Assembly: GCA_945907245.1 (NCBI GenBank)
Contig: CAMDTB010000018.1
Location: 1-50,542 of the forward strand
Reading direction: 5' to 3'
DNA: 50,542 nt
From: Rhizobium sp. Q54
GTDB lineage: Bacteria > Pseudomonadota > Alphaproteobacteria > SMXS01
Part shown: one piece after another, positions 1 to 50,542 of the stretch
Layout: every line of letters begins with the position of its first letter
How positions within the stretch are numbered: position 1 is the first letter of the stretch
The notes under the pieces: model-generated
What the model was told of the DNA's origin: nothing
Seen by the model: the letters and a program-made list of their open reading frames with translations, nothing else
Database searches by the model: none
Translations under genes and position numbers: made by a program

Positions 1-1
1 C

Positions 2-451
2 GAGTTCCAGCTGGTCGGCGCGATCCACGGCGACGCCAACTTCGTGGCGCAGATCCTCGATCATCCGGCCTGCCTGGTCGGCGCGTCGGACGCAGGCGCG
101 CACATCGCCCAGTTCTGCGGCGCGGGCGACACCTGCTACATGCTGTCGCGCCATGTGCGCGAACGGGGTGACATGACGCTGGAGCGCGCCGTCCACCGCA
201 TGACCAGCGAAGTGGCGCAGGCCTGGGGCATTGCCGACCGGGGGCTGCTGAAGCCTGGCATGGCCGCCGACGTGGTGGTGTTCGATCCGACGACCATCGA
301 CCGGGGCGAGGAAATCTTCGTCCACGACGTGCCGGGGAACGCCAACCGCTATATCCGGCATCCGACGGGTATCGACACGGTAATCGTCAACGGCCAGGTG
401 ACGGTCAGCGGCGGCGCCTACACCGGCGCGCGGTCCGGCCTGATCGTCTGA
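2..451 (+). CDS. N-acyl-D-amino-acid deacylase-like amidohydrolase (3' part only)
   Basis: This is the C-terminal 149 residues of a protein of the amidohydrolase-3 / D-aminoacylase family; the start lies before the window. The reading frame is open from base 2. The diagnostic piece is GASDAGAH, in which the Asp corresponds to the metal-ligand/catalytic Asp of the D-aminoacylase branch. It is followed by helices that close the TIM barrel and by the C-terminal beta segment with KPGMAADVVVFDP, the usual tail of amidohydrolases. The family hydrolyses N-acyl-D-amino acids or related cyclic amides in the cytoplasm. Substrate cannot be told from this fragment. The next gene starts 130 bases downstream with its own ribosome-binding site, so an operon is possible but not shown. 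Confidence 0.85.
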   Translation, partial: EFQLVGAIHGDANFVAQILDHPACLVGASDAGAHIAQFCGAGDTCYMLSRHVRERGDMTLERAVHRMTSEVAQAWGIADRGLLKPGMAADVVVFDPTTIDRGEEIFVHDVPGNANRYIRHPTGIDTVIVNGQVTVSGGAYTGARSGLIV

Positions 452-581
452 GAGATCATCCAGCGCCGCTGGTCAGTTGTCAGAAAAAGTTCACTGGCAA
501 CACCGTGCCGGTTTCGAAACCATGCGCCGTGAACGGCGGCCGCTTTGGCGGCACGCTCGGTTATTGCCATGAGGAGGGATC

Positions 582-1106
582 ATGCCCAAAGACGGTGTCT
601 ACGACGTGCTGTTCCTGTGCACCCGCAATTCGGTGCGCAGCATCATCGCCGAGGCGATCCTCAACACGCTCGGCAAGGGCAAGTTCAAGGGCTACAGCGC
701 GGGCACGAAGCCAAAGGGCTCCATCGACCCGGCCGCCCTCAACCTGCTCCAGATGATGAAGCATCCGGTCGAGGGATTGCGCTCGAAGTCGGTCGACGAG
801 TTCGGCGGCCCGGACGCACAGGCTTTCGACTTCATCATCACCCTGTCCGACCCCACCGATGGTGAGCCCGCGCCGCATCTTCCGGGTCACCCGGTGACCG
901 CCCAGTGGACCTTTCCAGACCCGTCACGCTTCGATAATGGCGAGTACAACGAGGCCGAAATCGCCGCCGAGTTCGCCGAGACCTACAAGGACATTCACGC
1001 GCTACTGTCGACTTTCGTAAACCTGCCGCACGCGTCCCTGGACCGGCTGAGCCTGGAGGACAAGGTGGGCGAAATAACCGCCCGGCACGCGGCGCAAAAG
1101 GCCTAG
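582..1106 (+). CDS. Low-molecular-weight phosphatase / arsenate-reductase-like protein
   Basis: A 174-residue protein of the LMW protein-tyrosine-phosphatase fold, closest to the ArsC-like branch. The phosphate loop is near the N-terminus (LCTRNSVRS, nucleophile Cys13 and Arg19), and the general-acid loop appears as FPDPS. The pair of resolving cysteines that thioredoxin-linked arsenate reductases carry after the central strand is absent: the segment reads TLSDPTDGEPAP, with Ser and Pro where Cys is expected. Either the protein uses another reductant (glutathione/glutaredoxin) or it is not an arsenate reductase. Start choice: ATG behind AGGAGGG with 4-5 bases of spacing. No other arsenic gene is visible. 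The stop overlaps the stop of the convergent MaoC gene by 3 bases. Confidence 0.8.
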   Translation: MPKDGVYDVLFLCTRNSVRSIIAEAILNTLGKGKFKGYSAGTKPKGSIDPAALNLLQMMKHPVEGLRSKSVDEFGGPDAQAFDFIITLSDPTDGEPAPHLPGHPVTAQWTFPDPSRFDNGEYNEAEIAAEFAETYKDIHALLSTFVNLPHASLDRLSLEDKVGEITARHAAQKA

Positions 1107-1564
1107 TCCACGTCGGGCGGCCGCTTGTGCACCAGGCTGTCGCCGAGGAAGTGGAAGACGGCCTCGCCGGCATCGTTGCGCAGTTCGTGGCGGATGGTGA
1201 CGCGGCCGATGTCGGTGCGCTTCTTCCACGGCCGCTTTTCCAGGATCTGGGCCCAGGCGCGGACCCGGTCGCCGGGCTTGAGCGGCTTGCGCCAGCGCAC
1301 CTGGTCCCAGCCGATGCCGCAGACCCAGTTCACGTCGCCGAACACCTGGTGATCCAGCAGCCGCCAGATCGCCGCTGTGTAGATCCCGCTGGCGCTCAGC
1401 CCCTCGAATACCTTGTGGTCGGCTGCGGCCGCCTCGTCGTTGTGGAACCATTGCGGGTCATAGCGTGACGCGAAGGCGATCATCTCGTCCCGCTCCAGGG
1501 TAAACGGTTCGGACTCGACGGTCTCGCCCACCGCCAGATCCTCGAAATAACGCCATTCGGTCAT
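1103..1564 (-). CDS. MaoC-like (R)-enoyl-CoA hydratase domain protein
   Basis: A 153-residue single hot-dog protein of the MaoC dehydratase family, which hydrates enoyl-CoA thioesters or binds acyl-CoA. The hydratase active-site pair is seen in YDPQWFHND (Asp36 and His41), and the downstream strand carries VRWRKPLKPGDRV, typical of the family. Its length matches stand-alone members. It is transcribed alone, convergent with the phosphatase-like gene and divergent from the MFS transporter. The MaoC protein, the acyl-CoA thioesterase at 3.5-4.0 kb and the aldehyde dehydrogenase suggest a small fatty-acid or aromatic degradation neighbourhood, but this is inference from proximity. The physiological substrate is unknown. 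Confidence 0.85.
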   Translation of the reverse strand: MTEWRYFEDLAVGETVESEPFTLERDEMIAFASRYDPQWFHNDEAAAADHKVFEGLSASGIYTAAIWRLLDHQVFGDVNWVCGIGWDQVRWRKPLKPGDRVRAWAQILEKRPWKKRTDIGRVTIRHELRNDAGEAVFHFLGDSLVHKRPPDVD

Positions 1565-1659
1565 GGCCTTCGCCTTTTCATCCCGCTAGCCTGTCCGGGT
1601 CTATGTAGACTGTTTGCTGCCGATGCCACAACGGCCGCGCCCGCGGGGAGGGGCGCCCG

Positions 1660-2901
1660 ATGAATTATCTGGCCTTCATCCTGTCGAACCCGCGCTTCCT
1701 GGCCTACGGGTTCATGATGCTGTTCTTCTCCGGGTTCGGGCAGACCTACTATTTCGGTCCCTACACGGATTCGGTGCGCCAGTCGTTCGACCTGAGCCAT
1801 GGCGAAATCGGCCTGCTGTTCTCGCTGGCCACCGGGCTTGCAGGCCTGCTGATGATGTGGGCTGGGCGCAAGATCGACGACGTTGACCTGCGCACCTTCA
1901 CATTCCTGATCTGCGTGACCTTGATCGCCGGCTGCTTCTCCATGTCGACGGCCAATTCCATCCCGACCCTGATGCTGGCGTTCTTCCTGCTGCGCCTCTC
2001 GGGGCAGGGGTTGATGATGCATGCCTCGTTCACTTCGATGGCGCGCTATTTCGACAAGGACCGCGGCCGGGCGATCTCGGTCGCCTCGTTCGGCCTCGCC
2101 CTGGCCCAGGCGACCTTTCCGCTGATGGCGAAATCGCTGAACAGCGAGTTCGGCTGGCGCGACGCCTGGCATTACAGCGCATTGTTCCTGACGGTGACGC
2201 TGATCCCGATGATGCTGTGGCTGCTGATCGGCCACAAGGAGCGCCACGAGCAGTTCCTGCGCGACAACGAGGAAAGCCATCAGACGGCCAGCCAGAAAAG
2301 CGGCTGGACCCGCCGGGTGCTGCTGCGCGACGTCCGCTTCTACCTGATGTTCCCGTCGGCCATGACCATGCCATTCATCCTGACCGGCTTCATCTTCCAC
2401 CAGCAGCATGTGGCGCGGCTGCAGGACTGGCCCATGGGCCTGCAGCCCAAGGCGTTCATTGCCTATGCGGGCGTCGCCTTCGTCTGCTCGATCATCGCCG
2501 GGCCGCTGGTCGACAAGGTCGGCGCGCGCAAGATGATCGCCTGGAACACTCTGCCCTTCATGGCCGGGATGGTGGCGCTGGCGGTGACCGACCACCAGAT
2601 CGCCGCCTGGCTTTATCTGGGGCTGTCGGGCATCACCCTGGGCTTCGGCATTCCGGCGGGCACCGCGTTCTGGACCGAAATGTACGGTCCGCGCCACGTG
2701 GGATCGGTACGCGCCATCATGAGCAGCTTCGGCATGCTGGCCACGGCGCTGTCACCCTATGTGATGGGCGTCGCCTTCGACCTCGGCGCCTCGGTCAGCC
2801 TGCTGGCATGGATCAGCGCCGGCTATCTGGGATCGAGCGCGGTGCTGGTCTGGCTGGTGGTCTACAAATACTGGGATCAACCTCACCTGGAAAAGACCTG
2901 A
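1660..2901 (+). CDS. Major facilitator superfamily transporter
   Basis: A 413-residue inner-membrane protein with about twelve hydrophobic helices in two six-helix halves separated by a charged central loop (around residues 190-225, with KERHEQFLRDNEESHQTASQ). The A-motif-like loop between helices 2 and 3 reads MWAGRKIDD and the equivalent in the second half reads PLVDKVGARK, both typical of MFS antiporters. It resembles the monocarboxylate/oxalate-formate branch in general shape, but the substrate cannot be assigned. Its stop codon overlaps the ATG of the next gene by one base (TGATG arrangement), so transporter and isomerase-like enzyme are translationally coupled and probably act on related compounds. 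Confidence 0.88.
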   Translation: MNYLAFILSNPRFLAYGFMMLFFSGFGQTYYFGPYTDSVRQSFDLSHGEIGLLFSLATGLAGLLMMWAGRKIDDVDLRTFTFLICVTLIAGCFSMSTANSIPTLMLAFFLLRLSGQGLMMHASFTSMARYFDKDRGRAISVASFGLALAQATFPLMAKSLNSEFGWRDAWHYSALFLTVTLIPMMLWLLIGHKERHEQFLRDNEESHQTASQKSGWTRRVLLRDVRFYLMFPSAMTMPFILTGFIFHQQHVARLQDWPMGLQPKAFIAYAGVAFVCSIIAGPLVDKVGARKMIAWNTLPFMAGMVALAVTDHQIAAWLYLGLSGITLGFGIPAGTAFWTEMYGPRHVGSVRAIMSSFGMLATALSPYVMGVAFDLGASVSLLAWISAGYLGSSAVLVWLVVYKYWDQPHLEKT

Positions 2902-3515
2902 TGATCCGCTTCGAATTCTTCTTCGACTGCTCCAGCCCGTGGACCTATCTGGGCTTCGTCAACATCCAGCCGATCGCCGCCGAGTTCGGCGTCGACATCG
3001 AGTGGAAGCCGATCCTGGTGGGCGGCATCTTCAACGCCGTCAACGACAGCGTCTACCGCAACCGGGAAAACCCGGTGCCCGCGAAGGCAAAGTACTCGCG
3101 CAAGGACCTGTACGACTGGGCGCGCCTCGCCGGCATCGAGATCAACTGGCCGAGCATCTTCCCGATCAACAGCGTCAAGGCGATGCGCGGCTGCTTCATC
3201 GCCGCCGAAGAGGGCAAGCTGGTGCCGTTCGCGTCCCGCGTGTTCCACGCCTATTGGGGCGAGAACCGCGACATCAACGACGACGCGGTGCTCGCCGACA
3301 TCGTCGCCGGAACCGGCCTGGACCGGGCCGGGTTCTTCGACGGCATCGCCCGGCAGGAGATCAAGGACCGGCTGAAGGCCAACACCCAGGACGTCATCGA
3401 CCGCGGCGGCTTCGGCTCGCCCACCATGTTCGTGAACGGCGCCGACATGTATTTCGGCAACGACCGCCTGCCGCTGGTGCGGGCCGCTTTCGAACGGCTC
3501 CGCCGTTCATCCTGA
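2901..3515 (+). CDS. 2-hydroxychromene-2-carboxylate isomerase-like DsbA-family protein
   Basis: A 204-residue protein of the DsbA/GST-kappa thioredoxin-like family, matching the 2-hydroxychromene-2-carboxylate isomerases that act in naphthalene and related aromatic catabolism using glutathione. The N-terminal motif is FFFDCSSPWTY, with Ser11/Ser12-Pro in the place of the CxxC of oxidoreductases. Residues 35-50 carry the KPILVGGIF segment typical of the family, and the cis-Pro region is GGFGSPTMFVNG. The open frame extends upstream through the MFS gene, but the homologous N-terminus begins at 2901. The last residues run into a hairpin-forming sequence (3492-3508). Many members have unknown substrates, so the naphthalene role is not claimed. 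Confidence 0.88.
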   Translation: MIRFEFFFDCSSPWTYLGFVNIQPIAAEFGVDIEWKPILVGGIFNAVNDSVYRNRENPVPAKAKYSRKDLYDWARLAGIEINWPSIFPINSVKAMRGCFIAAEEGKLVPFASRVFHAYWGENRDINDDAVLADIVAGTGLDRAGFFDGIARQEIKDRLKANTQDVIDRGGFGSPTMFVNGADMYFGNDRLPLVRAAFERLRRSS

Positions 3516-3536
3516 GCTTGGCGAAGGGCGAACGGC
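3492..3536. repeat. Hairpin plus CCTGAGC-type intergenic palindromic element
   Basis: GAACGGC (3492-3498), a 3-base loop and GCCGTTC (3502-3508) form a perfect stem. GCCGTTC can also pair with a second GAACGGC at 3530-3536, giving two alternative hairpins. The segment between contains CCTGAGCTTGGCGAAGG, a version of a short palindromic repeat widespread in alphaproteobacterial intergenic regions. It overlaps the end of the isomerase-like gene and lies 1 base from the stop of the convergent thioesterase gene, so it may act as a two-way terminator. No second copy is seen in the window. Confidence 0.55.
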
Positions 3537-3980
3537 TTACGCGATAACCAGCGCGTCGCCCTCGATCCGCTTCATGGCCTCGAGGAAGGACGGCATCACC
3601 GGCACGGGACGGTGGGTGGCCAGGTCGGCACAGACCATGACGGTTTCGCCGGACGCCAGCAGGTCGTCGGCGTCGGCGGCATGGATCTCGAAAAGGTTGG
3701 TGACGCTGGTGCGGCCGATGCGCGCGGCGCGCACGCAGACATCGACCTGCTGGTCGAACACCAGCGGCTGGCGGTACTCGACCACCGAACGGACCAGGTG
3801 GAAGTCCAGCCCGGTGCGTGCCACCTCGCCTTTGTAGTCGTACTGCATGGCCCGCATGTACTCGGTGTGGGCGACGTCGAAATAGGTCAGGTAATGGGCA
3901 TTGAACACCACGCCCTGCGCGTCCACTTCGGCGTAGCGGGTGCGGATGCGGTGGAAGAACCTGAAGTCGGAGCGCGCCAT
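3537..3980 (-). CDS. YbgC/FcbC-type acyl-CoA thioesterase
   Basis: A 147-residue hot-dog thioesterase (4-hydroxybenzoyl-CoA thioesterase family). The signature YAEVDAQGVVFNAHYLTYFD is complete, with the catalytic Asp in EVDAQGVV and the conserved asparagine and His-Tyr that follow. It hydrolyses short or aromatic acyl-CoA esters in the cytosol. The frame can be opened a further 35 residues upstream, but that stretch is polar, unconserved-looking and overlaps the divergent aldehyde dehydrogenase start; the ATG at 3980 gives the normal length. No Tol-Pal genes are next to it, so a role as the Tol-linked YbgC is not supported by context. Confidence 0.87.
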   Translation of the reverse strand: MARSDFRFFHRIRTRYAEVDAQGVVFNAHYLTYFDVAHTEYMRAMQYDYKGEVARTGLDFHLVRSVVEYRQPLVFDQQVDVCVRAARIGRTSVTNLFEIHAADADDLLASGETVMVCADLATHRPVPVMPSFLEAMKRIEGDALVIA

Positions 3981-4069
3981 ACCGGCACTTTCGGACAGGA
4001 CGCACGTTGACGCAATGCCTTCGCACGGTTGTGCGTTTGCATCGCTATCGCATCTGCTACTATCCGGTA

Positions 4070-5521
4070 ATGAGTTCTCAACCAATCATGGCCCGGCCGC
4101 ACGCCGCCGACGCTCCCGACGGAGAGATCGAAGCCGTCCTCGCGGCGCAGCGGCGGGCGTTCCTCGACAACGGACCGCCGCCGCTCAGCGAACGGCTCGC
4201 CCATCTCGACGCGCTCGACGACCTGATCCGCAAGAACCACGGCCGGATGGCCGACGCGCTGAGCGAGGATTTCGGTAACCGGAGCCGCCACGAGACCATG
4301 CTCGCCGAGGCGCTGGGTTCGCTGCTCGTGCTGCGTCATACCCGCAAACACCTGCCGAAGTGGGTCAAGCCCCGACGCGTGCCGCTCAACCGGCTGCAAC
4401 AGCCCTTCGCCAAGGCCTACATCAACTACCAGCCGCTGGGAGTGGTGGGCGTGATGTCGCCCTGGAACTATCCCTACAAGCTGTGCCTGGTGCCGCTGGG
4501 CCAGGCGCTGGCCGCCGGCAACCGCGTCATGATCAAGCCGCCCGAGCAGACGCCCAACGCTTCGGCGCTGATCAAGGAGCTGCTGGCACAGGCTTTCGGA
4601 CAGGACAGGGTGGCGGTGATCAATGGCGGGCCCGACGTGGCCGCCGCCTTCTCCCGCCGCCGGTTCGACCATCTGATGTTCACCGGCTCCACCGCGACCG
4701 GCCGGCTGGTGATGAAGGCCGCCGCCGAGAATCTGGTGCCGGTGACGCTGGAGCTGGGCGGCAAGTCGCCGGCGATCATCGGCGAGGGCCATGACCTGGC
4801 GAAAGCAGCGGGCGCCATCGCCTTCGGCAAGCTGATCAACGCCGGCCAGACCTGCATCGCCCCCGACTACGGTTTCGTGCCCGAAGGCCGTATGGATGCC
4901 TTCGCCAACGCCTTCGTCAGCCAGGTCACCGCGATGTATCCGTCGCTGGCCGCCAATCCGGACTACACCTCGATCGTGTCCGACCAGCATCATGCGCGCC
5001 TGCGGGCGCTGGTGGCCGACGCTCGGGACAAGGGCGCCGAGGTCATCGAGATCAACCCGTCGGGCGAGGCGCTGGGAAACGGGCGCAAGATCGCCCCGAC
5101 GCTGATCCTGCAGGCGACCGACGACATGGCGGTGATGCAGGAGGAGGTGTTCGGCCCGGTGCTGCCGCTGAAGGCGTATCGCTCCATCGACGAGGTCATC
5201 GGCTACATCAACGCCCACGAACGGCCGCTGGCGCTGTACCACTTCACCAACGACGGCGACGAGAAACGCCGGGTGATGGACCGCACCCTGTCGGGCGGCG
5301 TCACCATCAACGACACCATGCTGCATGTGGCGATCGAGGACCTGCCGTTCGGCGGCGTCGGCGCCAGCGGCATCGGCGCATATCACGGCGAGGCCGGGTT
5401 CCGGACGTTCAGCCACGCCCGCTCGGTGCTGGAGCAGGGCCGCATCGCCTTCAACAAGGCGGCCTGGCCACCGTTCGGCACGCGAATCGAGCGCATATCA
5501 AGGTTCCTGATCGGCCGCTGA
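4070..5521 (+). CDS. Coniferyl-aldehyde-dehydrogenase-type NAD(P)-dependent aldehyde dehydrogenase
   Basis: A 483-residue aldehyde dehydrogenase. The catalytic Cys is residue 262 in NAGQTCIAPDY and the general base Glu is residue 228 in VTLELGGKSPA. The cofactor segment includes GVVGVMSPWNYP and MFTGSTATGR. The combination GQTCIAPDY with a truncated, hydrophobic C-terminus is that of the class-3-like / coniferyl aldehyde dehydrogenase branch, which oxidises aromatic or long-chain aldehydes to acids. The start at 4070 is preferred over an open extension to 4007; an ATG at 4088 is a second possibility. It is divergent from the thioesterase, with about 90 bases between the two starts. Confidence 0.9.
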   Translation: MSSQPIMARPHAADAPDGEIEAVLAAQRRAFLDNGPPPLSERLAHLDALDDLIRKNHGRMADALSEDFGNRSRHETMLAEALGSLLVLRHTRKHLPKWVKPRRVPLNRLQQPFAKAYINYQPLGVVGVMSPWNYPYKLCLVPLGQALAAGNRVMIKPPEQTPNASALIKELLAQAFGQDRVAVINGGPDVAAAFSRRRFDHLMFTGSTATGRLVMKAAAENLVPVTLELGGKSPAIIGEGHDLAKAAGAIAFGKLINAGQTCIAPDYGFVPEGRMDAFANAFVSQVTAMYPSLAANPDYTSIVSDQHHARLRALVADARDKGAEVIEINPSGEALGNGRKIAPTLILQATDDMAVMQEEVFGPVLPLKAYRSIDEVIGYINAHERPLALYHFTNDGDEKRRVMDRTLSGGVTINDTMLHVAIEDLPFGGVGASGIGAYHGEAGFRTFSHARSVLEQGRIAFNKAAWPPFGTRIERISRFLIGR

Positions 5522-5630
5522 TCCGTTCGCGGGTCAAATTCCAAACTGGGCCGGGCACGCCGCAAGCGGATGACAGGCTTGGGAAAACCGGTATTATCGG
5601 CGCCTCAACCCGTCGGATTCGGAGTTCTTC

Positions 5631-6140
5631 ATGCTGCGGAAGACCGTTCTCATGGCCACCGCCGTCGCGCTGGTCTCTGCCCAGACCACGCCGGTGCTCG
5701 CGCAGGAATGGCGCAATCTCTATGCGATGCAGGAGAGCACCCTGGCCGGTGTGCTCGGCGAGGACGAGGTGGCCGGCATGGCCTATCTGCGGATTCCGTT
5801 CGGCGGTCCGGCACATCTGCGCAAGACCGACGTGAAATACGGCGTCAACCTGGCGGCCCGCATGCCCGACAGCGTGTCGACCAGCTATGTGGACACCAGG
5901 CGCAACCTGATGGCGCTGGCCGACCTGAAGTTCACGCCCGACGGCTTCGAGGACCTGCAGGTCAACGGCCTGAGCCTGCGCGAGACCGAGCAGCGCCTCG
6001 CCTATCGCAGCGAGGGCGAGCCGTCGGCATGGTGGACCTACGGCCTGATGGCGCTGGCGCTGGGCATCGGCGCGATCATCGTGGTCACCGCCTCCGACGA
6101 CGGATTCAGCGAGGAAGAAGCGCCGCCTGCGGCCCAGTGA
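5631..6140 (+). CDS. Exported protein of unknown function with C-terminal membrane anchor
   Basis: A 169-residue protein not recognised as a named family. Residues 1-24 form a clear Sec signal peptide with cleavage expected after TTPVLA (before QEWRNL). The mature part is 105-110 polar residues with two possible beta-rich segments. It is followed by a single hydrophobic helix (about residues 137-154, [17 protein letters not shown]) and a short acidic tail. The topology suggests a periplasmic domain anchored in the inner membrane. The start has GGAG at suitable spacing. It stands alone between the aldehyde dehydrogenase and rpmJ, and no function is proposed. Confidence 0.7.
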
Positions 6141-6169
6141 AAATCCCGCGCGAACCGGATTCTGGCGTG

Positions 6170-6198
6170 TTGACAACCTCATCCGCCGCCCATATGGT
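6170..6198 (+). promoter_or_regulatory. Near-consensus housekeeping promoter of rpmJ
   Basis: TTGACA (6170-6175), a 17-base spacer and TATGGT (6193-6198) precede rpmJ, with transcription expected to begin near 6205. This is the best sigma-70-type promoter in the window, in keeping with a highly expressed ribosomal protein gene. Confidence 0.8.
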
Positions 6199-6240
6199 CC
6201 GCGCCTCAAATTCAGCCGCAACGCGGTCCGGAGCAGAACA

Positions 6241-6366
6241 ATGAAGATCAAGAACTCTCTCAAGTCGCTGAAGGCGCGTCATCGCGACTGCCGCGTCATC
6301 CGCCGCAAGGGCCGCGTCTACGTGATCAACAAGACGCAGCGCCGCTACAAGGCGCGCCAGGGCTGA
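6241..6366 (+). CDS. rpmJ: 50S ribosomal protein L36
   Basis: A 41-residue basic protein beginning [19 protein letters not shown] and ending [11 protein letters not shown], the standard alphaproteobacterial L36. It carries a single cysteine (Cys17) and lacks the four-ligand zinc ribbon of the short L36 form, so it is the zinc-independent type that serves as the only L36 in most of this class. It is assembled late into the large ribosomal subunit. It has its own strong promoter (6170-6198) and a strong terminator (6393-6424), so it is a single-gene transcription unit. It is convergent with pyk. Confidence 0.95.
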
Positions 6367-6392
6367 TCCCAGCCCCAGGCGATGGAATTCGA

Positions 6393-6424
6393 GGGCCGCG
6401 TCCGGAAGACGCGGCCCTTTCCTT
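6393..6424. terminator. Intrinsic terminator between rpmJ and pyk
   Basis: GGGCCGCGTC (6393-6402), a 5-base loop and GACGCGGCCC (6408-6417) form a perfect 10-bp stem followed by TTTCCTTTT. It serves rpmJ and, lying 13 bases past the convergent pyk stop, may stop transcripts from that side too. Confidence 0.88.
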
Positions 6425-6436
6425 TTGGGATTGGGC

Positions 6437-7861
6437 TCAATCGCTCTCGAGCACCCTGGCGATGCGCAGCACGTTGGTGCGGCCGGGCGTGCCGAACGGC
6501 TCGCCGGCGGTCACGACGATGTAGTCGCCGGTGCTCGCGAAGCCCTGCTGCTTGGCGACCTTGCGGGCCTTGTCGACCATGTCGCTGAAATTGTGGGCGT
6601 CCTCGCCGATGACGCTGTGCAGCCCCCAGCCCAGCGTGAGCCGCCGCGCGGTGTCCTGGCGGGGCGTCAGCGCCAGGATCGGCACCGCCGGGCGCTCGCG
6701 CGCCGCGCGCAGGGCGGTGGAGCCGGAACTGGTGTAGGTGACGATGACCGCCGCCTTGATGGTCTGCGCCACCTGGCGCGCGGCGGTGGTGATGGCGTCG
6801 GCGCTGGTTGCCTCGGGCGTCGGGCGCACCGAATCGATATAGGTCCGGTAGTGCGGATCCTGCTCGACCTTGACGCCGACCCGGTTCATCAACTCGACCG
6901 CCGCGATCGGATGATCGCCCGCGGCGGATTCGGCCGAGAGCATCACCGCATCGGCGCCCTCGAACACCGCGTTGGCGACGTCCGACACCTCGGCGCGGGT
7001 CGGCACCGGCGACTTCACCATGGAATCGAGCATCTGGGTGGCGACCACCACCAGCTTGCCGCGCCGCCTTGCGGCGTCGATGATCGTCTTCTGCGCCCCG
7101 GGCACGTCCTCGAGCGGCATCTCCACGCCCAGGTCGCCGCGCGCCACCATCACCGCGTCGACGATGTCGGCAATGGCGGCGATGTCCTTCAGCGCCTGCG
7201 GCTTCTCGATCTTGGCCAGCAGGCCGGCACGGCCGGCGACAAGCTCGCGGGCGGCGGCCACGTCGGCCGCGGTCTGCACGAAGGACTGGGCGATCCAGTC
7301 CACGCCGAGGTCCAGAGCGAACTCCAGGTCGCACTTGTCCTTGTCGGTCAGCGGCGGCAGCGGCAGCACCGCCTCGGGCAGGTTGACGCCCTTGCGGTCG
7401 GATAGCACGCCCCCGACCTCGACCCTGGTGACCGCCTCGTCGCCATTGACCTCCAGGACAAGCAGCCGGATCCTGCCGTCGTCAAGCAGCAGCCGCTGCC
7501 CGGGCCGCAATGCGGCGAATATCTCTGGATGGGGCAGCTCGGCGCGGTCGTGGTCGCCATGCGTCGCCGTCCTGTCCAGCCGGAAGCGGGCGCCCTCGCG
7601 GAGCATGACCGGACCACCGGCAAACCCGCCAATGCGAAACTTGGGTCCCTGGAGGTCGGCCAGGATGCCGATCGGCCTGCCGACGGCCGCCTCGACCTCG
7701 CGAATCGCGGTGTAGAGGCCCGCGATCTGGCCGTGATCGCCATGGCTCATGTTCAGCCGGAAGACGTCGGCGCCCGCGGCGTGGAGCGCGCCGATCATCT
7801 CTGGCGTATTGCTGGCCGGGCCAAGCGTGGCGATGATGCGGATGCTGCGTGAGCGGCGCAT
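6437..7861 (-). CDS. pyk: Pyruvate kinase
   Basis: A 474-residue pyruvate kinase converting phosphoenolpyruvate and ADP to pyruvate and ATP in the cytoplasm. The start MRRSRSIRIIATLGPAS is typical. The phosphate/PEP-binding parts are seen in RLNMSHGDH and LADLQGPK. The metal and catalytic region is MVARGDLGVEMPLEDVP, followed by ATQMLDSM and, in the C-terminal domain, TYTSSGSTALRAARERP. Length agrees with bacterial homotetrameric enzymes, and all three domains (barrel, B domain, C domain) are present. It is a monocistronic gene on the minus strand, divergent from the GT14 gene with 123 bases between. Confidence 0.97.
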   Translation of the reverse strand: MRRSRSIRIIATLGPASNTPEMIGALHAAGADVFRLNMSHGDHGQIAGLYTAIREVEAAVGRPIGILADLQGPKFRIGGFAGGPVMLREGARFRLDRTATHGDHDRAELPHPEIFAALRPGQRLLLDDGRIRLLVLEVNGDEAVTRVEVGGVLSDRKGVNLPEAVLPLPPLTDKDKCDLEFALDLGVDWIAQSFVQTAADVAAARELVAGRAGLLAKIEKPQALKDIAAIADIVDAVMVARGDLGVEMPLEDVPGAQKTIIDAARRRGKLVVVATQMLDSMVKSPVPTRAEVSDVANAVFEGADAVMLSAESAAGDHPIAAVELMNRVGVKVEQDPHYRTYIDSVRPTPEATSADAITTAARQVAQTIKAAVIVTYTSSGSTALRAARERPAVPILALTPRQDTARRLTLGWGLHSVIGEDAHNFSDMVDKARKVAKQQGFASTGDYIVVTAGEPFGTPGRTNVLRIARVLESD

Positions 7862-7984
7862 TGCGGCGATTTCCTCGTATTCCAGCTGCGGGATTACGGA
7901 TTAACATACCGGCGGCGACGGAACCATGAAGGAAAGCCTCGAGAGTCCCGCGCGCGCTGAGGCGAAGTTTCATGGGGGGCGGCA

Positions 7985-8818
7985 CTGAGGATCGCATATT
8001 TCATCATGGCGCACCGGAACGCCGAGCAGCTCGACGCGCTGATCGGGCTGGTGTCCAATCCCACCGACACGATCCTCGTGCATGTGGACGCCAAGGCGGA
8101 TACGTCGGTCCACGACGTCGTCCGCCGCCGCCTGGGCCAGCCCAATCTTCGCATCCTGCCGTCCCGCGGCATGTCCTGGGGCGGATGGAGCCTGGCGCAG
8201 GCCTTGCTCGACGCCTTCGCCGACCTGTGTACCGACCAGCTGGAGTGGGACTATCTGATCAACCTCAGCGGCCAGGACATGCCGTTGCGGTCCGCCGGCG
8301 AGTTGCGCGACTTCCTGTCGCGGCACAACGGCGCCAATTTCATCGACTGCCGGCTGATCGCGGAACTGCCCCAGCCGTTGCGGGGCGTGGTCAAGCGCCG
8401 CTACCAGTGGCTTCGGATCGAGCTGGCACGGGGGCCGCAGCGGCTGCCCGTGCCGATGGCGCCGATCCACCGCGGCCGCGTGAAATATTACGGCTCGCAA
8501 TGGGGGATGCTGAGCCGGGCGTTTTGCGACTGGGCGGCCACGGCCTCGCCCCGCGAAGCCGGCTACGCCACGCTGCCGCTGACGTTCGCGCCCGACGAAC
8601 TGGTGATGCAGCAGATGATCATGGCGAGCCCGTTCCGCGACACGCTGGTGAACGACAACAAGCGCTTCCTGAATTTTGGCGGCACCGCGCATCCGCGTGT
8701 GCTCAGGCTGGCCGACCTGGACGAGATGGACGATTCGGGCGCCCTGTTCGCCCGCAAGTTCGATCCCGCCGTCGATGCGGACGTCATTGCCGCGCTGAGC
8801 GCCCGGTACACGGGCTGA
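7985..8818 (+). CDS. GT14-type beta-1,6-N-acetylglucosaminyltransferase-like protein, probable CTG start
   Basis: A glycosyltransferase of the core-2/I-branching (GT14) family. It has an N-terminal Rossmann strand, the ILVHVDAKAD motif near residue 32, SWGGWSLAQALLDA, and the LINLSGQDMPLRS block that is diagnostic of the family, then the acceptor-side FAPDELVMQQ segment. It would transfer a sugar, usually GlcNAc or xylose, to a glycan. The first ATG in frame (8006) would remove the conserved first strand. Seven codons earlier a CTG (7985) gives the canonical beginning (M)RIAYFIMAHRN, with a G-rich stretch (7974-7979) 5 bases before it. No ATG, GTG or TTG lies between the upstream in-frame stop (7958) and 8006. 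CTG initiation is therefore my best reading, giving 277 residues. Confidence 0.8.
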   Translation: MRIAYFIMAHRNAEQLDALIGLVSNPTDTILVHVDAKADTSVHDVVRRRLGQPNLRILPSRGMSWGGWSLAQALLDAFADLCTDQLEWDYLINLSGQDMPLRSAGELRDFLSRHNGANFIDCRLIAELPQPLRGVVKRRYQWLRIELARGPQRLPVPMAPIHRGRVKYYGSQWGMLSRAFCDWAATASPREAGYATLPLTFAPDELVMQQMIMASPFRDTLVNDNKRFLNFGGTAHPRVLRLADLDEMDDSGALFARKFDPAVDADVIAALSARYTG

Positions 8819-8896
8819 ACCGGTCGCGCCTTGCAATCCGGGAAGCAGCCGCTAAGTTCCGGCAGGATCGGAACAGACAATAGCAGGGAGCGTTTC

Positions 8897-9139
8897 ATGG
8901 CCGATGTCGGCGGTATCGCGGCGGGTCAACTCAAGTCGCTGATCGAGCGGATCGAGCGTCTGGAGGAAGAGAAGAAGGGCCTCGCCGATGATATTCGCGA
9001 CGTCTATGCCGAAGCGAAGGGCAACGGTTTCGACCCCAAGGTCATGCGCCAGGTGATTCGCCTGCGCAAGATGGAGCGGGGCGACCGCCAGGAACTGGAA
9101 GCCCTGCTTGATCTCTATATGAGCGCTATCGAGGGGTGA
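8897..9139 (+). CDS. gapR: GapR family (DUF2312) nucleoid-associated protein
   Basis: An 80-residue protein matching the DUF2312/UPF0335 family, whose Caulobacter member GapR binds overtwisted DNA ahead of replication forks and transcription complexes and assists topoisomerases. The family signature is clear: an N-terminal helix ending [16 protein letters not shown], a central coiled coil with [20 protein letters not shown], and an acidic C-terminal helix. Family members form tetramers that clamp DNA. The ATG at 8897 is preferred over an extended frame because it gives the family length and follows AGGGAG. The stop is 2 bases before the peptidase ATG, so the two genes probably share a transcript. 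Confidence 0.92.
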
Positions 9140-9141
9140 CC

Positions 9142-10920
9142 ATGGCCGAGCCCGCATTCGCCAACTCAGCGCTGCCCGAGTGGGATCTCACGGACCTCTA
9201 CCCCGGACCGGAGTCGCCTGAACTGAAGGCCGCGCTGGCCGAGCTGGAGAAGCGGGCGACGGCGTTCGAGACCGATTTCCAGGGCAAGATCGGCGGCCTG
9301 ACCGGCGACGGCCTGGGCGAGGCGGTCGCCATCTACGAACAGATCGAGGAGCTGGCGGGGCGCATCGGCAGCTATGCGAGCCTTTACTACGTCACCCGGC
9401 TCGACGATCCCGAGACAGCGCGGTTCAGCCAGGGCATCCAGGAGCAGCTGACCGACATCAGCGCGCATCTGCTGTTCTTCACCCTGGAGATCAACCGGAT
9501 CGAGGACGCGGCGTTCGATGCGCTGATGGCCAGCCCGGTGCTGGCCCATTACCGGCCCTGGCTGGACGAGGTTCGGCTGTTCCGCGACCATCAGCTGTCT
9601 GACGAGGCCGAGCACCTGCTGCACGACAAGTCGGTGGCAGGGCGGTCGTCCTGGGCGCGGCTGTTCGACGAGACCATCGCCGGCCTGCGTTTCACCGTCG
9701 ACGGCGAGAGCCTGACCGAGGAGCAGACCCTGGGCCTGCTGTCCGACAAGGATCCGGGCAAGCGCCGCCGCGCCGCCGAGGCGCTGACCGAGGTGTTCGG
9801 AAAGAACATCCGGCTGTTCGCGCTGGTGATGAACACCCTCATCAAAGACAAGGAGGTGGAGGACCGCTGGCGGAAATATCCGACGCCGGCCGCCTCGCGC
9901 CATCTGGCCAACCAGGTGGAGCCGGAGGTCGTCGACGGGCTGGTGAGCGCGGCCCGCGACGCCTATCCGCGGCTGGCGCACCGGTATTATGCGCTCAAGG
10001 CCAAGTGGATGGGCATGGAGCGGCTGAATTTCTGGGACCGCAACGCGCCGCTGCCCGAGCATGACGACGCGCACATTCCGTGGGAGCAGGCCACCTCCAC
10101 TGTGATCGAGGCCTACCGCGCGTTCTCGCCCCGGCTGGCGGACGTGGCGCAGCCGTTCTTCGCCAACGCCTGGATCGACGCGCTGGTGAAGCCGGGCAAG
10201 CAGGGTGGCGCCTTCGCCCATCCGACGGTGCCGTCGGCGCACCCGTACCTGCTGCTGAACTACCAGGGCAAGACCCGCGACGTGACCACGCTGGCCCACG
10301 AACTGGGCCACGGCGTGCACCAGGTGCTGGCCGGGCCGCGCGGCACGCTGATGTCGGGAACGCCGCTGACCCTGGCCGAAACCGCCAGCGTGTTCGGCGA
10401 GATGCTGACCTTCCAGGCCTTGCTCGGCCAGACCACCGATCCTGTGCGCCGCAAGGTGATGCTGGCGTCGAAGGTCGAGGACATGATCAACACGGTGGTG
10501 CGCCAGACCGCGTTCCACACCTTCGAGGAAAAGGTCCACGCCGAGCGCCGGACCGGCGAGCTGACGCCGCAGCGGCTGGGCGAAATCTGGCTGGGCGTGC
10601 AGGGCGACAGCCTGGGCCCGGCGATCGAGCTGACCGAGGCGTACCGCGACTACTGGTGCTACATCCCGCACTTCATCCACACCCCGTTCTATGTCTACGC
10701 CTACGCCTTCGGCGACTGCCTGGTGAACTCGCTTTACGCGGTCTACCAGCAGCAGCCCGCCGGCTTCGAGGACAAGTATCTCGACATGCTGCGCGCGGGC
10801 GGCACCAAGCGGCACAAGGAGCTGCTGGCGCCCTTCGGACTCGATGCGTCGGACCCCTCGTTCTGGCAGAAGGGTTTGTCGGTGATTTCTGGTATGATCG
10901 ACGAACTGGAATCGCTGTAG
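9142..10920 (+). CDS. pepF: M3-family oligoendopeptidase F
   Basis: A 592-residue zinc metallopeptidase of the M3B oligoendopeptidase F type, which cleaves short peptides in the cytoplasm. The zinc motif HELGH is at residues 386-390, within TTLAHELGHGVHQVL, and the third ligand is expected in the downstream LAETASVFGEM helix. The substrate-binding C-terminal part includes FIHTPFYVYAYAFGDCLV, characteristic of PepF. A GTG at 9136 overlapping the gapR stop is an alternative start, adding two residues; ATG 9142 is used here. It follows gapR by 2 bases and is followed by the unknown gene at 10930 after 9 bases, forming an apparent three-gene operon. Confidence 0.93.
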   Translation: MAEPAFANSALPEWDLTDLYPGPESPELKAALAELEKRATAFETDFQGKIGGLTGDGLGEAVAIYEQIEELAGRIGSYASLYYVTRLDDPETARFSQGIQEQLTDISAHLLFFTLEINRIEDAAFDALMASPVLAHYRPWLDEVRLFRDHQLSDEAEHLLHDKSVAGRSSWARLFDETIAGLRFTVDGESLTEEQTLGLLSDKDPGKRRRAAEALTEVFGKNIRLFALVMNTLIKDKEVEDRWRKYPTPAASRHLANQVEPEVVDGLVSAARDAYPRLAHRYYALKAKWMGMERLNFWDRNAPLPEHDDAHIPWEQATSTVIEAYRAFSPRLADVAQPFFANAWIDALVKPGKQGGAFAHPTVPSAHPYLLLNYQGKTRDVTTLAHELGHGVHQVLAGPRGTLMSGTPLTLAETASVFGEMLTFQALLGQTTDPVRRKVMLASKVEDMINTVVRQTAFHTFEEKVHAERRTGELTPQRLGEIWLGVQGDSLGPAIELTEAYRDYWCYIPHFIHTPFYVYAYAFGDCLVNSLYAVYQQQPAGFEDKYLDMLRAGGTKRHKELLAPFGLDASDPSFWQKGLSVISGMIDELESL

Positions 10921-10929
10921 GAGCGGATC

Positions 10930-11904
10930 GTGGCCCGGGTTTCCACGAAGCGGATCGGACGGACGCTGCGGACCTGGTGGATGCGTTTCCGCCAGTGCTA
11001 CATGCCCGTTTCGGCCTCGAACGCGAAGACCTACCGGGAAGACTCCAAGGCGGAATTCGTGGCCATGAACCGGCTGACGCCGGTCCTGGCCGAAGCGGGC
11101 GCCGCCTATCTGGGACTGCTCGAACGCCAGGCCTCGGACAGCGCGGCCGACAACGCCCTGATAGAGGCGGCATCGACTGCGGGCGCCGCGTCGCGGGCGC
11201 TCAGGCTCATCCCCGAGCCGACGCTGCGCAACGCCCAGCGCCAGGAGTACCTGTCCGGCGTGTTCGCCTATGCCGAGACGCTGATCGCGGCCACCGAGCG
11301 CCAGGTCATCATATCGCGCCAGCTCCGCACGGCCCGGGCGAAGAAGGACCTGGCCGCCGAACTTCTGCTCGCCGCCGCCCAGGATCAGCTGCTGATCGAC
11401 CTGCTGGCGCGCGAGAACGTGTTCCAGCACGCCGCGGCCGACGCGATCCGCACCGCCAACCCGCAATATTTCCTGACCCGGGCGCGGGCCGAGCTCAATA
11501 CCGCCATGATCCATCTGCTGGAGCGGCCCGACACCGCCAGCCAGCCGCTGCCGCCGGCCCGTCTGGCCGCCGCGCGCCGGTCCATCGACAAGGCCGAGGG
11601 CCTGCTGCGCAAGGCGACGGCGTCGGCGCCGCGCTACTATGACTGGCTGCGCCGGCACGAGGATCCCAGCGGAATCGCCAACACCGCGCCCATGCGCACC
11701 GCCATGGGCGCGCTGAAGAAGGGGCTGGAGGAAAGCATCGCTACCGAGCGCGCGATCGCCTCGGGGGCGCGCGCCTTGGCCGACGCGGTGGATGGCGCCC
11801 CGTCGCTGGCGATGCGGCTGGGCCACGGCCCTCATCCCCATGCGACCATCGCCGGCCTGGTTGTCAGGCGGCTCGGGCCCGCGCAGTCCGTGCGGAAATC
11901 ATAA
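10930..11904 (+). CDS. Alpha-helical protein of unknown function
   Basis: A 324-residue protein with no family I recognise. The first 20 residues are strongly basic and Trp-rich (RIGRTLRTWWMRFRQ), without a cleavable signal or clear membrane segment. The remainder is almost entirely predicted helix, rich in Ala, Leu, Glu and Arg, with repeated helical hairpins resembling a solenoid or four-helix bundle. Initiation is at GTG 10930, preceded by AGGAGCGG. The 9-base gap to pepF indicates co-transcription. High Ala/Arg content and good third-position GC support real coding. It could be a scaffold or phasin-like protein, but that is a guess. Confidence 0.65.
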   Translation: MARVSTKRIGRTLRTWWMRFRQCYMPVSASNAKTYREDSKAEFVAMNRLTPVLAEAGAAYLGLLERQASDSAADNALIEAASTAGAASRALRLIPEPTLRNAQRQEYLSGVFAYAETLIAATERQVIISRQLRTARAKKDLAAELLLAAAQDQLLIDLLARENVFQHAAADAIRTANPQYFLTRARAELNTAMIHLLERPDTASQPLPPARLAAARRSIDKAEGLLRKATASAPRYYDWLRRHEDPSGIANTAPMRTAMGALKKGLEESIATERAIASGARALADAVDGAPSLAMRLGHGPHPHATIAGLVVRRLGPAQSVRKS

Positions 11905-11935
11905 AGTCACGTGCGCTTGTACGCTGCGTCGATTG

Positions 11936-11963
11936 TTGCGGTGCAGTGATCGTCTGCTATAGT
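11936..11963 (+). promoter_or_regulatory. Probable promoter of the pnt operon
   Basis: TTGCGG (11936-11941), a 16-base spacer and TATAGT (11958-11963) lie about 50 bases before pntAA. The -10 element is good and the -35 moderate. Transcription would begin near 11970. Confidence 0.5.
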
Positions 11964-12012
11964 CCGGCCCAACGATAAGCATCGCCAAAAAACGGCATAA
12001 CGGGACGTTTTC

Positions 12013-13158
12013 ATGAAAATCGCTGTACCCAAGGAACGGCGTCCGCACGAGCGCCGCGTCGCGGTCTCGCCGGACACCGTCAAGAAACTCAAGGGCCTGG
12101 GCTTCGACGTGGTCGTCGAATCCGGCGCCGGCGACGCCGCCGCCATGCCCGACAGACTGTTCTCCGACGCCGGCGCGACCATCGCGCCGGATGCGGCGTC
12201 CACCTATGCGGACGCGGATGTCATCTTCAAGATCCAGCGCCCGCTGCGCGCCGGCGAAGGCGACGTGGACGAGTTCAGCCTGATCAAGCGCGGCGCCTAT
12301 CTGGTCGCCTCGCTGACGCCCTACCAGGACCTGGACGGCGTGAAGGCCTATGCGGCCGCCGGCATCAACGCCATGGCCATGGAGCTGATGCCGCGCATCA
12401 CCCGCGCCCAGTCCATGGACATCCTGAGCTCGCAGAACAACCTGGCCGGCTACAAGGCCGTCGTCGAGGCGGCGGACCATTACAACCGCGCCATGCCGAT
12501 GATGATGACCGCGGCCGGCACCGTGGCGCCCGCCAAGGTGATGATCTTCGGCGCCGGCGTCGCCGGCCTGCAGGCGGTCGCCACCGCCAAGCGCATGGGC
12601 GCCATCGTCAGCGCCACCGACGTGCGGCCCGCCACCAAGGAGCAGGTGGAATCGCTGGGCGGCAAGTTCCTGATGGTCGAGGACGAGGAGTCCAAGGCCG
12701 CGGAGACCGCCGCCGGCTACGCCAAGGAAATGAGCGACGCCTACAAGGCCAAGCAGGCCCAGCTGATCGCCGACACCATCGCCAAGCAGGACATCGCCAT
12801 CACCACGGCGCTGATTCCCGGCCGTCCGGCGCCCAAGCTGATCGACGACGCCATGGTCGCGTCCATGAAGCCGGGCTCGGTGATCTACGACCTGGCGGCC
12901 GAAACCGGGGGAAACTGCACGCTGACCGTGCCGGGCGAGGTGGTGGTGCGCAACGACGTGACCATCATCGGCTACTTCAACGTGCCCAGCCGCATTCCGG
13001 TGGACGCGTCGAACCTGTTCGCCAAGAACCTGCTGAACTTCATCACGCCCCACATCAAGGACGGCGCCCTGTCGTTCGCCTGGGACGACGAGACGGTGGC
13101 CGGCATCCTGCTGACGCGCGACGGCCAGATCGTCCATCCGCAATTCACCGGAGCCTGA
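12013..13158 (+). CDS. pntAA: NAD(P) transhydrogenase subunit alpha part 1
   Basis: A 381-residue cytoplasmic NAD(H)-binding domain (dI) of proton-translocating transhydrogenase, which passes hydride between NADH and NADP+. It opens with [20 protein letters not shown] and contains the nucleotide fold [22 protein letters not shown]. It also has [17 protein letters not shown] and the conserved [10 protein letters not shown] segment. The split of the alpha subunit into a soluble part and a separate small membrane part is the arrangement of Rhodospirillum rubrum and many relatives. It is the first gene of a tight operon, ending 2 bases before pntAB. Confidence 0.96.
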
Positions 13159-13160
13159 TC

Positions 13161-13490
13161 ATGGAACACGCTGTCGTTAGCCCCGTCGTCTTCGAGCTGG
13201 CCATCTTCGTGCTGGCGATCTTCGTCGGCTACTACGTGGTCTGGAGCGTCACGCCCGCCCTGCACACGCCGCTGATGGCGGTCACCAACGCCATCTCGTC
13301 GGTGATCGTGGTCGGCGCGCTGATCGCCGTGGGCGTGCAGGTGCCCGAGATGGCCGCCGACCTGGCCAAGATGACCTGGACGTCGAAGATCCTCGGCTTC
13401 CTCGCCCTGATCATGGCCTCGGTCAACATCTTCGGCGGCTTCCTCGTCACCCAGCGCATGCTGGCCATGTACAAGAAAAAAGAAAAGTAA
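13161..13490 (+). CDS. pntAB: NAD(P) transhydrogenase subunit alpha part 2 (membrane)
   Basis: A 109-residue integral membrane protein forming the first part of the proton-conducting dII domain. Three to four hydrophobic segments are visible: [32 protein letters not shown] and [20 protein letters not shown]. It ends in the cytoplasmic tail MYKKKEK. The motif [12 protein letters not shown] and the segment [13 protein letters not shown] are strongly conserved among PntAB proteins. It lies 2 bases after pntAA and 12 before pntB. In E. coli this segment is fused to PntA, so the separate gene is a lineage feature, not a defect. Confidence 0.95.
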
Positions 13491-13502
13491 GGGGCCGGGG
13501 AA

Positions 13503-14909
13503 ATGTCCGCGAACATAACCGCTATCCTCTATCTCGTCGCCGGCGTGCTGTTCATCCTGGCGCTGCGCGGCTTGTCGTCGCCGGTCACCTCGCGCCGTGG
13601 CAACACCATGGGCATGGTCGGCATGGCGATCGCCATCGGCACGACCCTGGCCAATGTGGCGGCCCACGGCGTCGATCCGGCGACCATCGGCCTGATCATC
13701 GCCGGCCTCGCCATCGGCGGCGGCATCGGCGCGGTGATCGCCCGCAAGGTGGCGATGACCGCCATGCCGCAGCTGGTCGCCGCGTTCCACAGCCTGGTCG
13801 GCCTCGCGGCCGTGATGGTGGCCGCCAGCGCGTTCTACTCTCCCGAGGCCTTCGGCATCCTGGCCGACGACGGCATGATCAAGACCGCCAGTCTGGTCGA
13901 GATGTCGCTCGGCATCGCCATCGGCGCCGTGACCTTCACCGGCTCGGTGATCGCCTTCACCAAGCTGCAGGGCCTGGTTTCGGGCGCACCCGTGGTGTTC
14001 CCCGGCCAGCACCTGCTGAATGCGCTGCTGGGCATCATCCTGGTGCTGCTGATCATCTATTTCTGCGTCGCGCAGGAAGCCTGGGTGCTGTGGGCCATCG
14101 CCGGCCTGTCGCTGGTCATCGGCATCACCCTGATCATCCCGATCGGCGGCGCCGACATGCCGGTCGTCGTGTCCATGCTGAACTCCTATTCGGGCTGGGC
14201 GGCCGCGGGCATCGGCTTCACCCTGTCGAACACCGCGCTGATCATCACCGGCGCGCTGGTGGGCAGCTCGGGCGCGATCCTGAGCTACATCATGTGCAAG
14301 GCCATGAACCGCTCGTTCTTCAGCGTCATCCTCGGCGGCTTCGGCGGCGAGGCGGGCACCGGCGCGACCGGTGTGGTCGAGACCCGTCCGGTCAAGCGCG
14401 GCTCGGCCGAGGACGCGGCCTTCATCATGAAGAACGCCGGCTCGATCATCATCGTGCCCGGCTACGGCATGGCCGTCGCCCAGGCGCAGCACGCGCTGAA
14501 GGAGATGGCCGAGGAGCTGAAGAAGGAAGGCGTCGTCGTCAAATACGCCATCCATCCGGTCGCCGGCCGCATGCCCGGCCATATGAACGTGCTGCTGGCG
14601 GAAGCCAACGTGCCCTATGACGAGGTGTTCGAGCTCGAGGACATCAACTCGTCGTTCAGCCAGGCCGACGTGGCCTTCGTCATCGGCGCCAACGACGTCA
14701 CCAACCCGGCGGCCAAGACCGACAAGACCAGCCCGATCTACGGCATGCCGGTGCTGGACGTGGAGAACGCGAAAACCGTGCTGTTCATCAAGCGCGGCAT
14801 GGCGGCCGGTTACGCCGGCGTCGAGAACGAGCTGTTCTTCCGCGACAACACCATGATGCTGTTCGGCGACGCCAAGAAGATGGTCGAAGAGATCGTCAAG
14901 TCGCTGTAA
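13503..14909 (+). CDS. pntB: NAD(P) transhydrogenase subunit beta
   Basis: A 468-residue subunit with about eight to nine membrane helices (residues 5-260) forming the rest of the proton path, followed by the soluble NADP(H)-binding dIII domain. The latter is shown by VPGYGMAVAQAQHAL, YAIHPVAGRMPGHMNVLLAE and VIGANDVTNPAAKTD, all hallmark sequences. Together with PntAA and PntAB it makes NADPH at the expense of the proton gradient. The gene ends shortly before a strong terminator (14930-14957). Confidence 0.97.
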   Translation: MSANITAILYLVAGVLFILALRGLSSPVTSRRGNTMGMVGMAIAIGTTLANVAAHGVDPATIGLIIAGLAIGGGIGAVIARKVAMTAMPQLVAAFHSLVGLAAVMVAASAFYSPEAFGILADDGMIKTASLVEMSLGIAIGAVTFTGSVIAFTKLQGLVSGAPVVFPGQHLLNALLGIILVLLIIYFCVAQEAWVLWAIAGLSLVIGITLIIPIGGADMPVVVSMLNSYSGWAAAGIGFTLSNTALIITGALVGSSGAILSYIMCKAMNRSFFSVILGGFGGEAGTGATGVVETRPVKRGSAEDAAFIMKNAGSIIIVPGYGMAVAQAQHALKEMAEELKKEGVVVKYAIHPVAGRMPGHMNVLLAEANVPYDEVFELEDINSSFSQADVAFVIGANDVTNPAAKTDKTSPIYGMPVLDVENAKTVLFIKRGMAAGYAGVENELFFRDNTMMLFGDAKKMVEEIVKSL

Positions 14910-14929
14910 GGCGCACCGCAAGCAGTTCG

Positions 14930-14957
14930 AAAAGGCCGCCTCTAGCGGCCTTTTCTT
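14930..14957 (+). terminator. Terminator of the pnt operon
   Basis: AAAGGCCGC (14931-14939), a 5-base loop and GCGGCCTTT (14945-14953) form a 9-bp stem running into TCTTTT. Adenines on the left side could let it act in both directions, for the opposing small gene at 15014. Confidence 0.85.
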
Positions 14958-15013
14958 TTGGCACTGAGCGGTTGCAATCCGCTGCGCCGCCGTCTGCTAC
15001 GGGTGGGAAGAGG

Positions 15014-15301
15014 TCATTGCTTTAAAACTGATAGGACCCATCCGATTAAAATTAGCACCGGAAAGAAAAGAAGAGGACCCGCCAGCCCGAACCAATAAAG
15101 CCAAAACCGAACTGGAGCCTCCGAACGAAAAGGTGGCCACCACTCGCCTGATCGACTTTTCCGCCTGGGCCAGAGTTTTCCAGTCCATATTGCTGTTACA
15201 AGCATTCCTGCGTTGCAAAGCAAACCGACCAAAAAGACGGCGGTCCAGAGGACACCGAGTGCGGTCCAGAGGTAGCTGAGCAATGCGGAGATTGAGGTCA
15301 T
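15014..15301 (-). CDS. Small two-helix membrane protein in a more AT-rich stretch
   Basis: A 95-residue hypothetical membrane protein. Two long hydrophobic segments are visible, about residues 8-37 (ending LLCNAGMLVTAIW) and 66-92 (FWLYWFGLAGPLLFFPVLIL), joined by a basic, Trp-rich loop (RRKSRSGEWWPP). I do not recognise the family. The region 15000-15460 is visibly lower in G+C than its surroundings and has weaker codon bias, which suggests recent acquisition. An overlapping frame (14997-15395) is a shadow, as it lacks the hydrophobic pattern. The start context is only moderate. Confidence 0.6.
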   Translation of the reverse strand: MTSISALLSYLWTALGVLWTAVFLVGLLCNAGMLVTAIWTGKLWPRRKSRSGEWWPPFRSEAPVRFWLYWFGLAGPLLFFPVLILIGWVLSVLKQ

Positions 15302-15462
15302 TGGCGAATCTAAGTCGAAATCTTGATCGCAAGCAACCGAAGGGAGCGCGCTGTCTCAGTCTGAAACGGGTCGATGGCAGACACCTGCGGTGCAACGTTG
15401 TGTAAACCCAGAATGGCCATTTTCTTTTGTCTCGGCTTGCAATCGCATGCTACCAAACCGCC

Positions 15463-15528
15463 ATGATGAAGCGCCCCAACACCATCCTGTGGATTATTCC
15501 CGGTCTCCGCGACCGGGGCGGTGCCTGA
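15463..15528 (+). CDS. Possible 21-residue leader peptide upstream of the DMT transporter
   Basis: A short open frame, MMKRPNTILWIIPGLRDRGGA, ends 82 bases before the transporter start. Its second half contains a perfect hairpin, CCCGGTC (15499-15505), a 5-base loop and GACCGGG (15511-15517), so ribosome progress could affect RNA folding. There is no strong Shine-Dalgarno sequence and no run of one regulatory codon, and translation is unproven. It may be chance. Confidence 0.25.
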   Translation: MMKRPNTILWIIPGLRDRGGA

Positions 15529-15610
15529 TTCAGCATCCCGACCGGCCGCGCGAACGACGCGCCGCCGGTTTCCCGTGAACGCGATCGCTCCCATTGCAAG
15601 GAAAGATCGC

Positions 15611-16543
15611 ATGACAAGCCAGACAGTCCCCCCATCCGCGCCGGCGCCGCGCCTGCTGATCGGCTATGCCCTGGGCGCGCTCGGCTCGGTCCTGTTCGCC
15701 ACCAAGGGCGTCGCCATCAAGCTGGCCTATGCCGAGGGCGTCGATACCGAGACCCTGTTGGCGCTGCGCATGCTGCTGTCGCTGCCGTTCTACCTGGTGG
15801 TCGGCGCCGTATCTCTGCGCGGCCGGGCCGCGGGCGGGGCCGAGCCGCTCGGCCGGAGCCTGGTGGCAAAGGCCGGTTTGGTCGGCATCCTCAGCTACTG
15901 GTTCGCCAGCTACACCGACTTCCTCGGGCTGAACTACATCTCGGCCCAGCTCGAGCGGCTGATCCTGTTCACCTATCCGTTGTTCACGGTGCTGTTCGGC
16001 GCGCTGCTGTTCCGCCAGCATGTGCGGCCCCGGGCGCTGTTCGCCTTCGTGTTCTCCTATGCGGGGCTGGCGCTGATCTTCGCCGGCGCGCCGGCCGGCA
16101 GCGGTGATTCGCTGCTGATCGGCGCGAGCCTCGTCATCGCCTCGGCCATCGCCTTCGCGCTCTACCAGCTGCTGGCCAAGCCGCTGATCGGCCGCATCGG
16201 CCCCAGCCTGTTCACCTGCATCGCCATGAGCGCCGCGTCCATCGTGGTGGTCGCGCAGTTCCTGCTGACCCATCCGGTCGGCGCGCTGGCGGTGTCGCCC
16301 AATGCGTTCGCCTGCTCGCTGTTCCTCGCCATCGGCGCCACGGTGATCCCGTCATTCCTGATGAACGCGGCGCTGCACCGCATCTCGGCCCAGGCCAACG
16401 CGGTGATCGGCACGCTCAGCCCCATCGCCACGATCGCGCTGGCGGCCGCGATCCTGGGCGAGGTGATGACCGGCACCGAATGGATCGGCGCGGTGCTGAT
16501 CATCGCTGGCGTCGGCTGGTTTACGCTTATGGAGCGGCGGTGA
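15611..16543 (+). CDS. EamA/DMT-family transporter
   Basis: A 310-residue inner-membrane protein with about ten helices made of two EamA repeats. The first half carries GSVLFATKGVAIKLAYAEGV and the second ALVIASAIAFALYQLLAKPL-like sequence, ending with the typical AAILGEVMTGTEWIGAVLII. Drug/metabolite exporters of this type excrete amino acids or other small metabolites; the substrate here is unknown. The ATG at 15611 follows AAGGAAAG at good spacing; an open extension to 15521 is polar and not membrane-like, so it is rejected. A terminator follows at 16631. Confidence 0.9.
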   Translation: MTSQTVPPSAPAPRLLIGYALGALGSVLFATKGVAIKLAYAEGVDTETLLALRMLLSLPFYLVVGAVSLRGRAAGGAEPLGRSLVAKAGLVGILSYWFASYTDFLGLNYISAQLERLILFTYPLFTVLFGALLFRQHVRPRALFAFVFSYAGLALIFAGAPAGSGDSLLIGASLVIASAIAFALYQLLAKPLIGRIGPSLFTCIAMSAASIVVVAQFLLTHPVGALAVSPNAFACSLFLAIGATVIPSFLMNAALHRISAQANAVIGTLSPIATIALAAAILGEVMTGTEWIGAVLIIAGVGWFTLMERR

Positions 16544-16630
16544 GAGCCGCCGTGAAAAATGAACTGAACCGCGAACGCCGCAAACGCGGAATGCCCGCGA
16601 TCAAATAGCCCACAACCCCTAGAAACACGA

Positions 16631-16655
16631 AAGCCGCCCAGCGGGCGGCTTTTCG
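16631..16655. terminator. Bidirectional terminator between the DMT gene and rpsU
   Basis: AAGCCGCCC (16631-16639), loop AGC and GGGCGGCTT (16643-16651) form a perfect 9-bp stem, with A residues before and T residues after. It sits between two convergent genes and can serve both. Confidence 0.88.
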
Positions 16656-16675
16656 ATCCGGTATCGGCGTGAAAC

Positions 16676-16882
16676 TTATACGCCGCCGTCGCGTTCGGCG
16701 CGCTTGCGTTCCAGCTTGCGGGCCCGGCGGATCGCCGTGGCATGCTCGCGGGCGCGGCGCTCGGACGGCTTTTCGTAGAAACGGCGGAGCTTCATTTCCC
16801 GGTAGATACCCTCGCGCTGCATCTTCTTCTTCAGAGCGCGCAGCGCCTGATCGACGTTGTTGTCACGAACGGAAACCTGCAC
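16676..16882 (-). CDS. rpsU: 30S ribosomal protein S21
   Basis: A 68-residue basic protein: (M)[20 protein letters not shown] followed by the arginine-rich tail [19 protein letters not shown], the standard S21. S21 contacts the anti-Shine-Dalgarno region of 16S rRNA and aids initiation. The start is GTG at 16882 behind AGGAGAG; the longer open frame to 16972 is not S21-like. It is divergent from coq9, a neighbour pair common in alphaproteobacteria. Confidence 0.95.
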
Positions 16883-17031
16883 GTTCTCTCCTGTTGTTGA
16901 TGTCACCGTACGGTAGACATATAGCTGTATCGCCAGCGTGTTCCAGCCAGCAAGTTGGCGCGTGTTTATCACTTCGTCTCCGGCTTGTGAAGCCCTTTGA
17001 CCGCGCGGGACGCAGCACCCATATTGAAACC

Positions 17032-17706
17032 ATGAGCGATACGCCCGAAGACGCCCTCGATCCGGTGCGCCGCGACCTGCTGGCCGCCGCGCTGACCCAC
17101 ATTCCGTTCGACGGCTGGAGCGATATCAGCCTGAACAAGGCGGCGAGGGACATCAAGGTCAATGCCGGCACCGCCGGCATGGCGTTTCCGGGCGGCGCGA
17201 CCGATCTGCTCGACTTCTTCGCCCGCGACGCGGATTTGCGCATGCTCGACCGAGTCGCCGAACTGGGCATCGGCGAGATGCGCATGCGCGACCGCATCCG
17301 CACCGTCGTCAGGACCCGCATCGACGTGATCGCCGAGCACAAGGAGGCGGAACGCCGGGCGCTGAGCTTCGTTTCGCTGCCGCAAAATGCGGCGCTGGGC
17401 CTGAAGGCGCTGTCGCGCACCGTCGACCTGATGTGGCGCGCGGCGGGCGACACCTCGACCGATTTCGCGTTCTACACCAAGCGCGCCACGCTGGCGGCGG
17501 TTTACTCCGCCACCGTCCTCCACTGGATCGCCGACACCTCCGAGGACGACGCCGACACATGGGCGTTCCTCGACCGCCGAATCGAGAACGTCATGGCGTT
17601 CGAAAAGGCCAAGCTGCGGGTGAAGGACAAGATCGGGAGCGCGCCGTCGCTGGCCAGCGTCCTGTCGCGCCTGCGCTATCCGGGCGAGACCCGGATGAAG
17701 CCCTGA
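17032..17706 (+). CDS. coq9: COQ9 family ubiquinone biosynthesis protein
   Basis: A 224-residue COQ9 protein. The TetR-like N-terminal helices ([19 protein letters not shown] and [15 protein letters not shown]) are followed by the COQ9 core with [16 protein letters not shown] and the lipid-binding region [20 protein letters not shown] and [15 protein letters not shown]9 binds polyisoprenoid quinone intermediates and presents them to the COQ7/UbiB-type machinery at the membrane. The ATG at 17032 is chosen; the frame is open far upstream through rpsU antisense, which is not credible. UbiX and a UbiH-type hydroxylase also lie in this window. Confidence 0.93.
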
Positions 17707-17717
17707 GGCGGAACGTG

Positions 17718-18956
17718 TTACGCCGGCACGCGGGTCGTCGCCGGGTCCCACACCAGCGGCAGCTCGCGAACGCACCCGACGATGCCGCCCATGCATTCGA
17801 TCACCGCGTCGGGCGCCACGCTGAATTCAGGGATGCGCGACAGCCACTCCTCGAGAGTGACGCGTATTTCGACCCGCGCCAGCGGCGCCCCCACGCAATG
17901 ATGCGGCCCTTTGCCAAAGCCTGAATGCTTGTAGGGCGGCCGGGCGAAATCGACCGTCATGGGGTCGGCGTTTTCCCGCTCGTCGAGACCGTGCAACTGG
18001 GTCGGCAGGACGATCATGTCGTCCTTCTTCAGGGCGGCGCCGTGAAAGTCGACGTCACGCGTGACCAGCCGGCCGATGGTGACCAGCCCATAGCGCCGCA
18101 CCAGTTCCTCGACGGCCGCGGGGATCAGGGAATGGTCCGCGGCGAGCCGCCGCCGGTCCTGCGGGTTGCGCGCCAGGTACAGGAACAGGTAGCCCATGAA
18201 ATTGACGACGGTGTCGAGGCCGGCGATCAGGATCTGGGTGATGAAATTGATGCATTCATCGAAGGTCAGCGCGCGGCCTCCGACCTTGGCATTGACGATT
18301 TCGCTGAAGAAGTCGTCGCCGGGGTTGGCCCGGCGCGCCTCGACATAGGGTCCGGCGTAGTCGCTGAACGCCTGCCGTATTTCCTCATAGGTCATCGACC
18401 CGTCCGGGCGCACGAGCTGGTCCGACAGGCGCTTCAGCTTTTTCGCATCGGTGAGGGGCAGGTCGACCATGGCGAGGAAAACGCGCACCGGGAACTGCTC
18501 GGCATAGGCGGTAATGAGATCGCATGAGCCGGACATGCGCACCGCCTCGATCAACTCGACCGAGATCGACCGTATCGTCGCTTCCAGGCTGCGCATCCGG
18601 CTTGGCACGAAGCCGGGGTTGATCACATTCCGGTAGGCACGGTGCTCGGGCGGATCGAGCGTGGTGGGCAGCATGTTGTGCAGCTCGCCGATCGAACGGG
18701 GCACCAGGATGATCCGGTTGGAAAATGTCTCGTAGTCGTTGAGCGCCGCGGTCAGGGAGTCGCCGCGCAGCGCGATCCAATGGCCGCCGTTGCGCAGGGT
18801 CCACATGACATTGTACCGGGCCTCGTCCTGGATGGTCTTCCACGCGACATGGAAGTCCGCCGAAACGTTCGCCGGGTTGTACATGTCGATGTCGACGACC
18901 CGGTCGTCGGGCACATAGGAGGGCTTGGGCGCGAGACCGTGATCTTGCAGGGCCAT
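17718..18956 (-). CDS. Cytochrome P450, CYP101-like
   Basis: A 412-residue soluble P450 monooxygenase. The heme-binding loop is FGKGPHHCVGAPLAR with Cys354 as axial ligand. The I-helix oxygen-activation motif is IAGLDTVVNFMGYL, and the K-helix Glu-x-x-Arg is EELVRR. The AGLDTVVNF and GKGPHHCVG motifs place it near the P450cam (CYP101/CYP111) group, whose members hydroxylate terpenoids, though the substrate is open. No ferredoxin or ferredoxin reductase gene is next to it. The gene is alone on the minus strand and its end converges with coq9, 11 bases apart. Confidence 0.93.
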   Translation of the reverse strand: MALQDHGLAPKPSYVPDDRVVDIDMYNPANVSADFHVAWKTIQDEARYNVMWTLRNGGHWIALRGDSLTAALNDYETFSNRIILVPRSIGELHNMLPTTLDPPEHRAYRNVINPGFVPSRMRSLEATIRSISVELIEAVRMSGSCDLITAYAEQFPVRVFLAMVDLPLTDAKKLKRLSDQLVRPDGSMTYEEIRQAFSDYAGPYVEARRANPGDDFFSEIVNAKVGGRALTFDECINFITQILIAGLDTVVNFMGYLFLYLARNPQDRRRLAADHSLIPAAVEELVRRYGLVTIGRLVTRDVDFHGAALKKDDMIVLPTQLHGLDERENADPMTVDFARPPYKHSGFGKGPHHCVGAPLARVEIRVTLEEWLSRIPEFSVAPDAVIECMGGIVGCVRELPLVWDPATTRVPA

Positions 18957-19105
18957 TCATCTCTCCACTCTGTCGGTAGGGTCCGTTGCCGGCGCCGATC
19001 CGACCCCAACGAGGCCGTTTGGTCGCATGTTAGAGCAAGGTGGATTTATGCGCCAACGGTCGAGCGTCCGGTGCCGTTGGCCTCGCGGCTCAGGAAACCT
19101 GGGCG

Positions 19106-20179
19106 TCAGTCGTCCAGCGGAAAGATCTGGGTGACGTGGCCCATCTTGCGCCCGGGGCGTGCTTCCGCCTTGCCGTAGAGGTGGACATGGGTGCTGGGCA
19201 TCGCCTGCCACTCGGCCACCTTGTCGACGTCGTCGCCGATCAGGTTGGTCATCACCGCGCGGTGGGTCTGGGTGGTGGGACCCAGCGGCAGGCCGCAGAT
19301 GGCGCGGATGTGGTTCTCGAACTGGGTGGTTTTCGCGCCTTCGATGGTCCAGTGGCCGGAATTGTGCACCCGCGGCGCCGTCTCGTTGACCAGCAGGCCG
19401 CCGTCGACGGTCTCGAACAGCTCCACGGTCAGCACGCCGATATAGTCCAGGCCCTCGGCGATCTTGGTGGCGATGGTCTGGGCGCGCTGCTCCAGCCGCT
19501 CGGAGATCAGCGCCGGCGCCGTGGTGCGATACAGGATGTGATTGCGGTGCTCGTTCTCGGCCACCGGGTAGAACTGGATGGCGCCGGACTGGCCGCGCAC
19601 GCAGACGATGGACAACTCGCGGGTGAACTCGACGAACGCCTCGATGATGCACGACTGCCCGAGCATCTGGGCGTAGGCCTTGCCCATGTCCCGCCGCTCG
19701 CGGATCAGCACCTGGCCCTTGCCGTCATAGCCGCCGCGCTGGGTTTTCAGCACGCAGGGAAAACCCAGCAGCGGCGCTTCGCCGACCAGGTCGTCGAGCA
19801 GCTGGACGGCGGCGAACGGCGTGGTCGGCACGCCGATGCGGTTCAGGTAGGTCTTCTCGTCGAGCCGGTTCTGCGACGTCTTCAGGGCCAGCAGCGACGG
19901 CTGCACCGGCTTGTCCTTGCTGGCGAACAGCACGGTCTGCTGCGGGATGTTCTCGAACTCGTAGGTCATCACATCGACCTTGTCGGCGAACGCCTTCAGC
20001 GCCTCCTCGCGCTTGTAGGGCGCGATGATGGTCTCGTCGGCGACCTGCGAGGCGGGGCTGTCCTCCTCGGGCGTGAAGATGACGGTCCGGTAGCCGAGCT
20101 TCTTCGCCGCCTGCGCCAGCATGCGGCCCAGCTGACCACCCCCAAGGATGCCGATCGTCCCGCCTGGTGCGATGCGCAT
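19106..20179 (-). CDS. purK: N5-carboxyaminoimidazole ribonucleotide synthase
   Basis: A 357-residue ATP-grasp enzyme that carboxylates AIR with bicarbonate and ATP, early in purine synthesis. The N-terminus GTIGILGGGQLGRMLAQAAK is diagnostic of PurK. The ATP-grasp core has FPCVLKTQRGGYDGKGQVLI, and the metal/phosphate part includes ELFETVDGGLLVNETAPRVH and HNSGHWTIEG. It follows purE by 8 bases on the same strand, forming a purEK operon. Confidence 0.97.
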   Translation of the reverse strand: MRIAPGGTIGILGGGQLGRMLAQAAKKLGYRTVIFTPEEDSPASQVADETIIAPYKREEALKAFADKVDVMTYEFENIPQQTVLFASKDKPVQPSLLALKTSQNRLDEKTYLNRIGVPTTPFAAVQLLDDLVGEAPLLGFPCVLKTQRGGYDGKGQVLIRERRDMGKAYAQMLGQSCIIEAFVEFTRELSIVCVRGQSGAIQFYPVAENEHRNHILYRTTAPALISERLEQRAQTIATKIAEGLDYIGVLTVELFETVDGGLLVNETAPRVHNSGHWTIEGAKTTQFENHIRAICGLPLGPTTQTHRAVMTNLIGDDVDKVAEWQAMPSTHVHLYGKAEARPGRKMGHVTQIFPLDD

Positions 20180-20187
20180 GGGGCTTG

Positions 20188-20682
20188 CTATGCCTCGTCG
20201 ACGGGTTCGGCGGCGACGGAGTCGGTCAGGGCGCGGTGCCAGGCCTCGAGCCGGGCGGCGACCTTCTCGTCCATCAGCGCGACGACGCGGGCCGCGAGCA
20301 ATCCGGCGTTCTTGGCGCCCGCTACGCCGATGGCGAGGGTGCCGACCGGTATGCCGCCGGGCATCTGGACGATCGACAGCAGGCTGTCCTGCCCCTTGAG
20401 CGCCTTCGATTCGACGGGCACGCCGAACACGGGAAGGATGGTCATCGACGCGGTCATGCCGGGAAGATGGGCGGCGCCGCCGGCGCCGGCAATGATCGCC
20501 TTCAGCCCGCGGACACGCGCCGTCTTGGCATATTCCATCATGCGGTCGGGCGTGCGGTGCGCCGAGACGATGCGGGCCTCGTAGGCGATGCCGAGTTCGT
20601 CCAGGATATCGGCGGCATGTTTCATGGTGGTCCAGTCGGACTGGCTCCCCATGATGATCCCGACCAGCGGCGTGTCCGCCAT
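20188..20682 (-). CDS. purE: N5-carboxyaminoimidazole ribonucleotide mutase
   Basis: A 164-residue class I PurE that moves the carboxylate of N5-CAIR to give CAIR. The signature [13 protein letters not shown] and the catalytic segment SAHRTPDRM are complete, as is [12 protein letters not shown]. The ATG at 20682 is preferred over the GTG at 20697 because GGAAGG is placed 6-7 bases before it. It is upstream of purK in the same operon. Confidence 0.96.
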
Positions 20683-20779
20683 TACGTTGCCTTCCACCGG
20701 AAAAGCGCCCGATTATAGGCGGGAATCCGCCGGGAGCAAGCGCAGGGTTGGGGCATTGCCTTGTGGTGGCGGCGCACCG

Positions 20780-20980
20780 TCAGGCGATGATGTCGGGAGT
20801 GAGCTGGCTGCGCACCTGCGCGATCTGGTCCTTCAGGGCCAGTTTGCGCTTCTTCAGCCGCTGGACGCGAATCTGATCCACATGCGCCTGCGTCTGCAGG
20901 GCCAAGATCGAAGCGTCCAGATCGCTGTGTTCAATCTCCAACTGGGCCAGTTTGGCTTCCAGCGCCGCTCGATCGATCAT
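20780..20980 (-). CDS. DUF465 (YdcH-like) small coiled-coil protein
   Basis: A 66-residue protein, highly charged and helical, matching the DUF465 family: heptad-like leucines through AALEAKLAQLEIEHSDLDAS, then QIRVQRLKKRKLALKDQI. Members are short two-helix coiled coils common in alphaproteobacteria with no settled function. It is upstream of purEK on the same strand, but 83 bases separate them. A second DUF465-type protein is found at 22350. Confidence 0.85.
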   Translation of the reverse strand: MIDRAALEAKLAQLEIEHSDLDASILALQTQAHVDQIRVQRLKKRKLALKDQIAQVRSQLTPDIIA

Positions 20981-21056
20981 CGTTCCGTGGAGTAAGAAAG
21001 GTTCCCGCGCGTATGATAACAGTGTACCGCGAAATCCGTGAGCCTTTCGGTCGCAT

Positions 21057-21545
21057 ATGTCCCCTGCCGGCGCATTCTGGAATTTTTCCCTGCGGATCTA
21101 CGGCGCGCCCGGCGTCGAGTCAGCGTGCCTGGATTTGCAGGATCGTTTCGGCGCCGACGTGAACCTGGTACTCTATTGCCTGTGGATCGGCCGGGCGCTG
21201 ACTCCGGAGGCGCTCGAGCAGGCGCTGGAGGCGGCCACGCCGGTCCAGTCCTATATCCGGCCGTTGCGCGAGATGCGCCGGACGCTGCCGAAAGACGCAG
21301 CGGTCCGCGACGCGGTCAAGAAAGCCGAACTGGCGGCGGAAAAGCTCGAGCAGGACACGCTCGAGGCACTGGGCAAGGCGGGGGCGGCCAACGCGTCTGC
21401 GGCCTTGGCCAATCTGGGGCTCTATGCGGCTTATCTTGATGCGGATGTTTCGGCGTTTCTGGAAGCGGCGATGCCGCTCGTCAATGCACTAAACCCCCAC
21501 CCAGGCCCGCCATCCCCGCGCACTGGGGGACCCAGCTCTTCGTAG
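21057..21545 (+). CDS. TIGR02444 family protein
   Basis: A 162-residue protein whose first 110 residues match the TIGR02444 family: FWNFSLRIYGAPGVESACL, then LQDRFGADVNLVLYCLW, the conserved signature. Function is not established; the fold is all-helical. The C-terminal 20 residues (PHPGPPSPRTGGPSSS) are low-complexity and read into an intergenic repeat-like sequence, so the original stop may have been lost or the tail is a recent addition. It is divergent from the DUF465 gene. Start: ATG 21057; GTG codons slightly upstream cannot be ruled out. Confidence 0.83.
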   Translation: MSPAGAFWNFSLRIYGAPGVESACLDLQDRFGADVNLVLYCLWIGRALTPEALEQALEAATPVQSYIRPLREMRRTLPKDAAVRDAVKKAELAAEKLEQDTLEALGKAGAANASAALANLGLYAAYLDADVSAFLEAAMPLVNALNPHPGPPSPRTGGPSSS

Positions 21546-21595
21546 GGCGCCGGCCCGGTCCCGAGGTTGAAGTTATGTCGTTATCGAGGCGCACA

Positions 21596-21650
21596 AAAAG
21601 CCTCGTTCCTTTCCCCATCTGGGTGCCTGCGCGCGGGAATGACGAGGTTA
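21596..21650. repeat. CGTCATTCCCGCGC-type intergenic element
   Basis: On the minus strand this reads AACCTCGTCATTCCCGCGCG and then GCAGGCACCCAG, the form of a dispersed GC-rich element commonly found between genes in this class. It lies between two convergent genes and includes AAAAGCCTCGTT, possibly a weak hairpin. Only one copy is visible here, so its repeat nature rests on general knowledge. Confidence 0.4.
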
Positions 21651-21659
21651 GTTAAGGGT

Positions 21660-22247
21660 TTAGCTTTCCCGCCAGCGAAAGGCCAGTTCGTTGTCGATGC
21701 CGAAAAGATCGAGCAGCCGGCCGACCGAATGATCGACGATCTGCTGCACGGTTTCCGGGCGCGGGTAGAAGGCGGGCAGCGGCGGCGCGATGATGGCGCC
21801 CATCTCGGTCAGCGCCGCCATGGTGCGGAGATGGCCCAGATGCAGCGGCGACTCGCGCAGCATCAGCACCAGCCGGCGGCGCTCCTTGAGGGTGACGTCG
21901 GCGGCGCGGGTGAGCAGCGTGGTGGTGACGCCGGTCGCGATCTCCGACATGGAGCGCACCGAGCAGGGCGCGATGGCCATGCCGAGGCCCCGGAACGAGC
22001 CGGATGCGATGGCCGCGCCAACGTCGGCGGCCGGATAATAATGGTCGGCCAGCGCCCTGACCTCGGCCGGCTTCATGTCGGTCTCGTAGCCCAGCGTCAA
22101 CTCGGCGGCCTTCGAAACCACCAGGTGACTTTCGATGCCGGACGCCTTCAGGGCCCGCAACAGGGTGACGCCATAGATCACGCCCGACGCGCCGGAGATG
22201 CCGACGATCAGCCTGTTTCGACTGGATTTTTCCGCAGGGATGGAGAT
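21660..22247 (-). CDS. ubiX: Flavin prenyltransferase UbiX, start codon unresolved (ATC proposed)
   Basis: UbiX makes the prenylated FMN cofactor used by UbiD decarboxylases in ubiquinone synthesis. The N-terminal FMN loop RLIVGISGASGVIYGV is complete, as are APCSVRSMSEIATG, LVLMLRESPLHLGHLRTM and the C-terminal PRPETVQQIVDHSVGRLLD. The first ATG/GTG/TTG-type codon in frame is the GTG at 22181, inside the FMN loop, which cannot be the true start. The frame is open without any ATG, GTG or TTG up to a stop near 22327. GGAGG (plus-strand 22253-22257) sits 5 bases before an in-frame ATC (22247), which would give (M)SIPAEKSSRNRLIVG, a natural-looking beginning. This is either ATC initiation, a start-codon mutation, or a base error; CTG at 22211 is a weaker choice. 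Confidence 0.8.
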   Translation of the reverse strand: MSIPAEKSSRNRLIVGISGASGVIYGVTLLRALKASGIESHLVVSKAAELTLGYETDMKPAEVRALADHYYPAADVGAAIASGSFRGLGMAIAPCSVRSMSEIATGVTTTLLTRAADVTLKERRRLVLMLRESPLHLGHLRTMAALTEMGAIIAPPLPAFYPRPETVQQIVDHSVGRLLDLFGIDNELAFRWRES

Positions 22248-22349
22248 ACCGGCCTCCGCTTTGCAACCTAGATTAGAGTCGTTCTTCCGTGACTCGGCCG
22301 CCGTAGCCGTGATGTAATATACGGGTTAAGTCTGAAGAAGGAGATATTG

Positions 22350-22514
22350 ATGACCAGTGAGGCGCATCTCTCGGCACTCGAAACCAAGCATCATCGTCTC
22401 GAAGACGAAATCAGCGGCGAAATGCATCGCCCCTCGCCGGATCAAGTCCGGCTCACCTCCCTCAAACGGGAAAAGCTCCGAATAAAGGAAGAGATCACGC
22501 GGCTGCAGGACTAG
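22350..22514 (+). CDS. Short DUF465-like protein
   Basis: A 54-residue protein, MTSEAHLSALETKHHRLEDE then a hinge HRPSPDQVRL and a basic helix TSLKREKLRIKEEITRL. This two-helix hairpin layout with the central Pro is that of YdcH/DUF465 proteins. An excellent Shine-Dalgarno (AAGGAGAT) lies 5 bases before the ATG, which together with the family pattern makes it a real gene despite its size. It is divergent from ubiX. Function unknown. Confidence 0.82.
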   Translation: MTSEAHLSALETKHHRLEDEISGEMHRPSPDQVRLTSLKREKLRIKEEITRLQD

Positions 22515-22594
22515 CGCCCGCGGCGCGCCCCGGCGGTCCGAGGGCCGCCGGGCGTCGCGCGTGGACGGTATAGGCCGCAGCCGCTCCCTTTCGC

Positions 22595-23218
22595 TCAGTC
22601 GAACGTGATATCGGGCTGGGGCATCTTGCCCAGGTCGATGTAGGGCTGCTCGCCCATATCGGCGGGGGCGTCGGTCTGGGGCGGCCGCAGCTTCTCCATC
22701 CGCGCGGTGGCGATGCGGAGCGCGTCGTCCAGTTCCACCTGGCTGCACAGGCCCAGGGTCACCGGGTCGGTGGGCTTCAGGTTGGTCATGTTCCAGTGGC
22801 TGCGGTTTCGGATCGAGGCGATCGTCGGCTTGGTGGTGCCGATCAGCTTGCCGACCTGCGCGTCGGTCAGTTCCGGATGATAGCGCACCAGCCAGGCGAT
22901 GGCGTCGGGCCGATCCTGCCGCTTCGACACGGGCGTGTAGCGCGGACCCTTGCGCTTCTTGGCTTCCGGAATCACCGGCTGGTTCAGCTTCAGGCGTTCG
23001 GCCGGATCGCCCTCGCAGCGGAGGATCTCCTCGCGGGTCAGCTGGCTGTTGCTGACGGGATCGAGGCCGACGATGTTCTGCGCCACCTCGCCATCGGCGA
23101 TCCCCTGCACTTCCAGTTCATGCAGACCGCAGAAATCGCCGATCTGACGGAAGGTCAGCTTGGTGTTGTCGACGAGCCAGACAGCGGTTGCCTTGGGCAT
23201 CAACGGTAGGTTCATCAA
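22595..23218 (-). CDS. trcR: TrcR (DUF1013) cell-cycle transcriptional regulator
   Basis: A 207-residue DUF1013 protein. The beginning MPKATAVWLVDNTKLTFRQI and the segment FCGLHELEVQGIADGEVAQ are typical, followed by GLDPVSNSQLTREEI and a helix-turn-helix-like region (ELTDAQVGKLIGTTKPTIAS). The family is annotated as TrcR, a DNA-associated regulator restricted to alphaproteobacteria and linked to the cell-cycle circuit. It is nearly universal in the class and single-copy. Its promoter region on the minus strand contains TATATAG (near 23276-23282). A CtrA-box promoter is found 1.5 kb away at 24.7 kb. Confidence 0.9.
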   Translation of the reverse strand: MMNLPLMPKATAVWLVDNTKLTFRQIGDFCGLHELEVQGIADGEVAQNIVGLDPVSNSQLTREEILRCEGDPAERLKLNQPVIPEAKKRKGPRYTPVSKRQDRPDAIAWLVRYHPELTDAQVGKLIGTTKPTIASIRNRSHWNMTNLKPTDPVTLGLCSQVELDDALRIATARMEKLRPPQTDAPADMGEQPYIDLGKMPQPDITFD

Positions 23219-23411
23219 TAGTCTCCTGTGCGCCGCATCGGCGCCGACGGGAAGTCAATGCTCGGATGTTCGCCCCTATATAGGCTGAGGCCCGAGCGAA
23301 AGAAAGATTTTGTCTGGATCATCCCGCATTCCGGCGCACTCGCCGGATAGTGGAAAGTCGATCGAGACCACACTGATGCAGCCTGTCCCATTGGAGAGAC
23401 CGCACGCTGCT

Positions 23412-24410
23412 CTAGTCGACCCTGAGGATGATCTTGCCGATGTGCACACTGGATTCGATCCGGCGCTGGGCATCCGCCGCCTGGGCCAGCGGCAGCACCG
23501 AATCGATCACGGGGGCGATCCGCCCGCTCTCGAACAGCGGCCAGACGGTCTGGTGGACGCCGCGGACCACGGCGCCCTTCTGCTCGGGCGTGCGGGCGCG
23601 AAGCGTCGAGCCGGTGATCGTCAGCCGCTTCAGCATCATGGTGAAGATCGGGATCTGGGCCGTGTTGCCGCCCAGGGTGGCGATGCTGACATGCCTGCCC
23701 TCGAGCCGCATGATAGACAGGTCGCGGGTCAGGTAGTCGCCGCCCACCATGTCCAGCACCACATCGACGCCGTCACCGGTCTCGGCCTTGATCACCTCGA
23801 CGTAGTCTTCGGTCTTGTAGTTGATGGCGCGTTTCGCGCCCAGGTCGACGCAGGCTTGGCACTTCTCGGGGGTGCCGGCGGTGGCGTAGACCTCGGCGCC
23901 CAGCGCCGCGGCCAACGCCACGGCGGCGGTGCCGATGCCCGACGAACCGCCATGCACCAGCAGGCGCTCGCCCTTCTGCAGGCGGCCGCGCTCGAACACG
24001 TTGGTCCAGACGGTGCAGAACGTCTCCATGATGGCCGCGCCCTGCTCGAAGCTGAAACCCTTCGGCAGCGGCAGCGCCTGGACGGCGGGCACCGCGCAAT
24101 AGGTGGCGTAGCCGCCGCCGGCCAGCAGCGCGCACACCCTGTCGCCGACCTTGAAGCCGGTGACGCCGTCACCCAGGGCCGCCACCTCGCCCGCGCATTC
24201 CAGGCCCATGATCTCGGACGAGCCCTTGGGCGGCGGATAGAGCCCTTCGCGCTGGGCGGCGTCGGCGCGGTTGATCCCGGCGGCGCGCACCCGGATGAGG
24301 ATCTCGCCCGGCTGGGGCGCGGGCACCGGCACATCCTGCAGCGCCATGTTCTCCGGGCCGCCGAACTTGGTGACGACGATGGCGGGCGCGATCGTGGGCA
24401 GGTCGGACAT
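23412..24410 (-). CDS. NAD(P)H-quinone oxidoreductase (zeta-crystallin/PIG3 type)
   Basis: A 332-residue zinc-free medium-chain dehydrogenase/reductase. It has an N-terminal GroES-like domain (GEILIRVRAAGINRADAAQREGLYP in the conserved quinone-reductase style). A Rossmann domain follows with LLVHGGSSGIGTAAVALAAALG and DVVLDMVGGDYL. The GINRAD and YPPPKG segments identify the PIG3/TIGR02824 group. It reduces quinones using NAD(P)H in the cytosol. The ATG at 24410 gives the family length; an extension to 24461 is unlikely. Divergent from the DUF1192 gene. Confidence 0.93.
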   Translation of the reverse strand: MSDLPTIAPAIVVTKFGGPENMALQDVPVPAPQPGEILIRVRAAGINRADAAQREGLYPPPKGSSEIMGLECAGEVAALGDGVTGFKVGDRVCALLAGGGYATYCAVPAVQALPLPKGFSFEQGAAIMETFCTVWTNVFERGRLQKGERLLVHGGSSGIGTAAVALAAALGAEVYATAGTPEKCQACVDLGAKRAINYKTEDYVEVIKAETGDGVDVVLDMVGGDYLTRDLSIMRLEGRHVSIATLGGNTAQIPIFTMMLKRLTITGSTLRARTPEQKGAVVRGVHQTVWPLFESGRIAPVIDSVLPLAQAADAQRRIESSVHIGKIILRVD

Positions 24411-24473
24411 TCTGGTAGTCCCCGTTTTCGAGTAAGCTTGCGGCACCTTACCAATGACCAACAGGAGGACAAG

Positions 24474-24665
24474 GTGGATTTGGATGACCTGCCCCGCCCG
24501 CGGCCGGCCGGCGCCGCCGATCTCGCCCGGGAAGTGCTCGACAATCTGTCGCTTTATGAACTGAAGGAGCGCGTCGCGCTGCTGGAGGCCGAGATCGTGC
24601 GCACCAGAAAACTGATGGATTCCAAGGAATCCAGCCAGTCCGCGGCGGCCAAGCTGTTCAAGTAG
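24474..24665 (+). CDS. DUF1192 family small protein
   Basis: A 63-residue protein beginning (M)DLDDLPRPRP, with the central helix LYELKERVALLEAEIVRTRK that defines DUF1192, and a Ser/Ala-rich tail ending in KLFK. The start is GTG 24474, with AGGAGG 5 bases before it. The family is confined to alphaproteobacteria and often lies beside quinone oxidoreductase genes, as here. Function unknown; the helix is likely a short coiled coil. Confidence 0.88.
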   Translation: MDLDDLPRPRPAGAADLAREVLDNLSLYELKERVALLEAEIVRTRKLMDSKESSQSAAAKLFK

Positions 24666-24686
24666 GAAACCGAAATCTGAACGCCG

Positions 24687-24719
24687 TTAATCCGAGGTTA
24701 AGATTCCCTGCGGTATAGT
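24687..24719 (+). promoter_or_regulatory. CtrA box and -10 element of a small-RNA promoter
   Basis: A perfect TTAA-N7-TTAA (24687-24701) matches the binding consensus of the cell-cycle regulator CtrA. TATAGT (24714-24719) follows 12 bases later, so the CtrA box occupies the -35 region, the layout of CtrA-activated promoters. No good sigma-70 -35 element replaces it. Transcription would begin near 24726. This is the only perfect site I found in the window. Confidence 0.65.
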
Positions 24720-24725
24720 CCGCAT

Positions 24726-24811
24726 TGTCAGACTGGCATTATCCCTCCCTTGGCCGGTCTGATGACTCCCCCAGACTTGGCCGCTCAGGCATTGCTGAGC
24801 GGCTTTTTTTT
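24726..24811 (+). ncRNA. Candidate small RNA with C-rich anti-Shine-Dalgarno loop
   Basis: An 86-nt non-coding transcript is inferred between the CtrA-type promoter and an intrinsic terminator. Hairpin 1: TCAGACTGGC (24728-24737) pairs with GCCGGTCTGA (24753-24762), one G-U wobble, exposing the 15-base loop ATTATCCCTCCCTTG. A single-stranded stretch with ACTCCCCCA follows. The terminator is GCCGCTCAG (24780-24788), a 6-base loop, CTGAGCGGC (24795-24803) and eight Ts. GTCTG (24757-24761) can instead pair with CAGAC (24772-24776), presenting the second C-rich segment. No open frame with a ribosome-binding site fits. C-rich loops of this sort are known from alphaproteobacterial trans-acting sRNAs that block ribosome-binding sites. 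A related loop occurs in the candidate at 35.7 kb. Confidence 0.68.
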
Positions 24812-24829
24812 AGAACGTCGTCCCGTGCT

Positions 24830-25042
24830 TCAGTCCGATCTCTGCACGGGCATGTCCAGCTTCACGGCATGGGTCTTGATCGGCACGCACAACAGACCCG
24901 CGAGACAGAGGGCGCCGAACGCCACCATAAAATAGCTCCGCCTGCGCCAGTCCCGGATGATCTGCCAGACGATGTAGATCGGCAGAGCCGCAAAGACGAT
25001 CGCCCAAGACAAAGCGATCACAATATCCCTCAACGCATTCAT
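24830..25042 (-). CDS. Small two-helix membrane protein
   Basis: A 70-residue hypothetical protein with two hydrophobic helices, about residues 8-28 (IALSWAIVFAALPIYIVWQI) and 38-57 (MVAFGALCLAGLLCVPI), separated by the basic loop RDWRRRSY. No known family. It lies between the sRNA terminator and the UbiH-type hydroxylase, 30 bases before the end of the latter, with convergent transcription relative to the sRNA. The hydrophobic pattern makes it more than a random frame, but expression is unsupported otherwise. Confidence 0.55.
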   Translation of the reverse strand: MNALRDIVIALSWAIVFAALPIYIVWQIIRDWRRRSYFMVAFGALCLAGLLCVPIKTHAVKLDMPVQRSD

Positions 25043-25072
25043 TCGCTTGCCACCCCCCGGTAGCGTCCCGGC

Positions 25073-26311
25073 CTAAAGTGCCTCGCCCTTCAGCAGGCGC
25101 GGCAGGGTGCCGACGGTACCTCGGGCGTGCTGCATGAAGAAGCGCTTCAGCGGATCGATCCGGTTGACCACGGCCAGGCCCGCGTCGCGGAGCAGCCGCA
25201 CCGGCGCGACATCGTTGGTAAACAACGTGTTGAGGCTATCGGTTGCGGCGGTCAGCGTCAGGGTGTCGATGCGGCGCCAGCGATCATAGCGCTCCAGCAC
25301 CAGCGGCGAGCCCATGTCGAGGCCCAGTCGCGCGGTGTCCACCAGCAGCTCTGCCAGCGCCGCCACGTCGCGCCAGCCAAGATTGAGGCCCTGGCCCGCG
25401 ATGGGATGCATGCCATGGGCCGCGTCGCCCACCAGCGCCAGCCGGTCGGCGCTGAATCGCTGGGCCACATGCACCGCATAGGGATAGGAGAAGCGCGGGC
25501 CGACGGCGCGCACCGTGCCCAGGAAACCCTCGATGCGCTTCGATATCTCCGCGTTGAACGAGTCGTCGTCGAGCGCCAGCATGGCCCTGGCCACGTGGTG
25601 CTTCTCGCTCCAGACCAGCGACGAGCGCTTGCCGGTGATCGGCAGCACGGCGAAGGGACCGGCGGGCAGGAAGCGCTCATGGGCGATGCCCTGATGATCC
25701 TTCTCATGCTCGATGGTGGTGACGATGCCGGTTTCCGGATAGCCGTGCCCCAAGACCCGGATGCCCGCCGCGTCGCGTAGCGGCGATTTGCGGCCGTCGG
25801 CCGCCACCACCAGCGATCCGCGCAACGCGCCGTGACCGCCGACCCGGGCGGTGACGCCGCCGGGGTGCGCCTCCATGCCATCGACCGTCGCCGGATATTG
25901 CAGACGTACGCTGCCCAGGTCCTGTATTGACCGCAGGAGCCCGAGCCTGATGTGCCGGTTCTCCACCATGTAGCCGAACGGCTCGTTGCCGAGCGCCCGA
26001 TGGTCGAAGTTGAGGAACACCGGCGCTGCCCCGTCGGTCACCCTGATGTCGAGGATTGGCTGCGCATGAGCCTCCATGTGCCGCCAGGCGCCGATCGCCT
26101 CGAGCAGGCGCCACGACGCGTAGGCGATGGCGGTCACCCGGCCGTCGAAGCCCGGATCGACCGTGCTGTCCATGCTGGCGCGCTCGGCCACGGTGACGTC
26201 GATGCCGGCGCGGCCGAGCGCGACGGCGAGGCTGAGGCCCGCGAGGCCGCCGCCGACGATCAGCACGTCGGTGCGCGGACATGTGGGCATGGACGCGGGG
26301 TTCGAGGTCAT
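25073..26311 (-). CDS. UbiH/UbiF/COQ6-type FAD-dependent aromatic hydroxylase
   Basis: A 412-residue flavoprotein monooxygenase of the ubiquinone-biosynthesis hydroxylase family. The FAD dinucleotide motif is DVLIVGGGLAGLSLAVALGR at the N-terminus. The second nucleotide motif is VVAADGRKSPLRDAAGI, and the GD motif region is LVGDAAHGMHPIAGQGLNLG, all standard for the family. It introduces a ring hydroxyl of ubiquinone with O2 and NAD(P)H. Which ring position (C5, C6 or C1, as for UbiI, UbiF, UbiH or UbiL) cannot be told by eye. The start at 26311 is preferred, with other Met codons at 26323 and 26290; the frame is open to 26404. Confidence 0.9.
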   Translation of the reverse strand: MTSNPASMPTCPRTDVLIVGGGLAGLSLAVALGRAGIDVTVAERASMDSTVDPGFDGRVTAIAYASWRLLEAIGAWRHMEAHAQPILDIRVTDGAAPVFLNFDHRALGNEPFGYMVENRHIRLGLLRSIQDLGSVRLQYPATVDGMEAHPGGVTARVGGHGALRGSLVVAADGRKSPLRDAAGIRVLGHGYPETGIVTTIEHEKDHQGIAHERFLPAGPFAVLPITGKRSSLVWSEKHHVARAMLALDDDSFNAEISKRIEGFLGTVRAVGPRFSYPYAVHVAQRFSADRLALVGDAAHGMHPIAGQGLNLGWRDVAALAELLVDTARLGLDMGSPLVLERYDRWRRIDTLTLTAATDSLNTLFTNDVAPVRLLRDAGLAVVNRIDPLKRFFMQHARGTVGTLPRLLKGEAL

Positions 26312-26505
26312 GGGGCAAACCATGGACGGCGAGGCAATACGTTGTCCACCCCATATGACCGGAGCGATTTTGATCAAATTATAGCCATACTGTCTCAATT
26401 GCACATTTAATGTTCATTGCAAATGTTCTGCATGCTGCACCGCGTTATCCGCTCGTTGGCGGCAAATGCATGAAAGGTCAATGGCTTACCGATAAATTTC
26501 AAGTT

Positions 26506-26520
26506 TGGCACGGTTCTTGA
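26506..26520 (+). promoter_or_regulatory. Sigma-54-type promoter of glnK-amtB
   Basis: TGGCACGGTTCTTGA matches the sigma-54 consensus TGGCAC-N5-TTGC except for the last base of the -12 element. It is 90 bases before glnK. An identical core occurs before the second amt gene at 28486. Such promoters need RpoN and an activator, here expected to be NtrC. I could not find a convincing NtrC dyad upstream. Confidence 0.75.
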
Positions 26521-26534
26521 CTCTACGGAGTTAG

Positions 26535-26948
<414 letters not shown>

Positions 26949-26971
26949 CAAGATTAGGGAGAACTAATCCT

Positions 26972-28267
26972 ATGAAGATGAAACAAACCCTTCTGGCCGC
27001 GGGTTCGGCGATCGCCGCCCTTGGCCTGGCCGCCGCGCCGGCCTTCGCCCAGGACGCCCCGCCGCCGACCCTGAATTCCGGCGACACGGCCTGGATGCTG
27101 ACCTCGACTGCCCTGGTCCTGTTGATGACGATCCCCGGCCTGGCGCTGTTCTACGCGGGCATGGTGCGCAAGAAGAACATCCTCGCCACAGCCATGCAGA
27201 GCTTCGCCCTCTGCTGCGTTATGTCGATCGTCTGGATGGTCGCCGGCTACTCCATCGCCTTCGGCGACGGCGGCGGCCTCAATGCCTATTGGGGCGGCCT
27301 CGGCAAGGCATTCCTCGGTCACCTGACCCTGGACTCGCTGTCCTACGCCGTTCCAGAGAGCGTGTTCATCACCTTCCAGATGACCTTCGCCATCATCACC
27401 CCGGCGCTGATTGTCGGTGCGTTCGCCGACCGCATGAAGTTCTCGTCGATGCTGGTCTTCATGGTGCTGTGGAGCCTGCTGGTCTACGCGCCGGTCTGTC
27501 ATTGGGTCTGGGGCGGCGGCTTCCTGGCCGGTGAGGGCGTCCTCGACTACGCGGGCGGCACCGTCGTTCATATCAACGCGGGCATCGCCGGCCTCGTGGC
27601 CTGTATCGTCCTCGGCAGGCGTCACGGCTACCGCCAGGAGAACATGGCGCCCTACAACCTGACCTTCGCCCTGATCGGCGCGGCCATGCTGTGGGTCGGC
27701 TGGTTCGGGTTCAACGCGGGTTCGGCCGTCGCCGCCGATTTCCGCGCCGGCATGGCCATGCTCGTCACCCAGATCGCCGCGGCCGCCGCAGCGATCAGCT
27801 GGATGGTGGTCGAGTGGATCGTCCACAAGAAGCCGAGCGTGCTTGGCATCATCTCCGGCGCGGTCGGTGGCCTCGTCGCCATCACCCCGGCTGCCGGCTT
27901 CGTCGACCCGATGGGCGCCCTGTGCATCGGCATCGCCGCCGGCGTCATCTGCTTCTTCGCCGCCACCTCCCTGAAGAAGGCGCTGGGCTACGACGACAGC
28001 CTGGACGTCTGGGGTGTCCACGGCGTTGGCGGCATCGTCGGCGCGGTGCTGACCGGTGTGTTCGCCGTCGAGGCAATCGGTGGCACCGCTGGCAGCATGG
28101 GCCAGGTGATCAAGCAGATCGAAGGTATCGGCGCCACGGTCGTGTGGTGCGGGGTGGTTACCTTCATTCTCCTCAAGGTCATCGACATGGTCATGGGTCT
28201 GCGCGTCACCAAGGAGCAGGAGGTCGAAGGTCTCGACATCAGCCTCCACGGCGAGTCGATCCAGTAA
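26972..28267 (+). CDS. amtB: Ammonium transporter AmtB with cleavable signal peptide
   Basis: A 431-residue Amt/Mep/Rh transporter. Residues 1-26 are a signal peptide ending APAFA (before QDAPPP), as is usual for AmtB proteins that insert with an outside N-terminus. About eleven membrane helices follow. The pore histidines are in GGTVVHINAGIAGL and GVHGVGGIVGAVL; the gate phenylalanine region is VFITFQMTFAIITPALIVG. It conducts ammonia/ammonium across the inner membrane and is blocked by GlnK. It is cotranscribed with glnK and closes with a structured 3' UTR (28318-28394). Confidence 0.95.
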   Translation: MKMKQTLLAAGSAIAALGLAAAPAFAQDAPPPTLNSGDTAWMLTSTALVLLMTIPGLALFYAGMVRKKNILATAMQSFALCCVMSIVWMVAGYSIAFGDGGGLNAYWGGLGKAFLGHLTLDSLSYAVPESVFITFQMTFAIITPALIVGAFADRMKFSSMLVFMVLWSLLVYAPVCHWVWGGGFLAGEGVLDYAGGTVVHINAGIAGLVACIVLGRRHGYRQENMAPYNLTFALIGAAMLWVGWFGFNAGSAVAADFRAGMAMLVTQIAAAAAAISWMVVEWIVHKKPSVLGIISGAVGGLVAITPAAGFVDPMGALCIGIAAGVICFFAATSLKKALGYDDSLDVWGVHGVGGIVGAVLTGVFAVEAIGGTAGSMGQVIKQIEGIGATVVWCGVVTFILLKVIDMVMGLRVTKEQEVEGLDISLHGESIQ

Positions 28268-28317
28268 GACTGCGGGCGGGCGGCGGCCTACCGTCACCCG
28301 CCCAAACCCTCTCTCCC

Positions 28318-28394
28318 CCGGCTTCTCCCAAGCCGGTCTCTCCACCGGGCCTGCCCAGAACTTCATCGTTCTGGGCGGGCCCGGCCCGTTTTTT
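28318..28394 (+). terminator. Structured amtB 3' UTR with C-rich loop and strong terminator
   Basis: CCGGCTT (28318-28324), loop CTCCC and AAGCCGG (28330-28336) form a first perfect hairpin, flanked by unpaired CTCTCTCCC-type sequence on both sides. The terminator follows: CCGGGCCTGCCCAGAAC (28345-28361), a 6-base loop and GTTCTGGGCGGGCCCGG (28368-28384), 17 bp with one wobble, then CCCG and six Ts. The upstream hairpin is more than a terminator needs and may define a 3'-UTR-derived sRNA. Confidence 0.85.
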
Positions 28395-28485
28395 AAGCAG
28401 GCCGCCGGCCTGCGTCGCGGCACGGTCCCCGCTGTAAAACCGCAACCCATTGGGAAACATGTAGTTTCACCTGAACCGTCCGGCT

Positions 28486-28500
28486 TGGCACGGTTCTTGG
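28486..28500 (+). promoter_or_regulatory. Sigma-54-type promoter of the second amt gene
   Basis: TGGCACGGTTCTTGG shares 14 of 15 bases with the glnK promoter element at 26506 (15 identical bases if the T before is counted) and lies 74 bases before the second amt start. The -12 element ends GG instead of GC. This points to common RpoN-dependent nitrogen control of both units. Confidence 0.75.
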
Positions 28501-28573
28501 TTCTATGTTGCCGTCAATGCGGTCGCCATGCCTACGGATTGACCGCCGGGAGTGGGAAAAGGGAGAGAGTTAA

Positions 28574-29803
28574 ATGGAAGCGTCCGATCGGACCGCTGAC
28601 GTCTTCTTCGTGCTCATGGGGGCGATCCTGGTGTTCGCCATGCATGCGGGCTTCGCGTTCCTCGAAGTCGGCACGGTGCGGAAGAAAAATCAGGTCAACG
28701 CCCTGATGAAGATCCTGGTCGATTTCGCGGTATCGACCATTGCCTATTTTTTCGTCGGCTACGGCATCGCCTACGGCGTGCATTTCCTGCAGGGCGCCGA
28801 CATCATCACCGGCGCGGCCGAGGGCAGTCCGTTCGCAGGCAGCGGCTTCGACCTGGTGAAGTTCTTCTTCCTGCTGACCTTCGCCGCCGCCATCCCCGCC
28901 ATCATCTCGGGCGGCATCGCAGAGCGCGCCCGGTTCACGCCCCAGCTCATCGCCACCGCGGTCATCGTCGGCCTGGCCTATCCGTTCTTCGAGGGCATGG
29001 CGTGGAACAACAATTACGGCTTCCAGGACTTCCTGGCCGCCCAGTTCGGCGCGAAGTTCAACGACTTCGCCGGCTCCATCGTGGTTCATGCCTTCGGCGG
29101 CTGGCTGGCGCTGGGCGCCGTGCTGATGCTGGGCGCGCGGCTCAACCGCTACCGCAAGGACGGCGCCGTCGTCGGCATTCCGCCCTCCAACATCCCGTTC
29201 CTGGCGCTCGGCTCGTGGCTGCTGTGCATCGGCTGGTTCGGCTTCAACGTCATGAGCGCCCAGAGCGTCGCCGCTATCAACGGCCTGGTCGCCATCAACT
29301 CGCTGATGGCCATGGCCGGCGGTATTATCGCCGCGTGGGTGGCGGGGCGGAACGATCCGGGGTTCACCCACAACGGCGCGCTGGCCGGCCTTGTCGCGGT
29401 CTGCGCCGGCTCGAACGTCATGCATCCGATCGGCTCGCTGGCGGTGGGCGCGGTGGCGGGCGGCCTGTTCGTCTATGCCTTCACCTGGTGCCAGAACAAG
29501 TGGAAGATCGACGACGTGCTGGGCGTCTGGCCGCTGCACGGCCTGTGCGGCCTGTGGGGCGGCATCGCCTGCGGCATCTTCGGCCAGGCGTCGCTGGGCG
29601 GCCTGGGCGGCGTGACCTTCATGAGCCAGCTGGTCGGCAGCCTGATCGGCGCGGGCCTCGCCTTCGCCGGCGGCTTGGCGATCTACGGCGTGTTGCGGGT
29701 CACGCTGGGCATCCGGCTGACCCAGGAGCAGGAATATCGCGGCGCCGACCTGTCGCTCCACAGCATCGGCGCGACCCCGGAAGAGGACGTCAGCGGGCGG
29801 TAA
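28574..29803 (+). CDS. Second Amt-family ammonium transporter
   Basis: A 409-residue Amt protein without a cleavable signal, unlike the neighbour AmtB. Its N-terminus MEASDRTADVFFVLMGAILV goes straight into helix 1. About eleven helices are present; the twin pore histidines are seen in IVVHAFGGWLALG and WPLHGLCGLWGG. It carries the TQEQEYRGADLSLH C-terminus that in family members contacts PII. It belongs to a different Amt branch from AmtB (GTVRKKNQVNALMKIL is typical), so this is an old paralogue, not a recent duplication. GGGAGAG precedes the ATG. Confidence 0.93.
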   Translation: MEASDRTADVFFVLMGAILVFAMHAGFAFLEVGTVRKKNQVNALMKILVDFAVSTIAYFFVGYGIAYGVHFLQGADIITGAAEGSPFAGSGFDLVKFFFLLTFAAAIPAIISGGIAERARFTPQLIATAVIVGLAYPFFEGMAWNNNYGFQDFLAAQFGAKFNDFAGSIVVHAFGGWLALGAVLMLGARLNRYRKDGAVVGIPPSNIPFLALGSWLLCIGWFGFNVMSAQSVAAINGLVAINSLMAMAGGIIAAWVAGRNDPGFTHNGALAGLVAVCAGSNVMHPIGSLAVGAVAGGLFVYAFTWCQNKWKIDDVLGVWPLHGLCGLWGGIACGIFGQASLGGLGGVTFMSQLVGSLIGAGLAFAGGLAIYGVLRVTLGIRLTQEQEYRGADLSLHSIGATPEEDVSGR

Positions 29804-29807
29804 GGGT

Positions 29808-30224
29808 TCAGCCGGCGGCCGCCGACTTGCGCGGCCGGCCGCCGCGCTTCCCGTTCTCGCGAGAGGCAGCCGCCTTGGCGGCGCTGCGGACACGGCCGCC
29901 GAGGGCGCCCAGCCGCGACGCCATCCAGCGCCGGGAACCGAATACGCCGACCAGCAGGCCGGGTACGTAGAGGTCGGCGTCAAGCGCAGGCCAGTGCAGG
30001 CCAAGACCCGACGGCGTGATCTCAATGTGGGCCAGCGCCGACGGGGTGGCGCCCTCCAGCCCTTCGGCCATATGAGGCGGGAACGCCAGCTCCAGCCCCG
30101 TATTCAAGCCGACGATGATGCGGCCGCGCCCCCGATCGTAGCGGGCGGTCACCGCAATGGGACCATCAGCCGCGCGGCGCGCCCCACGCGTTGTTGCTTC
30201 ATCAAACTCGTCCTGATCAGCCAT
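29808..30224 (-). CDS. DUF2442-like protein with AT-hook-type tail
   Basis: A 138-residue protein whose middle part (VTARYDRGRGRIIVGLNTG through LELAFPPHMAEGLEGATP and SGLGLHWPALDADLYVPGLL) matches DUF2442. In this family the domain binds next to DUF4160 partners. The C-terminal 45 residues are basic, Arg/Lys/Ala-rich, and end in KRGGRPRK, an AT-hook-like DNA-binding core. The ATG at 30224 overlaps the end of the DUF4160 gene by 8 bases, so the two are translationally coupled. Gene pairs of this type are often suspected toxin-antitoxin modules, with this longer DNA-binding-tailed member as antitoxin; that is inference. Confidence 0.82.
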   Translation of the reverse strand: MADQDEFDEATTRGARRAADGPIAVTARYDRGRGRIIVGLNTGLELAFPPHMAEGLEGATPSALAHIEITPSGLGLHWPALDADLYVPGLLVGVFGSRRWMASRLGALGGRVRSAAKAAASRENGKRGGRPRKSAAAG

Positions 30225-30459
30225 GTATCCTGCTCCACTCCTCGCAGAGCCGGCCGACATGCGGCAGCAGCTCCGCGGCGATCCATGCCACTTCCGCCCG
30301 GCTGAAGCCGTAGTTCTCGCGCAGCACGGGCGGGCCATCGGGACAGTGCAAGTTGAACAACGCCTCGCCGCCGCCTCCGATCACGTGGACATGCTCAGGC
30401 ATGTGATCGTTGGGATAGATCACGACGCGAAGACCATCGACCCGCAAAATCGTCGGCAT
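30217..30459 (-). CDS. DUF4160 protein
   Basis: An 80-residue protein matching DUF4160: MPTILRVDGLRVVIYPNDH, then MPEHVHVIGGGGEALFNL, and the C-terminal helix FSRAEVAWIAAELLPHVGRL followed by WSRIHG. The conserved EHVHV histidines are present. It is the first gene of the pair with the DUF2442 protein. The ATG at 30459 gives the family's normal MPTI beginning; another ATG four codons earlier (30471) is possible. The family has no proven activity, though it is widely found beside DUF2442 proteins. Confidence 0.85.
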   Translation of the reverse strand: MPTILRVDGLRVVIYPNDHMPEHVHVIGGGGEALFNLHCPDGPPVLRENYGFSRAEVAWIAAELLPHVGRLCEEWSRIHG

Positions 30460-30619
30460 GGATGCTCTCATAAACCTAAGCGGTTAGATTAGACCAATAT
30501 CAGCTTCCTGTCGAGTTTGACGCGCGTCAATTCCCGCCCGCCGGACGCGATTTTTCCGGGCGACTCTTGTCGGGATTCCCGGCGACCGGTACAGTACGTC
30601 GCGTTTTGCTTTTGTTCCG

Positions 30620-31852
30620 GTGCGCCGCTTGCTCAACCCTGTCTTCGCCAATCTGCCCGCCCACACCTGGACGCAGCTCCGCGCGCTGCTGAACGGCGTG
30701 CCGGCCGGGCGCAACGATCCGCTCGATTTGACAATCGGCGAACCGCGCCATCCGATGCCCCCATTTATCAACGAGGTGCTGGAGGCCAACAGCGCCGACT
30801 ATGCCAAATACCCGCCGATCCAGGGCACGCCCGCGTGGCAGCAGGCGGTGGCGGGCTGGCTGGAGCGGCGCTACAGCCTGACCGGAATCGATCCTGACCT
30901 GCATGTGCTGCCGGTGGCCGGTACCCGCGAGGGCCTGTTCTCGATCGCTTTCGTCGCCGTGCCGCCGCGCAAGGCCGGCCGGCAGCCGACGGTGCTGATG
31001 CCCAACCCGTTCTACCAGTGCTACGCCGCCGCGGCGCTGTCGGCGGGCGCCGAGCCGGTCTACCTGCCGGCCACCGCCGAGACCGGCTTCCTGCCCGACT
31101 TCGCCTCGCTGGGCGAGGACGAGCTCGCCCGCGCCGCGCTGGTCTATCTGTGCACGCCGGCCAATCCGCAGGGCACCGTCGCCAGCCAGGACTATTTCGA
31201 CACGCTGATCGGCCTGTGCCGGCGCCACGACATCACCCTGGTGGTCGACGAGTGCTACGGCGAAATCTACACCGATCAGCCGCCCGTCGGCGCGCTGGAG
31301 GCGTGCCGCGACATGGCGCGGCGGGGCTTGGGCGATCCGGCCGATCCCTATGCCAACGTCCTCAGCTTCCAGTCGCTTTCGAAGCGCTCGAACGTGCCGG
31401 GCCTGCGGTCCGGCTTCGTCGCCGGCGATCCGCATCTGATCGCCGCCTACCGCGAGCTGCGCTCCTATGGCGGCGCGCCGTCTCCGCTGCCGGTCTATGC
31501 GGCCGCGGCCGCCGCCTGGAACGACGAAGCCCATGTGGACGGGAACCGGGTGCTCTACCGCGCCAAGTTCGACGCCGCAGACACCATTTTGCAGGGGCGC
31601 TTCGGCGCCTACCGGCCGGGCGGCGGCTTCTATCTCTGGCTCGACGTGGGCGACGGCGAGTCGGCGGCGAAGACCCTGTGGAGCAGAGCCGGCGTACGCG
31701 TGCTGCCCGGAGCGTATTTGGCGCGGCCCGACGGTTCAGGCTATAATCCCGGAGCGGCCTATATCAGGGTCGCGCTGGTGAACTCGCTGGAGGTTACGGA
31801 ACTGGCCTTGCACAGCATCCGCGACACGCTTGAGACGGTGGACGCACGCTGA
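30620..31852 (+). CDS. PLP-dependent aminotransferase, probable succinyldiaminopimelate aminotransferase
   Basis: A 410-residue fold-type-I class I/II aminotransferase. The PLP lysine is residue 255 in FQSLSKRSNVPGLRSGF. The cofactor Asn/Asp/Tyr set appears in CTPANPQGTVAS and VVDECYGEIY, and the substrate-carboxylate Arg is in AAYIRVALVNS. The sequence pattern YPPIQGTPAWQQAVAGWLERR and the long KRSNVPGLRSGFVAGD block are typical of DapC-like enzymes, giving the lysine/peptidoglycan precursor N-succinyl-LL-diaminopimelate. Initiation is at GTG 30620. Its stop overlaps the ftsK ATG by one base, coupling the two. Confidence 0.82.
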   Translation: MRRLLNPVFANLPAHTWTQLRALLNGVPAGRNDPLDLTIGEPRHPMPPFINEVLEANSADYAKYPPIQGTPAWQQAVAGWLERRYSLTGIDPDLHVLPVAGTREGLFSIAFVAVPPRKAGRQPTVLMPNPFYQCYAAAALSAGAEPVYLPATAETGFLPDFASLGEDELARAALVYLCTPANPQGTVASQDYFDTLIGLCRRHDITLVVDECYGEIYTDQPPVGALEACRDMARRGLGDPADPYANVLSFQSLSKRSNVPGLRSGFVAGDPHLIAAYRELRSYGGAPSPLPVYAAAAAAWNDEAHVDGNRVLYRAKFDAADTILQGRFGAYRPGGGFYLWLDVGDGESAAKTLWSRAGVRVLPGAYLARPDGSGYNPGAAYIRVALVNSLEVTELALHSIRDTLETVDAR

Positions 31853-34254
31853 TGGCGTCGACCAGCACAGCGACGGCAAAGCGATCCTTCCTGCCCGCCG
31901 GATTTGTCACGTTTATCCGGCGCCGGCTGATCGAACTGGGCGGCCTGCTGGTGATCGCATTGGCCATCGCCTTCGCCGCCGCCCTGTTCAGCTACGACAT
32001 CGCCGACCCCAGCTCCGACACCAGCATCCCCGCCCAGGCGGTGATGACCACCAATTGGCTGGGCACACCTGGCGCGTGGATCGCCAACATCCTGTTCCAG
32101 TGGGTCGGCATCGCCGGCTACGTGTTCCCACTCGCCATGCTGGGCTGGGGCTGGCGGATCATGACCCACCAGGGGCTGCGTTCCATCTGGTTCTACCTGG
32201 CGCTGCTGCCGTTGTGCGTGGCGCTGGCCGCGTTCGCCGCCAAGGCGATCGCGCCGGACCTGGAATGGCCTGTCCAGGGTGGCGCCGGGCCTGGCGGCAT
32301 CCTGGGCCTGCTGCTGTACGACAAGGCGCTGCATCCCTATCTGTCCCCGTTGCTGCCGGCCCAGCTTCCCGGTCTGGTACTGGGTGCGGCGGCGATGATG
32401 CTGCTGCTGCCCGCCATGGGTTTCAGCATCCGCCACTGGCGCACGGTGGGCCGCGTGCTGTACTGGCCGATCGGCTATCTCATGGGCCTGCGCGGCGCGC
32501 GGGAGGAAGACGATCCACTGGTGCTGCGCCGGCCGATCGAGCCGCGCGAGAAGCGCGAGAAGCGCGAGCGGATCGCCCCGGTGCTGGGCGGCCCCGCCGC
32601 GCGCTCGTCGGAGCCCGCGCTGGAGACGCCGCCCAAGGAAAAGAAGTCGCTGATCTCCCGTGAACCGAAAAAGGTCAAGGAAGGCAAGCGCGCCGCCGAC
32701 GAAAAACAGCAGGCGCTGGAATTCGAAGCCGATCCGTCGGCATTCGCCCTGCCGCACCTGTCGCTGCTGGAGGAGCCCGAGCCCTCGCAGAAGACCAGCC
32801 GGATCAACGAGGAAGGGCTGGAGCAGAACGCCCGGCTGCTCGAATCCGTGCTCGACGATTTCGGCGTGCAGGGCCGCATTACCCAGGTCCGTCCCGGTCC
32901 GGTGGTGACGCTCTACGAGCTGGAGCCGGCGCCGGGCACCAAGTCATCGCGCGTCATCGGCCTCGCAGACGACATCGCCCGCTCGATGAGCGCCGTCTCG
33001 GCCCGCGTGGCGGTGGTGCCCGGCCGAAACGCCATCGGCATCGAGCTGCCGAATGTAGGCCGCGAGACCGTGCTGCTGCGCGAGCTGCTGGGCGACGTCT
33101 CCTACGAGAAGACCAAGACCAGGCTGCCGCTGGCACTGGGCAAGGACATCGGCGGCACGCCGGTCGTCGCGGATCTCGCCGCCATGCCGCACCTGCTGAT
33201 CGCCGGCACCACAGGCTCGGGAAAGTCGGTCGCCATCAACACCATGATCCTGTCACTGCTGTACAAGCTGCCGCCGCAGGACTGCCGCTTCATCATGATC
33301 GACCCCAAGATGCTGGAGCTGTCTGTCTATGACGACATCCCGCATCTGCTGACGCCGGTGGTGACCGATCCGCGCAAGGCGGTGGTCGCGCTGAAATGGG
33401 CGGTCCGCGAGATGGAGGACCGCTACAAGCTGATGTCCAAGCTGGGCGTGCGCAACCTGGCCGCCTACAACGAGCGCATCGCCGAGGCGGAGAAGAAGGG
33501 CGAGATGCTCAAGCGCACCGTGCAGACCGGGTTCGACCCGGCGAGCGGCCGCCCGATCTACGAGGAGCAGCCGTTGGACATGAAGCCGCTGCCGCTGATC
33601 GTCATCATCGTCGACGAGATGGCCGACCTGATGATGGTGGCCGGCAAGGACGTGGAAGGCTCGATCCAGCGCCTGGCGCAGATGGCCCGCGCCGCCGGCC
33701 TGCATCTGATCATGGCCACCCAGCGCCCGTCGGTCGACGTCATCACCGGCACCATCAAGGCGAACTTCCCGACCCGCATCTCCTTCCAGGTCACCTCGAA
33801 GATCGACAGCCGCACTATCCTGGGCGAGCAGGGCGCCGAGCAGCTGCTGGGACGCGGCGACATGCTCTACATGGCGGCGGGCGGCAAGGTCACCCGCGTG
33901 CATGGCCCGTTCGTCACCGACAGCGAGGTCGAGGACGTCGTGCGCTTTCTGAAGGCGCAGGCCGCGCCCGAATACATGTCCAGCGTCACCGAGGAGCCGG
34001 AAGGCGGCTTCGACACCATCCTCGACATGGCTGGCGGCGATGGCGAGGGCGGCAGCGAGGAACAGCTCTACGACCAGGCCGTGGCGCTGGTAGCGCGCGA
34101 GGGCAAGGCATCGACCAGCTTCGTCCAGCGCCACCTGCAGATCGGCTACAACCGCGCCGCGCGCATCATCGAGCGCATGGAAAAAGAGGGCGTCATCAGC
34201 GCCGCCAACCATGTCGGCAAGCGCGAGGTGCTGGTGGGCGACCACAGCGCCTGA
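31852..34254 (+). CDS. ftsK: DNA translocase FtsK
   Basis: An 800-residue septal DNA pump. Four membrane helices occupy about residues 20-200, a charged linker (KREKRERIAP and KKVKEGKRAADEK) covers 220-300, then the RecA-like motor. Walker A is GTTGSGKS at 452-459, Walker B is LIVIIVDEMADLMMV, and the sensor part is IMATQRPSVDVITG. The C-terminal gamma winged helix (QRHLQIGYNRAARIIERM) reads KOPS sites and contacts XerD. It clears chromosome termini at division. The linker is short compared with E. coli FtsK, as is usual in this class. Confidence 0.97.
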   Translation: MASTSTATAKRSFLPAGFVTFIRRRLIELGGLLVIALAIAFAAALFSYDIADPSSDTSIPAQAVMTTNWLGTPGAWIANILFQWVGIAGYVFPLAMLGWGWRIMTHQGLRSIWFYLALLPLCVALAAFAAKAIAPDLEWPVQGGAGPGGILGLLLYDKALHPYLSPLLPAQLPGLVLGAAAMMLLLPAMGFSIRHWRTVGRVLYWPIGYLMGLRGAREEDDPLVLRRPIEPREKREKRERIAPVLGGPAARSSEPALETPPKEKKSLISREPKKVKEGKRAADEKQQALEFEADPSAFALPHLSLLEEPEPSQKTSRINEEGLEQNARLLESVLDDFGVQGRITQVRPGPVVTLYELEPAPGTKSSRVIGLADDIARSMSAVSARVAVVPGRNAIGIELPNVGRETVLLRELLGDVSYEKTKTRLPLALGKDIGGTPVVADLAAMPHLLIAGTTGSGKSVAINTMILSLLYKLPPQDCRFIMIDPKMLELSVYDDIPHLLTPVVTDPRKAVVALKWAVREMEDRYKLMSKLGVRNLAAYNERIAEAEKKGEMLKRTVQTGFDPASGRPIYEEQPLDMKPLPLIVIIVDEMADLMMVAGKDVEGSIQRLAQMARAAGLHLIMATQRPSVDVITGTIKANFPTRISFQVTSKIDSRTILGEQGAEQLLGRGDMLYMAAGGKVTRVHGPFVTDSEVEDVVRFLKAQAAPEYMSSVTEEPEGGFDTILDMAGGDGEGGSEEQLYDQAVALVAREGKASTSFVQRHLQIGYNRAARIIERMEKEGVISAANHVGKREVLVGDHSA

Positions 34255-34755
34255 GCGACGGCGCTCAGCAAATATACATCCCTGACCATCGGGTGGAACT
34301 TTGCCGCCCCCGACTCTTTATCGCTGTTTCCAACGCAGAGGTGAGAGAATGCTACTCCGGGTGCGCGCAGAGTTCGACTACGGCTTCCAGTCGGCGACCC
34401 GGGTGCTTGCGTCCATCGGGGGCATCGTCCGGTTGCGGGCGGGACGCCGCCGACATCGCGTTCATGACCACCTCGAGCAACTGCGAATGCCGCAAGGTGG
34501 CGGTGTCCGTCGAGCAGACTGCGCCTTGATCTCCTTTGGGAGTACTCCGGCTGCGCGTTTGCGGTCGCGGCGCGGCAGGTGTTCAATAATTTCCAGTCGC
34601 CGGACACCGAACCGACTCGGCCAGCGACGTGGAGCGCGTCTCGGTCGGGCCCCCTCTATCGAGACGCGCCCCGATCTTCCTGCCCCGGCGCATCATTCAT
34701 GGTCTACCACGCTTCATTCATGGAAAAGTCAGGTTCCAGCGGCTAGGGTGCGCCC
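34255..34755. other. 500-base gap between ftsK and lolA, unexplained
   Basis: No recognisable gene lies here, although frames are open in several directions and composition is still GC-rich. The stretch holds imperfect direct repeats: TACTCCGG(G/C)TGCGCG occurs near 34354 and 34545, and TTCCAGTCG near 34386 and 34590. The most credible short frame begins at 34349 (MLLRVRAEFDYGF) but has no family. It looks like a decayed gene or an untranslated structured region. In many relatives ftsK and lolA are almost adjacent. Confidence 0.4.
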
Positions 34756-35406
34756 ATGAACCGCATTCTCGCATCCGCATTTGCCGCCGCCTTGCTGGTA
34801 TCCGCCGCTCCGGCGGGCGCCGTTCCGAAGCAAGGCGTCGAGACGCTCGCCACCACCGAGGCGCAGGATCTGGCGGCGGTCCAGTCCTACCTGAAGAGCA
34901 TCACCTCGCTCCGCGCCCAGTTCCAGCAGATCGCGCCCAACCGGCAGGTGAGCGCCGGCACCATGTCGCTGCAGAAGCCCGGGAAACTGCGCTTCGAATA
35001 CACGCCGCCGACGCCGATCCTGGTGGTGAGTGACGGAACGGTCATCACCCTGATCGACTACGACCTGAAGCAGGTCACCCGCTGGCCGATCAACGACACG
35101 CCGTTGCGGCCGCTGGTGCGCAGCGACTTCATGTTCGGCGAGGACGTAGAGGTGGTGGGCATCAAGCGTAACGCCCAATGGATCAATGTGGCGATCACCG
35201 ACCCCAAGAAGCGTGACGAAGGTCGCATGCTGCTGACGTTCTCGCGCAACCCGCTGAAGCTGACCGAATGGCAGGTGCTCGACGAACGGGGGCAAACAAC
35301 CATCGTCACCCTCGACGACCTGCAGACCAACCTCACCCTCGACAAGTCGCTCTGGACCTGGAAGGACCCGCGTCCCAAACGCGGGGGACCCCCGACGAAA
35401 AACTAG
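34756..35406 (+). CDS. lolA: Outer-membrane lipoprotein carrier protein LolA
   Basis: A 216-residue periplasmic chaperone that ferries lipoproteins from LolCDE to the outer membrane. The signal peptide covers residues 1-22 with cleavage expected after PAGA. The fold markers are LKSITSLRAQFQQIAPN, GTMSLQKPGKLRFEY and LVVSDGTVITLIDYDLKQV, standard for LolA. A LolB is not seen, in keeping with most of this class. Order ftsK-lolA-xthA is shared with related genomes, here spread by inserted sequence on both sides of lolA. Confidence 0.93.
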   Translation: MNRILASAFAAALLVSAAPAGAVPKQGVETLATTEAQDLAAVQSYLKSITSLRAQFQQIAPNRQVSAGTMSLQKPGKLRFEYTPPTPILVVSDGTVITLIDYDLKQVTRWPINDTPLRPLVRSDFMFGEDVEVVGIKRNAQWINVAITDPKKRDEGRMLLTFSRNPLKLTEWQVLDERGQTTIVTLDDLQTNLTLDKSLWTWKDPRPKRGGPPTKN

Positions 35407-35628
35407 CCGGCGAAAAATAGCCCGCTGAAAAAACCGGTTTTTATTCACTGATTCGCGTCATCCGTGACTGTACGTCGTTTTGCGCCCGGTTTATGTGCAG
35501 ACCCCGTCCATTTGATGGGCAACAGCTAAGGCCTTGATCATAAAATGCGAAATGAAACGCATATCTGTGATGCAAAAATAGGCAAAATCAGTGTTGAAAT
35601 TTTGTGACGGCACAACCAAATACATGCC

Positions 35629-35775
35629 CAGCGACGTCCTTTGCGGTGCAGTATCACATCCCCTCCCTTGGTGTTCTGCATCTGACGTTGCCGGTACCGG
35701 ACCCCCCTCCTGGTACCATGCGTAACAGCGCAGAGCCCGGTCAGGAATTTTATCTTGGCCGGGCTTACGCTTTTT
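35629..35775 (+). ncRNA. Candidate small RNA with two C-rich hairpin loops
   Basis: A 147-nt non-coding transcript is inferred. The outer stem is GCGACGTC (35631-35638) with GACGTTGC (35684-35691). Inside it GCAG and CAC (35648-35657) pair with GTG and CTGC (35671-35679), exposing loop ATCCCCTCCCTTG. Hairpin 2 is GGTACC (35693-35698) with GGTACC (35712-35717), exposing GGACCCCCCTCCT. The terminator is AGCCCGG (35734-35740) with CCGGGCT (35759-35765), then TACGC and five Ts. A possible promoter is TTGAAA (35594-35599) with an A/T-rich -10 near 35618. Both loops could pair with purine-rich Shine-Dalgarno sequences. The first loop shares CCCTCCCTTGG with the candidate at 24.7 kb. Confidence 0.65.
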
Positions 35776-35843
35776 CGGGGCATCAGCATCCGGGCTCGAC
35801 CTGATCGTCCCGGCCCCCTAAAACAGGGCGCGGAGGAACTCCC

Positions 35844-36434
35844 ATGGACGACGAAGACGACGACTATGATGGCCTGGACGACGACCAGCTCGCCGCGCTG
35901 ACCGCGATCCGCCGGCTGGGCGAGGTGGTCACCAGGATTCCCTGGTTCAGCCGCATCGGCCAGCCGTTCAGCGCCGAGGAACTCGACCTGGCGCAGCGCT
36001 ACCTGGATATGCTGGGCTTTCCCGATGCCTCGCCGGCACCGTTGGAAGACTGGACCGAGGCGGGCGACGCCGCCGACAGCACCGACCTCAACAGCGAGGG
36101 CTGGGAGGTCGAGGAGCAGCTGCGCGCCGACCTGAGCCGCGAGGCGCTGGCGTTCTTCGACGAGGAAACGCTGTCGGACACCCTGACCTACGTCACCGAA
36201 ACAGCCGGTCCGGTCGCCGTCGAGGCGATCGCCAGCGCCGCGTCGCTGTGGCCGGTCGAGGACGACGCGGTGATCGAGGCCGCCACCGGCGCCGCCGTGC
36301 AGGCCTGCTACCAGGCGGCGCTGGTGCTGGCCGCCCAGGCGGTGGAGGAGCATCCTTTCGCGCTCAAGTTCCGGCTGTTCGAGCTGGGCCGCTGGCCCAT
36401 CGGGCTGAGCGGCCGATCGTTCAATATTTTCTAG
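35844..36434 (+). CDS. Acidic conserved hypothetical protein
   Basis: A 196-residue strongly acidic protein beginning MDDEDDDYDGLDDDQLAAL. It contains a WFSRIGQPFSAEELDLAQRY segment, then mostly helices with a low-charge patch EAIASAASLWPVEDDAV, and a conserved-looking end (HPFALKFRLFELGRWPIG). I cannot name the family or infer a function. GGAGGAA lies 6-7 bases before the ATG. It ends 9 bases before xthA and is probably cotranscribed with it. Confidence 0.75.
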   Translation: MDDEDDDYDGLDDDQLAALTAIRRLGEVVTRIPWFSRIGQPFSAEELDLAQRYLDMLGFPDASPAPLEDWTEAGDAADSTDLNSEGWEVEEQLRADLSREALAFFDEETLSDTLTYVTETAGPVAVEAIASAASLWPVEDDAVIEAATGAAVQACYQAALVLAAQAVEEHPFALKFRLFELGRWPIGLSGRSFNIF

Positions 36435-36443
36435 AGGGCGATA

Positions 36444-37238
36444 ATGAGTTTGCGGCTGTCGACCTGGAACATCAATTCGGTGCGCCTGCGGATCGACCTG
36501 GTGACCGCGTTTCTCGAGCGCATGCAGCCGGATGTGATCTGCCTGCAGGAGACCAAGACGCCCGACCCGTTCTTTCCGTTGAAGGCGTTCGAGAAACTGG
36601 GATACGTCCACCACGTCATCGCCGGGCAGAAGGGCTATCACGGCGTCGCGATCCTGTCCCGCCGGCCGTTCGAGGCCCGCGACCGGCGCAACTGGTGCGG
36701 CAAGGACGACGCCCGCCACGTCCACGCCACGCTCGAGGGCGGCATCGAGGTGCACAATTTCTACATCCCGTCGGGCGGCGACGTCCCCGACCCGGCCGTG
36801 AACGAGAAGTTCGCCCACAAGCTGATGTTCCTCGATGAAGCCGCCGAATGGTTCACCGGCCGCTGCCGGCCCGACGGCAAGATGATCCTGGTCGGCGACC
36901 TTAACGTGGCACCGTCGGAGTTCGACGTGTGGTCGCACAAGCAGCTGCTCGACGTCGTCTCGCACACGCCCGTCGAAGTCGAGAAGCTGACGCGGCTGTT
37001 CGACACCGGCTGGCTGGACGCGATCCGCGAATTCCATCCCGAGCCGGAGAAGCTCTATTCCTGGTGGAGCTACCGGGCGCAGGACTGGCGGGCGTCCAAC
37101 CGCGGCCGGCGGCTCGACCATATCTGGGTGACGCCGCCGCTGAAGCCGCACCTGCGCGCGGTCCACATCACGGACGAGGCCCGCGGCTGGGAAAGGCCGT
37201 CGGACCACGTGCCGGTGACCGTCGACCTGGAGGTTTGA
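36444..37238 (+). CDS. xthA: Exodeoxyribonuclease III
   Basis: A 264-residue AP endonuclease/3'-5' exonuclease of the EEP family, used in base-excision repair. It begins MSLRLSTWNINSVRLRID; the metal-binding Glu is in DVICLQETKTPD, the catalytic Asp-x-Asn is in MILVGDLNVAPSEFDVW, and the C-terminal Asp-His is in RPSDHVPVTVDL. The DHIW segment and SWWSYRAQDWRASNRGRRLD block are typical of XthA. It lies in an apparent operon with the acidic protein before and the GNAT enzyme 2 bases after. Confidence 0.96.
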   Translation: MSLRLSTWNINSVRLRIDLVTAFLERMQPDVICLQETKTPDPFFPLKAFEKLGYVHHVIAGQKGYHGVAILSRRPFEARDRRNWCGKDDARHVHATLEGGIEVHNFYIPSGGDVPDPAVNEKFAHKLMFLDEAAEWFTGRCRPDGKMILVGDLNVAPSEFDVWSHKQLLDVVSHTPVEVEKLTRLFDTGWLDAIREFHPEPEKLYSWWSYRAQDWRASNRGRRLDHIWVTPPLKPHLRAVHITDEARGWERPSDHVPVTVDLEV

Positions 37239-37240
37239 CG

Positions 37241-37816
37241 ATGGAACTCGGTGCGCCCGTGTTGGAGAACGCCTTCGTCCGGCTGGAGCCGCTGGGCGAG
37301 GCCCACAGGGAACCGCTTCGCGCGGCATGCGAGGCCGACCGGGAAATCTGGGAAATCTATCCCTATTCCATGATTGGCATCCATTTCGACCCGTTCTGGA
37401 TTCGCATTCGCGCCGAGCAGCAGACCGGGCGCTGCGTTCCGTTCGCGGCAATGGCGGACGGCGCGTGTGTCGGTATCACCCGTTATCTGGGCATCGACCC
37501 TGTGAATCGCTCGGTCGAGATCGGTGGCACCTACTACCGCCCGGACCAGCGCGGCGGCACCGTCAACCCCGCCGCCAAGTACCTGCTGTTGGATCATGCC
37601 TTTGCCCAAGGCGCCCGCCGGGTGCGGTTCAGCGTCGACGCCATCAACGCCCGCTCGCGCGCCGCCATGCTGAAGCTGGGCGCCGTGCAGGAAGGCATCC
37701 TGCGCCAGGACCGGGTGTGCTGGACCGGCCGCGTCCGCGACACCGTGGTGTTCTCGGTGCTGGCCGGCGAATGGCCGAGGGTGCGTGACGGGCTACTGAA
37801 GCGGCTGTCTAAATAG
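37241..37816 (+). CDS. GNAT-family N-acetyltransferase (RimJ/YdaF-like)
   Basis: A 191-residue acetyltransferase of the Acetyltransf_3 group. It opens LENAFVRLEPLGEAHREPL; the central strand SVEIGGTYYRPDQRGGTVN and the acetyl-CoA loop AAKYLLLDHAF, then VRFSVDAINARSRAAMLKLGA, are the family pattern. The segment TYYRPDQRGGTVNPAAKYLL is close to a group annotated as acetylating small molecules or protein N-termini. Substrate unknown. Starts 2 bases after the xthA stop, so it is likely coupled with it. Confidence 0.87.
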   Translation: MELGAPVLENAFVRLEPLGEAHREPLRAACEADREIWEIYPYSMIGIHFDPFWIRIRAEQQTGRCVPFAAMADGACVGITRYLGIDPVNRSVEIGGTYYRPDQRGGTVNPAAKYLLLDHAFAQGARRVRFSVDAINARSRAAMLKLGAVQEGILRQDRVCWTGRVRDTVVFSVLAGEWPRVRDGLLKRLSK

Positions 37817-37959
37817 CGCGCGAAATGTGATTTATCTAGTCTTCGCAATATCAAGTGCGCTCAATTGAAAAAATCATAAAGTTCTTCCGATACAAGAACT
37901 TGTCAGTCGCTCTTCCACTATCCTGACTTCGCAAGCAACGGGGAGGCAGCCCCAATCGC

Positions 37960-38781
37960 TCAGAGGGCCAGCTCCATCCCGTCCCGCGACACCACCGTCC
38001 CCGGCCGCGCGGCCTGCGCCTCGGCGGCGACGCCGTCCATGAACGTGTCGTCATGGCCGGGGTCGTGATGGAAGATCACAAAGGTCTTTACCCCGGCGGC
38101 ATCGGCGAGCCGCATGCCTTCCTGCCAGGTAGAATGGCTCCAGCCCTTGTAGGTCGGGTACTCGGCGTCGGTGTAGGTGCAATCGTAAATGAACATGTCG
38201 GCGCCGTCGATCAGCCCGAGGATGTTGGGGTCGAGCCTTCCTTCGACCTGTTCGGTATCGGTGACATAGCAAACCGCGCGTCCGCCATACTCGACGCGGT
38301 AGCCGGTTGCCCCGTTCTCGTGGTTGAGCGGTGCGGTAAGCATCCGGATACCGTCGCCCAGGTCGAGCGTCTCGCCGGGGTAGAAGTCCCGGAACGTCAG
38401 GGTGGCGCTGAAAAAGTCCAGCTTCAGGGGAAACAGCGGCGGGCACATGAAGTCGGACAGCACCTGCTGGACGCCCGCGTCGGTACCGGCCCGGCCCGCC
38501 CAGATCCGGCACACCGTCTGCGGATTGTAGAGTGGGCCACAGGTCGGCAGGCCGATGACGTGGTCGTAGTGGAAATGGCTGAACATCAGGTCGAAGTCCT
38601 GCGGCCCCTTCATGGTGGCGGCCAGTTGCCGGATGCCTGACCCGGCGTCGAACACCAGCCGCCGGTCGCCGCACCGCATTTCCACGCAGGACGAATTGCC
38701 GCCATAGCGCGCGGTGTCGGGGCCGGAGCAGGGGATCGAGCCGCGCACGCCCCAGAACTTGACGGAGAAACCTGCCGCCAT
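37960..38781 (-). CDS. MBL-fold metallo-hydrolase
   Basis: A 273-residue metallo-beta-lactamase-fold enzyme. It begins AAGFSVKFWGVRGSIPCSGP, the opening of a phosphodiesterase-like subgroup. The first metal motif is HFHYDH at residues 69-74 (His69, His71, Asp73, His74), and later metal ligands are in TAPLNHENGATGYRV, YDCTYTDAEY and FVIFHHDPGHDD. Such proteins often cleave phosphodiesters or cyclic nucleotides. Its ATG overlaps the stop of the response-regulator gene by one base, so the two are made together, which hints at an output enzyme for the regulator's pathway (inference). Confidence 0.88.
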   Translation of the reverse strand: MAAGFSVKFWGVRGSIPCSGPDTARYGGNSSCVEMRCGDRRLVFDAGSGIRQLAATMKGPQDFDLMFSHFHYDHVIGLPTCGPLYNPQTVCRIWAGRAGTDAGVQQVLSDFMCPPLFPLKLDFFSATLTFRDFYPGETLDLGDGIRMLTAPLNHENGATGYRVEYGGRAVCYVTDTEQVEGRLDPNILGLIDGADMFIYDCTYTDAEYPTYKGWSHSTWQEGMRLADAAGVKTFVIFHHDPGHDDTFMDGVAAEAQAARPGTVVSRDGMELAL

Positions 38782-39470
38782 CAGGGACGCAGCCGGTAGC
38801 CACCGGCCTCTGTGATCAGGATGGTGGCGTTGGCCGGATCGCGCTCGAGCTTCTGGCGCAGCCGGTAGATGTGGGTCTCCAGCGTATGGGTGCTGACACT
38901 GGCGTTGTAGCCCCATACCTGGTCGAGCAACACCTCGCGGCTGACCGAACCGGCGGCGCGGTAGAGATATTTCAGGATGTCGGTCTCCTTGCCGGTCAGG
39001 CGCACCTTCTGGCTGCCCCGTTCCTCGTCGACCAGCACCTTCTGGCTGGGCCGGAAAGTGTAGGGCCCGATGCGGAACACCGCATCCTCGGACTGCTCGA
39101 ACTGGCGGATCTGCGCCCGCATCCGCGCCAGCAGCACGGCGAAGTTGAACGGTTTGATCACGTAGTCGTTGGCCCCGGAATCCAGGCCCAGGATGGTGTC
39201 GGCGTCGGTGGCGGCCGCGGTCAGCAGGATGACCGGCATCTTCAGGCCAGACTTGCGGATTTGCCGGCAGACCTCGCGGCCGTCCAGATCCGGCAGGCCG
39301 ATGTCGAGAAGGATGAGATTGTAGTCTCCAGCGCGGGCGCGTTTAAGCCCTTCGATGCCGCTCGAGACCTCCTCGACGGTAAAATCGTCGATCAGTGTCA
39401 GCTGATCGGCGAGCGAGCGCCGCAGATCGACGTCATCGTCGATCAGCAGCACATGCTTGTGTACGGACAT
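38781..39470 (-). CDS. OmpR-family response regulator
   Basis: A 229-residue two-component regulator. The receiver domain (1-120) has the acidic pocket LLIDDDVDL, phosphorylation site Asp56 in LILLDIGLPDLDG and the conserved Lys in YVIKPFNFAVLL. The OmpR-type winged-helix domain follows (RLTGKETDILKYLYR through LETHIYRLRQKLERDP). No histidine kinase lies next to it; its partner is elsewhere. It is the first gene of a two-gene unit with the MBL hydrolase. A perfect inverted repeat (39511-39534) in its upstream region, shared with ribA, is a candidate operator. Confidence 0.93.
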   Translation of the reverse strand: MSVHKHVLLIDDDVDLRRSLADQLTLIDDFTVEEVSSGIEGLKRARAGDYNLILLDIGLPDLDGREVCRQIRKSGLKMPVILLTAAATDADTILGLDSGANDYVIKPFNFAVLLARMRAQIRQFEQSEDAVFRIGPYTFRPSQKVLVDEERGSQKVRLTGKETDILKYLYRAAGSVSREVLLDQVWGYNASVSTHTLETHIYRLRQKLERDPANATILITEAGGYRLRP

Positions 39471-39510
39471 GGAGACCCCCTCCCAACCGCAGGAAACTGC
39501 TTTCCACTGT

Positions 39511-39534
39511 TATACGGCTTCTTGCCGCCGTATA
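39511..39534. promoter_or_regulatory. Perfect inverted repeat in the regulator/ribA divergent region
   Basis: TATACGGC (39511-39518), 8 bases and GCCGTATA (39527-39534) form a perfect dyad with an 8-8-8 layout. It lies 40 bases upstream of the response-regulator start and 9 before ribA. It could be a binding site for the regulator, or fold as a hairpin in the ribA leader close to its start codon. Confidence 0.5.
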
Positions 39535-39542
39535 TAAGTCCG

Positions 39543-40691
39543 ATGAACTGGACACCTTCATCCGCGCGCGATCCCGACGCAAGGCATGCCCTGCTGCGCC
39601 GCGTGGAGGAAGGATTCGCCGCCCTGCGGCGCGGCCGGCTGGTCGCGGTAACCGGCGATGGCGGCACCCTCCTCTGCCTGGCCGCGGAATCCGTGTCCCC
39701 CGAGACCATGGGCGACCTGAAGCGCCGGTCCGACGCGACGCCCATGGTGGCGCTGACCGCCAACCGCGCCGCCGTGCTGCGCATCAACCCCACCGGCGCC
39801 GACATCGTCCGCATGCCGCTCGCCTCGCATTTCAATGCCCGGCTGATCCGCTCGCTGGCCGACCCGACCCACGACCTGGACAATCCCATGCGCGGCCCCT
39901 TCGCCCGTTCGTGGGATCCGGTGCCCGACACCGCCCGCGCCGCCATCAAGCTGTGCAAGCTGGGCCAGCTGCTGCCGGCGGTCGTCGGCGTGGACGTCGC
40001 CGGCGTGCCCAACGAATCCATCCCAGCCGTCGCCGTCGCCGACATCGAGGCCTATGACGAAGTCGCCGCGGTAAGCCTGCACCCGGTGTCGTCGGCGCGC
40101 GTGCCGCTGCGCGGCGCCGAAGCGTCGCGGGTGATCGCGTTCCGGCCCGAGGACGGCGGCGTCGAGCACCTGGCCATCATCATCGGCGACCCGGACCCGG
40201 ACCAGCCGGTGCTGATCCGGCTGCATTCCGAGTGCTTCACCGGCGACCTGCTCGGCTCGCTGAAATGCGACTGCGGCCAGCAGCTGCAGGGCGCCATCGA
40301 GGCCATCGGCAAGGCCGGCAGCGGCATCCTCCTCTACCTGGCGCAGGAAGGCCGCGGCATCGGCCTGATCAACAAGCTGCGCGCGTATCATCTGCAGGAC
40401 GACGGCTTCGACACGGTCGAGGCCAACGAGCGCCTGGGCTTCGACGCCGACGAGCGGCTGTTCCTGCCGGCGGCGGAAATGCTGCGCAGCCTGGGCTTCG
40501 ACCGGGTACGGCTGATGACCAACAATCCGGACAAGGTCGCCGCGCTCGCCCGGTTCGGCATCGAGGTGGTGGAACGGGTGCCGCACGAGTTCCCGTCCAA
40601 CGCCCATAACGAGCTGTACCTGGCCACCAAGGCACGGCGCAGCGGGCATTACCTGTCGGGGCCGGGCCTGAAAGCCCGGAGCAAGAGCTGA
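39543..40691 (+). CDS. ribA: GTP cyclohydrolase II with degenerate RibB-like N-terminal domain
   Basis: A 382-residue protein. The C-terminal half (about 190-365) is a complete GTP cyclohydrolase II, the first enzyme of riboflavin synthesis: zinc ligands Cys231, Cys242 and Cys244 in LHSECFTGDLLGSLKCDCGQ with spacing 11 and 2, and the catalytic block LYLAQEGRGIGLINKLRAY. The first 165 residues look like a worn DHBP synthase domain (ALRRGRLVAVTGDGG and CLAAESVSPETM in register with RibB), but the acidic DDExRENE catalytic motif is gone. DHBP synthase activity must come from another gene. The stop overlaps the start of the transpeptidase gene. Confidence 0.93.
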   Translation: MNWTPSSARDPDARHALLRRVEEGFAALRRGRLVAVTGDGGTLLCLAAESVSPETMGDLKRRSDATPMVALTANRAAVLRINPTGADIVRMPLASHFNARLIRSLADPTHDLDNPMRGPFARSWDPVPDTARAAIKLCKLGQLLPAVVGVDVAGVPNESIPAVAVADIEAYDEVAAVSLHPVSSARVPLRGAEASRVIAFRPEDGGVEHLAIIIGDPDPDQPVLIRLHSECFTGDLLGSLKCDCGQQLQGAIEAIGKAGSGILLYLAQEGRGIGLINKLRAYHLQDDGFDTVEANERLGFDADERLFLPAAEMLRSLGFDRVRLMTNNPDKVAALARFGIEVVERVPHEFPSNAHNELYLATKARRSGHYLSGPGLKARSKS

Positions 40692-41188
40692 GCCTGCTGA
40701 TCACCGTCGATCGGGACGGCTGGCTGTCATGGGACGGCCACAAGGTCCGTTGCGCGCTGGGCAAGGGCGGCGTCCGCGCCGACAAGACCGAAGGCGACGG
40801 TGCCACGCCGGTCGGCCGGTTCAAGCTGCGCCGCGTGTATTTCCGTCCTGACCGGCTGGAGTCGCCGACCACGCGGCTTCCGGTCATCCAGCTGTTTCCC
40901 GACGACGCCTGGTGCGACGACCCGGACTATCCGACCTACAACAGCAAGGTGATCACGCCCTATCCGGCCCGCACCGAGACGCTGTGGCGCGACGACCACC
41001 TCTACGACATCATCGTCGTGCTCGGGCACAACGACGCGCCGGTGGTTCCGGGCGCCGGCAGCGCCATCTTCCTGCATGTGGCCGCGCCCGGCTACAGCCC
41101 GACCGAAGGCTGTGTCGCCGTCGCCATCGACGACCTGCTCGCCATCCTGCGCGAGGCGCGCAAGGGCGACGAGATCGAGGTCCTGTAG
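40688..41188 (+). CDS. L,D-transpeptidase (YkuD fold), probable CTG start
   Basis: An approximately 166-residue L,D-transpeptidase catalytic domain. The active-site pattern is HVAAPGYSPTEGCVAV with His130 and nucleophile Cys142; earlier parts GDGATPVGRFKLRRVYFRPD and YNSKVITPYPAR are typical of this short cytoplasmic-looking or periplasmic subgroup. These enzymes form 3-3 peptidoglycan cross-links or attach lipoproteins. The frame has no ATG, GTG or TTG between an upstream stop (near 40611) and the GTG at 40835, which would cut off 49 conserved residues. A CTG at 40688, overlapping the ribA stop as CTGA and preceded by GGAG with 6-base spacing, gives (M)SLLITVDRDGWLSW. No signal peptide is seen, which leaves export unexplained. 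Confidence 0.83.
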   Translation: MSLLITVDRDGWLSWDGHKVRCALGKGGVRADKTEGDGATPVGRFKLRRVYFRPDRLESPTTRLPVIQLFPDDAWCDDPDYPTYNSKVITPYPARTETLWRDDHLYDIIVVLGHNDAPVVPGAGSAIFLHVAAPGYSPTEGCVAVAIDDLLAILREARKGDEIEVL

Positions 41189-41310
41189 CCCTCATTGCCG
41201 CGCATCCAGCGTTTCAGATTTTCTCCCTGTCCCTCCCGCAATGTCGCGAGCAACGCGGAGCGATCCAGCCACGCTGGTTGTGGTTGCAAGGCGGCGATCA
41301 TGCCGCCGCC

Positions 41311-41982
41311 TCAGCCCCGGGCGCCGAAGATGGCCGAGCCGACCCGCACATGGGTCGCGCCCATCTCCGCGGCGCATTCATAGTCGCCGCTCATGCCCAT
41401 GCTGAGGCCGGCGAGGCCGTTGCGCCGGGCGAACTTGCGCAGCAGCGCGAAATGCGGCGCCGGCGGATCCTCGACCGGCGGGATGCACATCAGCCCGGCC
41501 ACATCCAGCAGGCCGCGGCACCGGGCGACGAACGCGTCGGTCTCCAGCGGCATCACGCCGCCCTTCTGCGCTTCCTCGCCGGTGTTGACCTGGATGAAGC
41601 AGGGCGGGCGCACCCCCATTTCGCCGCCCTGCCGGGAAATGGCCTCGGCCAGCCCGGCCCGGTCGACGGTGTGGATGACGTCGAACAGGGCGAGGGCGTC
41701 CCTGACCTTGTTGGTCTGCAGGCCACCGATCAGATGGAGCACCACGTCCGGATATTTCGCCTTCAGCGCCGGCCACTTGGCCTCGGCCTCCTGCACCCGG
41801 TTCTCGCCGAAATGACGCTGGCCGGCGGCGAGCGCCAGCTCGATGATTTCGGCCGGATGGGTCTTCGACACCGCAATCAGCGTCACGGCGTCACCGGTGC
41901 GGCCGCCTTTGCGCGCGGCCTTGTCGATCCGGGTGCGGACTTCGTCCAGATGGGCGGCGATCTGCGAGGCGGTCGGGGTCAT
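41311..41982 (-). CDS. YggS/PLPBP family PLP-binding protein
   Basis: A 223-residue protein of the YggS (PROSC) family, a single-domain alanine-racemase-like barrel that holds PLP and regulates vitamin B6 homeostasis without known catalysis. The PLP lysine is residue 40 in TLIAVSKTHP. Also seen are HFGENRVQEAEAKWPAL, HLIGGLQTNKV and the C-terminal phosphate-binding LSMGMSGDYECAAEMGATHV with VRVGSAIFG. The ATG at 41982 is chosen over 41997. Divergent from the ThiE-like gene. Confidence 0.94.
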   Translation of the reverse strand: MTPTASQIAAHLDEVRTRIDKAARKGGRTGDAVTLIAVSKTHPAEIIELALAAGQRHFGENRVQEAEAKWPALKAKYPDVVLHLIGGLQTNKVRDALALFDVIHTVDRAGLAEAISRQGGEMGVRPPCFIQVNTGEEAQKGGVMPLETDAFVARCRGLLDVAGLMCIPPVEDPPAPHFALLRKFARRNGLAGLSMGMSGDYECAAEMGATHVRVGSAIFGARG

Positions 41983-42029
41983 GCTCGGGCCTGTCAATTC
42001 CGCCGCCTGTATATTAGCGTCCCCGTCTG

Positions 42030-42650
42030 ATGGCCAGTCCCAAGCTCGACATCCTCTGGCGCCTGTCGAAGGCCGCGCAGAGCCGCGAGGCCCGCGCGCG
42101 CGGCCTGCCGCCGCTGTGGTTCATGACCGACCGAGCGCGCGTCGCCGATCCGGTAGCCGTGGCCGGCACGCTGCCGCGCGGCGCGGGCGTCATCCTGCGG
42201 GACTACGACGCGCCGGGCCGTGCGAGGCTCGCCGTCGCGCTCGCCGCGTTGTGCCGCCAACGCGGGCTGCTGTTCCTGGTGGCGGGCGACGAACGGCTCG
42301 CCGCCATGGCCGGCGCCGACGGTCTGCACCTGCCGGAATGGCAGGTAGGGCGTCTTCCGGCTGTCCGACGCCGTCATCCGATGTGGCTGGTCACCGCCGC
42401 CGCCCATGGCCGGACGGCGCTGCGCCGCGCGGCGCTGGCGGGCGCGGATGCCGCGTTCGTGTCGCCGGTGTTCGCGACGCGCAGTCATCCGGGTGCGCCG
42501 CATCTCGGCACCGTACGCTTCGCCGCGCTGGTGCGAACGACCGACATGCCGGTCTATGCGCTGGGCGGAGTGGATGAGAAGACCGTCAGCCGGCTGCGGC
42601 CCGCTGGTATCGCCGGGGTCGCGGCGATTGGCGCGGTCGCTGCTCATTAG
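42030..42650 (+). CDS. ThiE/TenI-like thiamine-phosphate-synthase-family protein
   Basis: A 206-residue TIM-barrel protein of the thiamine phosphate synthase family. Markers are LPPLWFMTDRARVADPV, AGADGLHLPEW (the usual HLGQ position altered to HLPE), AALAGADAAFVSPVFATRSH with the phosphate loop, and VYALGGVDEKTVSRL. The altered loop and the missing pyrimidine-side acidic residues suggest that it may be a TenI-like regulator or divergent enzyme instead of a standard ThiE, so no symbol is given. Divergent from the YggS gene with 47 bases between starts. Confidence 0.78.
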   Translation: MASPKLDILWRLSKAAQSREARARGLPPLWFMTDRARVADPVAVAGTLPRGAGVILRDYDAPGRARLAVALAALCRQRGLLFLVAGDERLAAMAGADGLHLPEWQVGRLPAVRRRHPMWLVTAAAHGRTALRRAALAGADAAFVSPVFATRSHPGAPHLGTVRFAALVRTTDMPVYALGGVDEKTVSRLRPAGIAGVAAIGAVAAH

Positions 42651-42668
42651 CAGGGACGGGAGACGGGA

Positions 42669-43727
42669 TCAGAACCCGAAGCTGGTGCCGACGTAGAAGC
42701 TGCCGCCCATGCCGTCGAGGGCGGTTTCGCGGAACACCGTGCGCGAGTCGAAGAACTTCAGGCGGCCAAGCAGGTGGATGCCGGGACGCAGCTCGTAGGC
42801 GGCGCCGATCTCGACGCTGTAGAGCTGGTCGATGTCGGACATCTGCAGCAGGCTGAGCGGGTTGCGGTCGGCGAAGTAGCCGCCGACGGCAACGCTGGTC
42901 ACCCAGCTGCCGAAATTGTAGCTGACGCCCAGATCGTAGCTTTCGTAGCCAGGCGCGTCCTCGGCCGTGCCGCGCAGGTAGGACGCGGCCATGGTGAAGC
43001 CGCGGTACCCCATGTTGACGCCCACATTGTAGGCCGACTCGGGATGGGCGAAGCTCGGCACGCTGGTGTAGGCCAGGCTGGTGCTGTCGTAGCCGGTGCT
43101 CATGGCCGCCGAGCTGAGATAGACCTCGAAGCCGCGCTGCGACGGGTCGAAGCCCAGCGGGTCGTCGGCCGAATAGCCAGTCGCGTAGCCGATGCGCAGG
43201 CCGGCATAGTGCGGCACCATGACCTGCGGATCGCGCAGCATGGCGACGGTGAGCGGCTTGCTGAGATTGACCGACGCGGAGCGGGCGAACAGCGCGCGCT
43301 CGTCGAGTCCGGTGCGGGTCATGGCGCTGGTGGCCGGCGCGCCGAACGGACCCTGCACGGCGCTGCTCGAGAATGCCGGCATGGTGCCGATATCCGCCTG
43401 GAACGACAGGCGGCTGGCTTCTCGCAGCTCGATCTTGTCCGATTCGTCCAGCTTGATGTCGGCGCCGATACGCATGCCGTCGAGCTTTGGCTTGGACCGC
43501 AGGTGGAACAGCGGGCTGTCGGCGCCGGGTGTTGGCGTGGTGATCGTCGCCGCCGTGCCGGCCTTGTCCTTGGCCAGCGATTGCCAGGGCTGCGGTGCCG
43601 GGCGGGTGGGTTCGAGCAGCTGGAGGTCGCCGCCGTCGATGAACTGGATGGAATCCTGAGCGGTCGCCTGGTGCCCGAGGGCCAGCGCCATCACCGATAC
43701 CAATGCACCTTTAACCAGCCGCCCCAT
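42669..43727 (-). CDS. Outer-membrane beta-barrel (porin-like) protein
   Basis: A 352-residue exported protein. Residues 1-23 form a signal peptide with cleavage after HQATA. Residues 24-150 are a polar periplasmic-type part, and the remainder alternates in the pattern of amphipathic strands (GLRIGYATGYSADDP, YNVGVNMGYRGFTMAASYLR, YDLGVSYNFGSWVTSVAVGGY). It closes with GSFYVGTSFGF; the terminal Phe is the usual outer-membrane insertion signal. Likely a porin of the alphaproteobacterial Gram-negative porin type. Substrate unknown. Alone on its strand. Confidence 0.82.
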   Translation of the reverse strand: MGRLVKGALVSVMALALGHQATAQDSIQFIDGGDLQLLEPTRPAPQPWQSLAKDKAGTAATITTPTPGADSPLFHLRSKPKLDGMRIGADIKLDESDKIELREASRLSFQADIGTMPAFSSSAVQGPFGAPATSAMTRTGLDERALFARSASVNLSKPLTVAMLRDPQVMVPHYAGLRIGYATGYSADDPLGFDPSQRGFEVYLSSAAMSTGYDSTSLAYTSVPSFAHPESAYNVGVNMGYRGFTMAASYLRGTAEDAPGYESYDLGVSYNFGSWVTSVAVGGYFADRNPLSLLQMSDIDQLYSVEIGAAYELRPGIHLLGRLKFFDSRTVFRETALDGMGGSFYVGTSFGF

Positions 43728-44072
43728 CGTATTCGCGGCGCGATCCCTGTCGGGAAGGGCCGTGCTCCTTGTTCGTTTCCTCTGTGGTCGCGGGGTCTCT
43801 TAGACCAATTCCGCCCCACTCTCAACTTATCTGGTCTCAATCCTTATATATTCCACTCCAACCTTTCCGGCAAATCAAGAAGACTCACAGGGGACAGCCA
43901 TGAAAACACGGATGATTTCCCGGTTATCCACAGGGAATCGGCCGGTCCGGCCCGCCGGCGCGGCGCGGCGGAACGCCCGGCATCCTTAAACCGGTTGTTC
44001 AATCGGCGGCCCCGCCTGTATAAAGTCCCGGCGGCGCGCCCCGCAACCCCTTCATCAGACTGAGGCGAACAT
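43728..44072. promoter_or_regulatory. Divergent intergenic region with a DnaA-box match
   Basis: About 345 bases separate the barrel gene and the DUF3576 gene. It is more AT-rich near 43850 (TCCTTATATATTCC), likely containing the barrel promoter on the minus strand. One perfect DnaA-box consensus, TTATCCACA, is at 43924-43932. A single box is not an origin. GTATAAAG near 44019 may be a -10 region for the lipoprotein gene. Confidence 0.4.
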
Positions 44073-44528
44073 ATGCCGAGGATAGCGTTTCGAGTCATCA
44101 TGCTGGCGAGCGTGGCCGCCCTGACCGCGTGCGGCGGCGGCAGCAAGGAAGTGGCCGACCGCTACCGGCCGGTCCAGCTCGAGCAGGCCGCCAGCATGCG
44201 GGTCAACGGCTATCTCTGGCAGGCGGCGATCGAAACCCTTCACTTCATGCCGATCGCCTCGACCGACGCCACCGGCGGCGTCATCGTCACCGACTGGTAT
44301 ACCGATCCGTCGGCGCCCAACGAGCGCATCAAGATGCGCATCGCGGTGATGGATTCGCGATTACGCGCCGACGCGCTGAAGGTGTCGATCAACCGCCAGG
44401 CCAAGGACCGCGGCGGCGAATGGGCCGAGCAGCCGGTGCAGCAGGCCACCGTCGCCGGCGTCGAGGACGCCATCCTGGTCCGCGCGCGGCAGATCCGCAT
44501 CGGCACGGTCACCGAGAAAGACGACTGA
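44073..44528 (+). CDS. DUF3576 family lipoprotein
   Basis: A 151-residue lipoprotein. The signal peptide ends in the lipobox LTAC with Cys20. The mature domain with NGYLWQAAIETLHFMPIAST, GGVIVTDWYTDPSAPNERIK and the C-terminal ILVRARQIRIG is DUF3576, conserved in alphaproteobacteria and usually placed just before leuS, as here. It is presumed to sit in the outer membrane; function is unknown but the steady leuS-lptE link suggests envelope biogenesis. Confidence 0.9.
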   Translation: MPRIAFRVIMLASVAALTACGGGSKEVADRYRPVQLEQAASMRVNGYLWQAAIETLHFMPIASTDATGGVIVTDWYTDPSAPNERIKMRIAVMDSRLRADALKVSINRQAKDRGGEWAEQPVQQATVAGVEDAILVRARQIRIGTVTEKDD

Positions 44529-44533
44529 TCCCC

Positions 44534-44623
44534 CTAGAGCAGCTAAGCTGCTCTAGTTCTTTAGAATCGATCATCTTATCTGCATTCGGGATCCCGAATG
44601 CAGGATGATCTAACCAAGATTCA
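44534..44623 (+). repeat. Palindromic elements upstream of leuS
   Basis: CTAGAGCAGC (44534-44543), loop TAA and GCTGCTCTAG (44547-44556) form a perfect hairpin. A second structure follows: GATCATC (44569-44575), then the perfect 24-base palindrome centred on 44591/44592 with arms CTGCATTCGGGA and TCCCGAATGCAG, then GATGATC (44604-44610). GAATC (44564-44568) and GATTC (44618-44622) extend it, and both are GANTC methylation sites. The structure ends 6 bases before the leuS start codon. There is no T-run after either, so termination is doubtful; a regulatory leader or inserted palindromic repeat is likelier. Confidence 0.75.
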
Positions 44624-44628
44624 GGTTC

Positions 44629-47184
44629 ATGAGCCGCTATAACGCCAAGGCCGCCGAGCGGAAGTGGCAGGACATCTGGGCGGAGCACGACAGCTTCGCC
44701 ACCCGCGAGGACGCGGACAAGCCGCGCTACTACGTGCTGGAGATGTTCCCCTATCCGTCGGGCCGCATTCATATGGGCCACGTCCGCAACTACACCATGG
44801 GCGACGTGGTGGCCCGCTACAAGCGCGCCCGGGGCTTCAACGTGCTGCATCCGATGGGCTGGGACGCCTTCGGCATGCCCGCCGAGAACGCCGCCATGGA
44901 GCGCAAGGTGCATCCGGCGGCCTGGACCTACCAGAACATCGACACCATGCGCGGCCAGCTGAAAAGCCTGGGCCTGGCCATCGACTGGGGCCGCGAGTTC
45001 GCGACCTGCAGCCCGGACTACTACGCCCACGAGCAGGCGCTGTTCCTGTCGTTCCTCGAGCACGGCCTGGTCGAGCGCAAGGAAAGCTACGTCAACTGGG
45101 ACCCGGTCGACCACACGGTGCTCGCCAACGAGCAGGTGATCGACGGCAAGGGCTGGCGCTCGGGCGCCGCCGTGGAGCGGCGCAAGCTGTCGCAGTGGTT
45201 CTTCCGGATCACCGACTTCGCCGAGGACCTGCTGGCCGGCCTCGACACGCTGGACCGCTGGCCCGAGAAGGTGCGCATCATGCAGCGCAACTGGATCGGC
45301 CGGTCGGAAGGCGCCCGCGTGCATTTCCGCATCGCCGGGACCAACGACGCGGTCGAGGTCTACACCACTAGGCCCGACACCCTGTTCGGCGCCAGCTTCT
45401 GCGCCATCGCCGCCGACCATCCGATCGCCCAGCAGACGGCGACGGGCAATGCCGACGCCGCCGCGTTCATCGACGCGTGCAAGCGCACCGGCACCAGCGA
45501 GGCCGAGATCGAGACCGCCGAGAAGATGGGCTTCGACACCGGCCTGCGCGTGACGCACCCGTTCGATCCCGACTGGACCCTGCCGGTCTACATCGCCAAT
45601 TTCGTGCTGATGGAATATGGCACCGGCGCCATCTTCGGCTGCCCGGCCCACGACCAGCGCGACCTGGATTTCGCCCGCAAATACGGCCTGCCTGTGACGC
45701 CTGTCGTGTTCCCCGAAGGCGAGACGCCCGACAGCTTCAGCGTCGCCGACAAGGCCTATGACGGCGACGGCAGGCTGGGCAATTCCCGGTTCATGGACGG
45801 CCTGTCGGTGCCCGACGCCAAGAAGCGCGTCCTCGACGAGCTGGAGCGGCTCGACGCCGGCACCCGCGAAGTGAACTATCGGCTGCGCGACTGGGGCGTG
45901 TCGCGCCAGCGCTACTGGGGTTGCCCGATCCCGGTCATCCATTGCGGCGATTGCGGCGTCGTGCCGGTGCCGCGCGACCAGCTGCCCGTGCTGCTACCCG
46001 ATGATGTGACGTTCGACGTGCCGGGGAACCCGCTGGAGCGGCACCCGACGTGGAAGCATGTGGACTGCCCGTCCTGCGGCAAGCCGGCGCGGCGAGAGAC
46101 CGACACCTGCGACACTTTCGTCGATTCGTCGTGGTATTTCCTGCGCTTCTGCGGGCTCGACCCGGACCGGCCGCTGGACCGCGAGGCGGTCGACCGCTGG
46201 ATGCCGGTCGACCAGTATATCGGCGGCGTCGAGCACGCGGTGCTGCACCTGCTGTATGCCCGGTTCTTCACCCGCGCGCTGGAGAAGTGCGGCATGGTGT
46301 CGCTGGCGGAGCCGTTCCAGGGCCTGTTCACCCAAGGCATGGTCAACCACGAGACTTACAAGGGCCCGGACGGCAAGTGGCTGTCGCCTGAGGAGATCGT
46401 GCGCGGCGGCGACGGCCTGCTCACACGGGATGGTTCGCCGGTAACGGTTGGACGCTCGGAGAAGATGAGCAAGTCCAAGAAGAACACGGTCGATCCCACC
46501 GATATCATCGAGACCTACGGCGCCGACACGGCCCGCTGGTACATGCTGTCGGACAGCCCGCCAGAGCGCGACCTTGACTGGTCGGAAAGCGGCATCGAGG
46601 GCGCGTGGCGCCATGCCCAGCGGGTGTGGCGTCTGGTGAGCGAGTCGGTCGGCCTGCCCGGCGCCGGAACGCCGGCTCCGGACAATCTGAGCGACGACGC
46701 CGTGGCGCTGCGCCGGTCGACCCACAAGGCGATCAAGGCGGTGACCGACGGCATCGACAATTTCCGGTTCAACACCGCGGTCGCGCAGATCTACGAACTG
46801 ACCAATGCGATCAACAGCTTCAAGTCGCCGGGGCTGAGCGACGGCTGGGCGCTGCGCGAGGCGCTGGAGACGCTGGTGCGTCTGTCCGAGCCGATGATGC
46901 CGCACCTGGCCGAGGAAGCCTGGGCCGAGCTGGGCCACACCACGCCGCTATTCGAGACCGCCTGGCCCGAGGCGGATCCGGCGCTGGTGATCGACCAGAC
47001 GGTGAAGATCGCCGTGCAGGTCAACGGCAAGCTGCGCGCCACCATCGACCTGCCGCGCGACGCGAGCAAGGAGGACGCCGAGGCCGCCGCCTTCGCCGAA
47101 CCGAAGATCCGCGAGGCCGTTGCCGGCAAGGAGATCCGCAAGGTGATCGTCGTGCCGGGACGCATCGTCAATATCGTGGCATAG
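44629..47184 (+). CDS. leuS: Leucyl-tRNA synthetase
   Basis: An 851-residue class I synthetase that charges tRNA-Leu. HIGH-type motif HMGH is at residues 48-51 within [18 protein letters not shown]; the KMSKS motif is at 612-616. The editing domain (about 220-410) contains the threonine-rich [14 protein letters not shown] and the Asp of [13 protein letters not shown]. The C-terminal anticodon and C-terminal domains include [16 protein letters not shown] and [14 protein letters not shown]. Full length. The start codon is directly behind a large palindrome (44563-44623). It is followed by lptE after 7 bases. Confidence 0.98.
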
Positions 47185-47191
47185 TAGGCGG

Positions 47192-47695
47192 ATGCGGCGC
47201 GCCCTCGTCATCCTGATGCTGTCCTTCGCCCTGCCGGGCTGCGGCTTCAAGCCGATGTACGGCGCGAGCGCCACGGCGACGTCAGCCTCGGTCATGGACC
47301 GCATGGCGACCATCGACATCAGGCCGATACCCGACCGGCTGGGACAGGTGGTCCGCAACGCGCTGGTCGACGCCATCACGCCGGGCGGCGCCGTCGGCGC
47401 GCCGGTCTACGAGCTGGCGCTGAAGGTCGGCGAGGAACGCGAGGACGTCGCCATCCGCCAGAACGCCTCGGCAACCCGCGCCAATTACCGCATGAGCGCC
47501 CGGTTCGAATTGCGCGAGATCGCAACCGACAAGGTCGCGCTGACCGGCACCACCTGGGCCGAGACCGCCTTCGACATCGTGCAGCAGGACTATCCCACCG
47601 TGATCGCCCAGCAGGACGCCCAGGAAAAGCTCGCCGTCGAGCTCGCCGAAGAGATCAAGACCCGCATCGCCGTGTTCTTCGACAAGGGCAAGTAG
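47192..47695 (+). CDS. lptE: LPS-assembly lipoprotein LptE
   Basis: A 167-residue lipoprotein, signal peptide ending in lipobox LPGC with Cys17, then GFKPMYG, the usual start of mature LptE in this class. Strand-helix sections RMATIDIRPIPDRLGQVVRN, YELALKVGEEREDVAIRQNA and RYELR-like strands follow, with the C-terminal helix IAQQDAQEKLAVELAEEI. It plugs the LptD barrel for LPS insertion. Cotranscribed with leuS. Confidence 0.9.
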   Translation: MRRALVILMLSFALPGCGFKPMYGASATATSASVMDRMATIDIRPIPDRLGQVVRNALVDAITPGGAVGAPVYELALKVGEEREDVAIRQNASATRANYRMSARFELREIATDKVALTGTTWAETAFDIVQQDYPTVIAQQDAQEKLAVELAEEIKTRIAVFFDKGK

Positions 47696-47716
47696 CCGGA
47701 TTCTCGCGATCCATGG

Positions 47717-47741
47717 TATAGTAGGGCTTCATCCCTACTAT
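47717..47741 (+). promoter_or_regulatory. Inverted repeat just upstream of holA
   Basis: ATAGTAGGG (47718-47726), a 6-base loop and CCCTACTAT (47733-47741) form a perfect 9-bp dyad, 11 bases before the holA ATG. TATAGT at 47717-47722 could be a -10 element overlapped by it. It may be an operator or a hairpin controlling holA translation; there is no clear Shine-Dalgarno sequence between it and the ATG. Confidence 0.45.
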
Positions 47742-47752
47742 CACTTGTATCC

Positions 47753-48775
47753 ATGAAGTTCACACCCGCCCAGCTCAAGCGCTTCACCGACAAACCGGAC
47801 GCGCAGCTCCGCGCGCTCCTGGTGTTCGGCGCGGACGAGGGGCTGGTGCGGGAGCGGGCGGGCGTCGTGGCCAGGGCCATCGTCGATGACCCGAAGGATC
47901 CGTTCCGAGTCGCCGACCTCGACGCGGCGACCCTGCTGGTCGATCCCGCGCGCCTCGCCGACGAAGCCGCGGCGATCTCCATGATGGGCGGCCGGCGGCT
48001 GGTGAAGGTGGGCCGCGCCGGCGACCGTCACGCCAAGTTGTTCGCCGAATTCCTCATGGCGCCGCCGGGCGACGGCTTCGTGCTGGTGACCGGCGACGAT
48101 CTGGGCCGCTCGAGCAGCCTGCGCAAGGCCTTCGAGGAGGCGCGCAACGCCGCGGCCGTCGAGTGCGGCTACGACAGTGCCGAGACCATCGACGGTCTGA
48201 TCGACCAGGTGCTGGCGGGGCAGGGACTGATCGTCAGCGAGGAGGCGCGCCTGCATCTGCGCGCCAGCCTGGGCGGCGACCGCATGATCAGCCGTCAGGA
48301 ACTGGACAAGCTGGCGCTCTACAAGCTGGGCGGCGACGGCGTGGTCAGCGTCGAGGATGCGCGGGCCTGCGTCGGCGACAGCGCGGCCGAGGCGTTCGAC
48401 GCCGTCGGCAAGGCTGCGGCGCGCGGCGACATGAAGGCACTGATCGCGGCGCTTGCCAAGGCCGAGGAGACCGGCGAGAGCGCCGTCGGCCTGCTGCGGC
48501 TCACCTCGCGGCGGATGCAGCGGATGCACCTGGTCGCCAGCCTCGCCGAGCGCGGCACGCCGCTCGACGCCGCCTTCAAGATGCTCAGGCCGCCGGCGTT
48601 CCAGAGCGAGGGCAACGAGATGCGCCAGCTGCTGAGCCGCTGGACCACGAAGAAACTGGCGACGGCGCTCGCCCTGCTGCTCGAGGCCGAAATGGCCTGC
48701 AAGACCACCGGCATGCCCGCCGACGCCATCACCGCCCGGGCCATGATGCGCCTCGTCGCCGCGGCACGGTCGTAG
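47753..48775 (+). CDS. holA: DNA polymerase III subunit delta
   Basis: A 340-residue clamp-loader wrench. The start MKFTPAQLKRFTDKPDAQLRALLV-like region (ending LLVFGADEGLVRERA) is the alphaproteobacterial HolA pattern with the degenerate P-loop. It has the AAA+ fold SMMGGRRLVKVGRAGD, then LGGDRMISRQELDKLALYKLG and the C-terminal collar domain with LLRLTSRRMQRMHLV and LSRWTTKKLATALALL. With HolB and DnaX it loads the beta clamp. It converges with parB across a repeat-containing gap. Confidence 0.93.
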   Translation: MKFTPAQLKRFTDKPDAQLRALLVFGADEGLVRERAGVVARAIVDDPKDPFRVADLDAATLLVDPARLADEAAAISMMGGRRLVKVGRAGDRHAKLFAEFLMAPPGDGFVLVTGDDLGRSSSLRKAFEEARNAAAVECGYDSAETIDGLIDQVLAGQGLIVSEEARLHLRASLGGDRMISRQELDKLALYKLGGDGVVSVEDARACVGDSAAEAFDAVGKAAARGDMKALIAALAKAEETGESAVGLLRLTSRRMQRMHLVASLAERGTPLDAAFKMLRPPAFQSEGNEMRQLLSRWTTKKLATALALLLEAEMACKTTGMPADAITARAMMRLVAAARS

Positions 48776-48855
48776 GTTTTCGGGACACCGCATTCTTTAC
48801 ATAACTATGATTCAAACATTCACGCGTGAATCTTGGGGGCGGGGTAAAAAACTTC

Positions 48856-48956
48856 CGTCATTGCGAGCCGCGTAGCGGCGCGGCAACCCAGGAGCAGCCG
48901 CGCAGCTCGACCCAACGACTGGGTTGCCGCGTCGGCTTCGCCTCCTCGCAATGACG
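48856..48956. repeat. 101-base inverted-repeat element between holA and parB
   Basis: Outer arms CGTCATTGCGAG (48856-48867) and CTCGCAATGACG (48945-48956) are perfect inverted repeats; inner arms GGCAACCCAG (48882-48891) and CTGGGTTGCC (48919-48928) also pair. The unit is thus a long cruciform or hairpin of MITE/REP character. The CGTCATTGCGAG end is known from dispersed repeats in alphaproteobacteria. It sits between two convergent genes and no second copy is in the window. Confidence 0.8.
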
Positions 48957-48986
48957 ATTGAGGATTATTGTAGTAAGTAGAACAGC

Positions 48987-49856
48987 TTACCGCTTTGCAG
49001 CCAGCCGCGCCGTCACATCCTCGAGTTGGTCGAGGGTACCGTATTCGATCACCAGGGAGCCGCCCGGACCCTTGTGCTCGACGCACACCCGCAAGCCGAG
49101 CGCCTCGGAAAGCTGCTTCTCCAGCGCCCGCGTGTCGGCGTCCTTCATCGGCCGGAGCGGGCCGCGACCCTTTGAGCGCGGCGCCTCGCGGGCCAGATCC
49201 TCGGCCTGGCGAACATTGAGGCCGCGCGCGACGATCTCCTGCGCCAGCCATTCGGCATTGTCCGAGGTCACCAGCGCGCGGGCGTGGCCCATGGACAGCG
49301 CGCCGTTGTCGAGCAGCGCCTGCACTTTTTCGGGCAGGCTGAGCAGGCGAACCATGTTGGCCACGTGCGGCCGGCTCTTGCCGACGACCTCGGCCACGTC
49401 CTGCTGGTTATGGCCGAACTCGTCGATCAGACGCCGGTAGCCGCGCGCCTCGTCGATGGGCGACAGGTCCTGCCGCTGGACGTTCTCGACGATGGCGATC
49501 TCCAGCGACTCGTCGTCGGACAGCGCCTTCTCGATCACCGGGACGGCGTGCAGCCGCGCCCGCTGGGCCGCGCGCCAGCGGCGTTCGCCGGCGACGATCT
49601 CGTATTCGCCCGGCCGGGACGACGACGGACGCACCAGGATCGGCTGCAGGATGCCGCGCGCCTTGATCGATGTGGCCAGATCCTCGATCGCCGCCTCGTC
49701 GAAGCGGGTGCGCGGCTGGTACCGGTTGGGATGCAGCTTCTCGATCGGCAGCTCGCGGGCGCCGCGCGGCGCCGCGTCGGCCACCGGATCGTCGCCCAAC
49801 AGGGCGGAAAGGCCGCGGCCCAGGCCGCCGGGGCGGCGCTTCTTGTCGTCGGACAT
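48987..49856 (-). CDS. parB: Chromosome-partitioning protein ParB
   Basis: A 289-residue ParB CTPase clamp. It begins SDDKKRRPGGLGRGLSALLG, the ParA-interacting tail. The CTP-binding N-domain has HPNRYQPRTRFDEAAIEDLA, then GILQPILVRP and the signature YEIVAGERRWRAAQRA. The helix-turn-helix that reads parS is in YRRLIDEFGHNQQDVAEVVG and KSRPHVANMVRLLSLP. The C-terminal dimer domain is present. It lies 17 bases downstream of parA on the same strand. Confidence 0.97.
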   Translation of the reverse strand: MSDDKKRRPGGLGRGLSALLGDDPVADAAPRGARELPIEKLHPNRYQPRTRFDEAAIEDLATSIKARGILQPILVRPSSSRPGEYEIVAGERRWRAAQRARLHAVPVIEKALSDDESLEIAIVENVQRQDLSPIDEARGYRRLIDEFGHNQQDVAEVVGKSRPHVANMVRLLSLPEKVQALLDNGALSMGHARALVTSDNAEWLAQEIVARGLNVRQAEDLAREAPRSKGRGPLRPMKDADTRALEKQLSEALGLRVCVEHKGPGGSLVIEYGTLDQLEDVTARLAAKR

Positions 49857-49873
49857 ACGCTAAATCCTTGAAA

Positions 49874-50542
49874 TCATGCGTCGACCAGCCTCTTTTCGCG
49901 CTTCAGCAGCTCGGACGCCAGCCTGATGTAGGCCATGCTGCCAGGACAGCGCATGTCGTAGACGATGGCCGGCTTGCCATGGCTCGGCGCCTCGGACAGG
50001 CGCACGTTGCGCGGGATCACCGTCTTGAACACCTTGTCGCCCATGAAGTCGCGCACGTCGTCCTCCACCTGGCTCGACAGCCGGTTGCGGCGGTCATACA
50101 TTGTCAAAACGACGCCTTCGAGGCGAAGGTCGGGATTGAACGCGCCGCGCACCCGCTCGATCGTCTTCATCAGCAGGGATAGGCCTTCGAGGGCAAAGAA
50201 CTCGGTCTGCAGCGGCACCAGCACGGTGTCGGCCGCGACCAGCGCATTGAGCGTCAGCAGGCCGAGCGAGGGCGGCGAGTCGATCAGCACATAGTCGAAA
50301 GCCTCGAGCGCCTCGCCGGACTCGCCGTCGCGCAGCGACTGGCGCAGCCGCTGGGCGCGGTCCTCGCCATTGACGAGCTCAAGCTCGGCGCCAGCCAGGT
50401 CCACGGTAGAGCAGACCAGCTTCAGGCCGGGGATCGCCGTCTGGATGAGCGCGTCGCCCAGATCATGATCCCGCATCAGCACGTCGTAGATGCTGACCTT
50501 GCGCGCGGCGCGGTTGATGCCGAGGCCGGTGCTCGCATTGCC
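49874..50542 (-). CDS. parA: Chromosome-partitioning ATPase ParA (5' end beyond the window)
   Basis: The C-terminal 222 residues of a ParA/Soj Walker-type ATPase. Coding continues from the window edge with GNASTGLGI, just after the missing Walker A, then SIYDVLMRDHDLGDALI. Motif A' and Walker B regions are seen as FDYVLIDSPPSLGLLTLNAL, and the DNA-binding/nucleotide part as VPLQTEFFALEGLSLLMKTI and PRNVRLSEAPSHGKPAI. With ParB it segregates the origin region. The order leuS-lptE-holA-parB-parA is typical of origin-proximal DNA in this class. Confidence 0.97.
   Translation of the reverse strand, partial: GNASTGLGINRAARKVSIYDVLMRDHDLGDALIQTAIPGLKLVCSTVDLAGAELELVNGEDRAQRLRQSLRDGESGEALEAFDYVLIDSPPSLGLLTLNALVAADTVLVPLQTEFFALEGLSLLMKTIERVRGAFNPDLRLEGVVLTMYDRRNRLSSQVEDDVRDFMGDKVFKTVIPRNVRLSEAPSHGKPAIVYDMRCPGSMAYIRLASELLKREKRLVDA

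Follow-up and report, generated by a model that had tools for sequence, protein, structure and literature searches.

A putative divergent alphaR8-type small RNA with an exposed anti-Shine-Dalgarno loop in an alphaproteobacterial genus

The window, that is, the whole stretch of 50,542 nucleotides analysed here, carries a small-RNA-like locus in which an anti-Shine-Dalgarno sequence is exposed in the loop of a 5′ hairpin, and its conservation, together with covariation, is supported by related copies. On its sequence relationships, the RNA is a divergent offshoot of the alphaR8/MmgR/suhB sRNAs and not a new family. It is probably a clade-specific, trans-encoded sRNA of the MmgR/suhB type, which would most likely block translation by pairing through its loop.

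Layout, fold and conservation of the locus

The features of the locus in the source genome (G000, 3.34 Mb) are listed in Table 1. Much of the layout in the original prediction agrees with what is found: the TTAA-N7-TTAA sequence is exact at 24687-24701, the TATAGT element is in its place, the transcript unit of about 86 nt ends in a terminator with T8 (by sequence and fold, with the start deduced from the −10 element), and the TrcR ORF lies about 1.5 kb away. No sigma-70 −35 hexamer was seen by eye 16–18 bp from TATAGT. The transcript had also been described as free of any ORF: a TTG-start frame at 24725-25063 (+), the sole plus-strand ORF of at least 80 aa starting in and crossing the predicted RNA, does overlap it, and it matched no Pfam family. 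A coding reading of this frame, which crosses the terminator, was rejected. No Rfam family was matched at its own cut-off in the whole window, and the plasmid collection gave no match.

Table 1. Coordinates of the predicted RNA, its elements and its neighbours in the window
Feature	Position	Strand	Basis or remark
Direct-repeat promoter element CGTTAA-N6-GTTAA	24685..24701	+	Contains the so-called CtrA box TTAA-N7-TTAA; centre about −32 from the inferred start
−10 element TATAGT	24714..24719	+	Similarly spaced TATA-like sequence in aligned related copies
Predicted sRNA, about 86 nt	24726..24811	+	Start from −10 element, end from terminator (both inferred)
5′ hairpin, 11 bp, compensatory changes	24727..24763	+	Fold and covariation
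Invariant loop motif CCCTCCCTT, anti-Shine-Dalgarno-like	24743..24751	+	Copy alignment
Putative drifted alphaR8 core CTCCCCCAGACTT	24766..24778	+	Family core is UUUCCUCCCU then A[A/G]ACUU
Rho-independent terminator with T8	24779..24811	+	Sequence and fold
DUF1192 ORF, upstream neighbour	24474..24665	+	Pfam match; synteny conserved
UbiH-like FAD-binding ORF, downstream neighbour	25073..26404	−	PF01494; synteny conserved in genus and G007
TrcR ORF, syntenic neighbour	22595..23218	−	PF06242

A 146-base stretch was matched in 7 of 60 genomes (its own and relatives), all of one genus, and an intact orthologue (hereafter C, n = 6) exists in six of these seven. In G004 (78% complete) there is only a 3′ fragment (G004:C119), near a contig end and with an unrelated 5′ part, which was excluded from the orthologue counts; the other match in that genome is a paralogue, B, found in four genomes (G000, G001, G003 and G004). 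All six orthologues sit between the DUF1192 gene and the UbiH-like gene, the PF01494 ORF that we take to be UbiH, and past DUF1192 there follow an alcohol-dehydrogenase-like (ADH) ORF and then TrcR where seen. The same order, TrcR-ADH-DUF1192-RNA-UbiH, is found in G007 of a sister genus; in G008 and G009, TrcR-ADH-DUF1192-RNA is kept, and no UbiH match is present in the downstream sequence covered, 1,500 bases in G008 and about 830 in G009. Under strict filters, a model built from these copies (R1) scored above 50 bits in five of 385 genomes of the class, all from the same family; the window RNA reaches 83.1 bits against this model, in which its own sequence is included. As for paralogue B in the source genome, it is located at L008 1501-1580 (G000:C3:19111-19190) between BMFP and LGT ORFs, with GTTAA-N6-GTTCA as its upstream promoter repeat; in G000, G001 and G003 a match resembling peptidyl-tRNA hydrolase is located about 4.6 kb away from it.

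The 86-nt RNA has a minimum free energy of −37.7 kcal/mol, the mean of dinucleotide shuffles being −23.4 (z −4.73), and none of 200 shuffles matched its fold energy. The 5′ hairpin alone contributes −16.8 kcal/mol and has ATTATCCCTCCCTTG as its loop. When the ten copies (six C and four B) were folded with RNAalifold, the terminator and a 5′ helix of 12 pairs were obtained; the paired cells of this helix (helix 1) amount to 99.2%, and both sides have changed in 4 of the 12 pairs, so that the hairpin, originally proposed from one sequence, is kept by compensatory changes. After the three sister-genus copies were added (13 copies), 94.3% of cells are paired and both sides have changed in 5 of 11 pairs. 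When the structure is taken as a whole, none of 500 shuffles reached the observed covariation score, the share of paired cells or the number of doubly changed cells, to be read with the reservation that kinship alone may lift related sequences above shuffles without structure; slid controls fall to 16–48% paired. The number of doubly changed pairs was matched by 29 of the 500 shuffles and that of further pair types by 409.

The loop itself is conserved in the close relatives: CCCTCCCTT is unchanged in all ten copies of C and B, and CCCTCCC is present in all 13 copies when those of the sister genus are included. In every one of the 13 the probability that the loop is unpaired is 0.90–1.00, which bears out the exposed anti-Shine-Dalgarno loop of the original prediction; the C-rich core on the 3′ side is less dependably open (0.43–0.96). 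A further proposal, that the RNA switches between two C-rich loops, has not stood up. The segment GTCTG at 24757-24761 can indeed pair with CAGAC on either side in the window sequence, but the pairing is not conserved. Among the nine of 13 copies folded for this purpose (the six orthologues, two of four B and one of three sister copies), the downstream GTCTG/CAGAC register is formed in three of six orthologues (G000, G005 and G001, identical there), G006 pairs in a different register, and the pairing is not formed in G003 and G002 (best folds of this stretch −0.7 and −2.7 kcal/mol). Forcing the 5′ arm to stay unpaired carries a penalty of 10.6 kcal/mol. The two-state switch was rejected on this penalty, on the alternative pairing being confined to half of the orthologues, and on the compensatory changes that maintain helix 1.

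Relationship to the alphaR8 sRNAs

The alphaR8 RNAs include MmgR of Sinorhizobium meliloti and SisA-D of Caulobacter crescentus (RF00519). They have been reported in nearly all alphaproteobacterial orders, with roles in carbon storage and starvation (excerpts of PMC12559287 and PMC12542648). In the same excerpts, the 10-mer UUUCCUCCCU of the family is single-stranded and located upstream of the terminator, and one copy stands beside the N-formylglutamate amidohydrolase (FGase) gene in most species with a single copy (PMC12559287).

At a relaxed threshold, the best Rfam match of the window RNA was suhB (MmgR, alphaR8; RF00519), with 23 bits and E 0.0095 on a 301-base stretch, which falls below the gathering cut-off of 41 bits; weak suhB scores also arise by chance, as 12 of 14 control genomes match at E up to 1, one of them above the cut-off. 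The suhB matches listed include four of the remaining five genus orthologues, with 23.7–31.6 bits; the syntenic copy in G009 has 26.5 bits, and that in G007 (G007:C13:5657-5741) has 42.8 bits, above the RF00519 cut-off. A canonical alphaR8 copy is present in 7 of 7 genus genomes (61–65 bits). In the source genome it adjoins an FGase ORF (PF05013), whereas the window RNA is found instead at DUF1192/UbiH and lacks this linkage.

Direct comparison gives different results for the two paralogous groups. B and the canonical alphaR8 of the same genome have 20–21 nt (CTCCCTAAACTTGGGCCACT) in common in 4 of 4 cases, the maximum in 500 shuffles each being 12, and the window RNA resembles B with a BLAST E of 2.8e-6 and the same architecture. 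The longest match between C and B is 10–12 nt (shuffle maxima 10–13), and that between the window RNA and the canonical copy is 7–8 nt, the chance level of shuffles. The syntenic copies of G007, G008 and G009 keep CTCCC[T/C]A[A/G]ACTTGGGCC as in the canonical copy. That is to say, descent from alphaR8 is argued indirectly, through the relatives: the similarity and architecture of B, the core-keeping sister copies, and the G007 copy above the cut-off. The original prediction missed this descent.

Length, terminator, a C-rich anti-Shine-Dalgarno stretch and the A[A/G]ACUU segment ahead of the terminator are common to alphaR8 and the window RNA, the connection being made through the sister copies and B, and the Rho-independent terminator follows the core as in the family. 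The differences lie in the 5′ part and in the core. The 5′ hairpin of alphaR8 is weak, whereas that of the window RNA is a strong one of 11 bp with CCCUCCCUU in its loop; the 10-mer UUUCCUCCCU is not intact before the terminator, where UGACUCCCCC stands instead, and the heptamer CCUCCCU is located in the loop of the 5′ hairpin and not at the core. The ordinary core GCGTTTCCTCCC is found in 14 of 24 other loci of the class that were examined. In addition, the mmgR promoter is described as bound by PhaR (excerpts of PMC12542648), unlike the GTTAA repeat at the promoter of the window RNA.

The other way to account for the likeness is convergence, the window RNA being an anti-Shine-Dalgarno sRNA of separate origin and of the cuckoo/CcsR kind, a label that we take to cover RNAs of the SmelA075/SmelA099 type. 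The weak suhB score and a direct match to the canonical copy no better than chance would fit this explanation, and so would the two C-rich elements and the combination of a conserved loop with variable stems, which is also described for SmelA075/SmelA099 and other RNAs with CCUCCUCCC loops (excerpts of PMC3927594). The SmelA075/SmelA099-type RNAs, however, have three or four hairpins with CCUCCUCCC (PMC3927594), whereas the window RNA does not have several hairpins with CCUCCUCCC in each loop; it has a single C-rich loop with CCCUCCCUU, a mostly unpaired core and a probable alphaR8 descent. Against convergence also stand the canonical-like sequence kept by the three syntenic copies of the sister genus, the G007 score and the nucleotides common to B and the canonical copy, so that convergence is disfavoured on sequence grounds and appears very unlikely.

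With descent from alphaR8 as the preferred reading, the copies could be placed in an ordered series, from the canonical copy through B and the sister-genus copies, with two C-rich elements, to the window copy, in which the seed would lie mainly in the new hairpin loop. The divergence of alphaR8 copies is little known, and the locus offers such a series for the study of promoter replacement and seed relocation. The open-access literature, which covers few subscription papers, yielded no account of an alphaR8 RNA whose 5′ hairpin is C-rich.

Several other loci show partly similar features. In G005, L162 and L083 are RNA-like, with C-rich 5′ segments and a degraded alphaR8 core, and L162 has the same promoter repeat. 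In the same family, L108, L125, L130 and L131 contain a recurring CCCTCCCA...CTCCCCAAACTTGG after a AAGCAAGG...CCTTGC hairpin and are possibly a further relative. Elsewhere in the class, L064 (G373) and L060 (G168) are alphaR8-like; their 5′ part is C-rich and resembles a hairpin, and a GTTAAC element lies upstream. The variant may extend beyond the family of G000-G009.

The promoter repeat and the question of CtrA

GTTAA-N6-GTT[A/C]A is located at a near-constant distance from a TATA-like −10 element in all 13 copies (six C, three sister-genus and four B). The full TTAA-N7-TTAA is found in 6 of 6 genus orthologues, and the second half is TTCA (TTAA-N7-TTCA) in the 3 of 3 sister-genus and 4 of 4 B copies. 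The exact TTAA-N7-TTAA occurs at three sites in the source genome, the reversed control pattern at 11. CGTTAA-N6-GTTMA gave 22 sites in six of the seven genomes searched, compared with 4 for the reversed control. Six of these sites precede C, three precede B, and one precedes the C-rich RNA-like stretch L162; five more precede ORFs with like beginnings, of which the one in G000 matches Sel1. The remaining seven are a mixed set, some of them lying ahead of SH3-like ORFs (the one tested scored below the cut-off), and for at least two no clear reading was reached.

Within 160 bases upstream of the canonical alphaR8 core, the exact GTTAA-N6-GTT[A/C]A is absent in 7 of 7 copies. Five of the seven (L021 etc.) have a GTAACNCATTGTTCA stretch 114 bases before the core, one base off the B/C repeat. 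This look-alike (GTAACCCATTGTTCA or similar) sits farther upstream than the B/C repeat does, and TTGATT followed by an AT-rich hexamer at the same loci could, by eye, be an ordinary −35/−10 pair.

The repeat had originally been read as a CtrA box, by which CtrA would make the RNA a cell-cycle-timed regulator like CcnA of Caulobacter. This reading can draw on an exact box at about −32 that is kept in full throughout the genus orthologues, on the nearby TrcR, on a ctrA-like gene on contig C41 of G001, and on CcnA, a small ncRNA preceded by a CtrA-box-like element, which is a precedent for CtrA dependence (excerpts of PMC8959179). CcnA is nevertheless set apart by its description, being 182 nt long, located at the replication origin and found in a CtrA-bearing host (PMC8959179). 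The scarcity of exact boxes in the genome (three only) and the TTCA second half of the sister-genus and B copies argue against CtrA, and 9 of 10 genomes of the family (78–100% complete) yielded nothing at the level of CtrA or ChpT. Control by CtrA, and with it the proposed cell-cycle timing, is rejected because the family showed no such match outside one suspect contig, and we regard it as very unlikely. As a point of reference, 101 promoter regions with a CtrA site were reported in Dinoroseobacter shibae (excerpts of PMC4046655).

The CtrA profile gave 397–424 bits in G010-G013, compared with 184–190 bits for the best full-length match in each genus genome. With a CtrA protein as query, the best family matches outside C41 have 40–41% identity and 141.8–147.2 bits in 9 of 10 genomes, with no match at E 1e-40 in G007; identity is 81–100% in 3 of 3 other alphaproteobacteria, one of which supplied the query. 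The ChpT family PF10090 was likewise found at full strength in these three outside genomes and in the Caulobacter control. Within the family it was found on G001:C41 (127.5 bits), and elsewhere only as short matches of at most 23.5 bits, including one in G005 just above the 22.9 cut-off, which covers 44 of 123 positions in a 730-aa frame.

Contig C41 is 9.6 kb long and contains an incomplete ctrA (10 Ns inside) and chpT. Its tetranucleotide use is atypical: the correlation with 10 pieces taken from five further contigs of G001 is 0.54–0.68, and that among those pieces is 0.63–0.85, ranges that touch. The contamination listed for G001 is 3%. C41 is probably contamination, although this is not proven. 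The simplest reading is that the family of G000-G009 appears to have no CtrA-ChpT branch, bearing in mind that completeness is only 78% and 84% for two of the ten genomes and that masked or unassembled stretches are invisible to the search. TrcR is present in the family all the same. An apparent loss of CtrA and ChpT across a whole alphaproteobacterial family would by itself be of note, and no description of a CtrA-less family of this kind was found in the open-access literature (few subscription papers covered).

From the 11-bp spacing of the repeat and its overlap with the −35 region, a non-CtrA activator of the OmpR/PhoB type is suggested. It is tentatively proposed, as a possibility to which we would give somewhat less than even weight, that in this family without CtrA and ChpT another OmpR-family regulator reads the CtrA-like repeat over several alphaR8-derived sRNAs and a few protein genes (Sel1-repeat and SH3-like ORFs), the seed having moved from the core into the new 5′ hairpin loop. 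If true, this would be a case of seed relocation within a conserved sRNA family.

Possible mode of action and targets

The mechanism could proceed as follows. The GTTAA-N6-GTT[A/C]A direct repeat would replace the −35 hexamer and drive the 86-nt transcript, with the non-CtrA OmpR-family regulator as the putative activator. In the transcript, the strong 5′ hairpin would expose CCCUCCCUU in its loop, and a second, drifted C-rich stretch, the presumed old alphaR8 core, would be mostly unpaired ahead of the Rho-independent terminator. The loop would then pair, in the manner of SisA in Caulobacter, with the purine-rich Shine-Dalgarno regions of a number of mRNAs, and this pairing may block translation with the assistance of Hfq. 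By analogy, the window RNA should bind Shine-Dalgarno sequences by the loop that holds the heptamer CCUCCCU; the predicted loop duplex is energetically favourable, with −16.9 kcal/mol with AAGGGAGGG and −9.0 with AAGGAGGU.

Anti-Shine-Dalgarno seeds usually act on mRNAs, and this is counted against another view, in which the RNA would be a sponge or decoy that titrates G-rich RNA or competes with its alphaR8 siblings. Siblings with C-rich stretches do exist in the same genome, and CrfA, which sponges SisA-D, is a precedent of which this would be the converse (excerpts of PMC12559287). That no conserved mRNA target surfaced is also in its favour: AAGGGAGGG-N{1,10}-ATG gave none in six genomes, a strict pattern by which weaker targets are missed. 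The sponge or decoy is on the whole regarded as unlikely. For the preferred reading, in which the loop pairs with mRNAs, the comparable cases are SisA, which represses many mRNAs, likely through the anti-Shine-Dalgarno 10-mer and with Hfq, and the S. meliloti MmgR variant without the 10-mer, in which PHB over-accumulates (excerpts of PMC12559287).

Among the matches listed for the six genomes, AAGGGAGGG-N{1,10}-ATG was found at 27 places, two of which are antisense copies of the window RNA itself. The only site present in 6 of 6 genomes, at 35657-35669 (−) of the window, was rejected as a target: a stop codon comes right after the ATG, and the site is the antisense of a conserved C-rich element. 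In the source genome, a lipoprotein-like ORF without Pfam family (L044 1525-2529, G000:C10) has a ribosome-binding site, CCAAGGGAGGGACG, complementary to the loop; a matching site of this type was not shown in the other five genomes. The C-rich element on the opposite strand, at 35645-35785 (+) of the window, is a second conserved non-coding element and matches no Rfam family at cut-off. It contains the C-rich CCCCTCCCTTGG and GGACCCCCCTCCT (GGTACC hairpin) and a terminator-like hairpin, with a mean column identity of 95% over six genus genomes and a fold z of −3.88.
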